DNA from: Thermodesulfobacteriota bacterium
Lineage (GTDB): Bacteria > Desulfobacterota > WTBG01 > CAIYCZ01 > CAIRTM01
DNA: 36,730 nt
NCBI GenBank assembly: GCA_028282925.1
Contig: JANQGV010000022.1
Coordinates: 1 to 36,730 of the forward strand
Direction: 5' to 3'
Shown here: piece after piece, positions 1-36,730 of the stretch
Layout of the letters: every line of letters starts with the position of its first letter
How positions within the stretch are numbered: position 1 is the first letter of the stretch
Notes under the pieces: generated by a model
Database searches by the model: none
Told to the model about the DNA's origin: nothing
Seen by the model: only the letters and a program-made list of their open reading frames with translations
Position numbers and translations under genes: made by a program

Positions 1-195
1 TCGCCTTCACGGCTGGACCTCATCATCGCCGGCTATAACCCGGTTGCCGTCGATGCCGTCGGCACGACCATTCTTGAACGCTCACCCGCTTCCATCGGAC
101 ACATCAGCCTCGCCGCCCGACAGGGCATGGGCCCCTGCAACCTGGGAGAGATCAACATAACAGGCGACACCGATGCGCTGACCCGCCTGTCATAA
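1..195 (+). CDS. DUF362 domain protein, C-terminal fragment
   Basis: The window opens inside a gene read in frame 1 and closed by TAA at 193-195; about 64 residues are visible. The text contains the pattern LIIAGYNPVAVDAVGTTIL followed by an I-G-H-I stretch and a G-M-G-P motif, which is the usual end of DUF362 proteins (iron-sulfur-associated proteins of unknown reaction, common in anaerobes). The amino-terminal part, including any ferredoxin domain, lies outside the window. The stop is followed within about 60 bases by a dispersed repeat copy. Confidence 0.75.
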   Translation, partial: SPSRLDLIIAGYNPVAVDAVGTTILERSPASIGHISLAARQGMGPCNLGEINITGDTDALTRLS

Positions 196-257
196 CACTT
201 CCTGCACATTTCTCAAAAAACCCAGCTAAAAGTCGCCGAAAAAGCTCGAACCAGGGG

Positions 258-340
258 GATGCCAGAGAAGGTTCAAATACAAGGCGCGCGAAATCCTGAG
301 GAGTGAGGCGTACTTGTTTGTACGCCTCAACGAGTAATCA
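258..340 (+). repeat. Dispersed repeat family R, copy R1 (left part)
   Basis: This copy carries the family core: an AGAGAAGG segment, then CAAATACAAGGCGCGCG and CTGAGGAGTGAGGCG. The central part folds as a perfect 9-bp hairpin, GAGGCGTAC / GTACGCCTC, with a TTGTTT loop. The right half of the family (GAGCGCAACGCC..) is missing. It lies just downstream of the DUF362 stop codon, as other copies lie downstream of genes. Confidence 0.7.
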
Positions 341-344
341 CTAG

Positions 345-652
345 GAAGCACTCCAAAAAATCTTTACAATAAAATAAGCAGCATTTATGAGTAAAAGAAT
401 GTACTGCTGATTAGTTACGGGCTTTCTTAATCCCATTGCAATGCTGCCGAGTGCAGCGATTTCAGGAGCGGAGAAGGGTCGACATGTTTGAGCCCCGTTT
501 TCCAGGGGCGAGTTTGTTGACCCGCCGACTGAAATCGTGCCGCGAGGGTATCCCGCCTGTTAAGGCGGGACAAGTTGCAGGGCGCCTTTTCTTTTGCCTA
601 CTTTTCTTTGGAGCGAGCAAAGAAAAGGGGGAGAAGGCGCGTAGCGTCTTAT
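345..652 (+). repeat. Hairpin-rich repeat family S, copy A
   Basis: About 300 bases closely match 3458-3770. The shared text includes ACGGGCTTT, GCCGAGTGCAGCGATTTCAG and AGAAGGGTCGACATGTTTGA. Three hairpins are visible: GGGTCGACA pairing with TGTTGACCC around an inner GCCCC/GGGGC; TCCCGCC/GGCGGGA; and TTTTCTTTG/CAAAGAAAA near the right end. A 72-codon frame runs through it (436-654), ending in a GASKEK-like peptide. Similar sequences with that translated tail are, from memory, widespread as unannotated repeats in proteobacteria. I read it as a structured repeat, not a protein gene. Confidence 0.7.
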
Positions 653-771
653 AAAAGTATTCTCTCCGAATTGCTAAAAGCTATTCGGGTCGCACGGCTG
701 AAAGCCGTGGGTTTAGAAGCATTACTAAGGATGTAGTGCAACAAAGCAGAGGCGTGTTTTACGGCAGCCTC
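653..771. other. Intergenic hairpins downstream of agcS
   Basis: Two small hairpins are present: CCGAAT/ATTCGG (664-669 with 681-686) and CACGGCT/AGCCGTG (691-697 with 701-707). Neither has a clear T-run on the minus strand, so I do not call a terminator for the agcS transcript. No gene is seen. Confidence 0.4.
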
Positions 772-2109
772 CTATTTCTGATTGAAATACTTCATCGTCT
801 CCTGATAAACAACATAGCTCAACCCCAGCAGACCGACGAGATTGGGTATCGCCATCAATCCGTTCATGGCATCTGAAAAGTTCCAGACCAGATCAACCTT
901 CATAAATGACCCGAATACGATCAGCACGCAGAAAAACAGCCGGTAGGGGCTGCGGGCTTTGATTCCGAAAAGAAACTCGATGCACTCTTCACCGTAATAT
1001 GACCACCCGATAAGGGTTGAGTAGGCAAAAAACGACAGACCCACGGCCACGATATACTTGCCGAACCCGGGCAGGAAGGTTTCAAAAGCATGGGCGGTCA
1101 GGCTGGAGCTTGTCATGCCGCTTTGCCATACATCGGTGGACAGGAGAATAACAAAGGCTGTTATTGAGCAGATAACAATGGTATCGATAAAAACTTCGGT
1201 CATGGAAATCAGCCCCTGCCGGACCGGGCTGTCGGTTTTAGCTGCGGCATGGGCGATGGGGGCGCTTCCCAGCCCCGCTTCATTGGAAAACACGCCCCGG
1301 GCAAACCCGAATCGTAATGCCTGGGCTACCGCGGCGCCTGCAAAGCCGCCGCCCGCCGCGCACGGCGTAAATGCGTGGGTAAATATCAACTGAATAACTC
1401 CGGGCACCCGGTCGATATTCAATACCAAAATGAGCAGTCCGAAAAAGAGATAAAACATGGCCATCAGCGGCACCACTTTGCCGGTCACACTCCCGATTCT
1501 TTTAATGCCGCCGATAATAACGATTGCCGCAAAAAAACACAGCGTCAGACCCGTTACATAGCTGGGCACCCCGAAGGCCTCTTTTACTGCAAGCGCCACG
1601 GAATTGGACTGCACCATATTGCCGATTCCGAACGCCGCGATTGCGCCGCAAAAGGAAAACACCATACCGAGCCAGCGCAAGCCCAGCCCCTGGGTAAGAT
1701 ACTGCATGGGTCCGCCGCAGATCGTGCCGTCGGGCAGATGCTTCCGGTATTTAACGGCCAGAACCGCCTCGCTGTATTTTGTGGCCATCCCGAAAAAGGC
1801 GCACACCCACATCCAGAAAATAGCACCGGGTCCGCCAAGGGTTATGGCGGTGGCGACACCGGCAATATTTCCCGTACCCACCGTGGCCGACAGAGCGGTT
1901 GTCAGCGCCTGGAAGGGGCTGATGTCTCCTTCGGCATCCTTCTTTTTAACCGGCTTAAAGACAAGCGTCACCGCATAGAACAGTTTTCGAATATTGATAA
2001 ACCGCAGTACAATGGTCAGGATGAAGCCGGTCCCGACCAGCAGCATCAGCATATACTGCCCCCAGACAAAACTGTTGATCACCTGAAACAGCTTATCAAG
2101 TGTTTCCAT
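772..2109 (-). CDS. agcS: Sodium:alanine symporter, AGCS family
   Basis: A 445-residue polytopic inner-membrane protein with about ten hydrophobic segments. It carries AGCS landmarks: ATVGTGNIAGVATAI near residue 75, a GGPMQYL segment, FSNEAGLGSAPIAHAA near 275, and a C-terminal SYYGEECIEFLFG segment. The family imports alanine or glycine with sodium. Length is normal. The ATG at 2109 is preceded by AGAGGAGAT at good spacing. It lies 73 bases downstream of ald on the same strand, so uptake and oxidation of alanine are probably co-transcribed. Exact substrate (L-Ala, D-Ala or Gly) cannot be read from sequence. Confidence 0.93.
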   Translation of the reverse strand: METLDKLFQVINSFVWGQYMLMLLVGTGFILTIVLRFINIRKLFYAVTLVFKPVKKKDAEGDISPFQALTTALSATVGTGNIAGVATAITLGGPGAIFWMWVCAFFGMATKYSEAVLAVKYRKHLPDGTICGGPMQYLTQGLGLRWLGMVFSFCGAIAAFGIGNMVQSNSVALAVKEAFGVPSYVTGLTLCFFAAIVIIGGIKRIGSVTGKVVPLMAMFYLFFGLLILVLNIDRVPGVIQLIFTHAFTPCAAGGGFAGAAVAQALRFGFARGVFSNEAGLGSAPIAHAAAKTDSPVRQGLISMTEVFIDTIVICSITAFVILLSTDVWQSGMTSSSLTAHAFETFLPGFGKYIVAVGLSFFAYSTLIGWSYYGEECIEFLFGIKARSPYRLFFCVLIVFGSFMKVDLVWNFSDAMNGLMAIPNLVGLLGLSYVVYQETMKYFNQK

Positions 2110-2182
2110 GCGCGCATATCTCCTCTTTGAGATAGATTAGTAAAGGTTCTCGGCCCGGATCAATCCGGTAATACGCAACCGG

Positions 2183-3295
2183 CTACAAACCCGGCAGCAG
2201 TTCCCGGGCATCGGTATACTCAAGTCCGTGAGCTTCGGCCACGGAACGATTGGTGACCTTCCCCCTGTAAATATTCAACCCGTGCAGCAATGCTTGGTTT
2301 TCAAATGCCGCCTCTCCATCCCGGGCCAGCAGACGTACATACGGCAGGGTTACCGACGTCAGGGCGGCTGTTGCTGTGCGGGGGAAGATACCCGGCATAT
2401 TGGTTACACAGTAATGAATAACGCCTTCCTCCACATAGATGGGTTCGGAATGCGATGTCGGCCGACTCGTTTCAAAGCACCCCCCCTGGTCGATGGCCAC
2501 ATCGACAACCACCGAACCGTCCTCCATTGCGGCAACCATGTCGCGCGTTACCAGCTTCGGCGCCCGCCTCCCCGGCACGTGCACCGTACCGACCACGGCA
2601 TCGGCTTTGCTCACACGGTTTGCGATCGTTTCAGGATCTGGAGACAGAACCCGGGCACCCGGGAAAAGGTTTGACAGTCGCTCTCTCTGGCGTTCATCGT
2701 GTTCGATTATATACACCTCGGCCCCTATGGCCAGGGCAATGCCTGCCGCGGCCCTGCCCGCATTACCGCCCCCCAGTATCACAAACACCGCAGGTTTCAC
2801 CTGACCCACCGCACTGGCAAGAACCCCCTTTCCCCCAACCGGCCGTGCCAGGTAATTGGCGGCAACCAGGGAGGCCATTTTACCGGCCACTTCGCTCATG
2901 GGCGCCAGCAGCGGCACGCGGCCGTCGTCTTCCTGGACCGTCTCATAGGCTATACACGTAACCCCCTGTTTCATCATGGCCGCGGTGAGCTCTTTTGATG
3001 AAGCAAAGTGAAAAAAGGTGAACAGCAACTGGTCCGGCCTGAACCGTGTATATTCGACAGGGAGCGGCTCCTTGATTTTCAGTACCAGCTCTGCCTGATT
3101 GCACACCTCTTCAGCCGACCCGGCCGTAACGGCCCCGGCAGCGGAAAAAGCCTCATCTGAAATACCGCTTCCCGTCCCCGCACCGCTTTCTATCACGACC
3201 CGGTTCCCGTCCTGCACCAAAACCCGAGCCCCTTCCGGGGTAAGGGAAACCCTGTTTTCATTGTCCTTGATTTCTTTCAAAACACCGACAATCAT
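2183..3295 (-). CDS. ald: Alanine dehydrogenase
   Basis: A 370-residue cytoplasmic enzyme that interconverts L-alanine plus NAD+ with pyruvate, ammonia and NADH. It starts MIVGVLKEIKDNENRVSLTP, the usual Ald opening. The catalytic Lys (K75 in LKIKEP) and His (H96 in TFFHFA) are present, with a Rossmann GGGNAG motif near residue 175 and the C-terminal MPGIFPRTAT segment. I start it at the ATG at 3295, preceded by GGAG. An upstream extension to 3346 is open, but it runs through promoter-like DNA and would add 17 non-family residues. With agcS downstream it forms an alanine-utilisation pair giving pyruvate and reducing power. Confidence 0.95.
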   Translation of the reverse strand: MIVGVLKEIKDNENRVSLTPEGARVLVQDGNRVVIESGAGTGSGISDEAFSAAGAVTAGSAEEVCNQAELVLKIKEPLPVEYTRFRPDQLLFTFFHFASSKELTAAMMKQGVTCIAYETVQEDDGRVPLLAPMSEVAGKMASLVAANYLARPVGGKGVLASAVGQVKPAVFVILGGGNAGRAAAGIALAIGAEVYIIEHDERQRERLSNLFPGARVLSPDPETIANRVSKADAVVGTVHVPGRRAPKLVTRDMVAAMEDGSVVVDVAIDQGGCFETSRPTSHSEPIYVEEGVIHYCVTNMPGIFPRTATAALTSVTLPYVRLLARDGEAAFENQALLHGLNIYRGKVTNRSVAEAHGLEYTDARELLPGL

Positions 3296-3306
3296 GCACA
3301 CTCCAT

Positions 3307-3365
3307 TATACTGTATAGTGCTGGGATATTGCAGAATACATATCAAAGACCCGCCGGCAAGTCAA
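3307..3365 (-). promoter_or_regulatory. Putative ald promoter and palindrome
   Basis: On the minus strand TTGACT (3365-3360) and TATGTA (3342-3337) are separated by 17 bases, a good sigma70 arrangement. Between this and the start codon lies the perfect palindrome TATACTGTATA (3307-3317), a possible operator. The regulator is unknown. Confidence 0.5.
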
Positions 3366-3457
3366 TATGGCCGGACTATAATGATTAAGTTGACCGGTGG
3401 AAAATTTCGATTTTGAAGATGGGCCGTAAATAATTTTCCTTGCCCATAGAGACTTTA

Positions 3458-3770
3458 TGAAGCACCCAAAGGAGTGCTTGTAAATTTCTACCGTAGCACA
3501 TGCAGCATTGATTTAAAAAGTTTTACAGTTGATTAATTACGGGCTTTGTTAAACCCTTTGCAACGCAGCCGAGTGCAGCGATTTCAGGAGGAGAGAAGGG
3601 TCGACATGTTTGAGCCCTGCTTTTCAGGGGCGAGTTTGTTGACCCGCCGACTGAAAGCGTGCCGCGAGGGTATCTCGCCTGCCAAGGCGGGACAAGCTGC
3701 AGGGCGCCTTTCTTTTGCCTCCTTTTCTTTGGCGCGCAAAGAAAAGGAGGAGGCGCTTGCGTCTTATGAT
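3458..3770 (+). repeat. Hairpin-rich repeat family S, copy B
   Basis: Second copy of the element at 345-652. The same three hairpins persist despite base changes: the inner helix is CCCTG/CAGGG here against CCCC/GGGG in copy A, and the terminal helix is a 10-bp CTTTTCTTTG/CAAAGAAAAG. Retention of pairing with changed bases suggests selection on a folded RNA or ssDNA. The left end has an AAGCAC/GTGCTT hairpin (3460-3479). The frame 3546-3836 through it shares peptide text with copy A but I do not call it a gene. Confidence 0.7.
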
Positions 3771-3837
3771 TTTTTTGAATTTCTTTCAGTGATACAGCTG
3801 CCCGAACAAAAACCTCAGAAATGGCGGGATTCCTGAA

Positions 3838-4338
3838 CTATTCATTATTTATGGGTAGCATAAAATCGGCCAACTGACTGGACGTCTTCCTGAGATTCAT
3901 GCTGAGGAGGCGGGCAATGCCTTTGAGAATTTTGATACCTATCTGGGGATGGCTTTGTAAAATCGCGTCGAAACCTTCCCGGGTCAAAACAACCAAGGTT
4001 ACCTTGGTACGGGCACGCACAGATGCCGACCGGGGAAAATTATCGATAACGGACATTTCTCCGATTGATCGGCCCCGGGCCAGTGAACTGATGACGACTT
4101 CTTTGCGGGCGGCGGTCTGTTTGATCACATCCAGGATACCGTCGACCACAAAACACATATAACTGCCTTTATCACCCTCTTTAAATACCACATCATTTCG
4201 TTTGACCTCGATGAGGTTCATTTGGCGCGCAACGATTTTCAGTTCCGTCGAATGCAGCTCATCAAAGAGGGGAATATCAATAAGAAAATCTATAATTGAG
4301 TCGACAACCCGGCTTCCGCGAACTTTTGTGCCTTCCAT
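3838..4338 (-). CDS. Cyclic nucleotide-binding domain protein (Crp-like fold)
   Basis: A 166-residue soluble protein made almost entirely of one cNMP-binding beta-roll, about residues 20-140. Visible pieces are the opening IPLFDELHSTELKIVA, the VFKEGDKGSYMCFVVDGILDV strand pair in which the glycine turns fall, and the phosphate-binding-cassette-like segment GRSIGEMSVIDNFPRSASVRA. That segment keeps the GE and the R-S-A of ligand-binding members. No helix-turn-helix follows, so it is not a Crp-type transcription factor; it is likely a stand-alone sensor. GAGGACCTGAA before the ATG is a good ribosome site. It lies 156 bases downstream of the hybrid kinase on the same strand and may belong to its pathway. 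Confidence 0.85.
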   Translation of the reverse strand: MEGTKVRGSRVVDSIIDFLIDIPLFDELHSTELKIVARQMNLIEVKRNDVVFKEGDKGSYMCFVVDGILDVIKQTAARKEVVISSLARGRSIGEMSVIDNFPRSASVRARTKVTLVVLTREGFDAILQSHPQIGIKILKGIARLLSMNLRKTSSQLADFMLPINNE

Positions 4339-4494
4339 TTCAGGTCCTCAGTCTGGTAAAATAGTGCCTGTTACAATAGTGGCTCATCTTCAAACCACCG
4401 ACACATACAATCACCTCAATAGTACCAAATTTTTTCATGAAGTCAATAATCCGAATGACACGGTCGTACACATCGACATCCCGCCGGATTTCTT

Positions 4495-7400
4495 CTATAT
4501 TTTTTCCATAACCCATTTCTGGAGCATATCAAACACCACCTCGCGTTTAATGGGTTTGGATATGTAGTCGTTCATGCCGGCATCCAGGCACTTTTCACGG
4601 TCGCCCTTCATGGCATTGGCGGTCATTGCAACAATCGGCACCGTATCAAACCCTTTTTCGCGCAACATGAGCGTTGCATCAATGCCGTTCATCTCCGGCA
4701 TTTGAATGTCCATAAGAATAATATCATACTTGTGGGGATCGGCTTCATACATCTCCATTACTTCTTTGCCGTTTGCCGCCACATCGACGGCATACCCGGC
4801 TTTTTCCAGGAGCTTAACCGCCAGCTTTTGATTAACGGGATTATCCTCCGCCAGCAGTATGGAGGCCGAATGTTTTACTTCCTCCCGCATGGAGTGCTGG
4901 GTAACAATTCGCTGTTTGTGCGCCCTGTGGACGGTATCCTGCCGTGCTTCCCCCATGAGGCGTGCCATCATATTAAAAAGCTTTTCACGTTTAATCGGTT
5001 TGGGAAGAAATCCGTCGAAGCCGCACGCCAGGCATTTTTTTGCACCGCCCTCCGTTGAAGAGGTGAAGGCAAGCAGGGGCAGGTGGTCTCCTACTTCAGA
5101 CCGAACCCGCCGGGCCACTGTATAGCCGTCCATGCCGGGCATCCTGATGTCCAGTACACAGATATCAAAAGGCGTATCAGAACGGGACGCCGCAATAATT
5201 GCTTCCAGAGCCTTCGGCCCCTCGGAAAAAGCCGTCACCTTCATCCCGGCAAATTCCAGATGATGGGCCAGAATCTCGAGATTATGCAGGTTGTCGTCAC
5301 TGATGAGTACCCTGCGGTTTTCCAGGCCCACCGGGGCCAAACGTTTGAAATCCTTGCTGTCCGGCTGATGCAGCCAGGCAACAAAATGAAATGTGCTGCC
5401 CTCCCCTTCCATACTCTCAACCCAGACATCACCCCCCATCAGCAGGGCTATGCGCTTGCAAATCGAAAGGCCCAGACCGGTTCCCCCGAACTTTCTGGTT
5501 GTTGATGAATCGGCCTGCTGAAATACATCGAAAATAGTATCGACTTTTTCCTCCGGAATACCCATTCCCGTATCACGAACCCGGGTATGAATCATAAGCC
5601 GTTCATCTTCCTCTTCCTCAATGTCCATGCTGAGCTCAATTTCGCCCTGGGCCGTAAACTTTGCGGCATTGCCCATGAGGTTGACCAGAACCTGCCGGTA
5701 GCGGTGGGGGTCGCCCTTAACCCGGGCCGGAAGATTGTCGCCGATGCGGCAGAGAATCTCAACCTGGTTGACCGGTATCCGGGGTCGGATCAGCTCACAC
5801 ACATCATAGGCCAGCATTTCAACATCAAAGTCGACACTGTCCAGCGTAATCTTTCCGGCTTCAATTTTAGAAAAATCCAGGATATCGTTTATCAGGGAGA
5901 GCAGGGCCTCGCCGCTACGTTTAATGGTGCGGGCGTAGTCTCTTTGCTCGTCATTGAGGCTGCTTTCCAGCAGCATGTCCGTAAATCCGATAACGCCGTT
6001 CATCGGGGTGCGGATTTCATGGCTCATATTAGCCAGAAACGCACTTTTCGACTGGTTGGCATCTTCTGCGGCCTCCTTTGAACTGATCAGGGCCAGTTCC
6101 GCCTTGCGTTGCTCGGTGATATCGCGCAGAATACAAAAAATGCCGGTCATTTGCCGTTTGTCATCATACAGACAAACGGCGTTCTGCACGGTCGGGATCA
6201 GCTTGCCGTCCGCGTTGCGATAATAGCCTTCCCAGTCCGACAGCTTGCCGTCGGCATACAACTGGTTCAGTTCTTCTTCATTGCGGGTAAAATAACAGGC
6301 ATCTATAACAACATCTTCTCCACTGGCAGACCGAAAAGTGCCTTCCTGCAGTACGGTAAAGTCGTGCAAGGGCCTGCCGGCAACGTCATCGGCCGCATCA
6401 TGCCCCAGCATCTGGTGGAAGGCATTATTGGCCCGGACGATTATACCTTCCCTGTCTGTAATAATGATAGGATCCAGTGAGGTTTCAATGACCTGTTCCA
6501 GATTTTCCTTGGTATGGATAATTTCAAGTTCCGAACGCCGCTGCTCGGTCACATCATGAATGATAACGAATGCAAGGTGGTCCCTGCGGTTTTCGCTATG
6601 CACAAAAACGATATTCCTGGTTACCGGGACGACTTTCTTGTCCTTCCTGACATAGTATCCGAACCAGTTGTACAGCTTCCCTTCAGCCAGCAGTTGTGCA
6701 ATACTTTCTTGCTGTTCCTGCAGAAACGCTTCGTCAATCAGAACCTTTTCGCCGGCGGTGGAATCGTAGGTGCCCGGTTCGGTTACGGCAAATGTGCTCG
6801 ATGGCGCTCCTTTGACCTCTTCCGGGGGATACCCCAACAGGTCGAGAAACGCTTTGTTCGGCTGCAAAATGGTACCTTTGCTGTCGCCGATAATGATCGG
6901 GTCCAGCGAGGTCTCAATCAGGTTCTCCAGATTTTCCTTTGCCATGCGCAGGTCGGTCTCGTTTTTTTGCTGCTGGGTGATATCGCGGATAATACCCAGC
7001 GTGGCGGTCACCTCGCCCTCGTCGTTACACAAAAACACAACGTTTTCAATGACCGGAACAACTTTACCCTCTTTATTGAGCACATAGGTAAACCAGTCGG
7101 AAATCCGTCCGTCCTCAAAAAGCCGTTCAATAGCCTTTTTTGACTGATCGTAAAAATCCTCGCCGATGGTTACCGGTTCGCCCATGGTGGATTCATAGAC
7201 CCCATCGGAAGGTGTTGCTAATTCATGCATCATTTTACCGGCGACTTCTTCCTCACTGTATCCGACCAGCTTTAAAAAAGCTTTATTGGGCCGTCTGATC
7301 CTCCCATCCCGGTCACCGATAATAATGGGATCAAGGGACGCTTCAATCAAATTTTCAAGCTCTTCTTTTGTCTTCTGCACCTCGGAGAGGACCTGCCCGA

Positions 7401-7842
7401 GTTGCTCCTCGGCGCGCTGCCGTTCGGTCAACTCATGTTGAACCCGCAAGGCGAGGTTACGCATATATCCCATAATACCGCCGATCAGGACGATACCGAA
7501 AATGCCCATAACTCCGCCGCCCTGTGAAACAATGTTTTCCAGGAAGTCGGCGCCGATAACCAGGCACATACTGTAATTCAGTAGCGTTCCCAACACCCCG
7601 GCCACGATCCCCGGCACAAATCCGAAAAGAACCGCTACGGCAAAAACCGGCAGGATAACCGCCATCGCCATCCCGGAACCCGACGATTGGGCAATGCCTA
7701 TGAACAGGATGACATACACCAGCAAAGAAACCAGCACGATACCCACCCGCACATCGGTCCTCATCAAAAAATCCCGTCGGGTCGGGGCAGTATCTGTCAC
7801 TGCTCTGTTTGAGTTGTGTGATTCGGCCTGTATCTGGGGCAT
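4495..7842 (-). CDS. Membrane hybrid histidine kinase: 4TM-PAS-PAS-PAS-HisKA-HATPase-REC-REC
   Basis: 1115 residues from the ATG at 7842. Four hydrophobic segments (about 32-50, 58-75, 78-97, 111-127) are followed by a short coiled coil. Three tandem PAS units then start near 162, 305 and 448; each of the first two is exactly 143 residues including its linker. The HisKA box SHEIRTPMNG holds the phospho-acceptor H608. The ATPase has MGNAAKF (N box), DTGMGIP and a GGTGLGLS box. Two receivers follow with acceptor Asp near 898 (LDIRMPGMDG) and 1045 (MDIQMPEMNG), both with the terminal K-P. The longer frame to 8004 would add 54 residues from very AT-rich, promoter-like DNA, so I reject it, although the ribosome site before 7842 is weak. 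Input signal is unknown. Confidence 0.9.
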   Translation of the reverse strand: MPQIQAESHNSNRAVTDTAPTRRDFLMRTDVRVGIVLVSLLVYVILFIGIAQSSGSGMAMAVILPVFAVAVLFGFVPGIVAGVLGTLLNYSMCLVIGADFLENIVSQGGGVMGIFGIVLIGGIMGYMRNLALRVQHELTERQRAEEQLGQVLSEVQKTKEELENLIEASLDPIIIGDRDGRIRRPNKAFLKLVGYSEEEVAGKMMHELATPSDGVYESTMGEPVTIGEDFYDQSKKAIERLFEDGRISDWFTYVLNKEGKVVPVIENVVFLCNDEGEVTATLGIIRDITQQQKNETDLRMAKENLENLIETSLDPIIIGDSKGTILQPNKAFLDLLGYPPEEVKGAPSSTFAVTEPGTYDSTAGEKVLIDEAFLQEQQESIAQLLAEGKLYNWFGYYVRKDKKVVPVTRNIVFVHSENRRDHLAFVIIHDVTEQRRSELEIIHTKENLEQVIETSLDPIIITDREGIIVRANNAFHQMLGHDAADDVAGRPLHDFTVLQEGTFRSASGEDVVIDACYFTRNEEELNQLYADGKLSDWEGYYRNADGKLIPTVQNAVCLYDDKRQMTGIFCILRDITEQRKAELALISSKEAAEDANQSKSAFLANMSHEIRTPMNGVIGFTDMLLESSLNDEQRDYARTIKRSGEALLSLINDILDFSKIEAGKITLDSVDFDVEMLAYDVCELIRPRIPVNQVEILCRIGDNLPARVKGDPHRYRQVLVNLMGNAAKFTAQGEIELSMDIEEEEDERLMIHTRVRDTGMGIPEEKVDTIFDVFQQADSSTTRKFGGTGLGLSICKRIALLMGGDVWVESMEGEGSTFHFVAWLHQPDSKDFKRLAPVGLENRRVLISDDNLHNLEILAHHLEFAGMKVTAFSEGPKALEAIIAASRSDTPFDICVLDIRMPGMDGYTVARRVRSEVGDHLPLLAFTSSTEGGAKKCLACGFDGFLPKPIKREKLFNMMARLMGEARQDTVHRAHKQRIVTQHSMREEVKHSASILLAEDNPVNQKLAVKLLEKAGYAVDVAANGKEVMEMYEADPHKYDIILMDIQMPEMNGIDATLMLREKGFDTVPIVAMTANAMKGDREKCLDAGMNDYISKPIKREVVFDMLQKWVMEKI

Positions 7843-8164
7843 GAATTTTCCCGGTAAGCGAATAAATAGTAGTATTGCATTGTTTTTATTATCAAAAGCT
7901 ATAAAAATCAATATAAATTTTGATATATTTTGATATAATCCATCTGAAAACACATGGCCCTGAACAGAGGGCACTATCGGCGGGGAAAACAGGGATCGTA
8001 ACAAAACAAACTCAGAAGCAAAAAATGCCGTGGAGTATACCCGGTGTACACCACATATGTCACCCAGGTCGGGCTCAGGATAAAACAGCAGCCTGGGAGA
8101 AGATGCCGAAATAACGCTTCAAAAGACGGACTGCCGCAGACGGGTGGCCTCCCGTGGCAACCCA
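7843..8164. other. Intergenic region upstream of the hybrid kinase
   Basis: The part nearest the kinase (7860-7940) is very AT-rich and probably holds its promoter. A perfect palindrome GGTGTACACC lies at 8043-8052, a possible operator or the far end of the nitroreductase transcript. No convincing gene in either strand. Confidence 0.4.
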
Positions 8165-8698
8165 TCACCTTTTATAGCTGTTGAACCAGGCCCGCTCTTC
8201 AAACGGCTTTTTCTCTTTGCGCGGCACAACCTCCTCCGGGATGCCGATCGGCAGCAGAACGCGAATAATTTTTTCCCGGGGGAGATCCAGGGCTTTCCCG
8301 ATACGCTCTGCATGGTCTTCCAGCCGCAACCAGCCGTCAATCCACACGGTTGCATATCCCAGGGCCGTTACCGCCAGCAGGATATTTTCTACTGCGGCGG
8401 CACAATCTTCGATCTGAAACGAATGCCCATGATACACCGGCTCAGGATCTTTATCAATAACACATGCAATAAAAGCCCGGGCCTGCCGCATGGCGACATT
8501 GGATTGATGCAGGGCATTCATCATGTTTACCAGTTCCGGATCGTCGACAATAACAAACGTTGTGCTCTGCAGGTTCTTGCCCGACGGGGCCTGGAGGCCC
8601 GCCTGCACAATGCGCCTGAGGTCCACCCGGGGAACCGGTTTGTCTTGAAACACCCCTCGATAGCTGAGCCGGCGGGTAATGGCGTCAAACACGTCCAT
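8165..8698 (-). CDS. Nitroreductase family FMN protein
   Basis: A 177-residue member of the nitroreductase fold, which uses FMN and NAD(P)H to reduce varied substrates. Visible are the amino-terminal RRLSYRGVFQDKPV segment (family R-x-S-x-R), APSGKNLQ (the family's A-P-S-x-x-N-x-Q FMN contact), and the central IEDCAAAVENILLAVTALGY helix, typical of the dimer interface. It ends in the family's pattern R-V-L-L-P-I-G-I-P-E. GAGAGG precedes the ATG. It follows lexA by 48 bases on the same strand, so it may be co-transcribed and induced with the SOS response; this is inference. Physiological substrate unknown. Confidence 0.88.
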   Translation of the reverse strand: MDVFDAITRRLSYRGVFQDKPVPRVDLRRIVQAGLQAPSGKNLQSTTFVIVDDPELVNMMNALHQSNVAMRQARAFIACVIDKDPEPVYHGHSFQIEDCAAAVENILLAVTALGYATVWIDGWLRLEDHAERIGKALDLPREKIIRVLLPIGIPEEVVPRKEKKPFEERAWFNSYKR

Positions 8699-8746
8699 GG
8701 TGTATACCTCTCACAGAATGACGTTTTCTTTTCGAATATGTTCCCG

Positions 8747-9370
8747 TCACGGGGAATCAAACATTCGGACGATTCCCTCGACTTTCCCGATAATACGGAT
8801 TTCCTTTTCCTGTTCATTTATCACAAGGGCCTGGTGGGCCGGGTTGGCCGGTTGGAGCCGGATACTTTTTCCTTCCTTGAAAAAGTATTTTACGGTTGCT
8901 TCGTCACCCACCAGCACAGCCGCAATCTGTCCCTGCTCAATGGTGGCCTGGGGCCGAACCAAAACAAGGTCACCGTCCAGAATATGAGCGTCTATCATGC
9001 TGTCGCCCTGTACCCGCAATAAAAACATGCCCTCAGATCGTACAAGTACGGCATCCAGGGCAATGGTATCTTCGATATTCTCCACGGCAAGGAGCGGTTC
9101 ACCGGCCCGAATCGTGCCGACGATGGGCAGGGTGCGGGTTTCACCGCTTTTGGGTTCATCGATAATATCGATCGCCCGGGAACTCCTGGGCGATCGTCGT
9201 ATATAGCCCTTGCGTTCAAGAATATCCAGATACTTCTTCACGCTGTTTGGCCCGGCCAGCTCCAGATGCTCCGCCGTTTCCCGCACCGTTGGCGGGTAGC
9301 CGTGCCGGCGCACGTATTTCTTAAGAAAGGCCAGCACTCTTTTCTGTTTAACTGTCAGCTTTTCGGCCAT
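8747..9370 (-). CDS. lexA: LexA repressor
   Basis: 207 residues, the normal length. A winged helix at about 1-65 (HGYPPTVRETAEHL) is followed by the self-cleaving domain. The scissile Ala89-Gly90 lies in VGTIRAGEP; the catalytic Ser124 is in GDSMIDAHI and Lys161 in EATVKYFF. It represses DNA-damage genes until RecA filaments trigger cleavage. A dyad upstream (9413-9433) is a likely autoregulatory operator. Divergent from ilvD; the two starts are 182 bases apart. Confidence 0.95.
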   Translation of the reverse strand: MAEKLTVKQKRVLAFLKKYVRRHGYPPTVRETAEHLELAGPNSVKKYLDILERKGYIRRSPRSSRAIDIIDEPKSGETRTLPIVGTIRAGEPLLAVENIEDTIALDAVLVRSEGMFLLRVQGDSMIDAHILDGDLVLVRPQATIEQGQIAAVLVGDEATVKYFFKEGKSIRLQPANPAHQALVINEQEKEIRIIGKVEGIVRMFDSP

Positions 9371-9412
9371 GGATTATTCCAAACAAGAAACACTCGTTAA
9401 AGACAAGCTCTG

Positions 9413-9433
9413 AAGGTATACATATGTTACCTT
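9413..9433. promoter_or_regulatory. Candidate LexA operator
   Basis: Outer arms AAGGTA and TACCTT are exact inverted repeats around a centre containing the palindrome ACATATGT. The site lies 43-63 bases upstream of the lexA start. Its core GGTATACATATGTTACC resembles the Geobacter-type box I recall (GGTTN2CN4GN3ACC), but is one base shorter and has A for the fourth base. Position and symmetry support autoregulation; the match is partial. Confidence 0.5.
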
Positions 9434-9552
9434 ATCAAAACACTCTGTCAAGCTGTTAAATTCTGAAATTAGTTGCAAAAAAAATCGCTTTGATTAATCA
9501 TTAGTGGTCTTATCAATTTCAATCCGGATTAACTTTGTTTTTGGAGGATGTT

Positions 9553-11214
9553 ATGCGTAGCGACAAAATGAAAAAAGGTGTTGAGAAAGCCCCCCACCGC
9601 TCTCTCTTTAAAGCTATGGGATATACCGACGAGGAAATACAGCGTCCGATGATCGGCGTGGTCAACTCAGCCAATGAGATCGTTCCCGGGCATATTCACC
9701 TGGATAAAATCGCCGAAGCGGTAAAGGCCGGCATCAGAATGGCCGGCGGCACGCCGATTGAGTTCCCCACCATCGGGGTCTGTGACGGCATTGCCATGAA
9801 TCATGAGGGCATGAAATACTCCCTGGCCAGCCGCGAACTGATTGCCGATTCGGTGGAGGTTATGTCTATTGCGCATCCTTTTGACGGTCTGGTTTTAATT
9901 CCAAACTGCGACAAAATAATACCGGGCATGCTGATGGCGGCCCTCCGGCTCAACATTCCCGCGGTTTTCATAAGCGGGGGCCCCATGATGAGCGGCTACA
10001 AGGGTGATAAAAAAATCGATCTGATCACGGTCTTTGAAGGCGTAGGCGGCGTTACATCCGGCCGGATTACCGAGGATGAACTGAAAGACCTTGAAGATAC
10101 CGCCTGCCCCGGCTGCGGCTCCTGTGCCGGTATGTTTACGGCAAACTCAATGAACTGCCTTACCGAAGCACTCGGCCTGGGGCTCCCCGGGAACGGCACC
10201 GTTCCGGCCGTACAGGCGGCCCGCATACGCCTGGCTAAAAAGGCGGGGATGCAGATTATGGATCTTGTAACCAGGGACATCAAGCCCCGCGACATTGCAA
10301 CACCTGCTGCGTTTCGCAATGCAATTGCCGTTGATATGGCCCTTGGCTGTTCCACCAATACGGTCCTGCATGTTCCGGCTATCGCACATGAAGCAGGCGT
10401 TGATCTCAGCCTCGATGTTTTTAACGAGGTCAGCAAAAAGGCCCCTCACCTGTGCTCCTTAAGCCCGGCAGGCCCCAATCATATCCAGGATCTTGATACG
10501 GCCGGCGGCATTATGGCGGTCATGAAAGAGCTGTCGAAGAAAGGACTCATTGATGAATCCTGCATGACTGCAACAGGAAAAACTCTGGGCGAAAGCCTTA
10601 AGACTGCTGCTGTTCGCGACGGCGACGTTATTAAATCCATCGATACACCCCACAGCCCCGAGGGCGGCATTGCCGTTTTGAAAGGCAACCTTGCCCCTGA
10701 CGGATGTGTTGTAAAACAGTCCGGCGTTGCGCCGGAAATGCTCACCAGCACCGGTACCGCCCGGGTGTTTAATTCCGAGGAGGAGGCGGTGGCGGATATC
10801 CTCGGCAACAAGATCAAACCCGGAAATGTTGTCGTTATACGCTATGAAGGCCCGAAGGGCGGTCCCGGCATGCGCGAAATGCTGACCCCCACGTCGTCAA
10901 TTGTGGGCATGGGCCTTGACAAGGACGTTTCACTGATTACCGACGGACGTTTCAGCGGCGGAACAAAGGGCGCCGCCATCGGCCACATTTCCCCTGAAGC
11001 CGCCGACGGCGGCCCCATTGCCCTGGTACAGGACGGCGACACCATAGCGATCGACATCCCGGCGAAAAGCATTACTCTGCAGGTTGATGATGATGAGCTG
11101 GACCGGCGTAAAAAAGCCTGGCAGGCGCCTGAACCAAAAGTCACATCCGGCTATGCATACCGCTATTCCCAAATGGTTACCTCGGCAAGTACCGGCGCTG
11201 TATTTAAAAAATAG
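9553..11214 (+). CDS. ilvD: Dihydroxy-acid dehydratase
   Basis: 553 residues; catalyses the dehydration step common to valine, isoleucine and leucine synthesis in the cytoplasm, using an iron-sulfur cluster. Cluster cysteines are visible in LIPNCDK (C119), in [11 protein letters not shown] near 190 and in the family's conserved C-terminal layout; GRFSGGTKG near residue 470 is the active-site segment. The ATG at 9553 is preceded by TTGGAGGATGTT, a strong ribosome site; the longer frame from a TTG at 9535 would place that site inside the gene. Monocistronic here: it ends in a strong terminator. Confidence 0.96.
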
Positions 11215-11252
11215 GCCCTTTCCTCAAACGTTGGGCAGCAAACATTTCACAT

Positions 11253-11285
11253 ATAAAAGCCGGGCTCTTTGAGCCCGGCTTTTAT
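11253..11285 (+). terminator. Rho-independent terminator of ilvD
   Basis: AAAAGCCGGGCTC pairs perfectly with GAGCCCGGCTTTT around a TTT loop, with flanking AT/AT extending the stem and a T-rich tail. Because both ends are A/T-rich it could also stop the converging minus-strand transcript that ends at 11365. Confidence 0.9.
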
Positions 11286-11313
11286 ATTTTTACAGAAAAC
11301 AAAAAACGTTTTT

Positions 11314-11366
11314 GGAGCGCAATCCCGATATGATCGGGATAGATGGGTATTCTCCGGCAGTCTCCT
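11314..11366 (-). repeat. Dispersed repeat family R, right-end fragment R7
   Basis: The text GGAGCGCAATCCCGATATGA..GATAGATGGGTATTCTCCGGCAG matches the right end of the family, in which the usual AACGCCGTAGATGG is replaced by a small TCCCGAT/ATCGGGA hairpin. Copy R6 (32101-32173) has the same variant. It abuts the stop codon of the lipoprotein gene. Confidence 0.6.
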
Positions 11367-11910
11367 ATCCTTCACCGGTGGTCTTGGCAATATTGATTTT
11401 GGTTGCTCCAGACTCCGGCATGATGCTCAGGTTCAGGTGCGCCGATCCCTTCTTGCCCTGCAGCATCACCATACCGCCCACGCTCATTTCACCGCCGACA
11501 GCCCATCCCTTTTCCTGTAAAGTTTTCTTGTAGAATGCGGCGACCTTTGCGGGTGCATCACCGGTGCTTAATGTGGCCATAGCGTTTTGACCACCCTTAA
11601 ACACCTGGTTCATAACAATGTCCGACGGCTCATATATGGGGATGTCCACCGGGAAATCCTTTGTAAGAGTATCTTTATTATAGGCTACTTCAATATCATC
11701 GCCGTCTTCGGTTGTGATCTTGATGTGCCCTGCATTTTCATTGCCCTTAATGACCACTGAGCCGTCCTGGCTGGTTACGCTGATACCGCTGCCGTCTTCC
11801 TGAACGCTTAACGTGCCTTCAGGGGTTTCTATCGACTGTTCGTCGCTGCATGATGCAACGGCAAACACAATTGCGATGATGAGTGCTGCGTATTGTATTG
11901 AAAAGGCCAT
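11365..11910 (-). CDS. Lipoprotein of unknown function
   Basis: 181 residues with a lipoprotein signal: a hydrophobic stretch and the lipobox VASC with Cys21 as the likely lipid anchor. A repetitive, Asp/Gly-rich middle (about 25-80) looks like short beta hairpins (SVQEDGSGISVTSQDGSVVI). A C-terminal domain follows, with the pattern DFPVDIPIYEPSD and later AAFYKKTLQEKGW. That FY..L...GW pattern recurs, as I recall, in small exported proteins of this phylum, but I cannot name the function. AAGGAGG precedes the ATG. It lies 28 bases downstream of another exported protein and is probably in one operon with it. Confidence 0.8.
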   Translation of the reverse strand: MAFSIQYAALIIAIVFAVASCSDEQSIETPEGTLSVQEDGSGISVTSQDGSVVIKGNENAGHIKITTEDGDDIEVAYNKDTLTKDFPVDIPIYEPSDIVMNQVFKGGQNAMATLSTGDAPAKVAAFYKKTLQEKGWAVGGEMSVGGMVMLQGKKGSAHLNLSIMPESGATKINIAKTTGEG

Positions 11911-11938
11911 ATATCCTATCCTCCTTTTCTACCAACCG

Positions 11939-12409
11939 TTAAATAATACCCAGGAAACATAATACCGTTGCGGCGGCCAGGATATTGCCGGCAAGCTCGA
12001 TAAAGGGAATATTAAAAATGAAATCGTCGATAAAAATATCAATTGCAATGGCAACAGCCGTGGCATAGAGCAGATCATTACAATTGGCACCGGTCGTTTC
12101 AACCAGCAGGGCTGCTTTTTCTTCCGGGCCGATGTTAAGTGCGGCAACCTCAAGTGCTTGCAGTATGCTTGTTTTGAAAAAATCCGGCAGCGGGGCCGCC
12201 TCCACCCTTGCCGAAAGATCAGTTCCTCCAAGTGCGGCAAGCTGTTCGGAAGACGCTTCAATAAGCTGAAGAGCCCGATTCTCAAGTTCGTTTGTGTCGG
12301 TTTCGGCCCAGGCCGGACCGGCCGACAGCCCAAGCACTAACAGGCTTGCACACACAACCATGATACGTTTCAGGGATACTGTGGATTTTAAAGGGGTAAT
12401 GAACATCAT
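11939..12409 (-). CDS. Small exported protein with hydrophobic C-terminus, unknown
   Basis: I start this at 12409, where GGAGG sits five bases before a double ATG; the open frame continues upstream to 12586 but has no signal there. From this start the protein has 156 residues. It has a Sec signal peptide ending in AGPAWA (cleavage likely before ETDTNEL), an acidic helical middle, and two or so hydrophobic segments at the C-terminus. It may be an inner-membrane protein facing the periplasm. No family recognised. First gene of a probable two-gene operon with the lipoprotein. Confidence 0.7.
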   Translation of the reverse strand: MMFITPLKSTVSLKRIMVVCASLLVLGLSAGPAWAETDTNELENRALQLIEASSEQLAALGGTDLSARVEAAPLPDFFKTSILQALEVAALNIGPEEKAALLVETTGANCNDLLYATAVAIAIDIFIDDFIFNIPFIELAGNILAAATVLCFLGII

Positions 12410-12624
12410 GTGAACCTCCAGAATGGTGTTATCATTTACGTAATGGTCTCCGCCGACTACGTCTTTTGCAAAAACCATTGCCACGGGGCTCTTGCAGCAT
12501 ATCGGCTCATCCGCGGCAAAGGTGCTTGTGAATACAAGATATATATCGTCACAAAATTTTGTCAATCCAAAAGATTTCCTCTCCAATCGAGAAAACCGAG
12601 AAGCCTGCCGGATACCTTAAAACA

Positions 12625-12870
12625 GGAGGCTGCTGGAGAAGGTCCAGATACAAGGCGCGCGAAAATCTGAGGTGGCAATAAACAACCGCGTAGCGGTTGA
12701 CATGTTTTCCTCGAAAGGGAAAACATGAAGCACGAATGTGTTTTATTCCTTTCAACAGGAAAACTTACAATTTATTGTTTTTCCTGTTGAACATGAGACG
12801 TACTTGCCTGTACGTTGCAGTGACGAAAGATGAGCGCAACGCAGGAGATGGACGTTCTCCAACGGCCTCC
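12625..12870 (+). repeat. Dispersed repeat family R, full-length copy R2 with internal palindromes
   Basis: The ends are inverted repeats: GGAGGCTGCTGGAGAA on the left and TTCTCCAACGGCCTCC on the right, 14 of 16 positions paired. The left core CAGATACAAGGCGCGCG and right core GAGCGCAACGCAGGAGATGG are present. The middle contains two perfect palindromes not seen in other copies: CATGTTTTCC/GGAAAACATG (12701-12727) and a 13-bp TTCAACAGGAAAA/TTTTCCTGTTGAA (12751-12791). It fills the gap between divergent transcripts at 12409 and 13001. Confidence 0.8.
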
Positions 12871-13000
12871 TGGGGAAACAATAGAATTTACAAATCATGT
12901 ATTCAATGTTAGAATATTTTAACATACAGCTACAAAAACTAGGATACAGATAACAGAAGTAACACGCTGGAGTAAGCAACAAAGAAGGAGGCGATTACAC

Positions 13001-14083
13001 ATGAATCTGTTGAAGAACATCGGCAAAACAGTTCTTGCTGCGCTGCTGGTCCTCTGCATATCCGGATTCCCACCGGTATACAGTGCCGACAAAAGCCCTG
13101 CAGCCGACACAGCAAAAAAGGCTCCGAAAATTCAGTTTGATGAAAAGCAGCACGATTTCGGAAAACATCCTCAGAATGCTAAATTAAAACATACCTTCAC
13201 TTTCAAAAATACCGGAGAGGACACCCTGTTCATTGAAAAAGTAAAGGCCGGCTGAGGCTGCACCGCAGCCCTGGCCTCAGCCAAGGAAATTCCCCCGGGC
13301 GGGGAAGGAAAAATAGACGTTACATTTAAGGTCGGTTCAAAGGGAGGAAAAAGCCAAAAAACCATCACGGTTCAAACCAATGACCCGGCTCAGAAAACCG
13401 TTAAACTGAAGGTAATAGCTACGGTTCAGGTTCTTCTAGCGACTACTCCGAGCCGGCTTAATTTCGGACATGTTAAAAAAGGCACCACCGTTACAAAGTA
13501 CATTTCCCTGACCGGAGAAGAAAAAGACAAGGCGAAAATAACCTCTGTAAAATCAAAGAATGATTTTATTAAAGTAGAAACAAATCCCGAAGGCTACCAG
13601 AACAACAAGGCAAAGCAGGTTAAAATCACCATACTGCCGGGCATGAAGGTGGGCCGTTTCAGAGAACGGGTCAACATTACGACCGATCATGAAAAAGCCG
13701 GCAAAATCAATGTCTATGTTTTCGGCGAAGTTATCGGCAATATTAAAGTCCAGCCGAATTACGTTTCCCTGGGGACTCTTAAAAAGGGCAAAGCTGTAGA
13801 AAAAACGATTAAAGTAAATGCAACCGGTGACACCCCTTTTAAAATCCTGGACGTCTCCAGCTCGGAAAAGGAAATTAAAACAGCCCTTGAAACCGTTAAA
13901 GAGGGGAAAGAGTATCTGGTAAAACTTATTCTGCCGGAGACGTATACACGGCCTCTGGCAAAGGGGACCGTCACCATAAAAACCGACGATAAAGAACAGG
14001 AAGAGATCCAGGTCCGCTTTTTCGGCCGGTCCCATGTACAGCGCAAAAAAACAAAACCGCCGGAAAAAAAGCCTAAAAAATAG
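13001..14083 (+). CDS. Exported DUF1573-type protein with in-frame UGA (probable selenoprotein)
   Basis: A 360-codon frame with a single internal TGA (13253-13255, codon 85) and otherwise no stop. AAGGAGG precedes the ATG. A Sec signal peptide ends near VYSA (residue 29). The first Ig-like domain (about 40-130) carries the DUF1573 pattern: HDFGK, FTFKNTGEDTLFIEKV, then the place where the family has S-C-G-C-T, then IPPGGEGKIDVTF. Here that motif reads A-G-(UGA)-G-C-T, so the UGA replaces exactly the first Cys, leaving Cys87. Two more Ig-like repeats follow (about 145-235 and 245-340), with a Lys-rich tail. Full coding capacity resumes directly after the UGA, in frame. I infer selenocysteine forming a U-x-C redox pair in the periplasm; a nonsense mutation is the alternative. 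Confidence 0.75.
13250..13306 (+). promoter_or_regulatory. Possible bacterial SECIS region after the UGA
   Basis: GGCTGAGGC (13250-13258, containing the UGA) pairs perfectly with GCCTCAGCC (13274-13282). A competing hairpin GGCTGC/GCAGCC lies at 13256-13270. A second hairpin, TTCCCC/GGGGAA (13290-13306), has loop CGGGC with a G in second place, as bSECIS models like. However, its loop begins about 40 bases after the UGA, slightly beyond the usual 16-37. The region is strongly structured, but I cannot pick the true element by eye. Confidence 0.4.
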
Positions 14084-14110
14084 ATGGTTACCCTAAATCT
14101 ACGGCAGCCG

Positions 14111-14141
14111 AAAAGCGTTCTCGCACGAGAGCGCTTTTTTT
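14111..14141 (+). terminator. Rho-independent terminator after the DUF1573 gene
   Basis: AGCGTTCTCG pairs with CGAGAGCGCT (one T.G pair) around a tight CA centre, followed by seven T residues. It lies 28 bases after the TAG at 14083. Confidence 0.85.
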
Positions 14142-14188
14142 ATTGAGCGTTCCTTTCCCCTCCCCGCACTATGTATTATTTTTTTTAC

Positions 14189-14236
14189 TTGACAGAATGA
14201 GAAGTACAGCGTATTGTGAATTTGAATTCATATTCA
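14189..14236 (+). promoter_or_regulatory. tetR promoter with overlapping operator O1
   Basis: TTGACA (14189-14194), a 17-base spacer and TATTGT (14212-14217) form a good sigma70 promoter. Starting at the last base of the -10 is TGAATTTGAATTCATATTCA (14217-14236), which differs at one of 20 positions from the perfect palindrome O2 at 14974. Bound regulator would cover the transcription start, so the TetR protein probably represses itself. Confidence 0.75.
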
Positions 14237-14262
14237 ATATTAATACCTGAGGCCCTTTTTCC

Positions 14263-14889
14263 ATGGAAGACGACAAAAAACATCGCATTCTGGAAAGTGC
14301 TACCAAGGTTTTCGCCGAAAAGGGCTACCAGTACGCAACTATTTCTGAAATAGCCAAAGAAGCCGGGATTTCAACCGGACTCACCTACTCATACTTTGCC
14401 AACAAGCTCGACGTGCTGCTCTCTATTATCCTCATTTTTCTCGAAACCATCAACAGCCGCAATAAAAAAAGCCTTACCGCCGCAGTTGCTCCCCTTGATA
14501 AACTCTATACGGTTATGCATAACTTTGAAGACTTGCTTATCAAGGACATGAAGGCGCTGTACCTCGTAAAAGTGTTGAACGAAGCACTGCCGCATATCGT
14601 TATGATAAAAGATAAAAAACTGCAGGAAAAAAGGAAAAAGATTATTCTGGAGAATAAAAGCCTGATAAAAACCATTGACGACATCCTGGCCCATGGTCAA
14701 AAAAAGGGCGTCTTCAGCAAAACCCTGAAACCAAGTGTGCAGCGGCAGGTTCTGTGCGGCGCAATTGAGCGGGTCATCTATGGTCTCTTTTTCACAACCT
14801 ACAGCGGCGAAGATATCGGCTACTCCACCAACGATGCACATGAAGCGATAATTCAACTCATCGACAGTTTTATCTGCACAAAAAGATGA
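14263..14889 (+). CDS. TetR family transcriptional regulator
   Basis: 208 residues. The amino-terminal HTH is canonical: ILESATKVFAEKGYQYATIS, then EIAKEAGISTGLTYSYFANK, where the recognition helix contains S-x-G-x-x-Y-x-Y-F. The remaining residues (about 60-208) form the variable helical ligand-binding and dimer domain, so the inducer cannot be predicted. A GAGG lies about 11 bases before the ATG. Operators O1 and O2 flank the gene, which identifies its probable target as itself and the methyltransferase/ATPase/VWA operon downstream. A terminator-like hairpin separates it from that operon. Confidence 0.92.
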   Translation: MEDDKKHRILESATKVFAEKGYQYATISEIAKEAGISTGLTYSYFANKLDVLLSIILIFLETINSRNKKSLTAAVAPLDKLYTVMHNFEDLLIKDMKALYLVKVLNEALPHIVMIKDKKLQEKRKKIILENKSLIKTIDDILAHGQKKGVFSKTLKPSVQRQVLCGAIERVIYGLFFTTYSGEDIGYSTNDAHEAIIQLIDSFICTKR

Positions 14890-14937
14890 GCTGATACGCA
14901 GCAAAAAATCGGTCAGTGAGCACCACCTGGTGATACG

Positions 14938-14961
14938 AGGGACGAAACAGGTCCCTTTTTT
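14938..14961 (+). terminator. Probable terminator of tetR
   Basis: AGGGAC and GTCCCT pair around a seven-base loop (GAAACAG), directly followed by TTTTT. The stem is short (6 bp), so efficiency is uncertain. It separates tetR from operator O2. Confidence 0.6.
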
Positions 14962-14973
14962 ACAGCAAACCGT

Positions 14974-14993
14974 TGAATATGAATTCATATTCA
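14974..14993. promoter_or_regulatory. TetR operator O2 (perfect 20-bp palindrome)
   Basis: TGAATATGAATTCATATTCA is its own reverse complement over all 20 bases. It lies 24 bases before the ATG at 15018 and matches O1 at 19 of 20 positions. Placement between the tetR terminator and the ribosome site of the next gene indicates repression of the operon by the adjacent TetR protein. Confidence 0.8.
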
Positions 14994-15017
14994 TGCAAGT
15001 ACAGAAAGGGGGCATTC

Positions 15018-15869
15018 ATGATTACACCCGAGAACATCCAGAGCACAATCAGCGACCTTCAAAAAACATATATTGATTTTATGCTTGAACACCTTTCCCA
15101 GTGGCGGCATTGGGCCGAACTGTCCAACAGCATGGAAGCCGGTGAAGCGGTACCGATTGAGGACATTCCGGAATTTTTCCATACTGAATATGAATGGGCT
15201 CGAATTGTTCTGGAAATGGAGGACCAGGGCGGTTTCAACTGGAATGACCCACGGTTGGGAAAGCTTTTCGCTGCTGCAGCTCAAACACCGTTTTATAAAC
15301 TGTGGGGGGAAACCATCACTGAAATATCCCTGCGCCTGGCACACCTTGCCGGAGTAAAAACCTTTTTGGAGACCGGGGCCGGCCGGGCTAATCTGACCAC
15401 GGTTATGTTGGAAAAGATGACCATGCAGAAAACATTCCTGCCGCTGTTTATTACCGACACTCACGAGACCGTGCTTGAAAACATCGACAAACTGCAGGCC
15501 GACTATCCCGATATTCAGCAGGAAACCGCTCTGTGGGATATTACCAATCCGCCGCCTGAAATTTTGCTGCACAAAGTGACGCCGCCGGTGCTTATGTATG
15601 AACGGGCAACGCTTACCTATGCAAACTACCGAACAATAGAAAACATCGCACGCATTGCCGACATTGTTGTACTGGGCGATTATTTCAATTATACCGGCGA
15701 ACTGTTCGGGTACGACAGAATCTTCGGAAAAATCGGCCTGCAACCGCTTATGTTCAAAGACATAAAACAGATACTGGATGTCCATTTCCCCAATCAGTAT
15801 ATTGTTGACCAGCAGGTTACGGACGCCGTTCATATACCCAACATCAGCCTGATTATAGCCTGGAAGTAG
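15018..15869 (+). CDS. SAM-methyltransferase-fold protein, unknown substrate
   Basis: 283 residues from the ATG at 15018, preceded by AAAGGGGGCATTC; an earlier TTG frame start at 14973 would lie inside the operator. An all-helical amino-terminal domain (about 1-115) precedes a Rossmann-like half. There TFLETGAGRANLT (near residue 120) is a good SAM motif I, and LFITDTHE (near 145) looks like motif II with an acidic residue. The later strands (PPVLMYERATLTYANYR, IVVLGDYFNYTGE) fit a class I fold but are divergent. I do not recognise the subfamily. First gene of the TetR-controlled operon with a ChlI-like ATPase and a VWA protein, so it may act on the same target or cofactor. Confidence 0.65.
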   Translation: MITPENIQSTISDLQKTYIDFMLEHLSQWRHWAELSNSMEAGEAVPIEDIPEFFHTEYEWARIVLEMEDQGGFNWNDPRLGKLFAAAAQTPFYKLWGETITEISLRLAHLAGVKTFLETGAGRANLTTVMLEKMTMQKTFLPLFITDTHETVLENIDKLQADYPDIQQETALWDITNPPPEILLHKVTPPVLMYERATLTYANYRTIENIARIADIVVLGDYFNYTGELFGYDRIFGKIGLQPLMFKDIKQILDVHFPNQYIVDQQVTDAVHIPNISLIIAWK

Positions 15870-15891
15870 CCTGCACACACATCTCAAAACA

Positions 15892-15908
15892 CATGCACGC
15901 TGTGCATG
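15892..15908 (+). other. Hairpin between methyltransferase and ATPase genes
   Basis: CATGCAC and GTGCATG form a perfect 7-bp stem with a GCT loop, ending 22 bases before the next ATG. It has no T-run, so it is not a terminator. It could be an RNA processing or translation-control site, or a protein-binding dyad. Confidence 0.45.
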
Positions 15909-15930
15909 AAACAGGAAAGGGGTACACACA

Positions 15931-16956
15931 ATGCCGACAACACTGAGACAAGAACTGCGGCAGGCGATTTTAAAAACACGTGCAAAAAAAATGAACCCGC
16001 TCGATGGGTTCTTCTGCGACGACGCAACCCGCGAAGCGATTCTGGCAGTGCTGGTGGCGGGCAGGCACCTGCTCCTGGAAGGCCCACCCGGAATCGGAAA
16101 AACAACGGTTGCAAAAAAAATTGCCTCGCTTCTGCCGCCGATGAAGACGGTTGCCGAATGCAGATACAACTGTGCTCCTGAAAATCCCGTCTGTCCGGAC
16201 TGCAAAAACAAGAAAAAGCATGCGCAAACCAGGGTTCCGGGCGAAGAGCGTTTTGTGAGAATACAGGGCTCGCCGGAAATGATGCCCGAAGACCTTATGG
16301 GCGATTTGGACCCCGTGCGTGCCATGAAGCTGGGCATTCAGGACCCCAGGGCCTTTACTCCGGGGAAAATACAGAAAGCACACCGTAAAATCCTTTTTAT
16401 CGACGAACTCAACCGCGTGCCCCAGCGCACCCAGAACACCCTGGTGCAGGTTCTGGAAGAAGGCAGCACAACCATTGCCGGCTTTGACCTGTCGGCGGAA
16501 GTGGACACCATCGTCGTTGCAACGGAAAACCCGGAAGAGTATGCCGGTGCCGAACGCATCAGCGAAACCCTGTCCGACAGGTTCGAACAGGTACGGATCG
16601 GGTACCCCTGTTTTGAAGATGAAGTAACAATATTGAGGACCTACGGCAGCAAAATCGACGGGGTAAAAACACCCGACTCCATAGTGGAAATGGCCGTTGC
16701 CATAACCCATGCCGCCCGCGGTCTGCCTGATGAAATTGATCGGCTTCCGAGTGTACGCGCCAGTCTCTCCATCTATGAACAGGCCCAGTCTCTGGCCAGG
16801 TTACAGAACACCAAAACAGTGAAACAGAAAGACATAGATAGTGCGGCAAAGCGCGTTCTGGAGGGAAGGCTTGCGGTAAGCACCGAAAGCCGCTACTACG
16901 AAAAGCAGGACGTTCTGGTTGATAAAATTCTGAAAACAGCTAAACAGAAAGCATAA
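15931..16956 (+). CDS. ChlI/MoxR-type AAA+ ATPase with four-cysteine insert
   Basis: 341 residues. Walker A GPPGIGKTT (51-59), Walker B ILFIDEL (154-160), sensor-1 VVATENPEE (Asn200) and an arginine-rich SDRFEQVRIGYP segment define a MoxR/ChlI-clade AAA+ protein. After Walker A comes a C-x3-C-x6-C-x2-C cluster (Cys77, 81, 88, 91: ECRYNCAPENPVCPDC). It resembles the insert I recall in ChlI-like magnesium-chelatase subunits of archaea and anaerobes and may bind a metal. The C-terminal helical lid (about 250-340) is present. AAAGGGG precedes the ATG. The VWA gene starts 7 bases after its stop, the classic ATPase/VWA pairing. No large chelatase subunit (ChlH/CobN) is in the window. Confidence 0.85.
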   Translation: MPTTLRQELRQAILKTRAKKMNPLDGFFCDDATREAILAVLVAGRHLLLEGPPGIGKTTVAKKIASLLPPMKTVAECRYNCAPENPVCPDCKNKKKHAQTRVPGEERFVRIQGSPEMMPEDLMGDLDPVRAMKLGIQDPRAFTPGKIQKAHRKILFIDELNRVPQRTQNTLVQVLEEGSTTIAGFDLSAEVDTIVVATENPEEYAGAERISETLSDRFEQVRIGYPCFEDEVTILRTYGSKIDGVKTPDSIVEMAVAITHAARGLPDEIDRLPSVRASLSIYEQAQSLARLQNTKTVKQKDIDSAAKRVLEGRLAVSTESRYYEKQDVLVDKILKTAKQKA

Positions 16957-16963
16957 CGTACCG

Positions 16964-18457
16964 ATGCCCAGGAACCGTATACACCCCATAACCCAAGATG
17001 AAGCCGATCTCCTTATTACCCGCCTTGTTCGCAAAACGCGCGAGCATCCCCTGCTTACGCGCGGAGCAGGCGTCAGGGCAGCTCTTTCTCTCAGGGCGTT
17101 AGCCGACGGCTACCGCATCCTGCATGGACGGCTGTCCCGTAACAGCCTGAAAAAAGCGGCCCTGATTGCGCTTCCGCATCGGGTCCTTCCCGGCACCGGC
17201 GCAGAGAAAAACGCAGATGAGATTATTCTCGAAATCGTTCGGGATGTCATATTCAATACACAGTCGCTGGAATACGACGATCCTTTCAGGAAACACACAC
17301 AACAGCCCTCGCCGGACACCGATGCTACCAAAACCCTTCTCGAAGAACTGGTTGTTTTTCAAAACAACCAGCACCGCGGCACGACCCGGGTAAAAAACCT
17401 GCACGCAGAGTATGTCAGACGCAGCAAATCCGGAGAAAACATCGCGGAGGAAAAACTCTATGTTGATTCCTTGCATACCATGTTACGTGATCTTGAAGCA
17501 GAAGGAATTCTTTCCCTTGATGCACAGCATGACGGCTTCAGCCTGCATGGTACAATTATCACACGTCTTTTGAGCAAAGCCTTGAGGAGCAAAAGTGTAA
17601 AAGCAGGCTCCGGAAAAAAAAGAGAGCTGTGCATTGAAAAAGCATTCATACGCAACTATAAGCAGGGAGACACCAGCCGGGATGTATCCCCGCGACACAC
17701 CCTCAGGCGCCTTATCCGTAAAGGAAAAAAAATCGACGCTATTACCACCGACGATCTCCGCTGTTTTGAACGTGTTCCCGTTGCCGACAGGGACATTGCA
17801 ATCTGCATTGATGTCAGCGATTCCATGCGTGCAAGCAAAAAGCTGTACTTTGCGAAAATCGCCGCTGCCGGCATGGCCCGCACGGCAATACAAAGAGGTG
17901 AAAAGGTCGGCATTGTCCTTTTCAGCAATACCGCTGAGTGTGTTGTTCCATTAACCGACAACACCCGCCTGGTTGCCGACGCGCTGCTCACCATTCGTGC
18001 GGGGAAATATACCAACACCGGCGCGGGTATCAAGAAGGCCCGGGAAATGCTGCTTAAAAAAAACAGGTCGAACAGAAAGTTGCTTATTGTTATCAGCGAC
18101 GGCTTACCGAACCTGGCCGCCGATGAAAAGTCACCCTATAGCGGCACGGCGCATACCGGCGGCGGCCTGGATACATTCTGCTTAAGCAGCGGTTCCGGCA
18201 CACATTCCGGCACCGGCGGCAACGGTTGCGCCGATGTACAAACCATGTTCAGAAACATTAACGCATCACGCTCCGCCCTGAAAGAGGTGGAAAAATCCAG
18301 ACGCAACAGCATAGAGGGGTCGTATGTATTCATCGGCAGCCATGACGATAGCGGCAGGGCTTTTGCACAAAAAATGGCCCGGCTCGGTGGAGGATCATTC
18401 CTCCCCGTGGCTACCGTCCCCGACCTTCCCGGTAAAGCCCTGAGCCTTATTACATGA
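16964..18457 (+). CDS. VWA (MIDAS) protein, ChlD-like partner of the AAA+ ATPase
   Basis: 497 residues. The amino-terminal 90 residues resemble an AAA-lid (RGAGVRAALSLRALADGYRI), as in ChlD. A charged helical region runs to about 270. The VWA domain (about 275-490) has an intact metal site: DVSDS (283-287), Thr in KYTNTGAG (350-352) and Asp379 in VISDGLPN. A Gly/Ser-rich insert (about 390-425, with TGGGLDTFCLSSGSG) interrupts the domain after the third MIDAS element. No good ribosome site precedes the ATG; with a 7-base gap it is probably translationally coupled to the ATPase. Such pairs act as ATP-driven remodelling or metal-insertion machines; the client here is unknown. Confidence 0.87.
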   Translation: MPRNRIHPITQDEADLLITRLVRKTREHPLLTRGAGVRAALSLRALADGYRILHGRLSRNSLKKAALIALPHRVLPGTGAEKNADEIILEIVRDVIFNTQSLEYDDPFRKHTQQPSPDTDATKTLLEELVVFQNNQHRGTTRVKNLHAEYVRRSKSGENIAEEKLYVDSLHTMLRDLEAEGILSLDAQHDGFSLHGTIITRLLSKALRSKSVKAGSGKKRELCIEKAFIRNYKQGDTSRDVSPRHTLRRLIRKGKKIDAITTDDLRCFERVPVADRDIAICIDVSDSMRASKKLYFAKIAAAGMARTAIQRGEKVGIVLFSNTAECVVPLTDNTRLVADALLTIRAGKYTNTGAGIKKAREMLLKKNRSNRKLLIVISDGLPNLAADEKSPYSGTAHTGGGLDTFCLSSGSGTHSGTGGNGCADVQTMFRNINASRSALKEVEKSRRNSIEGSYVFIGSHDDSGRAFAQKMARLGGGSFLPVATVPDLPGKALSLIT

Positions 18458-18535
18458 ACAGTTCAATACTCCGGTCTCAAATATCCACACGTCCATAATA
18501 TGCACATACACCGCCTAGTGACTCTACCGCTTTCA

Positions 18536-18556
18536 TATACTACATAGTGACTATGT
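18536..18556 (+). promoter_or_regulatory. Possible promoter and operator of the 18.6-kb RNA unit
   Basis: TATACT (18536-18541) could be a -10 box; the -35 at the matching distance is poor. Directly after it lies ACATAGT-G-ACTATGT (18542-18556), a perfect 7-bp inverted repeat centred where transcription would start. The half-site TAGTGACT also occurs once more just upstream (near 18516). Suggests a regulated start for the short ORF and structured RNA downstream. Confidence 0.4.
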
Positions 18557-18597
18557 GAAACCTTCACACAAACAGTATGTCCAACCGGGAGGAAACC

Positions 18598-18654
18598 ATG
18601 GAAAAATGGGTAAGCTTGATGCTAGAGCATCTTTCTTTTTTCTGTAGCCCTTAA
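18598..18654 (+). CDS. 18-codon ORF with strong ribosome site
   Basis: CGGGAGGAAACC sits ideally before ATG. The frame gives the 18-residue peptide MEKWVSLMLEHLSFFCSP and ends in TAA. Inside it, GATGC/GCATC (18618-18631) forms a hairpin followed by a T-rich stretch, so the coding RNA itself looks like a weak terminator or attenuator. The stop codon lies in the internal loop at the foot of the large hairpin 18642-18796. It could be a leader peptide or a small toxin-like peptide. No codon run typical of amino-acid attenuation is present. It is 140 bases after the VWA stop and oriented with it. Confidence 0.4.
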   Translation: MEKWVSLMLEHLSFFCSP

Positions 18655-18796
18655 ATAATAGCACAGGCTGATACGGTGAGAGCCGCTGCGGCGGTGCGAG
18701 CGGTGGTTTCTCTCTTGTATCTCCCCTTTCCTGCGAGCACATGGCCGCAGGCAATCTATCCGTATCAGCCTGTGCTGTTATTCCCCGTGGCTATAG
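18642..18796 (+). ncRNA. Large branched hairpin, unassigned structured RNA or palindromic element
   Basis: A 23-base arm (18654-18676) pairs with 18760-18782 with only one U.G in place of Watson-Crick. An outer 8-bp helix, CTGTAGCC with GGCTATAG (18642-18649 with 18789-18796), extends it past a small internal loop. The 83-base interior holds two further hairpins: GAGAG..CCGCT with AGCGG..CTCTC (18678-18714), and CCTGCG/CGCAGG (18730-18751). The result is a three-way-junction fold of about 155 nt. It is not a tRNA, a CRISPR unit or a simple terminator. It could be a cis-regulatory RNA, an sRNA, or a small transposable element with 23-bp inverted ends. Confidence 0.55.
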
Positions 18797-19351
18797 TATT
18801 GTGGAATGTGCTCTAAATCACTCTGCTACGACCTGTATGACTGATTTCAGAATCACACAAAAGTAATCGATACGCAACAGACCGAATTTCTCTCTGAAAA
18901 AGTGCCCACGAGCTTCTTACCGGCCGCCGGAAGCCTTTCGGCGGCCGGCATAACACCATATGGCGGGAGGGTATAAGAAAATATTCTGATATAAGAGCCG
19001 TATCCTGATACAAGCGGGACGGACGTTTTTCATTGCTTCCACCATCAATTAAACCTTGCAAGAAAATCCATTCCTTTGTAGTATACTGCAAGAGTAGGGA
19101 AACACCAGCCACGCAGCAAAATTTCGGTTTTCCGGAACCGGATTGCGATAGCCCGTCAGGGGTTTTATAAAACTCAGAATACACATTACACATACTGCAA
19201 CAGCATCCATGTACATAACGTGCAGGCCCCGCTGTTAACGCACCCGGTACGCTTGCCGCGGGCTGCGTTTCTTCATGGGTAATGCAGCAAAGCAGCATAG
19301 TTTGATTGGCCGTTCGGACCTTTTCACACCAACCCAGCAGAGGAACAGTGT
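18797..19351. other. 555-bp region without a convincing gene
   Basis: Contains a perfect 10-bp GC hairpin, CCGGCCGCCG/CGGCGGCCGG, at 18920-18948 (9-base loop, no T-run on either strand). It also holds a decayed fragment of repeat family R at 18994-19032 (ATCCTGATACAAGCGGGAC then GGACGTTTTTC, compare 32101-32173). A minus-strand frame at 18813-19298 is open, but it reads through this fragment, lacks a ribosome site and shows no family pattern. Confidence 0.5.
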
Positions 19352-19906
19352 ATGTCTTCTGACCCGGATAAGGACATTAAAGCCAGGACTAAAAAGCGCT
19401 ATAACCATGTGTATATTTGCCTTCGGTGTAAAATCGGCGAGGAATGGAAACGCATAAAGGCCTTTGACTGGAATGAAAACGGATTCAATTTTTACATTGA
19501 TGAGCCTCTTCAGGATACAGATGTTCTTTTTAAAAAAGACCTGAACCAATTCAGCGGAAATATTGCCTGGGAAGTCTGCAATGACGGCGACGAGGCCATA
19601 TTGGAAACATTGGTCAACAACATGCTTTTTCAGCATCTTGATTCGTTCAGCGACAATAAAGAGACTATGCGCCGTATTTTCACCCTCATCCGTACAACAG
19701 GGCATTTAGAAGAAAAAAAGAAGCTGCTTTCGCAGCTCGGCCTGTCAATGGCGAAGGAGGAAGTAGAAAAAATGCTTGTCCAGTACAAGCAGGAATATGG
19801 GCGGTACCGCTACGGAATTCAACTGTCCTGCCGGGAATGGAGCGAGATTGTACAAAAAACCCTCGAAGCAACCCCCCCCAATACCCTCATCGATGACGAC
19901 CCGTAG
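19352..19906 (+). CDS. Hypothetical soluble protein, possibly PilZ-like
   Basis: 184 residues, preceded by AGAGGAACAGTGT. The amino-terminal half alternates basic and hydrophobic residues. It contains RIKAFDWNENGFNFYI, which looks like the D-x-S/N-x-x-G-x-x-F turn of PilZ domains, followed by FSGNIAWEV, compatible with the next PilZ strands. The usual R-x-x-x-R is not clear. The C-terminal half (about 95-184) is helical and charged. The PilZ assignment is weak. A family R repeat begins shortly after its stop. No operon partner on this strand. Confidence 0.6.
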   Translation: MSSDPDKDIKARTKKRYNHVYICLRCKIGEEWKRIKAFDWNENGFNFYIDEPLQDTDVLFKKDLNQFSGNIAWEVCNDGDEAILETLVNNMLFQHLDSFSDNKETMRRIFTLIRTTGHLEEKKKLLSQLGLSMAKEEVEKMLVQYKQEYGRYRYGIQLSCREWSEIVQKTLEATPPNTLIDDDP

Positions 19907-19940
19907 CAACGCACCCGGGGGAGGATTACGCTCTCCAAGA

Positions 19941-20103
19941 GCCTGTCGGAATATCCTTAAAACGGGAGGCTGTTGGAGAAGGCCCAGATACAAGGCGCGC
20001 GAAACCCTGAGGAACGAGGCGTTTAGTTCCAAACCATACAAGGGTTCGTCGCAGTGCCGAAGGTTGAGCGCAACGCAGTAGATGGACGTTCTCCGACAGC
20101 CTC
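19941..20103 (+). repeat. Dispersed repeat family R, cleanest full copy R3
   Basis: Left end GAGGCTGTTGGAGAA and right end TTCTCCGACAGCCTC are inverted repeats, 14 of 15 paired. The core CAGATACAAGGCGCGCG, a GAGGCG..TTCGTC middle and the right core GAGCGCAACGCAGTAGATGG are all present. A further 23 bases of left flank (GCCTGTCGGA..CCTTAAAAC) are shared with copy R2. It fits exactly between the hypothetical gene and the stop of the CULT gene at 20118. Confidence 0.8.
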
Positions 20104-20117
20104 TTTGGAAAACGCTG

Positions 20118-20561
20118 CTACTGCTCCTGCACAAGCCGGGAAAAAATAAGTCCGTGAAAACTTTGACGCCCCTCTCCCAGGTAATACCATCCGATATGCG
20201 TAAAACATTTTGCACAGACCGCCACCCGCCAAAGATAACCGGGAAACCAGCTCCATTCGGCCGTGGCCGAACCCACATAACCGCACCCTTCTGCATGCTT
20301 GAAACAGCCGATCTGGAAAAGTATTCCCGCAGGATTGGCAAAAGTGTGTTCATGCCCGCCGGCCGCTTCCGTTCGCTCGGATAGCCGTGTTATAACATGT
20401 CCGCACTCACGGCACAGAATTTTTTGCGAGCCGTCATGGATCGCTTCATCGGGATCATTTTGTGCGGACTCACCGGGTTTGCCTGATGCCTCTTCTTCAG
20501 ACATATCCCGAAATTCGTACCCATATTCTCTCATGCAGAACGGTACGGCAAAACTTTCCAC
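20118..20561 (-). CDS. CULT-domain (cereblon-like) protein
   Basis: 147 residues if started at the GTG at 20561, where GAGG lies nine bases upstream; a TTG at 20582 and an internal ATG also keep the frame open. After a 45-residue acidic leader comes a single CULT domain, the fold of the thalidomide-binding domain of cereblon. Zinc cysteines are C50-x2-C53 (CREC) and C116-x2-C119 (CAKC). The family patterns GGHEHTFANPAG and SWFPGYLW are present. Trp105, Trp111 and Trp125 have the 6- and 14-residue spacing of the aromatic cage that binds cyclic imides and uracil-like ligands. Lies 26 bases behind an alpha/beta hydrolase in a likely operon. The natural ligand is unknown for bacterial members. 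Confidence 0.85.
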   Translation of the reverse strand: MESFAVPFCMREYGYEFRDMSEEEASGKPGESAQNDPDEAIHDGSQKILCRECGHVITRLSERTEAAGGHEHTFANPAGILFQIGCFKHAEGCGYVGSATAEWSWFPGYLWRVAVCAKCFTHIGWYYLGEGRQSFHGLIFSRLVQEQ

Positions 20562-20587
20562 GGTAATAAACCTCGATATCAAAGGAA

Positions 20588-21361
20588 TTACATTTCAATG
20601 AAGTTCTGTACGGTTGTAAAATAGGAGTCCCCTGCCACCATAAAAATAGAATTATGGTCGGCCCCCTGAATTACACGCAAGTCTTTCCTGACGGCCGCTG
20701 AATGGTGCAGCAGGGTCTCCGCATCGCTGACTGGTATAAACTGGTCGTATTCGGCATGGATAATAAGTGTCGGCCCTGAAAAATTCTCTATTTTTTCAAC
20801 ATGCCTGAAGCAGTCTGTTTCGGCAATGCCCGCCGAGTCCACATCTACCCCCAGGAAGCGCAGCAGGGGAACGGTATAGGCAAAGCCGCTTTCCACAATA
20901 AGCCCTGAAACATCCCGGGGGTACACCGATGCAATCTCCAGGGCCGATACGCTCCCCAGAGATCTTCCCATAACCCAAAGCGGACCGGGGCGTTCTTCTT
21001 TCTGCATCCACTCCGTTATCGCACGGAATAATACATGGGCATCATTCAGCATGGCATCCACCGATGGCTCCCCCTCGCTGCTTCCATAGCCGCGATAATC
21101 CATGGCAAGCAGGTTGAGCCCGAACCGGTTATAGACCGGCCCGATATCATCATAATCTGCGGCAATCTCACCATTGCCGTGGAAAAAGAGGATATGCGGG
21201 TCGGAAGGCCCGGCAAGATACAGGCGGCTGCCGATCGACACCCTCTTATCAACCGCTATGCTGCGTGTTACAACGCCATCCGGCACAGGATATCCCATCT
21301 CTTTACGGGGATGAAAAAGACAATTCAGTACTGCCGGCTGATCAAGTTTTTCAATACCCAT
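20588..21361 (-). CDS. Alpha/beta hydrolase (serine esterase/peptidase type)
   Basis: 257 residues. The oxyanion segment HILFFHGNGE, the strand MDYRGYGSSEG, the nucleophile elbow MGRSLGS (Ser within G-x-S-x-G), the acid in IHAEYDQFIPV and the His in QGADHNSIF complete a catalytic triad of the BAAT/DUF1749-like hydrolases. No signal peptide, so cytoplasmic. AAGGAGGAGCAGTA precedes the ATG. Followed after 26 bases by the CULT gene, which suggests a shared ligand or pathway, though the substrate cannot be predicted. Confidence 0.9.
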   Translation of the reverse strand: MGIEKLDQPAVLNCLFHPRKEMGYPVPDGVVTRSIAVDKRVSIGSRLYLAGPSDPHILFFHGNGEIAADYDDIGPVYNRFGLNLLAMDYRGYGSSEGEPSVDAMLNDAHVLFRAITEWMQKEERPGPLWVMGRSLGSVSALEIASVYPRDVSGLIVESGFAYTVPLLRFLGVDVDSAGIAETDCFRHVEKIENFSGPTLIIHAEYDQFIPVSDAETLLHHSAAVRKDLRVIQGADHNSIFMVAGDSYFTTVQNFIEM

Positions 21362-21594
21362 TACTGCTCCTCCTTCCCGGCGGATTTCTCAAATACACAA
21401 CCCGGGTCCTGTATGTAGTGCAAAAGCACCATAAAAACAACTCCTTTGCCGGCCTGCTTCATTTCCATTTACAATACCGGCCGGGGCGCACTTTCTCCAT
21501 GAAGGCCCTGTGTCTTTTTATAGCTTGCACAACCAGTACAGTGTAGTATATTTGATCATATAATCCATAACTATTACAGTATCAAGGAGGAAAT

Positions 21595-22581
21595 ATGGCG
21601 ATTCTGGTTGCCGGTGGGGCAGGATATATCGGCTCACATATGGTTCGTTTACTGCAACGTCAAAACCGTGAAGTGGTCGTTTTCGACAATTTCGAAAAAG
21701 GGCATCGGGAAGCTGTTGCCGGAATTCCCTTCTTTGAAGGGGATCTGCGCAACAAACAGGATGTAAAAGCTGTCTTTGAACAATTTTCCATTGATGCCGT
21801 TATGCATTTTTGCGCATACAGTCTGGTCGGCGAATCCATGGAGCGACCTGAAATCTATTACGAAAACAATGTTCAGGGAACACTGAACATGCTTACCGCC
21901 ATGAAGGACCACGGCATACGGCATTTCATCTTCTCGTCCACGGCCGCGACCTACGGTGAGCCGGTGAGCGTTCCCATCGATGAACAACACCCCACCGTCC
22001 CGACCAATGTATACGGAGAAACCAAGCTGGCGGTTGAAAAAATACTCGACTGGTTCGACACGATCTACGGCAACAAAAGTGCTCGATTACGGTATTTTAA
22101 CGCTGCCGGCGCCGACCCCGACGGCGACATCGGCGAACTGCACACACCCGAAAGCCACCTTATTCCCCTCATTCTGGCCGTTGCCCTCGGCGAGCGCGAG
22201 CACATATCAATTTTTGGTGATGATTATGATACCAAAGACGGCACCTGCATACGCGATTACATTCATATCAATGATCTTGCATCCGCCCATGTCCTTGCTT
22301 TGGAATATATTCAGACAAAAAATGAATCCCTCCTCTGCAACCTGGGCAACGGTAGCGGGTATAGCGTTAAGGAGATTATTGATGTGGCCCGCGAGGTGAC
22401 GGACCATGAAATTCCGGTGGAAACCGTCGGCAGAAGACCCGGTGACCCGGCAGTGCTCATCGCCGGTTCCGATAAAGCCCGCAACGTCCTTGGCTGGGAG
22501 CCGAAACTGTATGATGTCGGGACCATCATTGAGACCGCATGGAAATGGCACAGCGGAAAAGCCAGAGAATGGCAACGGTGA
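21595..22581 (+). CDS. galE: UDP-glucose 4-epimerase
   Basis: 328 residues of the extended SDR family. The NAD motif GGAGYIGSH (8-16), the catalytic FSSTAATYG (Ser-Thr) and YGETK (Tyr-x-x-x-Lys), and the sugar-binding LRYFNAAGADP all match GalE. It interconverts UDP-glucose and UDP-galactose for surface polysaccharide. AAGGAGGAAAT precedes the ATG. A terminator-like hairpin follows, so the radical SAM gene 116 bases downstream may be separate. Confidence 0.95.
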   Translation: MAILVAGGAGYIGSHMVRLLQRQNREVVVFDNFEKGHREAVAGIPFFEGDLRNKQDVKAVFEQFSIDAVMHFCAYSLVGESMERPEIYYENNVQGTLNMLTAMKDHGIRHFIFSSTAATYGEPVSVPIDEQHPTVPTNVYGETKLAVEKILDWFDTIYGNKSARLRYFNAAGADPDGDIGELHTPESHLIPLILAVALGEREHISIFGDDYDTKDGTCIRDYIHINDLASAHVLALEYIQTKNESLLCNLGNGSGYSVKEIIDVAREVTDHEIPVETVGRRPGDPAVLIAGSDKARNVLGWEPKLYDVGTIIETAWKWHSGKAREWQR

Positions 22582-22642
22582 TAAGACAAACAGACCTGAT
22601 AACGCTGAATGACGTTGCAGCAGGCTAAGACACAAGATGCCG

Positions 22643-22667
22643 AAACCTTGATCGACAAGAGGTTTTT
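22643..22667 (+). terminator. Probable terminator of galE
   Basis: AAACC-TTG pairs with CAA-GA-GGTTT (two-base bulge) around loop ATCGA and runs into TTTTT. It lies 62 bases after the galE stop. Confidence 0.6.
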
Positions 22668-22697
22668 CAACACCTACAAACCTCCCGCATCAAACAT

Positions 22698-23606
22698 ATG
22701 TATGCACGCTTTTTAGAGATCGAAATAACCGGCACATGCCCCTACCGGTGCAAGCATTGTTACGGCAGCTTTCCAAAACCGGGAGAACTGTCCTTTGAAA
22801 AGCTTTGTGAGATCTTTAACGATGCCCGGGATCATTTCGATGCCGTGATTGTATCGGGGGGAGAACCGTTTCTTCATCCCCGCATAGCCGGCATCGTCCG
22901 GCGGGCCGCCCGCGAATATGTTGTTTTCATCACTACTTCCGGTTTCGGTCTGACGGATGAAATTCTCGACACGATACGCAACCGCTGCATACTGGTCTTC
23001 GGTCTCGACGGCATTGGGTCTACCCACGATGAGTATCGGGGCTATCCCGGCGCATTTGACCGTCTTATGCGCTCCCTCGATCTGACACGGGATCTTCCCA
23101 AGGAAATCATCGTGACCCTCTGGAAGGGGGTCCTTCCCCAGATCGATAACATCGTTGAACTGGCCGAGCAGTACAACGCCATTGTGCATTTCAACGGGCT
23201 CATACCGGTGGGCAATGCAAAAAAACATCCCGAAATCATGCCTGACCCGCAGGAACTGGAAATGCTGTACCCAAAACTCATTGCCCTTAAAAAGCAGGGG
23301 GGCGCCGTCATTACCGATCTGCACAAGGTAACCGCAAAAGACGGCCTGCAGGGAATAGAGCTTTTTTGCAAAGGCCGCTTTAATATTACACCCTCGGGAG
23401 ATGTCAGGCCCTGCGAATTCCACTATGCCGTGCTGGGAAACATCTTCGACCGCTCTCTTCGGACAATACTCGACCAGGCACGAAAAACCCCGGCCCTGCA
23501 AAGCCGGGAACAGGGGTTCCGCGACCATATCAGACTTGACCTGAAAAACCCCTTCGAGTATCACACAACCATCTGCCACAATCTGTTCCGATCACCAAAA
23601 CAATAG
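22698..23606 (+). CDS. Radical SAM protein with short SPASM-like tail
   Basis: 302 residues. The cluster motif is C14-x3-C18-x2-C21 (GTCPYRCKHCYG), with VSGGEPFLHP as the SAM-binding GGE segment and LDGIGSTHDEYRG as the usual D-G..H-D-x-x-R-G of peptide- and cofactor-modifying enzymes. The tail has FCKGRFNITPSGDVRPCEF and a last Cys in TTICHNLF. This is fewer cysteines than a full SPASM domain, so probably no or only one auxiliary cluster. No ribosome site is seen before the ATG, but no other start codon exists between an in-frame stop and 22698. No small precursor-peptide gene is visible beside it. Substrate unknown. Confidence 0.85.
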   Translation: MYARFLEIEITGTCPYRCKHCYGSFPKPGELSFEKLCEIFNDARDHFDAVIVSGGEPFLHPRIAGIVRRAAREYVVFITTSGFGLTDEILDTIRNRCILVFGLDGIGSTHDEYRGYPGAFDRLMRSLDLTRDLPKEIIVTLWKGVLPQIDNIVELAEQYNAIVHFNGLIPVGNAKKHPEIMPDPQELEMLYPKLIALKKQGGAVITDLHKVTAKDGLQGIELFCKGRFNITPSGDVRPCEFHYAVLGNIFDRSLRTILDQARKTPALQSREQGFRDHIRLDLKNPFEYHTTICHNLFRSPKQ

Positions 23607-23639
23607 CAAACCCCTGCGTTTCCCAATGAAATCTTTCGA

Positions 23640-24028
23640 AAAAGAATTGGTGTCAAAAAGCGAGAAAGCCTGAGGGCGATGCGCTTGGTTCCAAATCAAA
23701 CAAGGGTTCGTCTTAAGATTACCGCGAGGCTGTGCGAAAATGTTCAGATACAAGGCGCGCAAAATTCTGAGGAGCGAGGCGCTTAGTTCCAAACCATACG
23801 AGGGTTCGTCGTGAGGGTGTTGCAATGCCTGGAAATAACGGCTGCACGGACCGGAAGACGAAGAATCGTACTTGACAGTACGTTGATGAGGCTGAAGGGA
23901 GTACAGTTGGTAGGTCCGGATATTGCAACACCCGCAGCAGAATGCTTCGTTTGGTTTGGAACTAACAAGTACGTTGAGTGACGAAGAATGAGCGCAACGC
24001 CGTAGATGGGCGTTTTCCCGCAGCCTCC
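23640..24028 (+). repeat. Composite repeat: truncated R copy followed by R4 with a nested element
   Basis: 23640-23720 is a decayed copy (CTGAGGGCGATGCGCTTGG then AACAAGGGTTCGTC). From 23725 a second copy starts with GAGGCTGTGCG, has CAGATACAAGGCGCGC and GCGAGGCGCTTAGTTCC, and ends at 24028 with GAGCGCAACGCCGTAGATGG..CAGCCTCC. Between its halves sits a 119-bp insertion listed separately. It fills the space between convergent genes ending at 23606 and 24034. Confidence 0.75.
23815..23933. repeat. Nested 119-bp element with perfect 12-bp inverted ends
   Basis: GGGTGTTGCAAT (23815-23826) and ATTGCAACACCC (23922-23933) are exact inverted repeats bounding DNA absent from copy R3. The interior contains GTACTTGACAGTAC and other text related to family R, so it looks like one family member inserted into another. 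No coding frame. Confidence 0.6.
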
Positions 24029-24033
24029 CCACA

Positions 24034-25518
24034 CTAAAATGCTTTGGCAGCCGACACAACCACCTTCCTGACCCCGGCGCCGATTGCTTCAAGGTCATCC
24101 ACACTCATTTTAAGCAGCTTCCGTGATTCCAGCTCTTCCAGATCAAGCTCCTCATCATTAAATAGGCTATACCCGATTTTGCGAGTCAGCATATTCGCGC
24201 AATGGATAACCAGCACTTCCTTGATTGTATTATCGGTAAAGCTGCTCGCGTCGTGCTGGATGGCTACGCTGGCAAACATCTTGTCGAAATTCCATTTCTG
24301 AAGCAGCACCCCGCCGAATGTACAATGGGCATCCTGCATCGCCTTGATAACCGCATCTATATCTTTCGTGGCCTCGGCAGCTTCCCCCTTCTTTCCCGTA
24401 TCAACCAGGGCTTTCAGCAGCATCACCTTACCGATGTCATGAATCAAACCCAGCAAAAAATACTGATCGATGTCACCAAACTGAAGTCCTTTGGCTATAT
24501 CGCGGGCGGCATATGCACACGCCAGCGAATGTTGCCACATCTGCTGCATTAAGTCATTGTACTCTTCCTGCTGTGTTTTATACAAATCCTTATTGGCTAT
24601 TGCCGAAACAATGCTCTGGGTCTGCTTCATTCCCAGGCGCGGCACGGCCTGAGCCACATTCATAATCTTTTTAGCTCCCCGGTACATGGGTGAATTTGCC
24701 GTAGAAATCAACCGGAGAGAAATGACCGCATCCTTTTCAATGATACCGGCAACATCATCCGTTGTGGTAATCGGGCTTTTTATAACCTTCTGTATTTCAT
24801 GCACCACATTCGGCAGTACCGGCAGGTCCACCTTGCCTTTTTTAAACCGTTCGATAATGCCGGCGATAATCGCACTCAGCCCGTCGCCCTCTCCGGCGCC
24901 TATCTTCTCAGCCAGGGTGGTCGGGGCCGACACCCCTGCCATGGCGGTCTTCACGTGGGCGACAAACTGCTTGACCAGTTCAGGGTCGAATTTGGTTCCT
25001 GCCTCTTTCTCAATTTCGGCAATTGCCTCGTCCATATTCATGGCCGGGCGGTGCGGTCTTTCCGAGGTCATGGCACAATAACTGTCCATAATTGCCAGAT
25101 ATCCGGCCGACGAAGGTATTTGCTCACCTTTCAACCCGTCCGGATAGCCTGAGCCGTCAAAGGCCTCATGGTGATGCCTGATAATCGGCAGTACCCCTTT
25201 CATGACCGGCAAATTCGTTAAAATTTTTTCGGCAATCTCCGGATGCTCTTTTACCTTTTCCATTTCGTCGCCGGTAAGGTCGCCGGGCTTTTGAACAAGC
25301 TCCAGCGGCAAATAGACCATACCGATATCGTGCAGCAGACCCGCAAGATATGTCCTTTCAATAATACTGCGCTGAAGCCCGATGGCTTTCATCAGGCGCA
25401 TACATCCGGTGGCCACCCGCTCGGAGTGACCTTTCAGGAAAACATCTTTTTCTTCAACCAGCCGGACCAGGGTCCTGACCATCTCGTTATAATATTTTTG
25501 GTAATTAACCGTTGCCAT
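24034..25518 (-). CDS. HD-GYP plus HDOD signalling protein (paralogue 1)
   Basis: 494 residues. Residues about 10-190 form an HD-GYP domain: H31, the HD pair H63-D64 in LLHDIGM, then HHHEAFDGSGYPDG at 115-128. Family members hydrolyse c-di-GMP; Met replaces the usual Lys of HDIGK, but the metal ligands remain. Residues about 225-430 form an HDOD domain (DLPVLPNVVHEI, a second GLIHDIGKV). No membrane segment and no receiver, so a cytoplasmic regulator with unknown input. The ribosome site is weak. The gene is 26 bases behind its tandem paralogue and probably co-transcribed. Confidence 0.9.
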   Translation of the reverse strand: MATVNYQKYYNEMVRTLVRLVEEKDVFLKGHSERVATGCMRLMKAIGLQRSIIERTYLAGLLHDIGMVYLPLELVQKPGDLTGDEMEKVKEHPEIAEKILTNLPVMKGVLPIIRHHHEAFDGSGYPDGLKGEQIPSSAGYLAIMDSYCAMTSERPHRPAMNMDEAIAEIEKEAGTKFDPELVKQFVAHVKTAMAGVSAPTTLAEKIGAGEGDGLSAIIAGIIERFKKGKVDLPVLPNVVHEIQKVIKSPITTTDDVAGIIEKDAVISLRLISTANSPMYRGAKKIMNVAQAVPRLGMKQTQSIVSAIANKDLYKTQQEEYNDLMQQMWQHSLACAYAARDIAKGLQFGDIDQYFLLGLIHDIGKVMLLKALVDTGKKGEAAEATKDIDAVIKAMQDAHCTFGGVLLQKWNFDKMFASVAIQHDASSFTDNTIKEVLVIHCANMLTRKIGYSLFNDEELDLEELESRKLLKMSVDDLEAIGAGVRKVVVSAAKAF

Positions 25519-25544
25519 ACAATCCGTGAAAAAAGTCTGCCGTT

Positions 25545-27014
25545 TTAAAAAATGTTAGCCGTTGTCTGCATAAGCTCCATCACCTGCTCCTTTATGCCGT
25601 TGAGATCCTCGGCTTCAAGCCCCAGGAGCTTTGCCGACTCCAGCGTGGATGCCTGCAGTTCCTCATCAGCAATAACACTGTAACCCATGGTCCGGGTCAT
25701 GCTGTTGGCCAGGTTCACGACCAGCACCCCTTTTTTAGTAGCTTCCGAAAACTTATGCCCGTCATGGGCTTCGGCGACCTTGACATATTCGGGAGTAAAG
25801 CCCCACTCTTCCAGAAGCGTCGCACCGAAGGCGGCATGAACCTCCTGAATGCCGTCCAGCATGTTCTGCATATCCAGCTTTTCATTGGGCAGCACTTCAG
25901 GAAGCATTTTCACCAGCAGCACTTTACCGATATCATGGATAAGCCCCATGAGGAAATATTTCTCATATTCTCCCAGACCGGTCTTTTCAGCTATGGCACG
26001 TGACGAATACGCCGTGGCAAGGGCATGCATCCAGAGCTTTTCCATAACGATCATGCCCTGGGCATCCGACGTCTTGTAAATACTTTTGGTTGCGATTGCC
26101 GATATGGTATTGCGGGTTTCCTGCATCCCGAGCCGGGGAACCGCCTGCTTAACGGTTGCAATCTTATCCGCCCCCCGGTATACGGCTGAATTGGCAACAG
26201 AGATCAGCCTGACCGACACAACCGCATCTCGCTCAATAACCTCTGCCAGATCATCGATACTCGAATTGGGCTGTTTCATAACATTCTCGATTTCCTGAAT
26301 CACCTTGGGCAGTACCGGCAAATCTATTTCACCATCCTTAACCTTCTTTATAATATACGTGACCGCTTCCTGAATCGTTTCAGGCTGCTTTTTCTTTTTA
26401 GCAGCGGCAACTGCTCCCGTTTCTTCTTCGACCCCCTGCATCAGTTCAAAAAAGAGCTTCACCACGCGGTCATCATACTGCGTGCCGGCACCTTTTTGTA
26501 TCTCGGCCAGGGCATCATCTCTACTCAAGGCCGGCCGCTGCGGGCGGGGAGAGGTCATGGCACAGTAACTGTCGACAACCGCAATAATACGCGACTCCAG
26601 GGGAATCTCATCCCCTTTCAGACCCTCCGGATAGCCGCTGCCGTCAAAGGCTTCATGATGATAGCGGATAATTCCCAGGACTCCCTGCAAAATACTCATA
26701 TGCGACAATACATTTTCCGCAATGACCGGGTGGCCCTGTATCAGCTTCTTCTCTTCATCGGTCAGGGGCTCCGGTTTCTGCACAATCTCAAGGGGCAGGC
26801 ACACCATACCGATATCGTGCAGCAGGCCCGCAAGATAAATCTTATCAACAATCTGCTTGGGAAGCTTCAGGGTCCGGGCGAAGTGTACACATTCAGAGGA
26901 GACCCGGTCCGCATGTCCGCGTATAAAGTCGTCCTTCTGCTCAATGACGGCAACCAGGGTCTTAATAAGCTCGGAGAAAACATTGAAATTTTTTTCGTTT
27001 GCTGTTTGCGGCAT
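25545..27014 (-). CDS. HD-GYP plus HDOD signalling protein (paralogue 2)
   Basis: 489 residues with the same domain order as the next gene. HD-GYP has H34, H66-D67 in GLLHDIGM and YHHEAFDGSGYPEG; HDOD spans about 225-430 with DLPVLPKVIQEI, RDAVVSVRLISVANS and GLIHDIGKV. Both copies share the HDIGM variant and the ordered match across the full length, so they are a tandem duplication that has since diverged. Predicted c-di-GMP phosphodiesterase activity linked to an HDOD output module. Start codon context is poor (AAGG only 2-3 bases before ATG), so the true start may differ by a few codons. Confidence 0.9.
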   Translation of the reverse strand: MPQTANEKNFNVFSELIKTLVAVIEQKDDFIRGHADRVSSECVHFARTLKLPKQIVDKIYLAGLLHDIGMVCLPLEIVQKPEPLTDEEKKLIQGHPVIAENVLSHMSILQGVLGIIRYHHEAFDGSGYPEGLKGDEIPLESRIIAVVDSYCAMTSPRPQRPALSRDDALAEIQKGAGTQYDDRVVKLFFELMQGVEEETGAVAAAKKKKQPETIQEAVTYIIKKVKDGEIDLPVLPKVIQEIENVMKQPNSSIDDLAEVIERDAVVSVRLISVANSAVYRGADKIATVKQAVPRLGMQETRNTISAIATKSIYKTSDAQGMIVMEKLWMHALATAYSSRAIAEKTGLGEYEKYFLMGLIHDIGKVLLVKMLPEVLPNEKLDMQNMLDGIQEVHAAFGATLLEEWGFTPEYVKVAEAHDGHKFSEATKKGVLVVNLANSMTRTMGYSVIADEELQASTLESAKLLGLEAEDLNGIKEQVMELMQTTANIF

Positions 27015-27222
27015 AACCTTACGTGCAGTTTATAACCGTCTATGGTGTAACTCTTCACATCTGCTTCATTTTTTCAATATGTTTCAGTATGTACCCTATG
27101 ATCTTCGCCCTGTCAACCAGGCTTCGGGTATCTCTTTGCACAGCCGAAAAACCCGGACTTGGAAACCAGGCCATACACCTGTATCGTATATATCCTGTCG
27201 TAAACTTTAGCCTTTTTTCGAT

Positions 27223-27882
27223 TTATTCACTGCCCCAGAACAGGGCTACACAGCCCGCCGTCTCAACTCCATAGCGGGAAAAGTATTTACTCAGTTGAGA
27301 CCGCAATCCGTCAAGGTCGTCACCGGTATTTGAGAAAACACCCCGGGAATTATATATTTCCATGAACGTTTTCGCCAAACGCCCCCTTGGTACTCCTTCA
27401 CTCAGAACAGTGGACCCGAACAGCACCCCGTCGGGGTTGAGAACGGCTTTCAGGTTGGCGAACACTTCCCCCTTGGTCTGCATGGTGCCGGGCAGGCAAT
27501 GCAGTACATAGTTGATACCCACCGAATCGAATCCGGGGTTTTTAATCTCCAAGGGCTTCAGGGCGTTTGCCTGGATGGTTGATGGATGATAACGGGCTAT
27601 ACGGCGGGAGGCCCACTCGAGACAGTGCGGGTTAAGATCCGCCAGAACAATTCTCTGCACTGGTTGCGGAAATTCGCAGCGGTCAAGGTAAAAGCCGGTA
27701 CCGGGACCGACTTCAAGGTGGTTGCCGGTTATACAGCGATTATACAATGAAAGAATCGATCGGGTCGGGCACTTCCATACCACCCGGTTTGAAAAACCAG
27801 CCACAAACAGATCATACAGTGCCAGTACCGGTTTTGTATACAGCCGGTGCCCGGCCTCAACCTGTTCTGCAGTTACCGCCAT
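27223..27882 (-). CDS. Class I SAM-dependent methyltransferase
   Basis: 219 residues. Motif I HLEVGPGTGFYLD (near residue 56), motif II ending IVLADLNPHCLEWA, and a motif IV region GFDSVGINYVLHCLPG are all recognisable. VLNPDGVLFGSTVLSEG forms the usual post-IV strand. Small-molecule methyltransferase of the Methyltransf_12/25 type, substrate unknown. GGAGGAACAATACC precedes the ATG. A short open frame (28016-27873) overlaps its start on the same strand and could couple translation, but is weakly supported. Confidence 0.85.
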   Translation of the reverse strand: MAVTAEQVEAGHRLYTKPVLALYDLFVAGFSNRVVWKCPTRSILSLYNRCITGNHLEVGPGTGFYLDRCEFPQPVQRIVLADLNPHCLEWASRRIARYHPSTIQANALKPLEIKNPGFDSVGINYVLHCLPGTMQTKGEVFANLKAVLNPDGVLFGSTVLSEGVPRGRLAKTFMEIYNSRGVFSNTGDDLDGLRSQLSKYFSRYGVETAGCVALFWGSE

Positions 27883-28134
27883 GGTATTGTTCCTCCATGT
27901 CCGGTGTGTCGCAATTTCTCCCTCTCAGATCCAAATTCAGCCCAGGGCTCTGCGCACAGACGGGCACCTTCTTCAACCGGCCCGAGCAAAACCAGGACGG
28001 TTCCTTCAACAAGCATAAAATCAGGGGCCGGATTATACCGGTATTTTTCTGTGTTCGTCCGGACGGTAAAAAACAACAATAAATATCAATACCATAGATA
28101 CACATGGTGTGCCATTGCTTTTTTCGGCAGCCAT
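27883..28134. other. Leader region upstream of the methyltransferase
   Basis: Holds the perfect palindrome CGTCCGGACG (28056-28065) and a possible 48-codon minus-strand ORF (28016-27873) whose TAA overlaps the methyltransferase ATG. That ORF has no ribosome site; I do not call it a gene. Confidence 0.3.
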
Positions 28135-28167
28135 AAAAAAAGCCCCGATATAGATATATATCGGGGC
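28135..28167 (-). terminator. Strong terminator after the ferritin-like gene
   Basis: Read on the minus strand, GCCCCGATATA pairs with TATATCGGGGC around a four-base loop and is followed by seven T residues. It lies 30 bases beyond the stop of the ferritin-like gene. Confidence 0.92.
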
Positions 28168-28197
28168 CGTATCGAACACCATGATCTGAGGATTTTC

Positions 28198-28653
28198 TTA
28201 ATTATCCTGCAAAACGTGTTCCTCATACTCTATTTCAAACCGCAGCTTGTGTTTTGCCTCTTCCTGGGCAAGCCCGAGGAACAGATCTTTTAGTTCCGCA
28301 TTGTCGGTCGCCTTTGCCAGATCGGTATACATGCGAAATGCGTTTTTCTCCCGCTGCATGGCAAGAATCAGGGCCTGCTGGTAGTCAAGATTGGACTGCG
28401 GCTCTTCTTCTTTGATATATTCCGCAATTTTCAAATCAAGAACTTTCTCTACATTGATGTGCAGAAACCGCCGGCCTTCTTTGACTCCCTGGAGCTTTTC
28501 CTTATGATGTTTCTCTTCGTTGGCGAAATCCTTAAGCACCTGACTGATCTCTCTGCGCTCAACCATATCAGAGAGGTTCATATAAAACCGGCAGGCTTCT
28601 TCTTCCTGTTCAATTGCATAATCAAGTATCTGCTCGACTGATGAAAATTCCAT
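28198..28653 (-). CDS. Ferritin-like (rubrerythrin-family) diiron protein
   Basis: 151 residues from the ATG at 28653, where AGGAGG lies seven bases upstream; the frame stays open to 28677. Two helical pairs carry the metal ligands of the family: ILDYAIEQEEEACRFY then FANEEKHHKEKL in the first half, and ILAMQREKNAFRMY then LAQEEAKHKLRFE in the second. There is no rubredoxin domain (no C-x2-C pairs). Such proteins act in peroxide or oxygen stress of anaerobes. Monocistronic with a strong terminator. Confidence 0.9.
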   Translation of the reverse strand: MEFSSVEQILDYAIEQEEEACRFYMNLSDMVERREISQVLKDFANEEKHHKEKLQGVKEGRRFLHINVEKVLDLKIAEYIKEEEPQSNLDYQQALILAMQREKNAFRMYTDLAKATDNAELKDLFLGLAQEEAKHKLRFEIEYEEHVLQDN

Positions 28654-28718
28654 TGTTGTACCTCCTGCGCATGTCATGGTTTATAATAAAAAAAGTATAG
28701 TTAAAAAGGCCCGGGGTG

Positions 28719-29645
28719 TCAATGGCTGCTCTGAAGAGCCCTGTAGATACTCTTAAGCACACCTCTTCCGAAGGTCGCATCGGAAACATCATAGATCCCG
28801 ACAACATACGCTCCGGCTGGCATAACAAATATGGAGTTGTGCCATGGTTCTTCCGCCGTAAAACCGTTGGGGAACTCTTTACCGAGTCCCGCACAAAGCT
28901 TGCCGGATGATGCGAGATAGTCACGGTGCTGCTGAATGGCCTGTGTTGCATCAGCGGGCGAACCGCAAAACACGATAAATGCGGTCCCCGCATCTGTTTT
29001 ATTTTTATATTCCGCCGTAATCCCGGTTTCATAAAACGCATGGCCCAGCACCCCTCCCCGAACATACTTTTCCGACCCCGGAATTTTGTTCTTCTCAGGT
29101 AGCAGGGCCAGTTCCTGCGGAGGGCGGTTGTTGCCAGGAAGAGCTCCGGCAAGCTGTTCAGCGGCGGTCCGGAGCACTGCTTGTTTCCCGGTTCCCTGCA
29201 TATAGCACTGCACTTCAACATAATACCTGTCTTTGTAAAACGACAGGTATTCATCGGTAAACTGCGAAGCGGTCCCCACCCCGGCCGACACGGCATCGCT
29301 GTTCCGGCGGGCCTGAAACACACCGAAAGCATGCAGACCGGCACCCATATCATACACATCCACCGTCAACGACTGCCCGGGGTGTACGGCATGACGATAA
29401 TAGGAACCGGTCAATTTCTCAAAACCGTAGCCGATAAAAAAGTCGGCCGCCCCGTTAATATAACGGTATAAATTGTTCGGTGTATAGGTGTACTGATCCG
29501 CAGCCTGCCATCCCGGCGGACTGCACTTTTTCAAAGCGTTTGCAACCTGATCCGGGGCTGCCTGAACCGGTCGTGTCAAGGCTGTCACCATCAGCAAACA
29601 CAACAGGAATATACAAAATAACCGGCTGAGAATGTATAGATTCAA
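28719..29645 (-). CDS. Exported DUF6599-like protein
   Basis: About 309 residues if started at a TTG at 29645. The pattern NNLYRYINGAADFFIGYGFEK, then VDVYDMGAGLHAFGVFQARR, fits the DUF6599 family of exported proteins of unknown role. A hydrophobic leader (about 20 residues, ending RPVQA) is a signal peptide. The frame stays open to 29741, but those codons are translated repeat R5 (ENAHLRRCTHPSS), so the native start is uncertain; no ribosome site is clear. Downstream of the aldo/keto reductase, probably in one operon. Confidence 0.75.
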   Translation of the reverse strand: MNLYILSRLFCIFLLCLLMVTALTRPVQAAPDQVANALKKCSPPGWQAADQYTYTPNNLYRYINGAADFFIGYGFEKLTGSYYRHAVHPGQSLTVDVYDMGAGLHAFGVFQARRNSDAVSAGVGTASQFTDEYLSFYKDRYYVEVQCYMQGTGKQAVLRTAAEQLAGALPGNNRPPQELALLPEKNKIPGSEKYVRGGVLGHAFYETGITAEYKNKTDAGTAFIVFCGSPADATQAIQQHRDYLASSGKLCAGLGKEFPNGFTAEEPWHNSIFVMPAGAYVVGIYDVSDATFGRGVLKSIYRALQSSH

Positions 29646-29718
29646 GGCGTGCGTGTCTGTAGGTCGCAGTGACGAAGGGTGAGTGCAACGCCGAAGATGG
29701 GCGTTCTCCGCCCTCCTC
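29640..29718 (-). repeat. Dispersed repeat family R, right-end copy R5
   Basis: TTCAAGGCGTGCG, then GTCGCAGTGACGAAGGGTGA, GTGCAACGCCGAAGATGGGC and TTCTCCGCCCTCCTC match the family's right part. It starts immediately after the stop codon of the aldo/keto reductase and runs into the signal peptide region of the next gene, so it occupies that gene's expected ribosome site. Confidence 0.7.
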
Positions 29719-30921
29719 TTAGGCAAACAATGTGTGTGCATACCTCATCCGCTCCTTCAAGTTGATACCATTGCTGCACCTGCAGGTCGGCGCATCACAC
29801 TCCAAGCACATCCGGGCGTACACACCGCTCGGCAAATCATTATACGCGGCTTTGCCGAATGCAAAATCACCATAGCCTTCATAATACATCAGGGCCCGGT
29901 TCACATCGGGAATCGAAACCCCCTTGGCGCAGGTGCCGTCACAACCGCCGCACCTGACACACAGGCGGTCCCGTACCGATTCGTAGTATGACGCCAGGGT
30001 TTTACGGGCGGCCCAGCCCGTTTTCGTTTCAAGGGCGGCAATGTTTTCATGGAGTTCCCGCCGGTTGACCATTCCGGGGATCGAACAATCCACAAACGGC
30101 TGGTCAAGGGACCAGCGCAGGGCTGCCTGGTGCGGATTAAGACCGGGGTGTTTCGGCTCGGCATAGCCCCCGGCCTGGGTCTTCATGGCAACGATACCGA
30201 TATTGCGCTTCCTGGCCCGGTTCAGTGCCGTCAGGTGCGACTGGGGACTCTTGAAATTAAGGGTGGCCAGATACACATCATAGATGTCGGTCTGGAGCGC
30301 CTTATCGACAATGTTCACATAATATTCACCGGAGGCATGAAAACTGATACCCACGAACCGCGCCTTTCCCTTCTTCCGTGCCTGTTCGGCAAAAGCCATA
30401 AGGTCCTGGTGCAGCGACCATCCCGGCTCTTTGATATTATGTAGAAACAGAACATCCACATAATCGGTTTGCAGCCGTTTCAGGCTTTCATCCAGCAGCT
30501 TTTCCATGGAGGCTTTGTCGCGCAGCAGCATACCCAGGGACGCCCGGTAAAAGGGCGGTATCTTTGTTGCCACATACACTTTCTGCCGCCCGTACTGCTT
30601 CAGAACCTTTCCCAGCATCTTCTCGTTATTACCGCCCTGGTAGCTATGAGCCGTATCAAAAAAGTTGATACCCCGATCAAGGGCTTCATGCAGCACAGCC
30701 GGTTCCCCCAGCCGCATCACCCCGAAACTGACCGCCGAAACCTTCAGACCGGTCCGGCCCAGGGTACGGTACTCCATCGATGTTGTGCCGGCCGCTTTAG
30801 CAGCCGGGCGACCTTTGCCGAAAACATTCCGCGGCGTCAGGTTGTTCACAGCCAGCCCTGCGCAGCCTGCCAGCGTCATGTTTCTGATAAACGTCCGACG
30901 GGACAGAGATTTTTTAAACAT
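29719..30921 (-). CDS. Tat-exported aldo/keto reductase with ferredoxin-type Cys motif
   Basis: 400 residues. Tat signal SRRTFIRN (7-14) precedes a hydrophobic stretch. The AKR barrel (about 50-300) keeps the catalytic tetrad: Asp89 and Tyr94 (FFDTAHSYQ), Lys120 (VATK) and His161 (LFLHNI). After the barrel come Cys321, 324, 327 and 331 (C-x2-C-x2-C-x3-C), the [4Fe-4S] ferredoxin pattern, then a second Cys-rich stretch CLECDAPTCRC near 375. It is likely a periplasmic redox enzyme delivering electrons between a cluster and a flavin- or NADPH-like cofactor; substrate unknown. AAGGAG precedes the ATG. Confidence 0.9.
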   Translation of the reverse strand: MFKKSLSRRTFIRNMTLAGCAGLAVNNLTPRNVFGKGRPAAKAAGTTSMEYRTLGRTGLKVSAVSFGVMRLGEPAVLHEALDRGINFFDTAHSYQGGNNEKMLGKVLKQYGRQKVYVATKIPPFYRASLGMLLRDKASMEKLLDESLKRLQTDYVDVLFLHNIKEPGWSLHQDLMAFAEQARKKGKARFVGISFHASGEYYVNIVDKALQTDIYDVYLATLNFKSPQSHLTALNRARKRNIGIVAMKTQAGGYAEPKHPGLNPHQAALRWSLDQPFVDCSIPGMVNRRELHENIAALETKTGWAARKTLASYYESVRDRLCVRCGGCDGTCAKGVSIPDVNRALMYYEGYGDFAFGKAAYNDLPSGVYARMCLECDAPTCRCSNGINLKERMRYAHTLFA

Positions 30922-31319
30922 ACCCTTACTCCTTATCGGTTTGGTAGATTGTAAAAGCTGAAAACATGGTGCACGTAAACAACCGTCTCAAAGAGCCCGG
31001 CTTGGTTTTTCGGACTTTGGCCCAAGAACCAACGTCCATGAAAGTGGGTGGCTTCCTTTTGCCTCCTTGCGAAAAGCGCACGGTTTCCAGCATATAATGA
31101 CTACTGTATAGAACAAAAAAAGGCGAGTTGCAATTTATTAACCAAGAAAGCATAGAGCCGCTTAAAAACGATCGGATGCGTGAGTTGATAAAGGATAAAA
31201 TGTTATTTGATAAAATACAGGCCGGGATGAACCGGATCTGAACGGGCTCCGTGATTGACACCGGTAGCGGGTTTTGGAACACATTACCCTTATCAGGATA
31301 TACAGGAAGCGAAATGTGC
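30922..31319. other. 398-bp intergenic region with structured segment
   Basis: On the minus strand about 31085-30985 contains AAGGAGGCAAAAGGAAGCCA, then a hairpin GGAC-TTGG/CCAA-GTCC, then AAGCCGGGCTCTTTGAG. That last piece equals the left arm and loop of the ilvD terminator but lacks the right arm. It looks like a decayed or unassigned RNA element. The frame 30926-31330 through it shows no family features. Confidence 0.35.
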
Positions 31320-31526
31320 CTAATCAGCAATAGTCACAACACAGCCTCCCGCAACTATGCAACAAATTGCACACAGCGCTGAATGGCATTCCCGCAGGAT
31401 AGTGTATTCAACACCTGAATTGCATAAATCGCACCCGATAGCAGTATCTGGTCGCAAGATAAGGGACTGCTTTTTCATTACAATTCTGTATTCAGTAGTC
31501 TCCTTGCGACAATTACGCCCATACAT
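31320..31526 (-). CDS. Possible small Cys-rich protein overlapping the J-domain gene
   Basis: A 68-codon frame from an ATG at 31526 that overlaps the end of the J-domain gene by 14 bases, giving potential translational coupling (GGAAG before the ATG). An internal ATG at 31478 would give 52 residues. The C-terminal part has a zinc-finger-like spacing: GCDLCNSG, then REC, then ALCAICCIVAGGC. No family recognised. Compact overlap and clustered cysteines favour a real gene, but the evidence is modest. Confidence 0.4.
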   Translation of the reverse strand: MYGRNCRKETTEYRIVMKKQSLILRPDTAIGCDLCNSGVEYTILRECHSALCAICCIVAGGCVVTIAD

Positions 31527-31842
31527 CCAGCTTCCAGGGTCTGAATTTAGCCCTACCCTCTTCTGCAGCGGTTTTTCCCAGGTTCCAGGGTTGAAATCCT
31601 GCAGCCCGTGCCGAAGCTCCCGCTGCATTTCTCAGCCTGCGGATTTGATCTACCGTGCCGTGAATCAGTTTCCAGCTCTGGTAGGCAGCGTTAACTCTTT
31701 TAAATTGCTCTTCTTTTACCTGATCACCGGGAAAAAGATCCGGATGATGCAGTTTGGCGAAATCACGATATGCTCTTTTTACATTATCTTCTGATGCGTT
31801 TGTGCTCAAATTAAGCAGCGAATAAATATCATCCCGGTACAT
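31513..31842 (-). CDS. Small J-domain protein (DnaJ-like co-chaperone)
   Basis: 109 residues. Residues 1-65 are a J domain: YSLLNLSTNASEDNVKRAYR, the obligatory HPD in KLHHPDLFPGD, and VNAAYQSWK closing helix III. It stimulates a DnaK-type ATPase. The remaining 45 residues are a basic tail (RRLRNAAGASARAAGFQPW) with no zinc or client-binding domain, so it is a type III J protein with unknown client. Preceded by GGAGATAGTC before the ATG. Confidence 0.85.
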   Translation of the reverse strand: MYRDDIYSLLNLSTNASEDNVKRAYRDFAKLHHPDLFPGDQVKEEQFKRVNAAYQSWKLIHGTVDQIRRLRNAAGASARAAGFQPWNLGKTAAEEGRAKFRPWKLDVWA

Positions 31843-32100
31843 GACTATCTCCTTTTTCCCGCACTTTTGGGATTCTTTATTCGCAGCGCTGCGTTAATTC
31901 GACGTCTTTGTTAGCATGCACGTATCTCTATTGCACCCCTGGTGCCGAATTGAAAAATATTTTATAATACATTGTTTTTACATTACTATTTTTTAAAAAC
32001 CGGCCAAAGCCCTCCTAAAAACACCCCCAAACTGTGCAAAGAATTGCACACCATGCAGTCCTCTTGCACAGTTGCAGGAAAAAGGATACTGAACAGGATT

Positions 32101-32173
32101 TTCAGGCCGCAGTGAAGAGGGGTGAGTGCAATCCTGATACAATCGGGAAAGATGGACGTTTTCCACCGGCCTG
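32101..32173 (-). repeat. Dispersed repeat family R, right-end copy R6
   Basis: CGCAGTGAAGAGGGGTGAGT, then GCAATCCTGATACAATCGGG and GATGGACGTTTTCCACCGGCC follow the family's right part with the hairpin variant also seen in R7. Outer CAGGCCG/CGGCCTG forms inverted ends. Lies alone in the 430-bp gap between the J-domain gene and the kinase-activator gene; no gene is seen in the rest of that gap. Confidence 0.65.
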
Positions 32174-32307
32174 GGGCCTATGCTCTTGCAAGTCTCAGCA
32201 TAAATAGTTATACTCATGCCAAATGGCGGCAGGCTTCCAGGCGGCTCCTGTCCCATGCCCGATAAACCGACCGGGTGATCCTTCCTACTTATTGCCGGGG
32301 TACCATA

Positions 32308-35022
32308 ATGGATGGTGTAAAAAAATCACAAGAGAGTTACTTTGAGCAGGATGCAAAAAAAGCGGTTGTAATACTGGAAAAAGTAGTTGAGTCCTGCGGG
32401 GATGGTGTTGTCATCTGCGACGGTTCGGGCAAAATCATCTATGCAAATGATGCCTTCATCCACATCGTGAACAAACCCAAAGAGGCCCTGCTGGGCGAAT
32501 CCTTCAACACCATCGGCCCCACATCGGGCACATTCACCACTACTGCCGGAGAAACCATCATCCTTGACCAATCCTACATCGACAAGCAAATAGAGAATGT
32601 TGAGAGAATCCGGCAACTGCCGGACGGCGACAAGATAACCGGATGGGAATGGTACGCCTTCAACGACACAGGCGACATCGTTCCCCTGGAGGGAACCGTT
32701 TCAATCCAGAAAAACAAGCAGGATGAAACAACCGGCTATGTTGCAATCTTTCGCGATATTACCGAACGGCGTGTTGCCGAAAAAGCCCTTGAAGAGGCGT
32801 ACCGGTACCGCAACCGGTTTTACGCCAACATTACCCACGATTTTCGCACACCCCTCACCCTGTCCATTGGTCCGCTGGAAAGCATCCTGCGCGGTGAGTT
32901 CGGCAATGTAAACAATACCATCAGGCAGCAGCTGGGCGCTGCCATCGGAAATTCACGCCAGCTTTTGAAACTTGTCAACCAACTTCTGGATTTCAGCATG
33001 CTGGAATCGGGTGCCGGAAACATCGTCTATGAAAAGCGCAATCTGCATCAGTTTATTACAGCGGTGCTGGATGCCTTCACCTTTATCTCCGAAAAAAAGA
33101 GTATTGATCTGCAGTTCACGGTAGACAACGATGTTCCGGACCTGCCGATCGATGCGGCCAAAATGGAAAAAATCCTTTTTAACATTATCGGTAATGCGTT
33201 CAAGTTCACCCCCGAGCACGGCGCTATCACCATCACCGTTTCAAATGCACCCCCGCTGCCGGACACAGACACCCCCCGCGTACAGATAACCATAGCCGAT
33301 ACCGGCATCGGTATTAAGAAGGAAGACACCGAAACCATTTTCGATCGCTTCAAACTGGGCAGCAATATCGCCGGCAGATATCCCGGCAACGGCATCGGCC
33401 TGGCCCATGCCAAAGAACTTACCGAACTCATGGAAGGCACCATCACGGTTGAAAGCCGTAACGGCAAGGGCTCGGCCTTTTCTGTGTTTCTGCCGTTACG
33501 TGCGAACGGAAACGCTTCAGGCACCGAACCTCCTCCGGACGGAGCGTCTGCTCTCTACAGCACGGCTGCCATTGAGACGGCCGATATAGACCAGGCCGAC
33601 GATACCCTTGAGGACAACGTAAGCGGAACCGGTCCGCTTGTGCTTGTCATTGAAGACAACGCCGCCATGCGAAAATACATATCCGCCGTTCTGAAGCCGG
33701 AATACGATTTTATAGAAGCCCGCAACGGAGAAGACGCTCTGGAAAAAATGAAGCAGCACACCCCCGACATTATTGTGTGCGATATCATGATGCCTGAAAT
33801 GGACGGCTACGCTTTTTTACATTGCAAAAAAGAGGTGCCGGAATGGAATGCCATCCCACTGATTTTTTTAACAGCCCGGACGGATATGGAATCAAAAATC
33901 GGCGGCCTGGAGGAAGGCGCCGATGACTACATCGTGAAACCCTTCAACTCCCTTGAACTGCTGGCCCGCATTAAAGCGCAACTGCGCATCAGGACAATGT
34001 TCAGCACGATGCAGAAACAGAACCTGCAGATCTCAAGCCTTACCAATAAACTGCAAGACCTCTATTCCTACGGTAACATTATCGGCAGCACCACGGTCAT
34101 GCGCAAAATATATCATCTACTTGAAGCAATTAAAAACAGTGATGCAACCGTGCTGATCACCGGAGAAACGGGTACCGGCAAAGAGCTGATCGCAAACGCA
34201 ATTCATTTCAACAGCCCCCGCAGCAAGGGCCCCATGATTTCGGTCAACTGCGGTGCCATACCCCGGGAGCTTATGGAGCGCGAATTTTTCGGACATGTGA
34301 AGGGGGCCTATACCGGGGCGGTTGAAACCAAAAAAGGATACTTTTCCGAGGCCGACGGCGGCACGCTCTTTCTGGATGAAATCGGCGAAATGGATCTGAA
34401 CATGCAGGTAAAACTCTTGCGGGTGCTTGAGCGGGGCGAAATAGTCCGCGTGGGTGACACCATCCCCAAAAAAGTCGACGTTCGGCTGATCGTGGCCACA
34501 AACAAAACCTTGAAAGATGAAGTGGAGCAGGGCAATTTTCGGGAAGACCTTTTTTACCGCATTTTTGTACTCCCCATTCATGTTCCGCCCCTGCGCGAAC
34601 GGCCGGAAGATATTCCCCTGCTGATCGACCACTTTTTGAAAAAATTCCGCAAGAAACACAACGTCGATATGCCGCCGCCGTCACAAAAACAGATCGGTCT
34701 GCTGATGCAGTATACCTACCCGGGCAATGTACGTGAGCTCGAGCATATCGTCGAGCGGTACTGCCTGCTCGGAGGCAAGCCCGACAGCTTCCTGGTTGAA
34801 AAACCGCCCGAGGCCGTGGGGGTGATAAAAAACGTTTCCGACGATGCCGAAGCAAACAATAAACCACTGAAGGCCGCCTCACAACTGGCCGGCGCCCAGG
34901 CCGAAAAAGAAATCATTATCCGCATGTTGAAATCCTGCAATAATAACCGAACTGAAGCTGCAAACAGGTTGAATATCTGCCGGGCATCCTTGTACCGCAA
35001 ACTTAAAAAATACGGAATTTAA
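32308..35022 (+). CDS. Histidine kinase fused to receiver and NtrC-type sigma54 activator
   Basis: 904 residues from the ATG at 32308. Order: PAS (about 20-155); HisKA with H177 in ITHDFRTPL; HATPase (285-395: IIGNAFKFT, DTGIGI, GNGIGLAHA); receiver (440-560) with Asp492 in CDIMMPEMDG and Lys544; sigma54-interacting AAA+ (590-830) with Walker A GETGTGKE (619-626), GAYTGA (666-671, the sigma54-contact loop) and Walker B GTLFLDE; Fis-type HTH (865-904, NRTEAANRLNICRASLYRKL). No membrane segment, so cytoplasmic. A complete phosphorelay with its own transcription output in one chain. Neighbouring oxidase gene has a sigma54-like promoter. A GTG at 32275 is an alternative start. Confidence 0.93.
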   Translation: MDGVKKSQESYFEQDAKKAVVILEKVVESCGDGVVICDGSGKIIYANDAFIHIVNKPKEALLGESFNTIGPTSGTFTTTAGETIILDQSYIDKQIENVERIRQLPDGDKITGWEWYAFNDTGDIVPLEGTVSIQKNKQDETTGYVAIFRDITERRVAEKALEEAYRYRNRFYANITHDFRTPLTLSIGPLESILRGEFGNVNNTIRQQLGAAIGNSRQLLKLVNQLLDFSMLESGAGNIVYEKRNLHQFITAVLDAFTFISEKKSIDLQFTVDNDVPDLPIDAAKMEKILFNIIGNAFKFTPEHGAITITVSNAPPLPDTDTPRVQITIADTGIGIKKEDTETIFDRFKLGSNIAGRYPGNGIGLAHAKELTELMEGTITVESRNGKGSAFSVFLPLRANGNASGTEPPPDGASALYSTAAIETADIDQADDTLEDNVSGTGPLVLVIEDNAAMRKYISAVLKPEYDFIEARNGEDALEKMKQHTPDIIVCDIMMPEMDGYAFLHCKKEVPEWNAIPLIFLTARTDMESKIGGLEEGADDYIVKPFNSLELLARIKAQLRIRTMFSTMQKQNLQISSLTNKLQDLYSYGNIIGSTTVMRKIYHLLEAIKNSDATVLITGETGTGKELIANAIHFNSPRSKGPMISVNCGAIPRELMEREFFGHVKGAYTGAVETKKGYFSEADGGTLFLDEIGEMDLNMQVKLLRVLERGEIVRVGDTIPKKVDVRLIVATNKTLKDEVEQGNFREDLFYRIFVLPIHVPPLRERPEDIPLLIDHFLKKFRKKHNVDMPPPSQKQIGLLMQYTYPGNVRELEHIVERYCLLGGKPDSFLVEKPPEAVGVIKNVSDDAEANNKPLKAASQLAGAQAEKEIIIRMLKSCNNNRTEAANRLNICRASLYRKLKKYGI

Positions 35023-35044
35023 AAACCAGCAAAAAGCATGTGTT

Positions 35045-35072
35045 CACAAAAGAGACACCCGTCTCTTTTGTG
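35045..35072 (+). terminator. Perfect 12-bp hairpin after the activator gene
   Basis: CACAAAAGAGAC and GTCTCTTTTGTG pair perfectly around ACCC; GTGTT/ATACAC flanks can extend the stem. It lacks a U-tract, so it may be a terminator of imperfect type or an activator-binding dyad. A second dyad, TGTCTC-N7-GAGACA, lies at 35114-35132, sharing the GTCTC half-site. Both sit 90-190 bases before the sigma54-like promoter, where enhancer sites usually lie. Confidence 0.5.
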
Positions 35073-35217
35073 ATACACGAAAATCCTTGGTTTTACTCAA
35101 ACAACCTCAATAATGTCTCTTTCATGGAGACAGTGCCTTCTTTCCCGTTTTTCTGCATTCTTCACCTCAAGCATATAAATAATTGTTTTTTCTTAATAAA
35201 TAAAGTCGTTCATCCAG

Positions 35218-35234
35218 TTGGCATCTTTCTTGAT
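35218..35234 (+). promoter_or_regulatory. Sigma54-like promoter of the oxidase gene
   Basis: TTGGCATCTTTCTTGAT keeps the -24 GG, the 10-base spacing and the -12 TTG, differing from the consensus TTGGCACN5TTGCT by T for C after the A and GA for GC. Transcription would start near 35245, 40 bases before the ATG. The upstream neighbour is a sigma54 activator, which supports the call. Confidence 0.5.
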
Positions 35235-35284
35235 CATATAGTCTTTTTTTCACACACCCATCTAAGAATTTCCAGGAGGCAATT

Positions 35285-36712
35285 ATGATACAAGCATTAC
35301 AGAATATTGTCGGGGCGGAAAATGTTCTGGATGACCAGGATACCCTGGAGCGTTTTTCCAGAGACCGAAGCCTTGCTTCCCCGAAAAATCCTGCTGCAGT
35401 TGTGAAGGCCGACAGCACCGAAACAATACAGGAACTGGTTCGATTTGCCAATACAACCAAAACCCCTTTAATTCCGTCCAGTTCGGGCACCCATTTCTGG
35501 GGCGCATCGCTGCCGGACCAGGGAGGCGTTGTGGTTGATCTTTCCGGGATGAACAAAATCCTGGAGATCGATCCCCGGAACCGCCGGGTAAAGATCGAGC
35601 CCGGCGTTACCTGGCCGCAGTTGCAGGAGGCACTGAAAGAGCATGACCAGATGCCCCTCAACCCGCTGTTTCCTCACCCGCAGTCGTCGGCCCTGACCGG
35701 CTCGCTTGAAGGGGAGCCCATGCTGATACCCAAATACGAATACGGCGACCCGGTGCTGTCCAGCGAAATCGTACTGGGTAACGGCGACCTGTTCCATACC
35801 GGTATGGCATCAGCCGCCAATACCCAGGGTGTGTACCCGGAAGGCCCCGGCATCAACTTTTTCAGCTTTTTCCAGGCTGCCCAGGGAACCCTCGGCATCG
35901 TGTGCTGGCAGAACATCAAGACCGAATATCGGCCGGTACATCAAAAAGCCTGGTTTATAGAATTCGGCGACCTGGAAGATGCCGCCGATCCCATCTATAA
36001 ACTGCAGCGCCGTCATGTGGGCAATGAGTGCTTCGTGCTGAACAAGTTCCTCATGGCCCAGTTGCTGTGTGAAGGCGATGCTAAAGAATTCGCAAAACTG
36101 ATGGACGTGCTGCCGCCCTACAGCCTGGTGCTGATCATCGCCGGCGCCCCGCGCCGCCCGCTGGAGCGGATCGCCTATGAAGAGGAAGCGCTGATGGAAG
36201 TTGCAGCCGAGTTCTCCATCCAGCCGCAGAAGACGGTCGGCGGCATTGCCGGTCTGGGCAACACCATGATCGACAAGCTGCGCAACCTGCCCTCAGACGG
36301 CGACTACTGGAAGACCGGCTTTAAAAACTCCAGCCAGGACATTTTCTTTATCACCACCATGGACCGGGCCCAGGGGTATGTTGACATCGCTCTGGGGTAT
36401 GCCGCCGGTTACGGTCTGAACATCAATGAAGTGGGCGTGTACATGCAGCCGCTGGAACGCGGCCGGGCATGCCACGTGAGCATCTGTCTGCCCTGTGATC
36501 TCGACAGCCCGGCCGACAGGGAAACCATCGGGGGTCTCCACTGTGAGTTGAGTGAAAAGTTGATTGAGAAAGATGCGTGCTTCAGCCGTCCCTACGGACC
36601 GTGGGCGGACATGGTCTACCGCAAGGCGAGCACGTATTCAGCCACGCTGAAAGAACTGAAGCAGGTATTTGATCCCAACAACATACTAAACCCCGGGAAA
36701 CTTTGTTTCTAA
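35285..36712 (+). CDS. FAD-linked oxidase, GlcD/lactate-dehydrogenase type
   Basis: 475 residues. The PCMH-type FAD fold is seen in PLIPSSSGTHFWGASLP (pyrophosphate-binding loop) and GVVVDLSGMNKILEIDPRNR, followed by VKIEPGVTWPQLQEAL. The flavin-domain patterns SSEIVLGNGDLFHTG and AAQGTLGIV are typical, and the C-terminal FDPNNILNPGKLCF is the family's end motif. Members oxidise 2-hydroxy acids or hydroxylated aromatics; AGGAGG precedes the ATG. A second ribosome-like ATGGAGGAA at the window end suggests a following operon gene, often an Fe-S electron acceptor in this family. The substrate is undetermined. Confidence 0.9.
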   Translation: MIQALQNIVGAENVLDDQDTLERFSRDRSLASPKNPAAVVKADSTETIQELVRFANTTKTPLIPSSSGTHFWGASLPDQGGVVVDLSGMNKILEIDPRNRRVKIEPGVTWPQLQEALKEHDQMPLNPLFPHPQSSALTGSLEGEPMLIPKYEYGDPVLSSEIVLGNGDLFHTGMASAANTQGVYPEGPGINFFSFFQAAQGTLGIVCWQNIKTEYRPVHQKAWFIEFGDLEDAADPIYKLQRRHVGNECFVLNKFLMAQLLCEGDAKEFAKLMDVLPPYSLVLIIAGAPRRPLERIAYEEEALMEVAAEFSIQPQKTVGGIAGLGNTMIDKLRNLPSDGDYWKTGFKNSSQDIFFITTMDRAQGYVDIALGYAAGYGLNINEVGVYMQPLERGRACHVSICLPCDLDSPADRETIGGLHCELSEKLIEKDACFSRPYGPWADMVYRKASTYSATLKELKQVFDPNNILNPGKLCF

Positions 36713-36730
36713 CGTATATAGATGGAGGAA

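Follow-up and report, generated by a model that had tools for sequence, protein, structure and literature searches.

A DUF1573 gene with an in-frame UGA from a Thermodesulfobacteriota genome as a further member of a known family of exported 'UGC' selenoproteins

The gene considered here lies in a 36,730-nt stretch of DNA from a Thermodesulfobacteriota bacterium (below, the window means this whole stretch), and its reading frame contains a single TGA. The question is whether this codon marks a broken gene or is read as selenocysteine (Sec) and, in the latter case, what kind of protein is made. As the initial annotation had pointed out, the frame stays open for 275 codons after the TGA, which is codon 85. 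It ends with the stop codon TAG. The encoded protein matches the Pfam domain DUF1573 (PF07610; E-value 8e-39, 132.1 bits against a cut-off of 26.1) in three stretches, the best one covering residues 44-140, and the match extends beyond the TGA. The features of the locus are listed in Table 1.

Table 1. Features of the DUF1573 locus (positions in the window)
Feature	Position	Strand	Remark
Sigma-70-like promoter candidate, TTTACA-17-TAGAAT, extended -10	12887..12915	+	consensus match only
Shine-Dalgarno sequence AAGGAGG, 9 nt before ATG	12985..12991	+	sequence
CDS, DUF1573 / OS_HP2-family selenoprotein with three Ig-like domains; 360 residues when UGA is taken as Sec	13001..14083	+	
Probable signal peptide (MNLLKNIGKTVLAALLVLCISGFPPVYSA)	13001..13087	+	cleavage site judged by eye
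In-frame UGA (Sec85), which opens the U-G-C motif	13253..13255	+	
TGC codon of Cys87, the partner of Sec85 and, besides it, the sole Cys/Sec beyond the signal peptide	13259..13261	+	
Bacterial SECIS hairpin	13269..13286	+	arms 13269-13275 and 13280-13286
Intrinsic terminator, strong hairpin + T run	14110..14142	+	z -4.7

The initial annotation had placed the TGA at the first Cys of an S-C-G-C-T motif, with a second Cys two codons downstream. Both positions are borne out, and homologues have either TGA or a Cys codon at this place, while the residue before the motif is Gly (GUGCT) rather than Ser. In particular, TGA occupies precisely the codon for the first Cys of CGC in 45 of 58 gene copies retrieved in the phylum search and in 65 of the 80 loci of named genomes. 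After removal of duplicates these yield 84 distinct Sec genes, from Desulfobacterota, Myxococcota, Zixibacteria, Gemmatimonadota and CSSED10-310 MAGs, and the remaining homologues have Cys at the same codon. Some genomes contain two or three Sec copies of DUF1573. One further DUF1573 gene (L082 in genome G158, reverse strand, approximately 2136-2738) has the UGA at the usual place and Val instead of the second Cys (PCUGV); this may be a frameshift or a real variant, and the gene, having UGV for UGC, is excluded from the Sec counts.

The genome of the window also encodes a Cys paralogue (G000:C9:9130-10074), with TGC at the corresponding codon, that is 48% identical over a gap-free alignment of 299 residues. 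Its locus (L060, G000:C9:6326-10074) is divergent from a pair of yedF-like and selD genes, this selD having a UGA of its own. In a maximum-likelihood tree of 106 homologues, built by a quick method and with many weak branches, 11 exchanges between Sec and Cys, counted irrespective of direction, are needed, and at least six of them are forced by well-supported branches.

A pseudogene or a sequencing error, with the TGA being a nonsense mutation or a miscalled TGC or TGT, would also leave the frame interrupted by one TGA only, but it is excluded for practical purposes by the recurrence of the TGA in the 84 distinct homologues across phyla, by the near absence of other stops in them, by purifying selection downstream of the UGA (pN well below pS, with pS near saturation) and by a hairpin tied to the TGA. 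The frame beyond the UGA is kept in relatives, instead of being decayed elsewhere as the initial annotation had considered.

The hairpin was analyzed in the subfamily of the window gene, using 18 Sec and 11 Cys genes with the same spacing. When all registers are searched, the best stem spans positions +16 to +33 from the U of the UGA. In this stem, 93% of cells are paired in the Sec genes, compared to 39% in the Cys genes, and synonymous-codon randomization of the same proteins gives 71 ± 2.7% (0.71 ± 0.027), with none of 5000 draws being as high as the observed value. Moreover, among the 15 most similar distinct Sec sequences, 14 cells are changed on both sides of the stem, compared to 4.8 after shuffling (0 of 500 as high), and the covariation is poorer in every slid register. 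The hairpin energies are mostly between -9 and -15 kcal/mol in the Sec genes and between -1 and -6 kcal/mol in the Cys genes, the value for the window being -7.6 kcal/mol. The stem is weaker in the subfamily with one codon fewer (69% paired versus 64% shuffled).

The published limits for bacterial SECIS elements are a spacing of 16-37 nt, a stem of 4-16 bp and a minimum free energy (MFE) not exceeding -7.5, with G within the first two loop positions (PMC13188914). The hairpin of the window has one C.A mismatch (13271/13284), common to two close relatives. Read as a 5-bp stem with one mismatch, its apical loop begins with G13274, 18 nt after the UGA, and it falls within these limits, marginally so for the MFE; the same hairpin is fully paired and covarying in most relatives. 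The plain MFE fold of 61 nt has a z-score of -1.5, and an alternative pairing involves the UGA itself; given both, single-sequence folding is left out of the evidence.

The machinery for Sec insertion, which the initial annotation had suggested looking for, is complete in the genome of the window. The gene for tRNA-Sec (selC; 79 bits, anticodon UCA) adjoins selA on one contig, and the genome also has selB and a selD with an in-frame TGA of its own. SelA is found in 36 of the 39 genomes with the UGA form of DUF1573, and the remaining three score above 72 bits for tRNA-Sec and possess SelB (intact in two of them, in pieces on several contigs in G170). In four other SelA-less genomes SelB is below the cut-off and the best tRNA-Sec scores are no better than those of background tRNAs, and these genomes have only Cys forms of DUF1573. 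One of these four genomes, from the same family as the window (G034), lacks SelA, SelB and tRNA-Sec alike and has DUF1573 as two Cys copies, with no Sec copy. This comparison is informative in one direction only, since 22 of the 26 genomes with only Cys forms have SelA as well.

One of the UGA-form genomes without SelA leaves some room for another amino acid at the UGA, either by genome-wide reassignment of this codon or by readthrough in which another tRNA places Trp or Cys. It is a complete genome of 2.54 Mb from the same phylum (G038, loci L193-L196) with UGA-form DUF1573, full-length SelB and tRNA-Sec(UCA). It shows no match to SelA or SepSecS and only a sub-cut-off match to SepCysS, and it also encodes a 91-nt tRNA-Cys(GCA) that has a long variable arm and reaches a score of 66 bits as tRNA-Sec. 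The amino acid loaded there is uncertain, and Cys may be inserted instead of Sec. For the gene in the window, reassignment or readthrough is nevertheless very improbable: UGA is a normal stop in its genome (5 of the 24 genes in the window end in TGA), the set of selC, selA, selB and selD is complete, and this Cys is the only one replaced by UGA.

Hence, the Sec genes in the genome, Cys at codon 85 in homologues, UGA in relatives and the covarying hairpin agree in supporting the Sec reading proposed in the initial annotation. We assign a probability of about 0.95 to the window gene being a Sec-containing member of the exported DUF1573 'UGC' family (OS_HP2, NF041425), this value covering the identity of the gene as such a member and not its redox role. 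It is strongly supported that SelB and tRNA-Sec would decode the UGA as Sec with the help of the SECIS hairpin. Two other frames in the window extended through a TGA were considered and rejected, an HK frame (4495-8355) and an aldo/keto reductase frame (29719-31116): in both, the text past the TGA is out of the domain and there is a natural start downstream.

The DUF1573 selenoprotein is predicted to be an exported, periplasmic protein, as a hydrophobic N-terminal segment is present in 81 of the 84 Sec homologues. The AlphaFold2 model (mean pLDDT 88) is all-beta, and in it the protein would fold with high confidence into three Ig-like sandwiches, with residue 85 in a turn of domain 1 between strands 76-83 and 87-91. 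No Cys/Sec residues other than U85 and C87 are conserved, and 49 of the 84 Sec proteins have no Cys or Sec from Sec85 to the C-terminus beyond this pair. Instead of a thioredoxin fold with CxxC, the model has three Ig domains and U-x-C, and the protein stands outside the thioredoxin fold family, though it may work like a thiol-disulfide oxidoreductase.

A U-x-C pair in a presumably periplasmic protein points to reversible selenenylsulfide chemistry. Judging from the motif and from the gene context of distant relatives, the protein probably serves in thiol/selenol redox exchange in the periplasm, without a thioredoxin fold. With somewhat better than even probability, Sec85 and Cys87 would cycle between the selenol/thiol and selenenylsulfide states, exchanging disulfides with, or reducing, an envelope protein or a small oxidant.

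The relevant context is that five distant Sec members (L133, L138, L142, L182 and L189) lie no more than five genes from one for a DsbD_TM or DsbD_2 membrane protein, and in most of these loci a thioredoxin-like gene stands beside the DsbD-type gene. Given 0-3 DsbD_TM genes per genome, approximately 0.5 such loci are expected; the association was noticed in hindsight, and two of its loci are close kin. We treat this adjacency as a lead, according to which electrons may come from DsbD/CcdA-type membrane thiol carriers. Two of these loci, from Zixibacteria MAGs (L133 and L138), have, together with Sec-DUF1573, genes for a membrane protein of the DsbD_2 type, an exported thioredoxin-like protein and an ArsC-like protein, and L133 has in addition ArsR-like and small thioredoxin genes; this context suggests a link to arsenic or metal stress.

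A different context is observed in Syntrophobacteraceae, where in approximately 14 loci the Sec gene follows genes for CtpA (S41) and Polysacc_deac_2 and ends the operon, with an M23 peptidase/EnvC-like gene further upstream. This organization would place Sec-DUF1573 at the cell wall in that family. It also favors the alternative that Sec is inserted but takes no part in redox exchange, with structural Ig domains in which U-G-C is a metal or ligand site or an anchoring selenenylsulfide, and with a role in cell-wall remodelling in Syntrophobacteraceae; Ig folds, moreover, often bind other proteins. This alternative opposes only the functional half of the preferred reading, and we regard it as unlikely, though it is by far the most serious of the competing explanations, since a position that alternates between U and C, with another Cys close by, is typical of redox pairs, and distant members have DsbD and thioredoxin neighbors. 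A broader form of the redox reading, that Ig-domain 'UGC' proteins are widespread periplasmic selenol/thiol exchangers reduced by DsbD/CcdA and acting in part with cell-wall remodelling enzymes, is more doubtful still.

The DUF1573 gene in the window has no redox gene (DsbD/CcdA or thioredoxin) next to it, and no cell-wall context there either. The promoter-like site approximately 85 nt upstream and the terminator, which is absent from the pattern-scan listing, make it probable that the gene is transcribed alone. The genes around it are ilvD, a lipoprotein-like gene encoded on the opposite strand, and a gene for a TetR regulator, behind which lie those for a MoxR-type ATPase and a VWA protein. 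The small divergent lipoprotein-like gene (11365-11910, minus strand), located upstream of Sec-DUF1573, is kept in six loci of the same clade and matches no family above the cut-off. Clustering of neighbors in the window's own clade finds the TetR gene (14263-14889) near Sec-DUF1573 in four loci and yields no function for the DUF1573 gene. A search of the window against Rfam gives nothing at gathering thresholds, and its DNA has no match in the plasmid collection.

The initial annotation had regarded a periplasmic U-x-C protein of this type as an unusual selenoprotein, which does not hold, as a DUF1573 'UGC' family has been published and has an NCBIfam model. An entry 'DUF1573 domain-containing protein, UGC' is catalogued in reviews, which give as its source the 2007 survey of Olavius algarvensis symbionts (PMC9312934, PMC13188914); the selenoprotein comes from the Delta 1 symbiont (Zhang & Gladyshev 2007, as cited in PMC9312934, PMC13188914 and PMC2398784). 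The ocean (GOS) survey lists the family as OS_HP2 (pfam07610, UxC) with two Sec sequences (PMC2398784). With the model NF041425, 'OS_HP2 family (seleno)protein', the protein in the window reaches 103.9 bits, the cut-off being 100. Judged by its sequence, the gene is therefore a well-supported new member of an already known selenoprotein family and not a discovery. The record for this genome, in which ordinary annotation would label the gene truncated or a pseudogene, is corrected.

What the present analysis adds is the wide distribution of the family across Desulfobacterota and nearby phyla with repeated exchange of Sec and Cys, the Cys-only copies in a close relative lacking the Sec machinery, the U-x-C motif as the sole conserved Cys/Sec pair, and the distant Sec members adjoining DsbD/CcdA and thioredoxin genes. 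A family formerly backed by few sequences thus appears as common and evolutionarily labile in Desulfobacterota and neighboring phyla. The clean contrast between SECIS regions of Sec and Cys genes makes it a natural system for the rise and decay of bacterial SECIS elements within coding sequence, and, if the redox role is true, the protein would represent a redox enzyme built on an Ig fold and centered on selenium.

Among known systems, thiol-disulfide exchange by CXC motifs (Woycechowsky & Raines 2003, cited in PMC2672033) resembles the U-x-C pair in having two reactive residues one residue apart, but it belongs to designed or other-fold contexts that are non-homologous to the protein in the window. 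The Ig domains of the HYDIN/CFA65/ASH type, known from proteins of the cilium central apparatus, have the Ig-like sandwich fold in common with it, but belong to eukaryotic cytoplasmic scaffold proteins, and the common fold is no evidence of a common function. Among solved structures, PDB 2qsv, an uncharacterised protein from Porphyromonas gingivalis W83, is the nearest in sequence to the Ig-like domain (E-value 3.7e-5); it also matches in fold but, unlike the protein in the window, has neither CGC at the aligned position nor Sec. The OS_HP2 family itself (NF041425) agrees in the DUF1573 domain, in the UGA at the first Cys of U-G-C and in having Cys homologues, with at least 84 Sec sequences in the present analysis compared to two in the GOS survey. 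The copy in the window differs from it in nothing of substance and is another member of this family.
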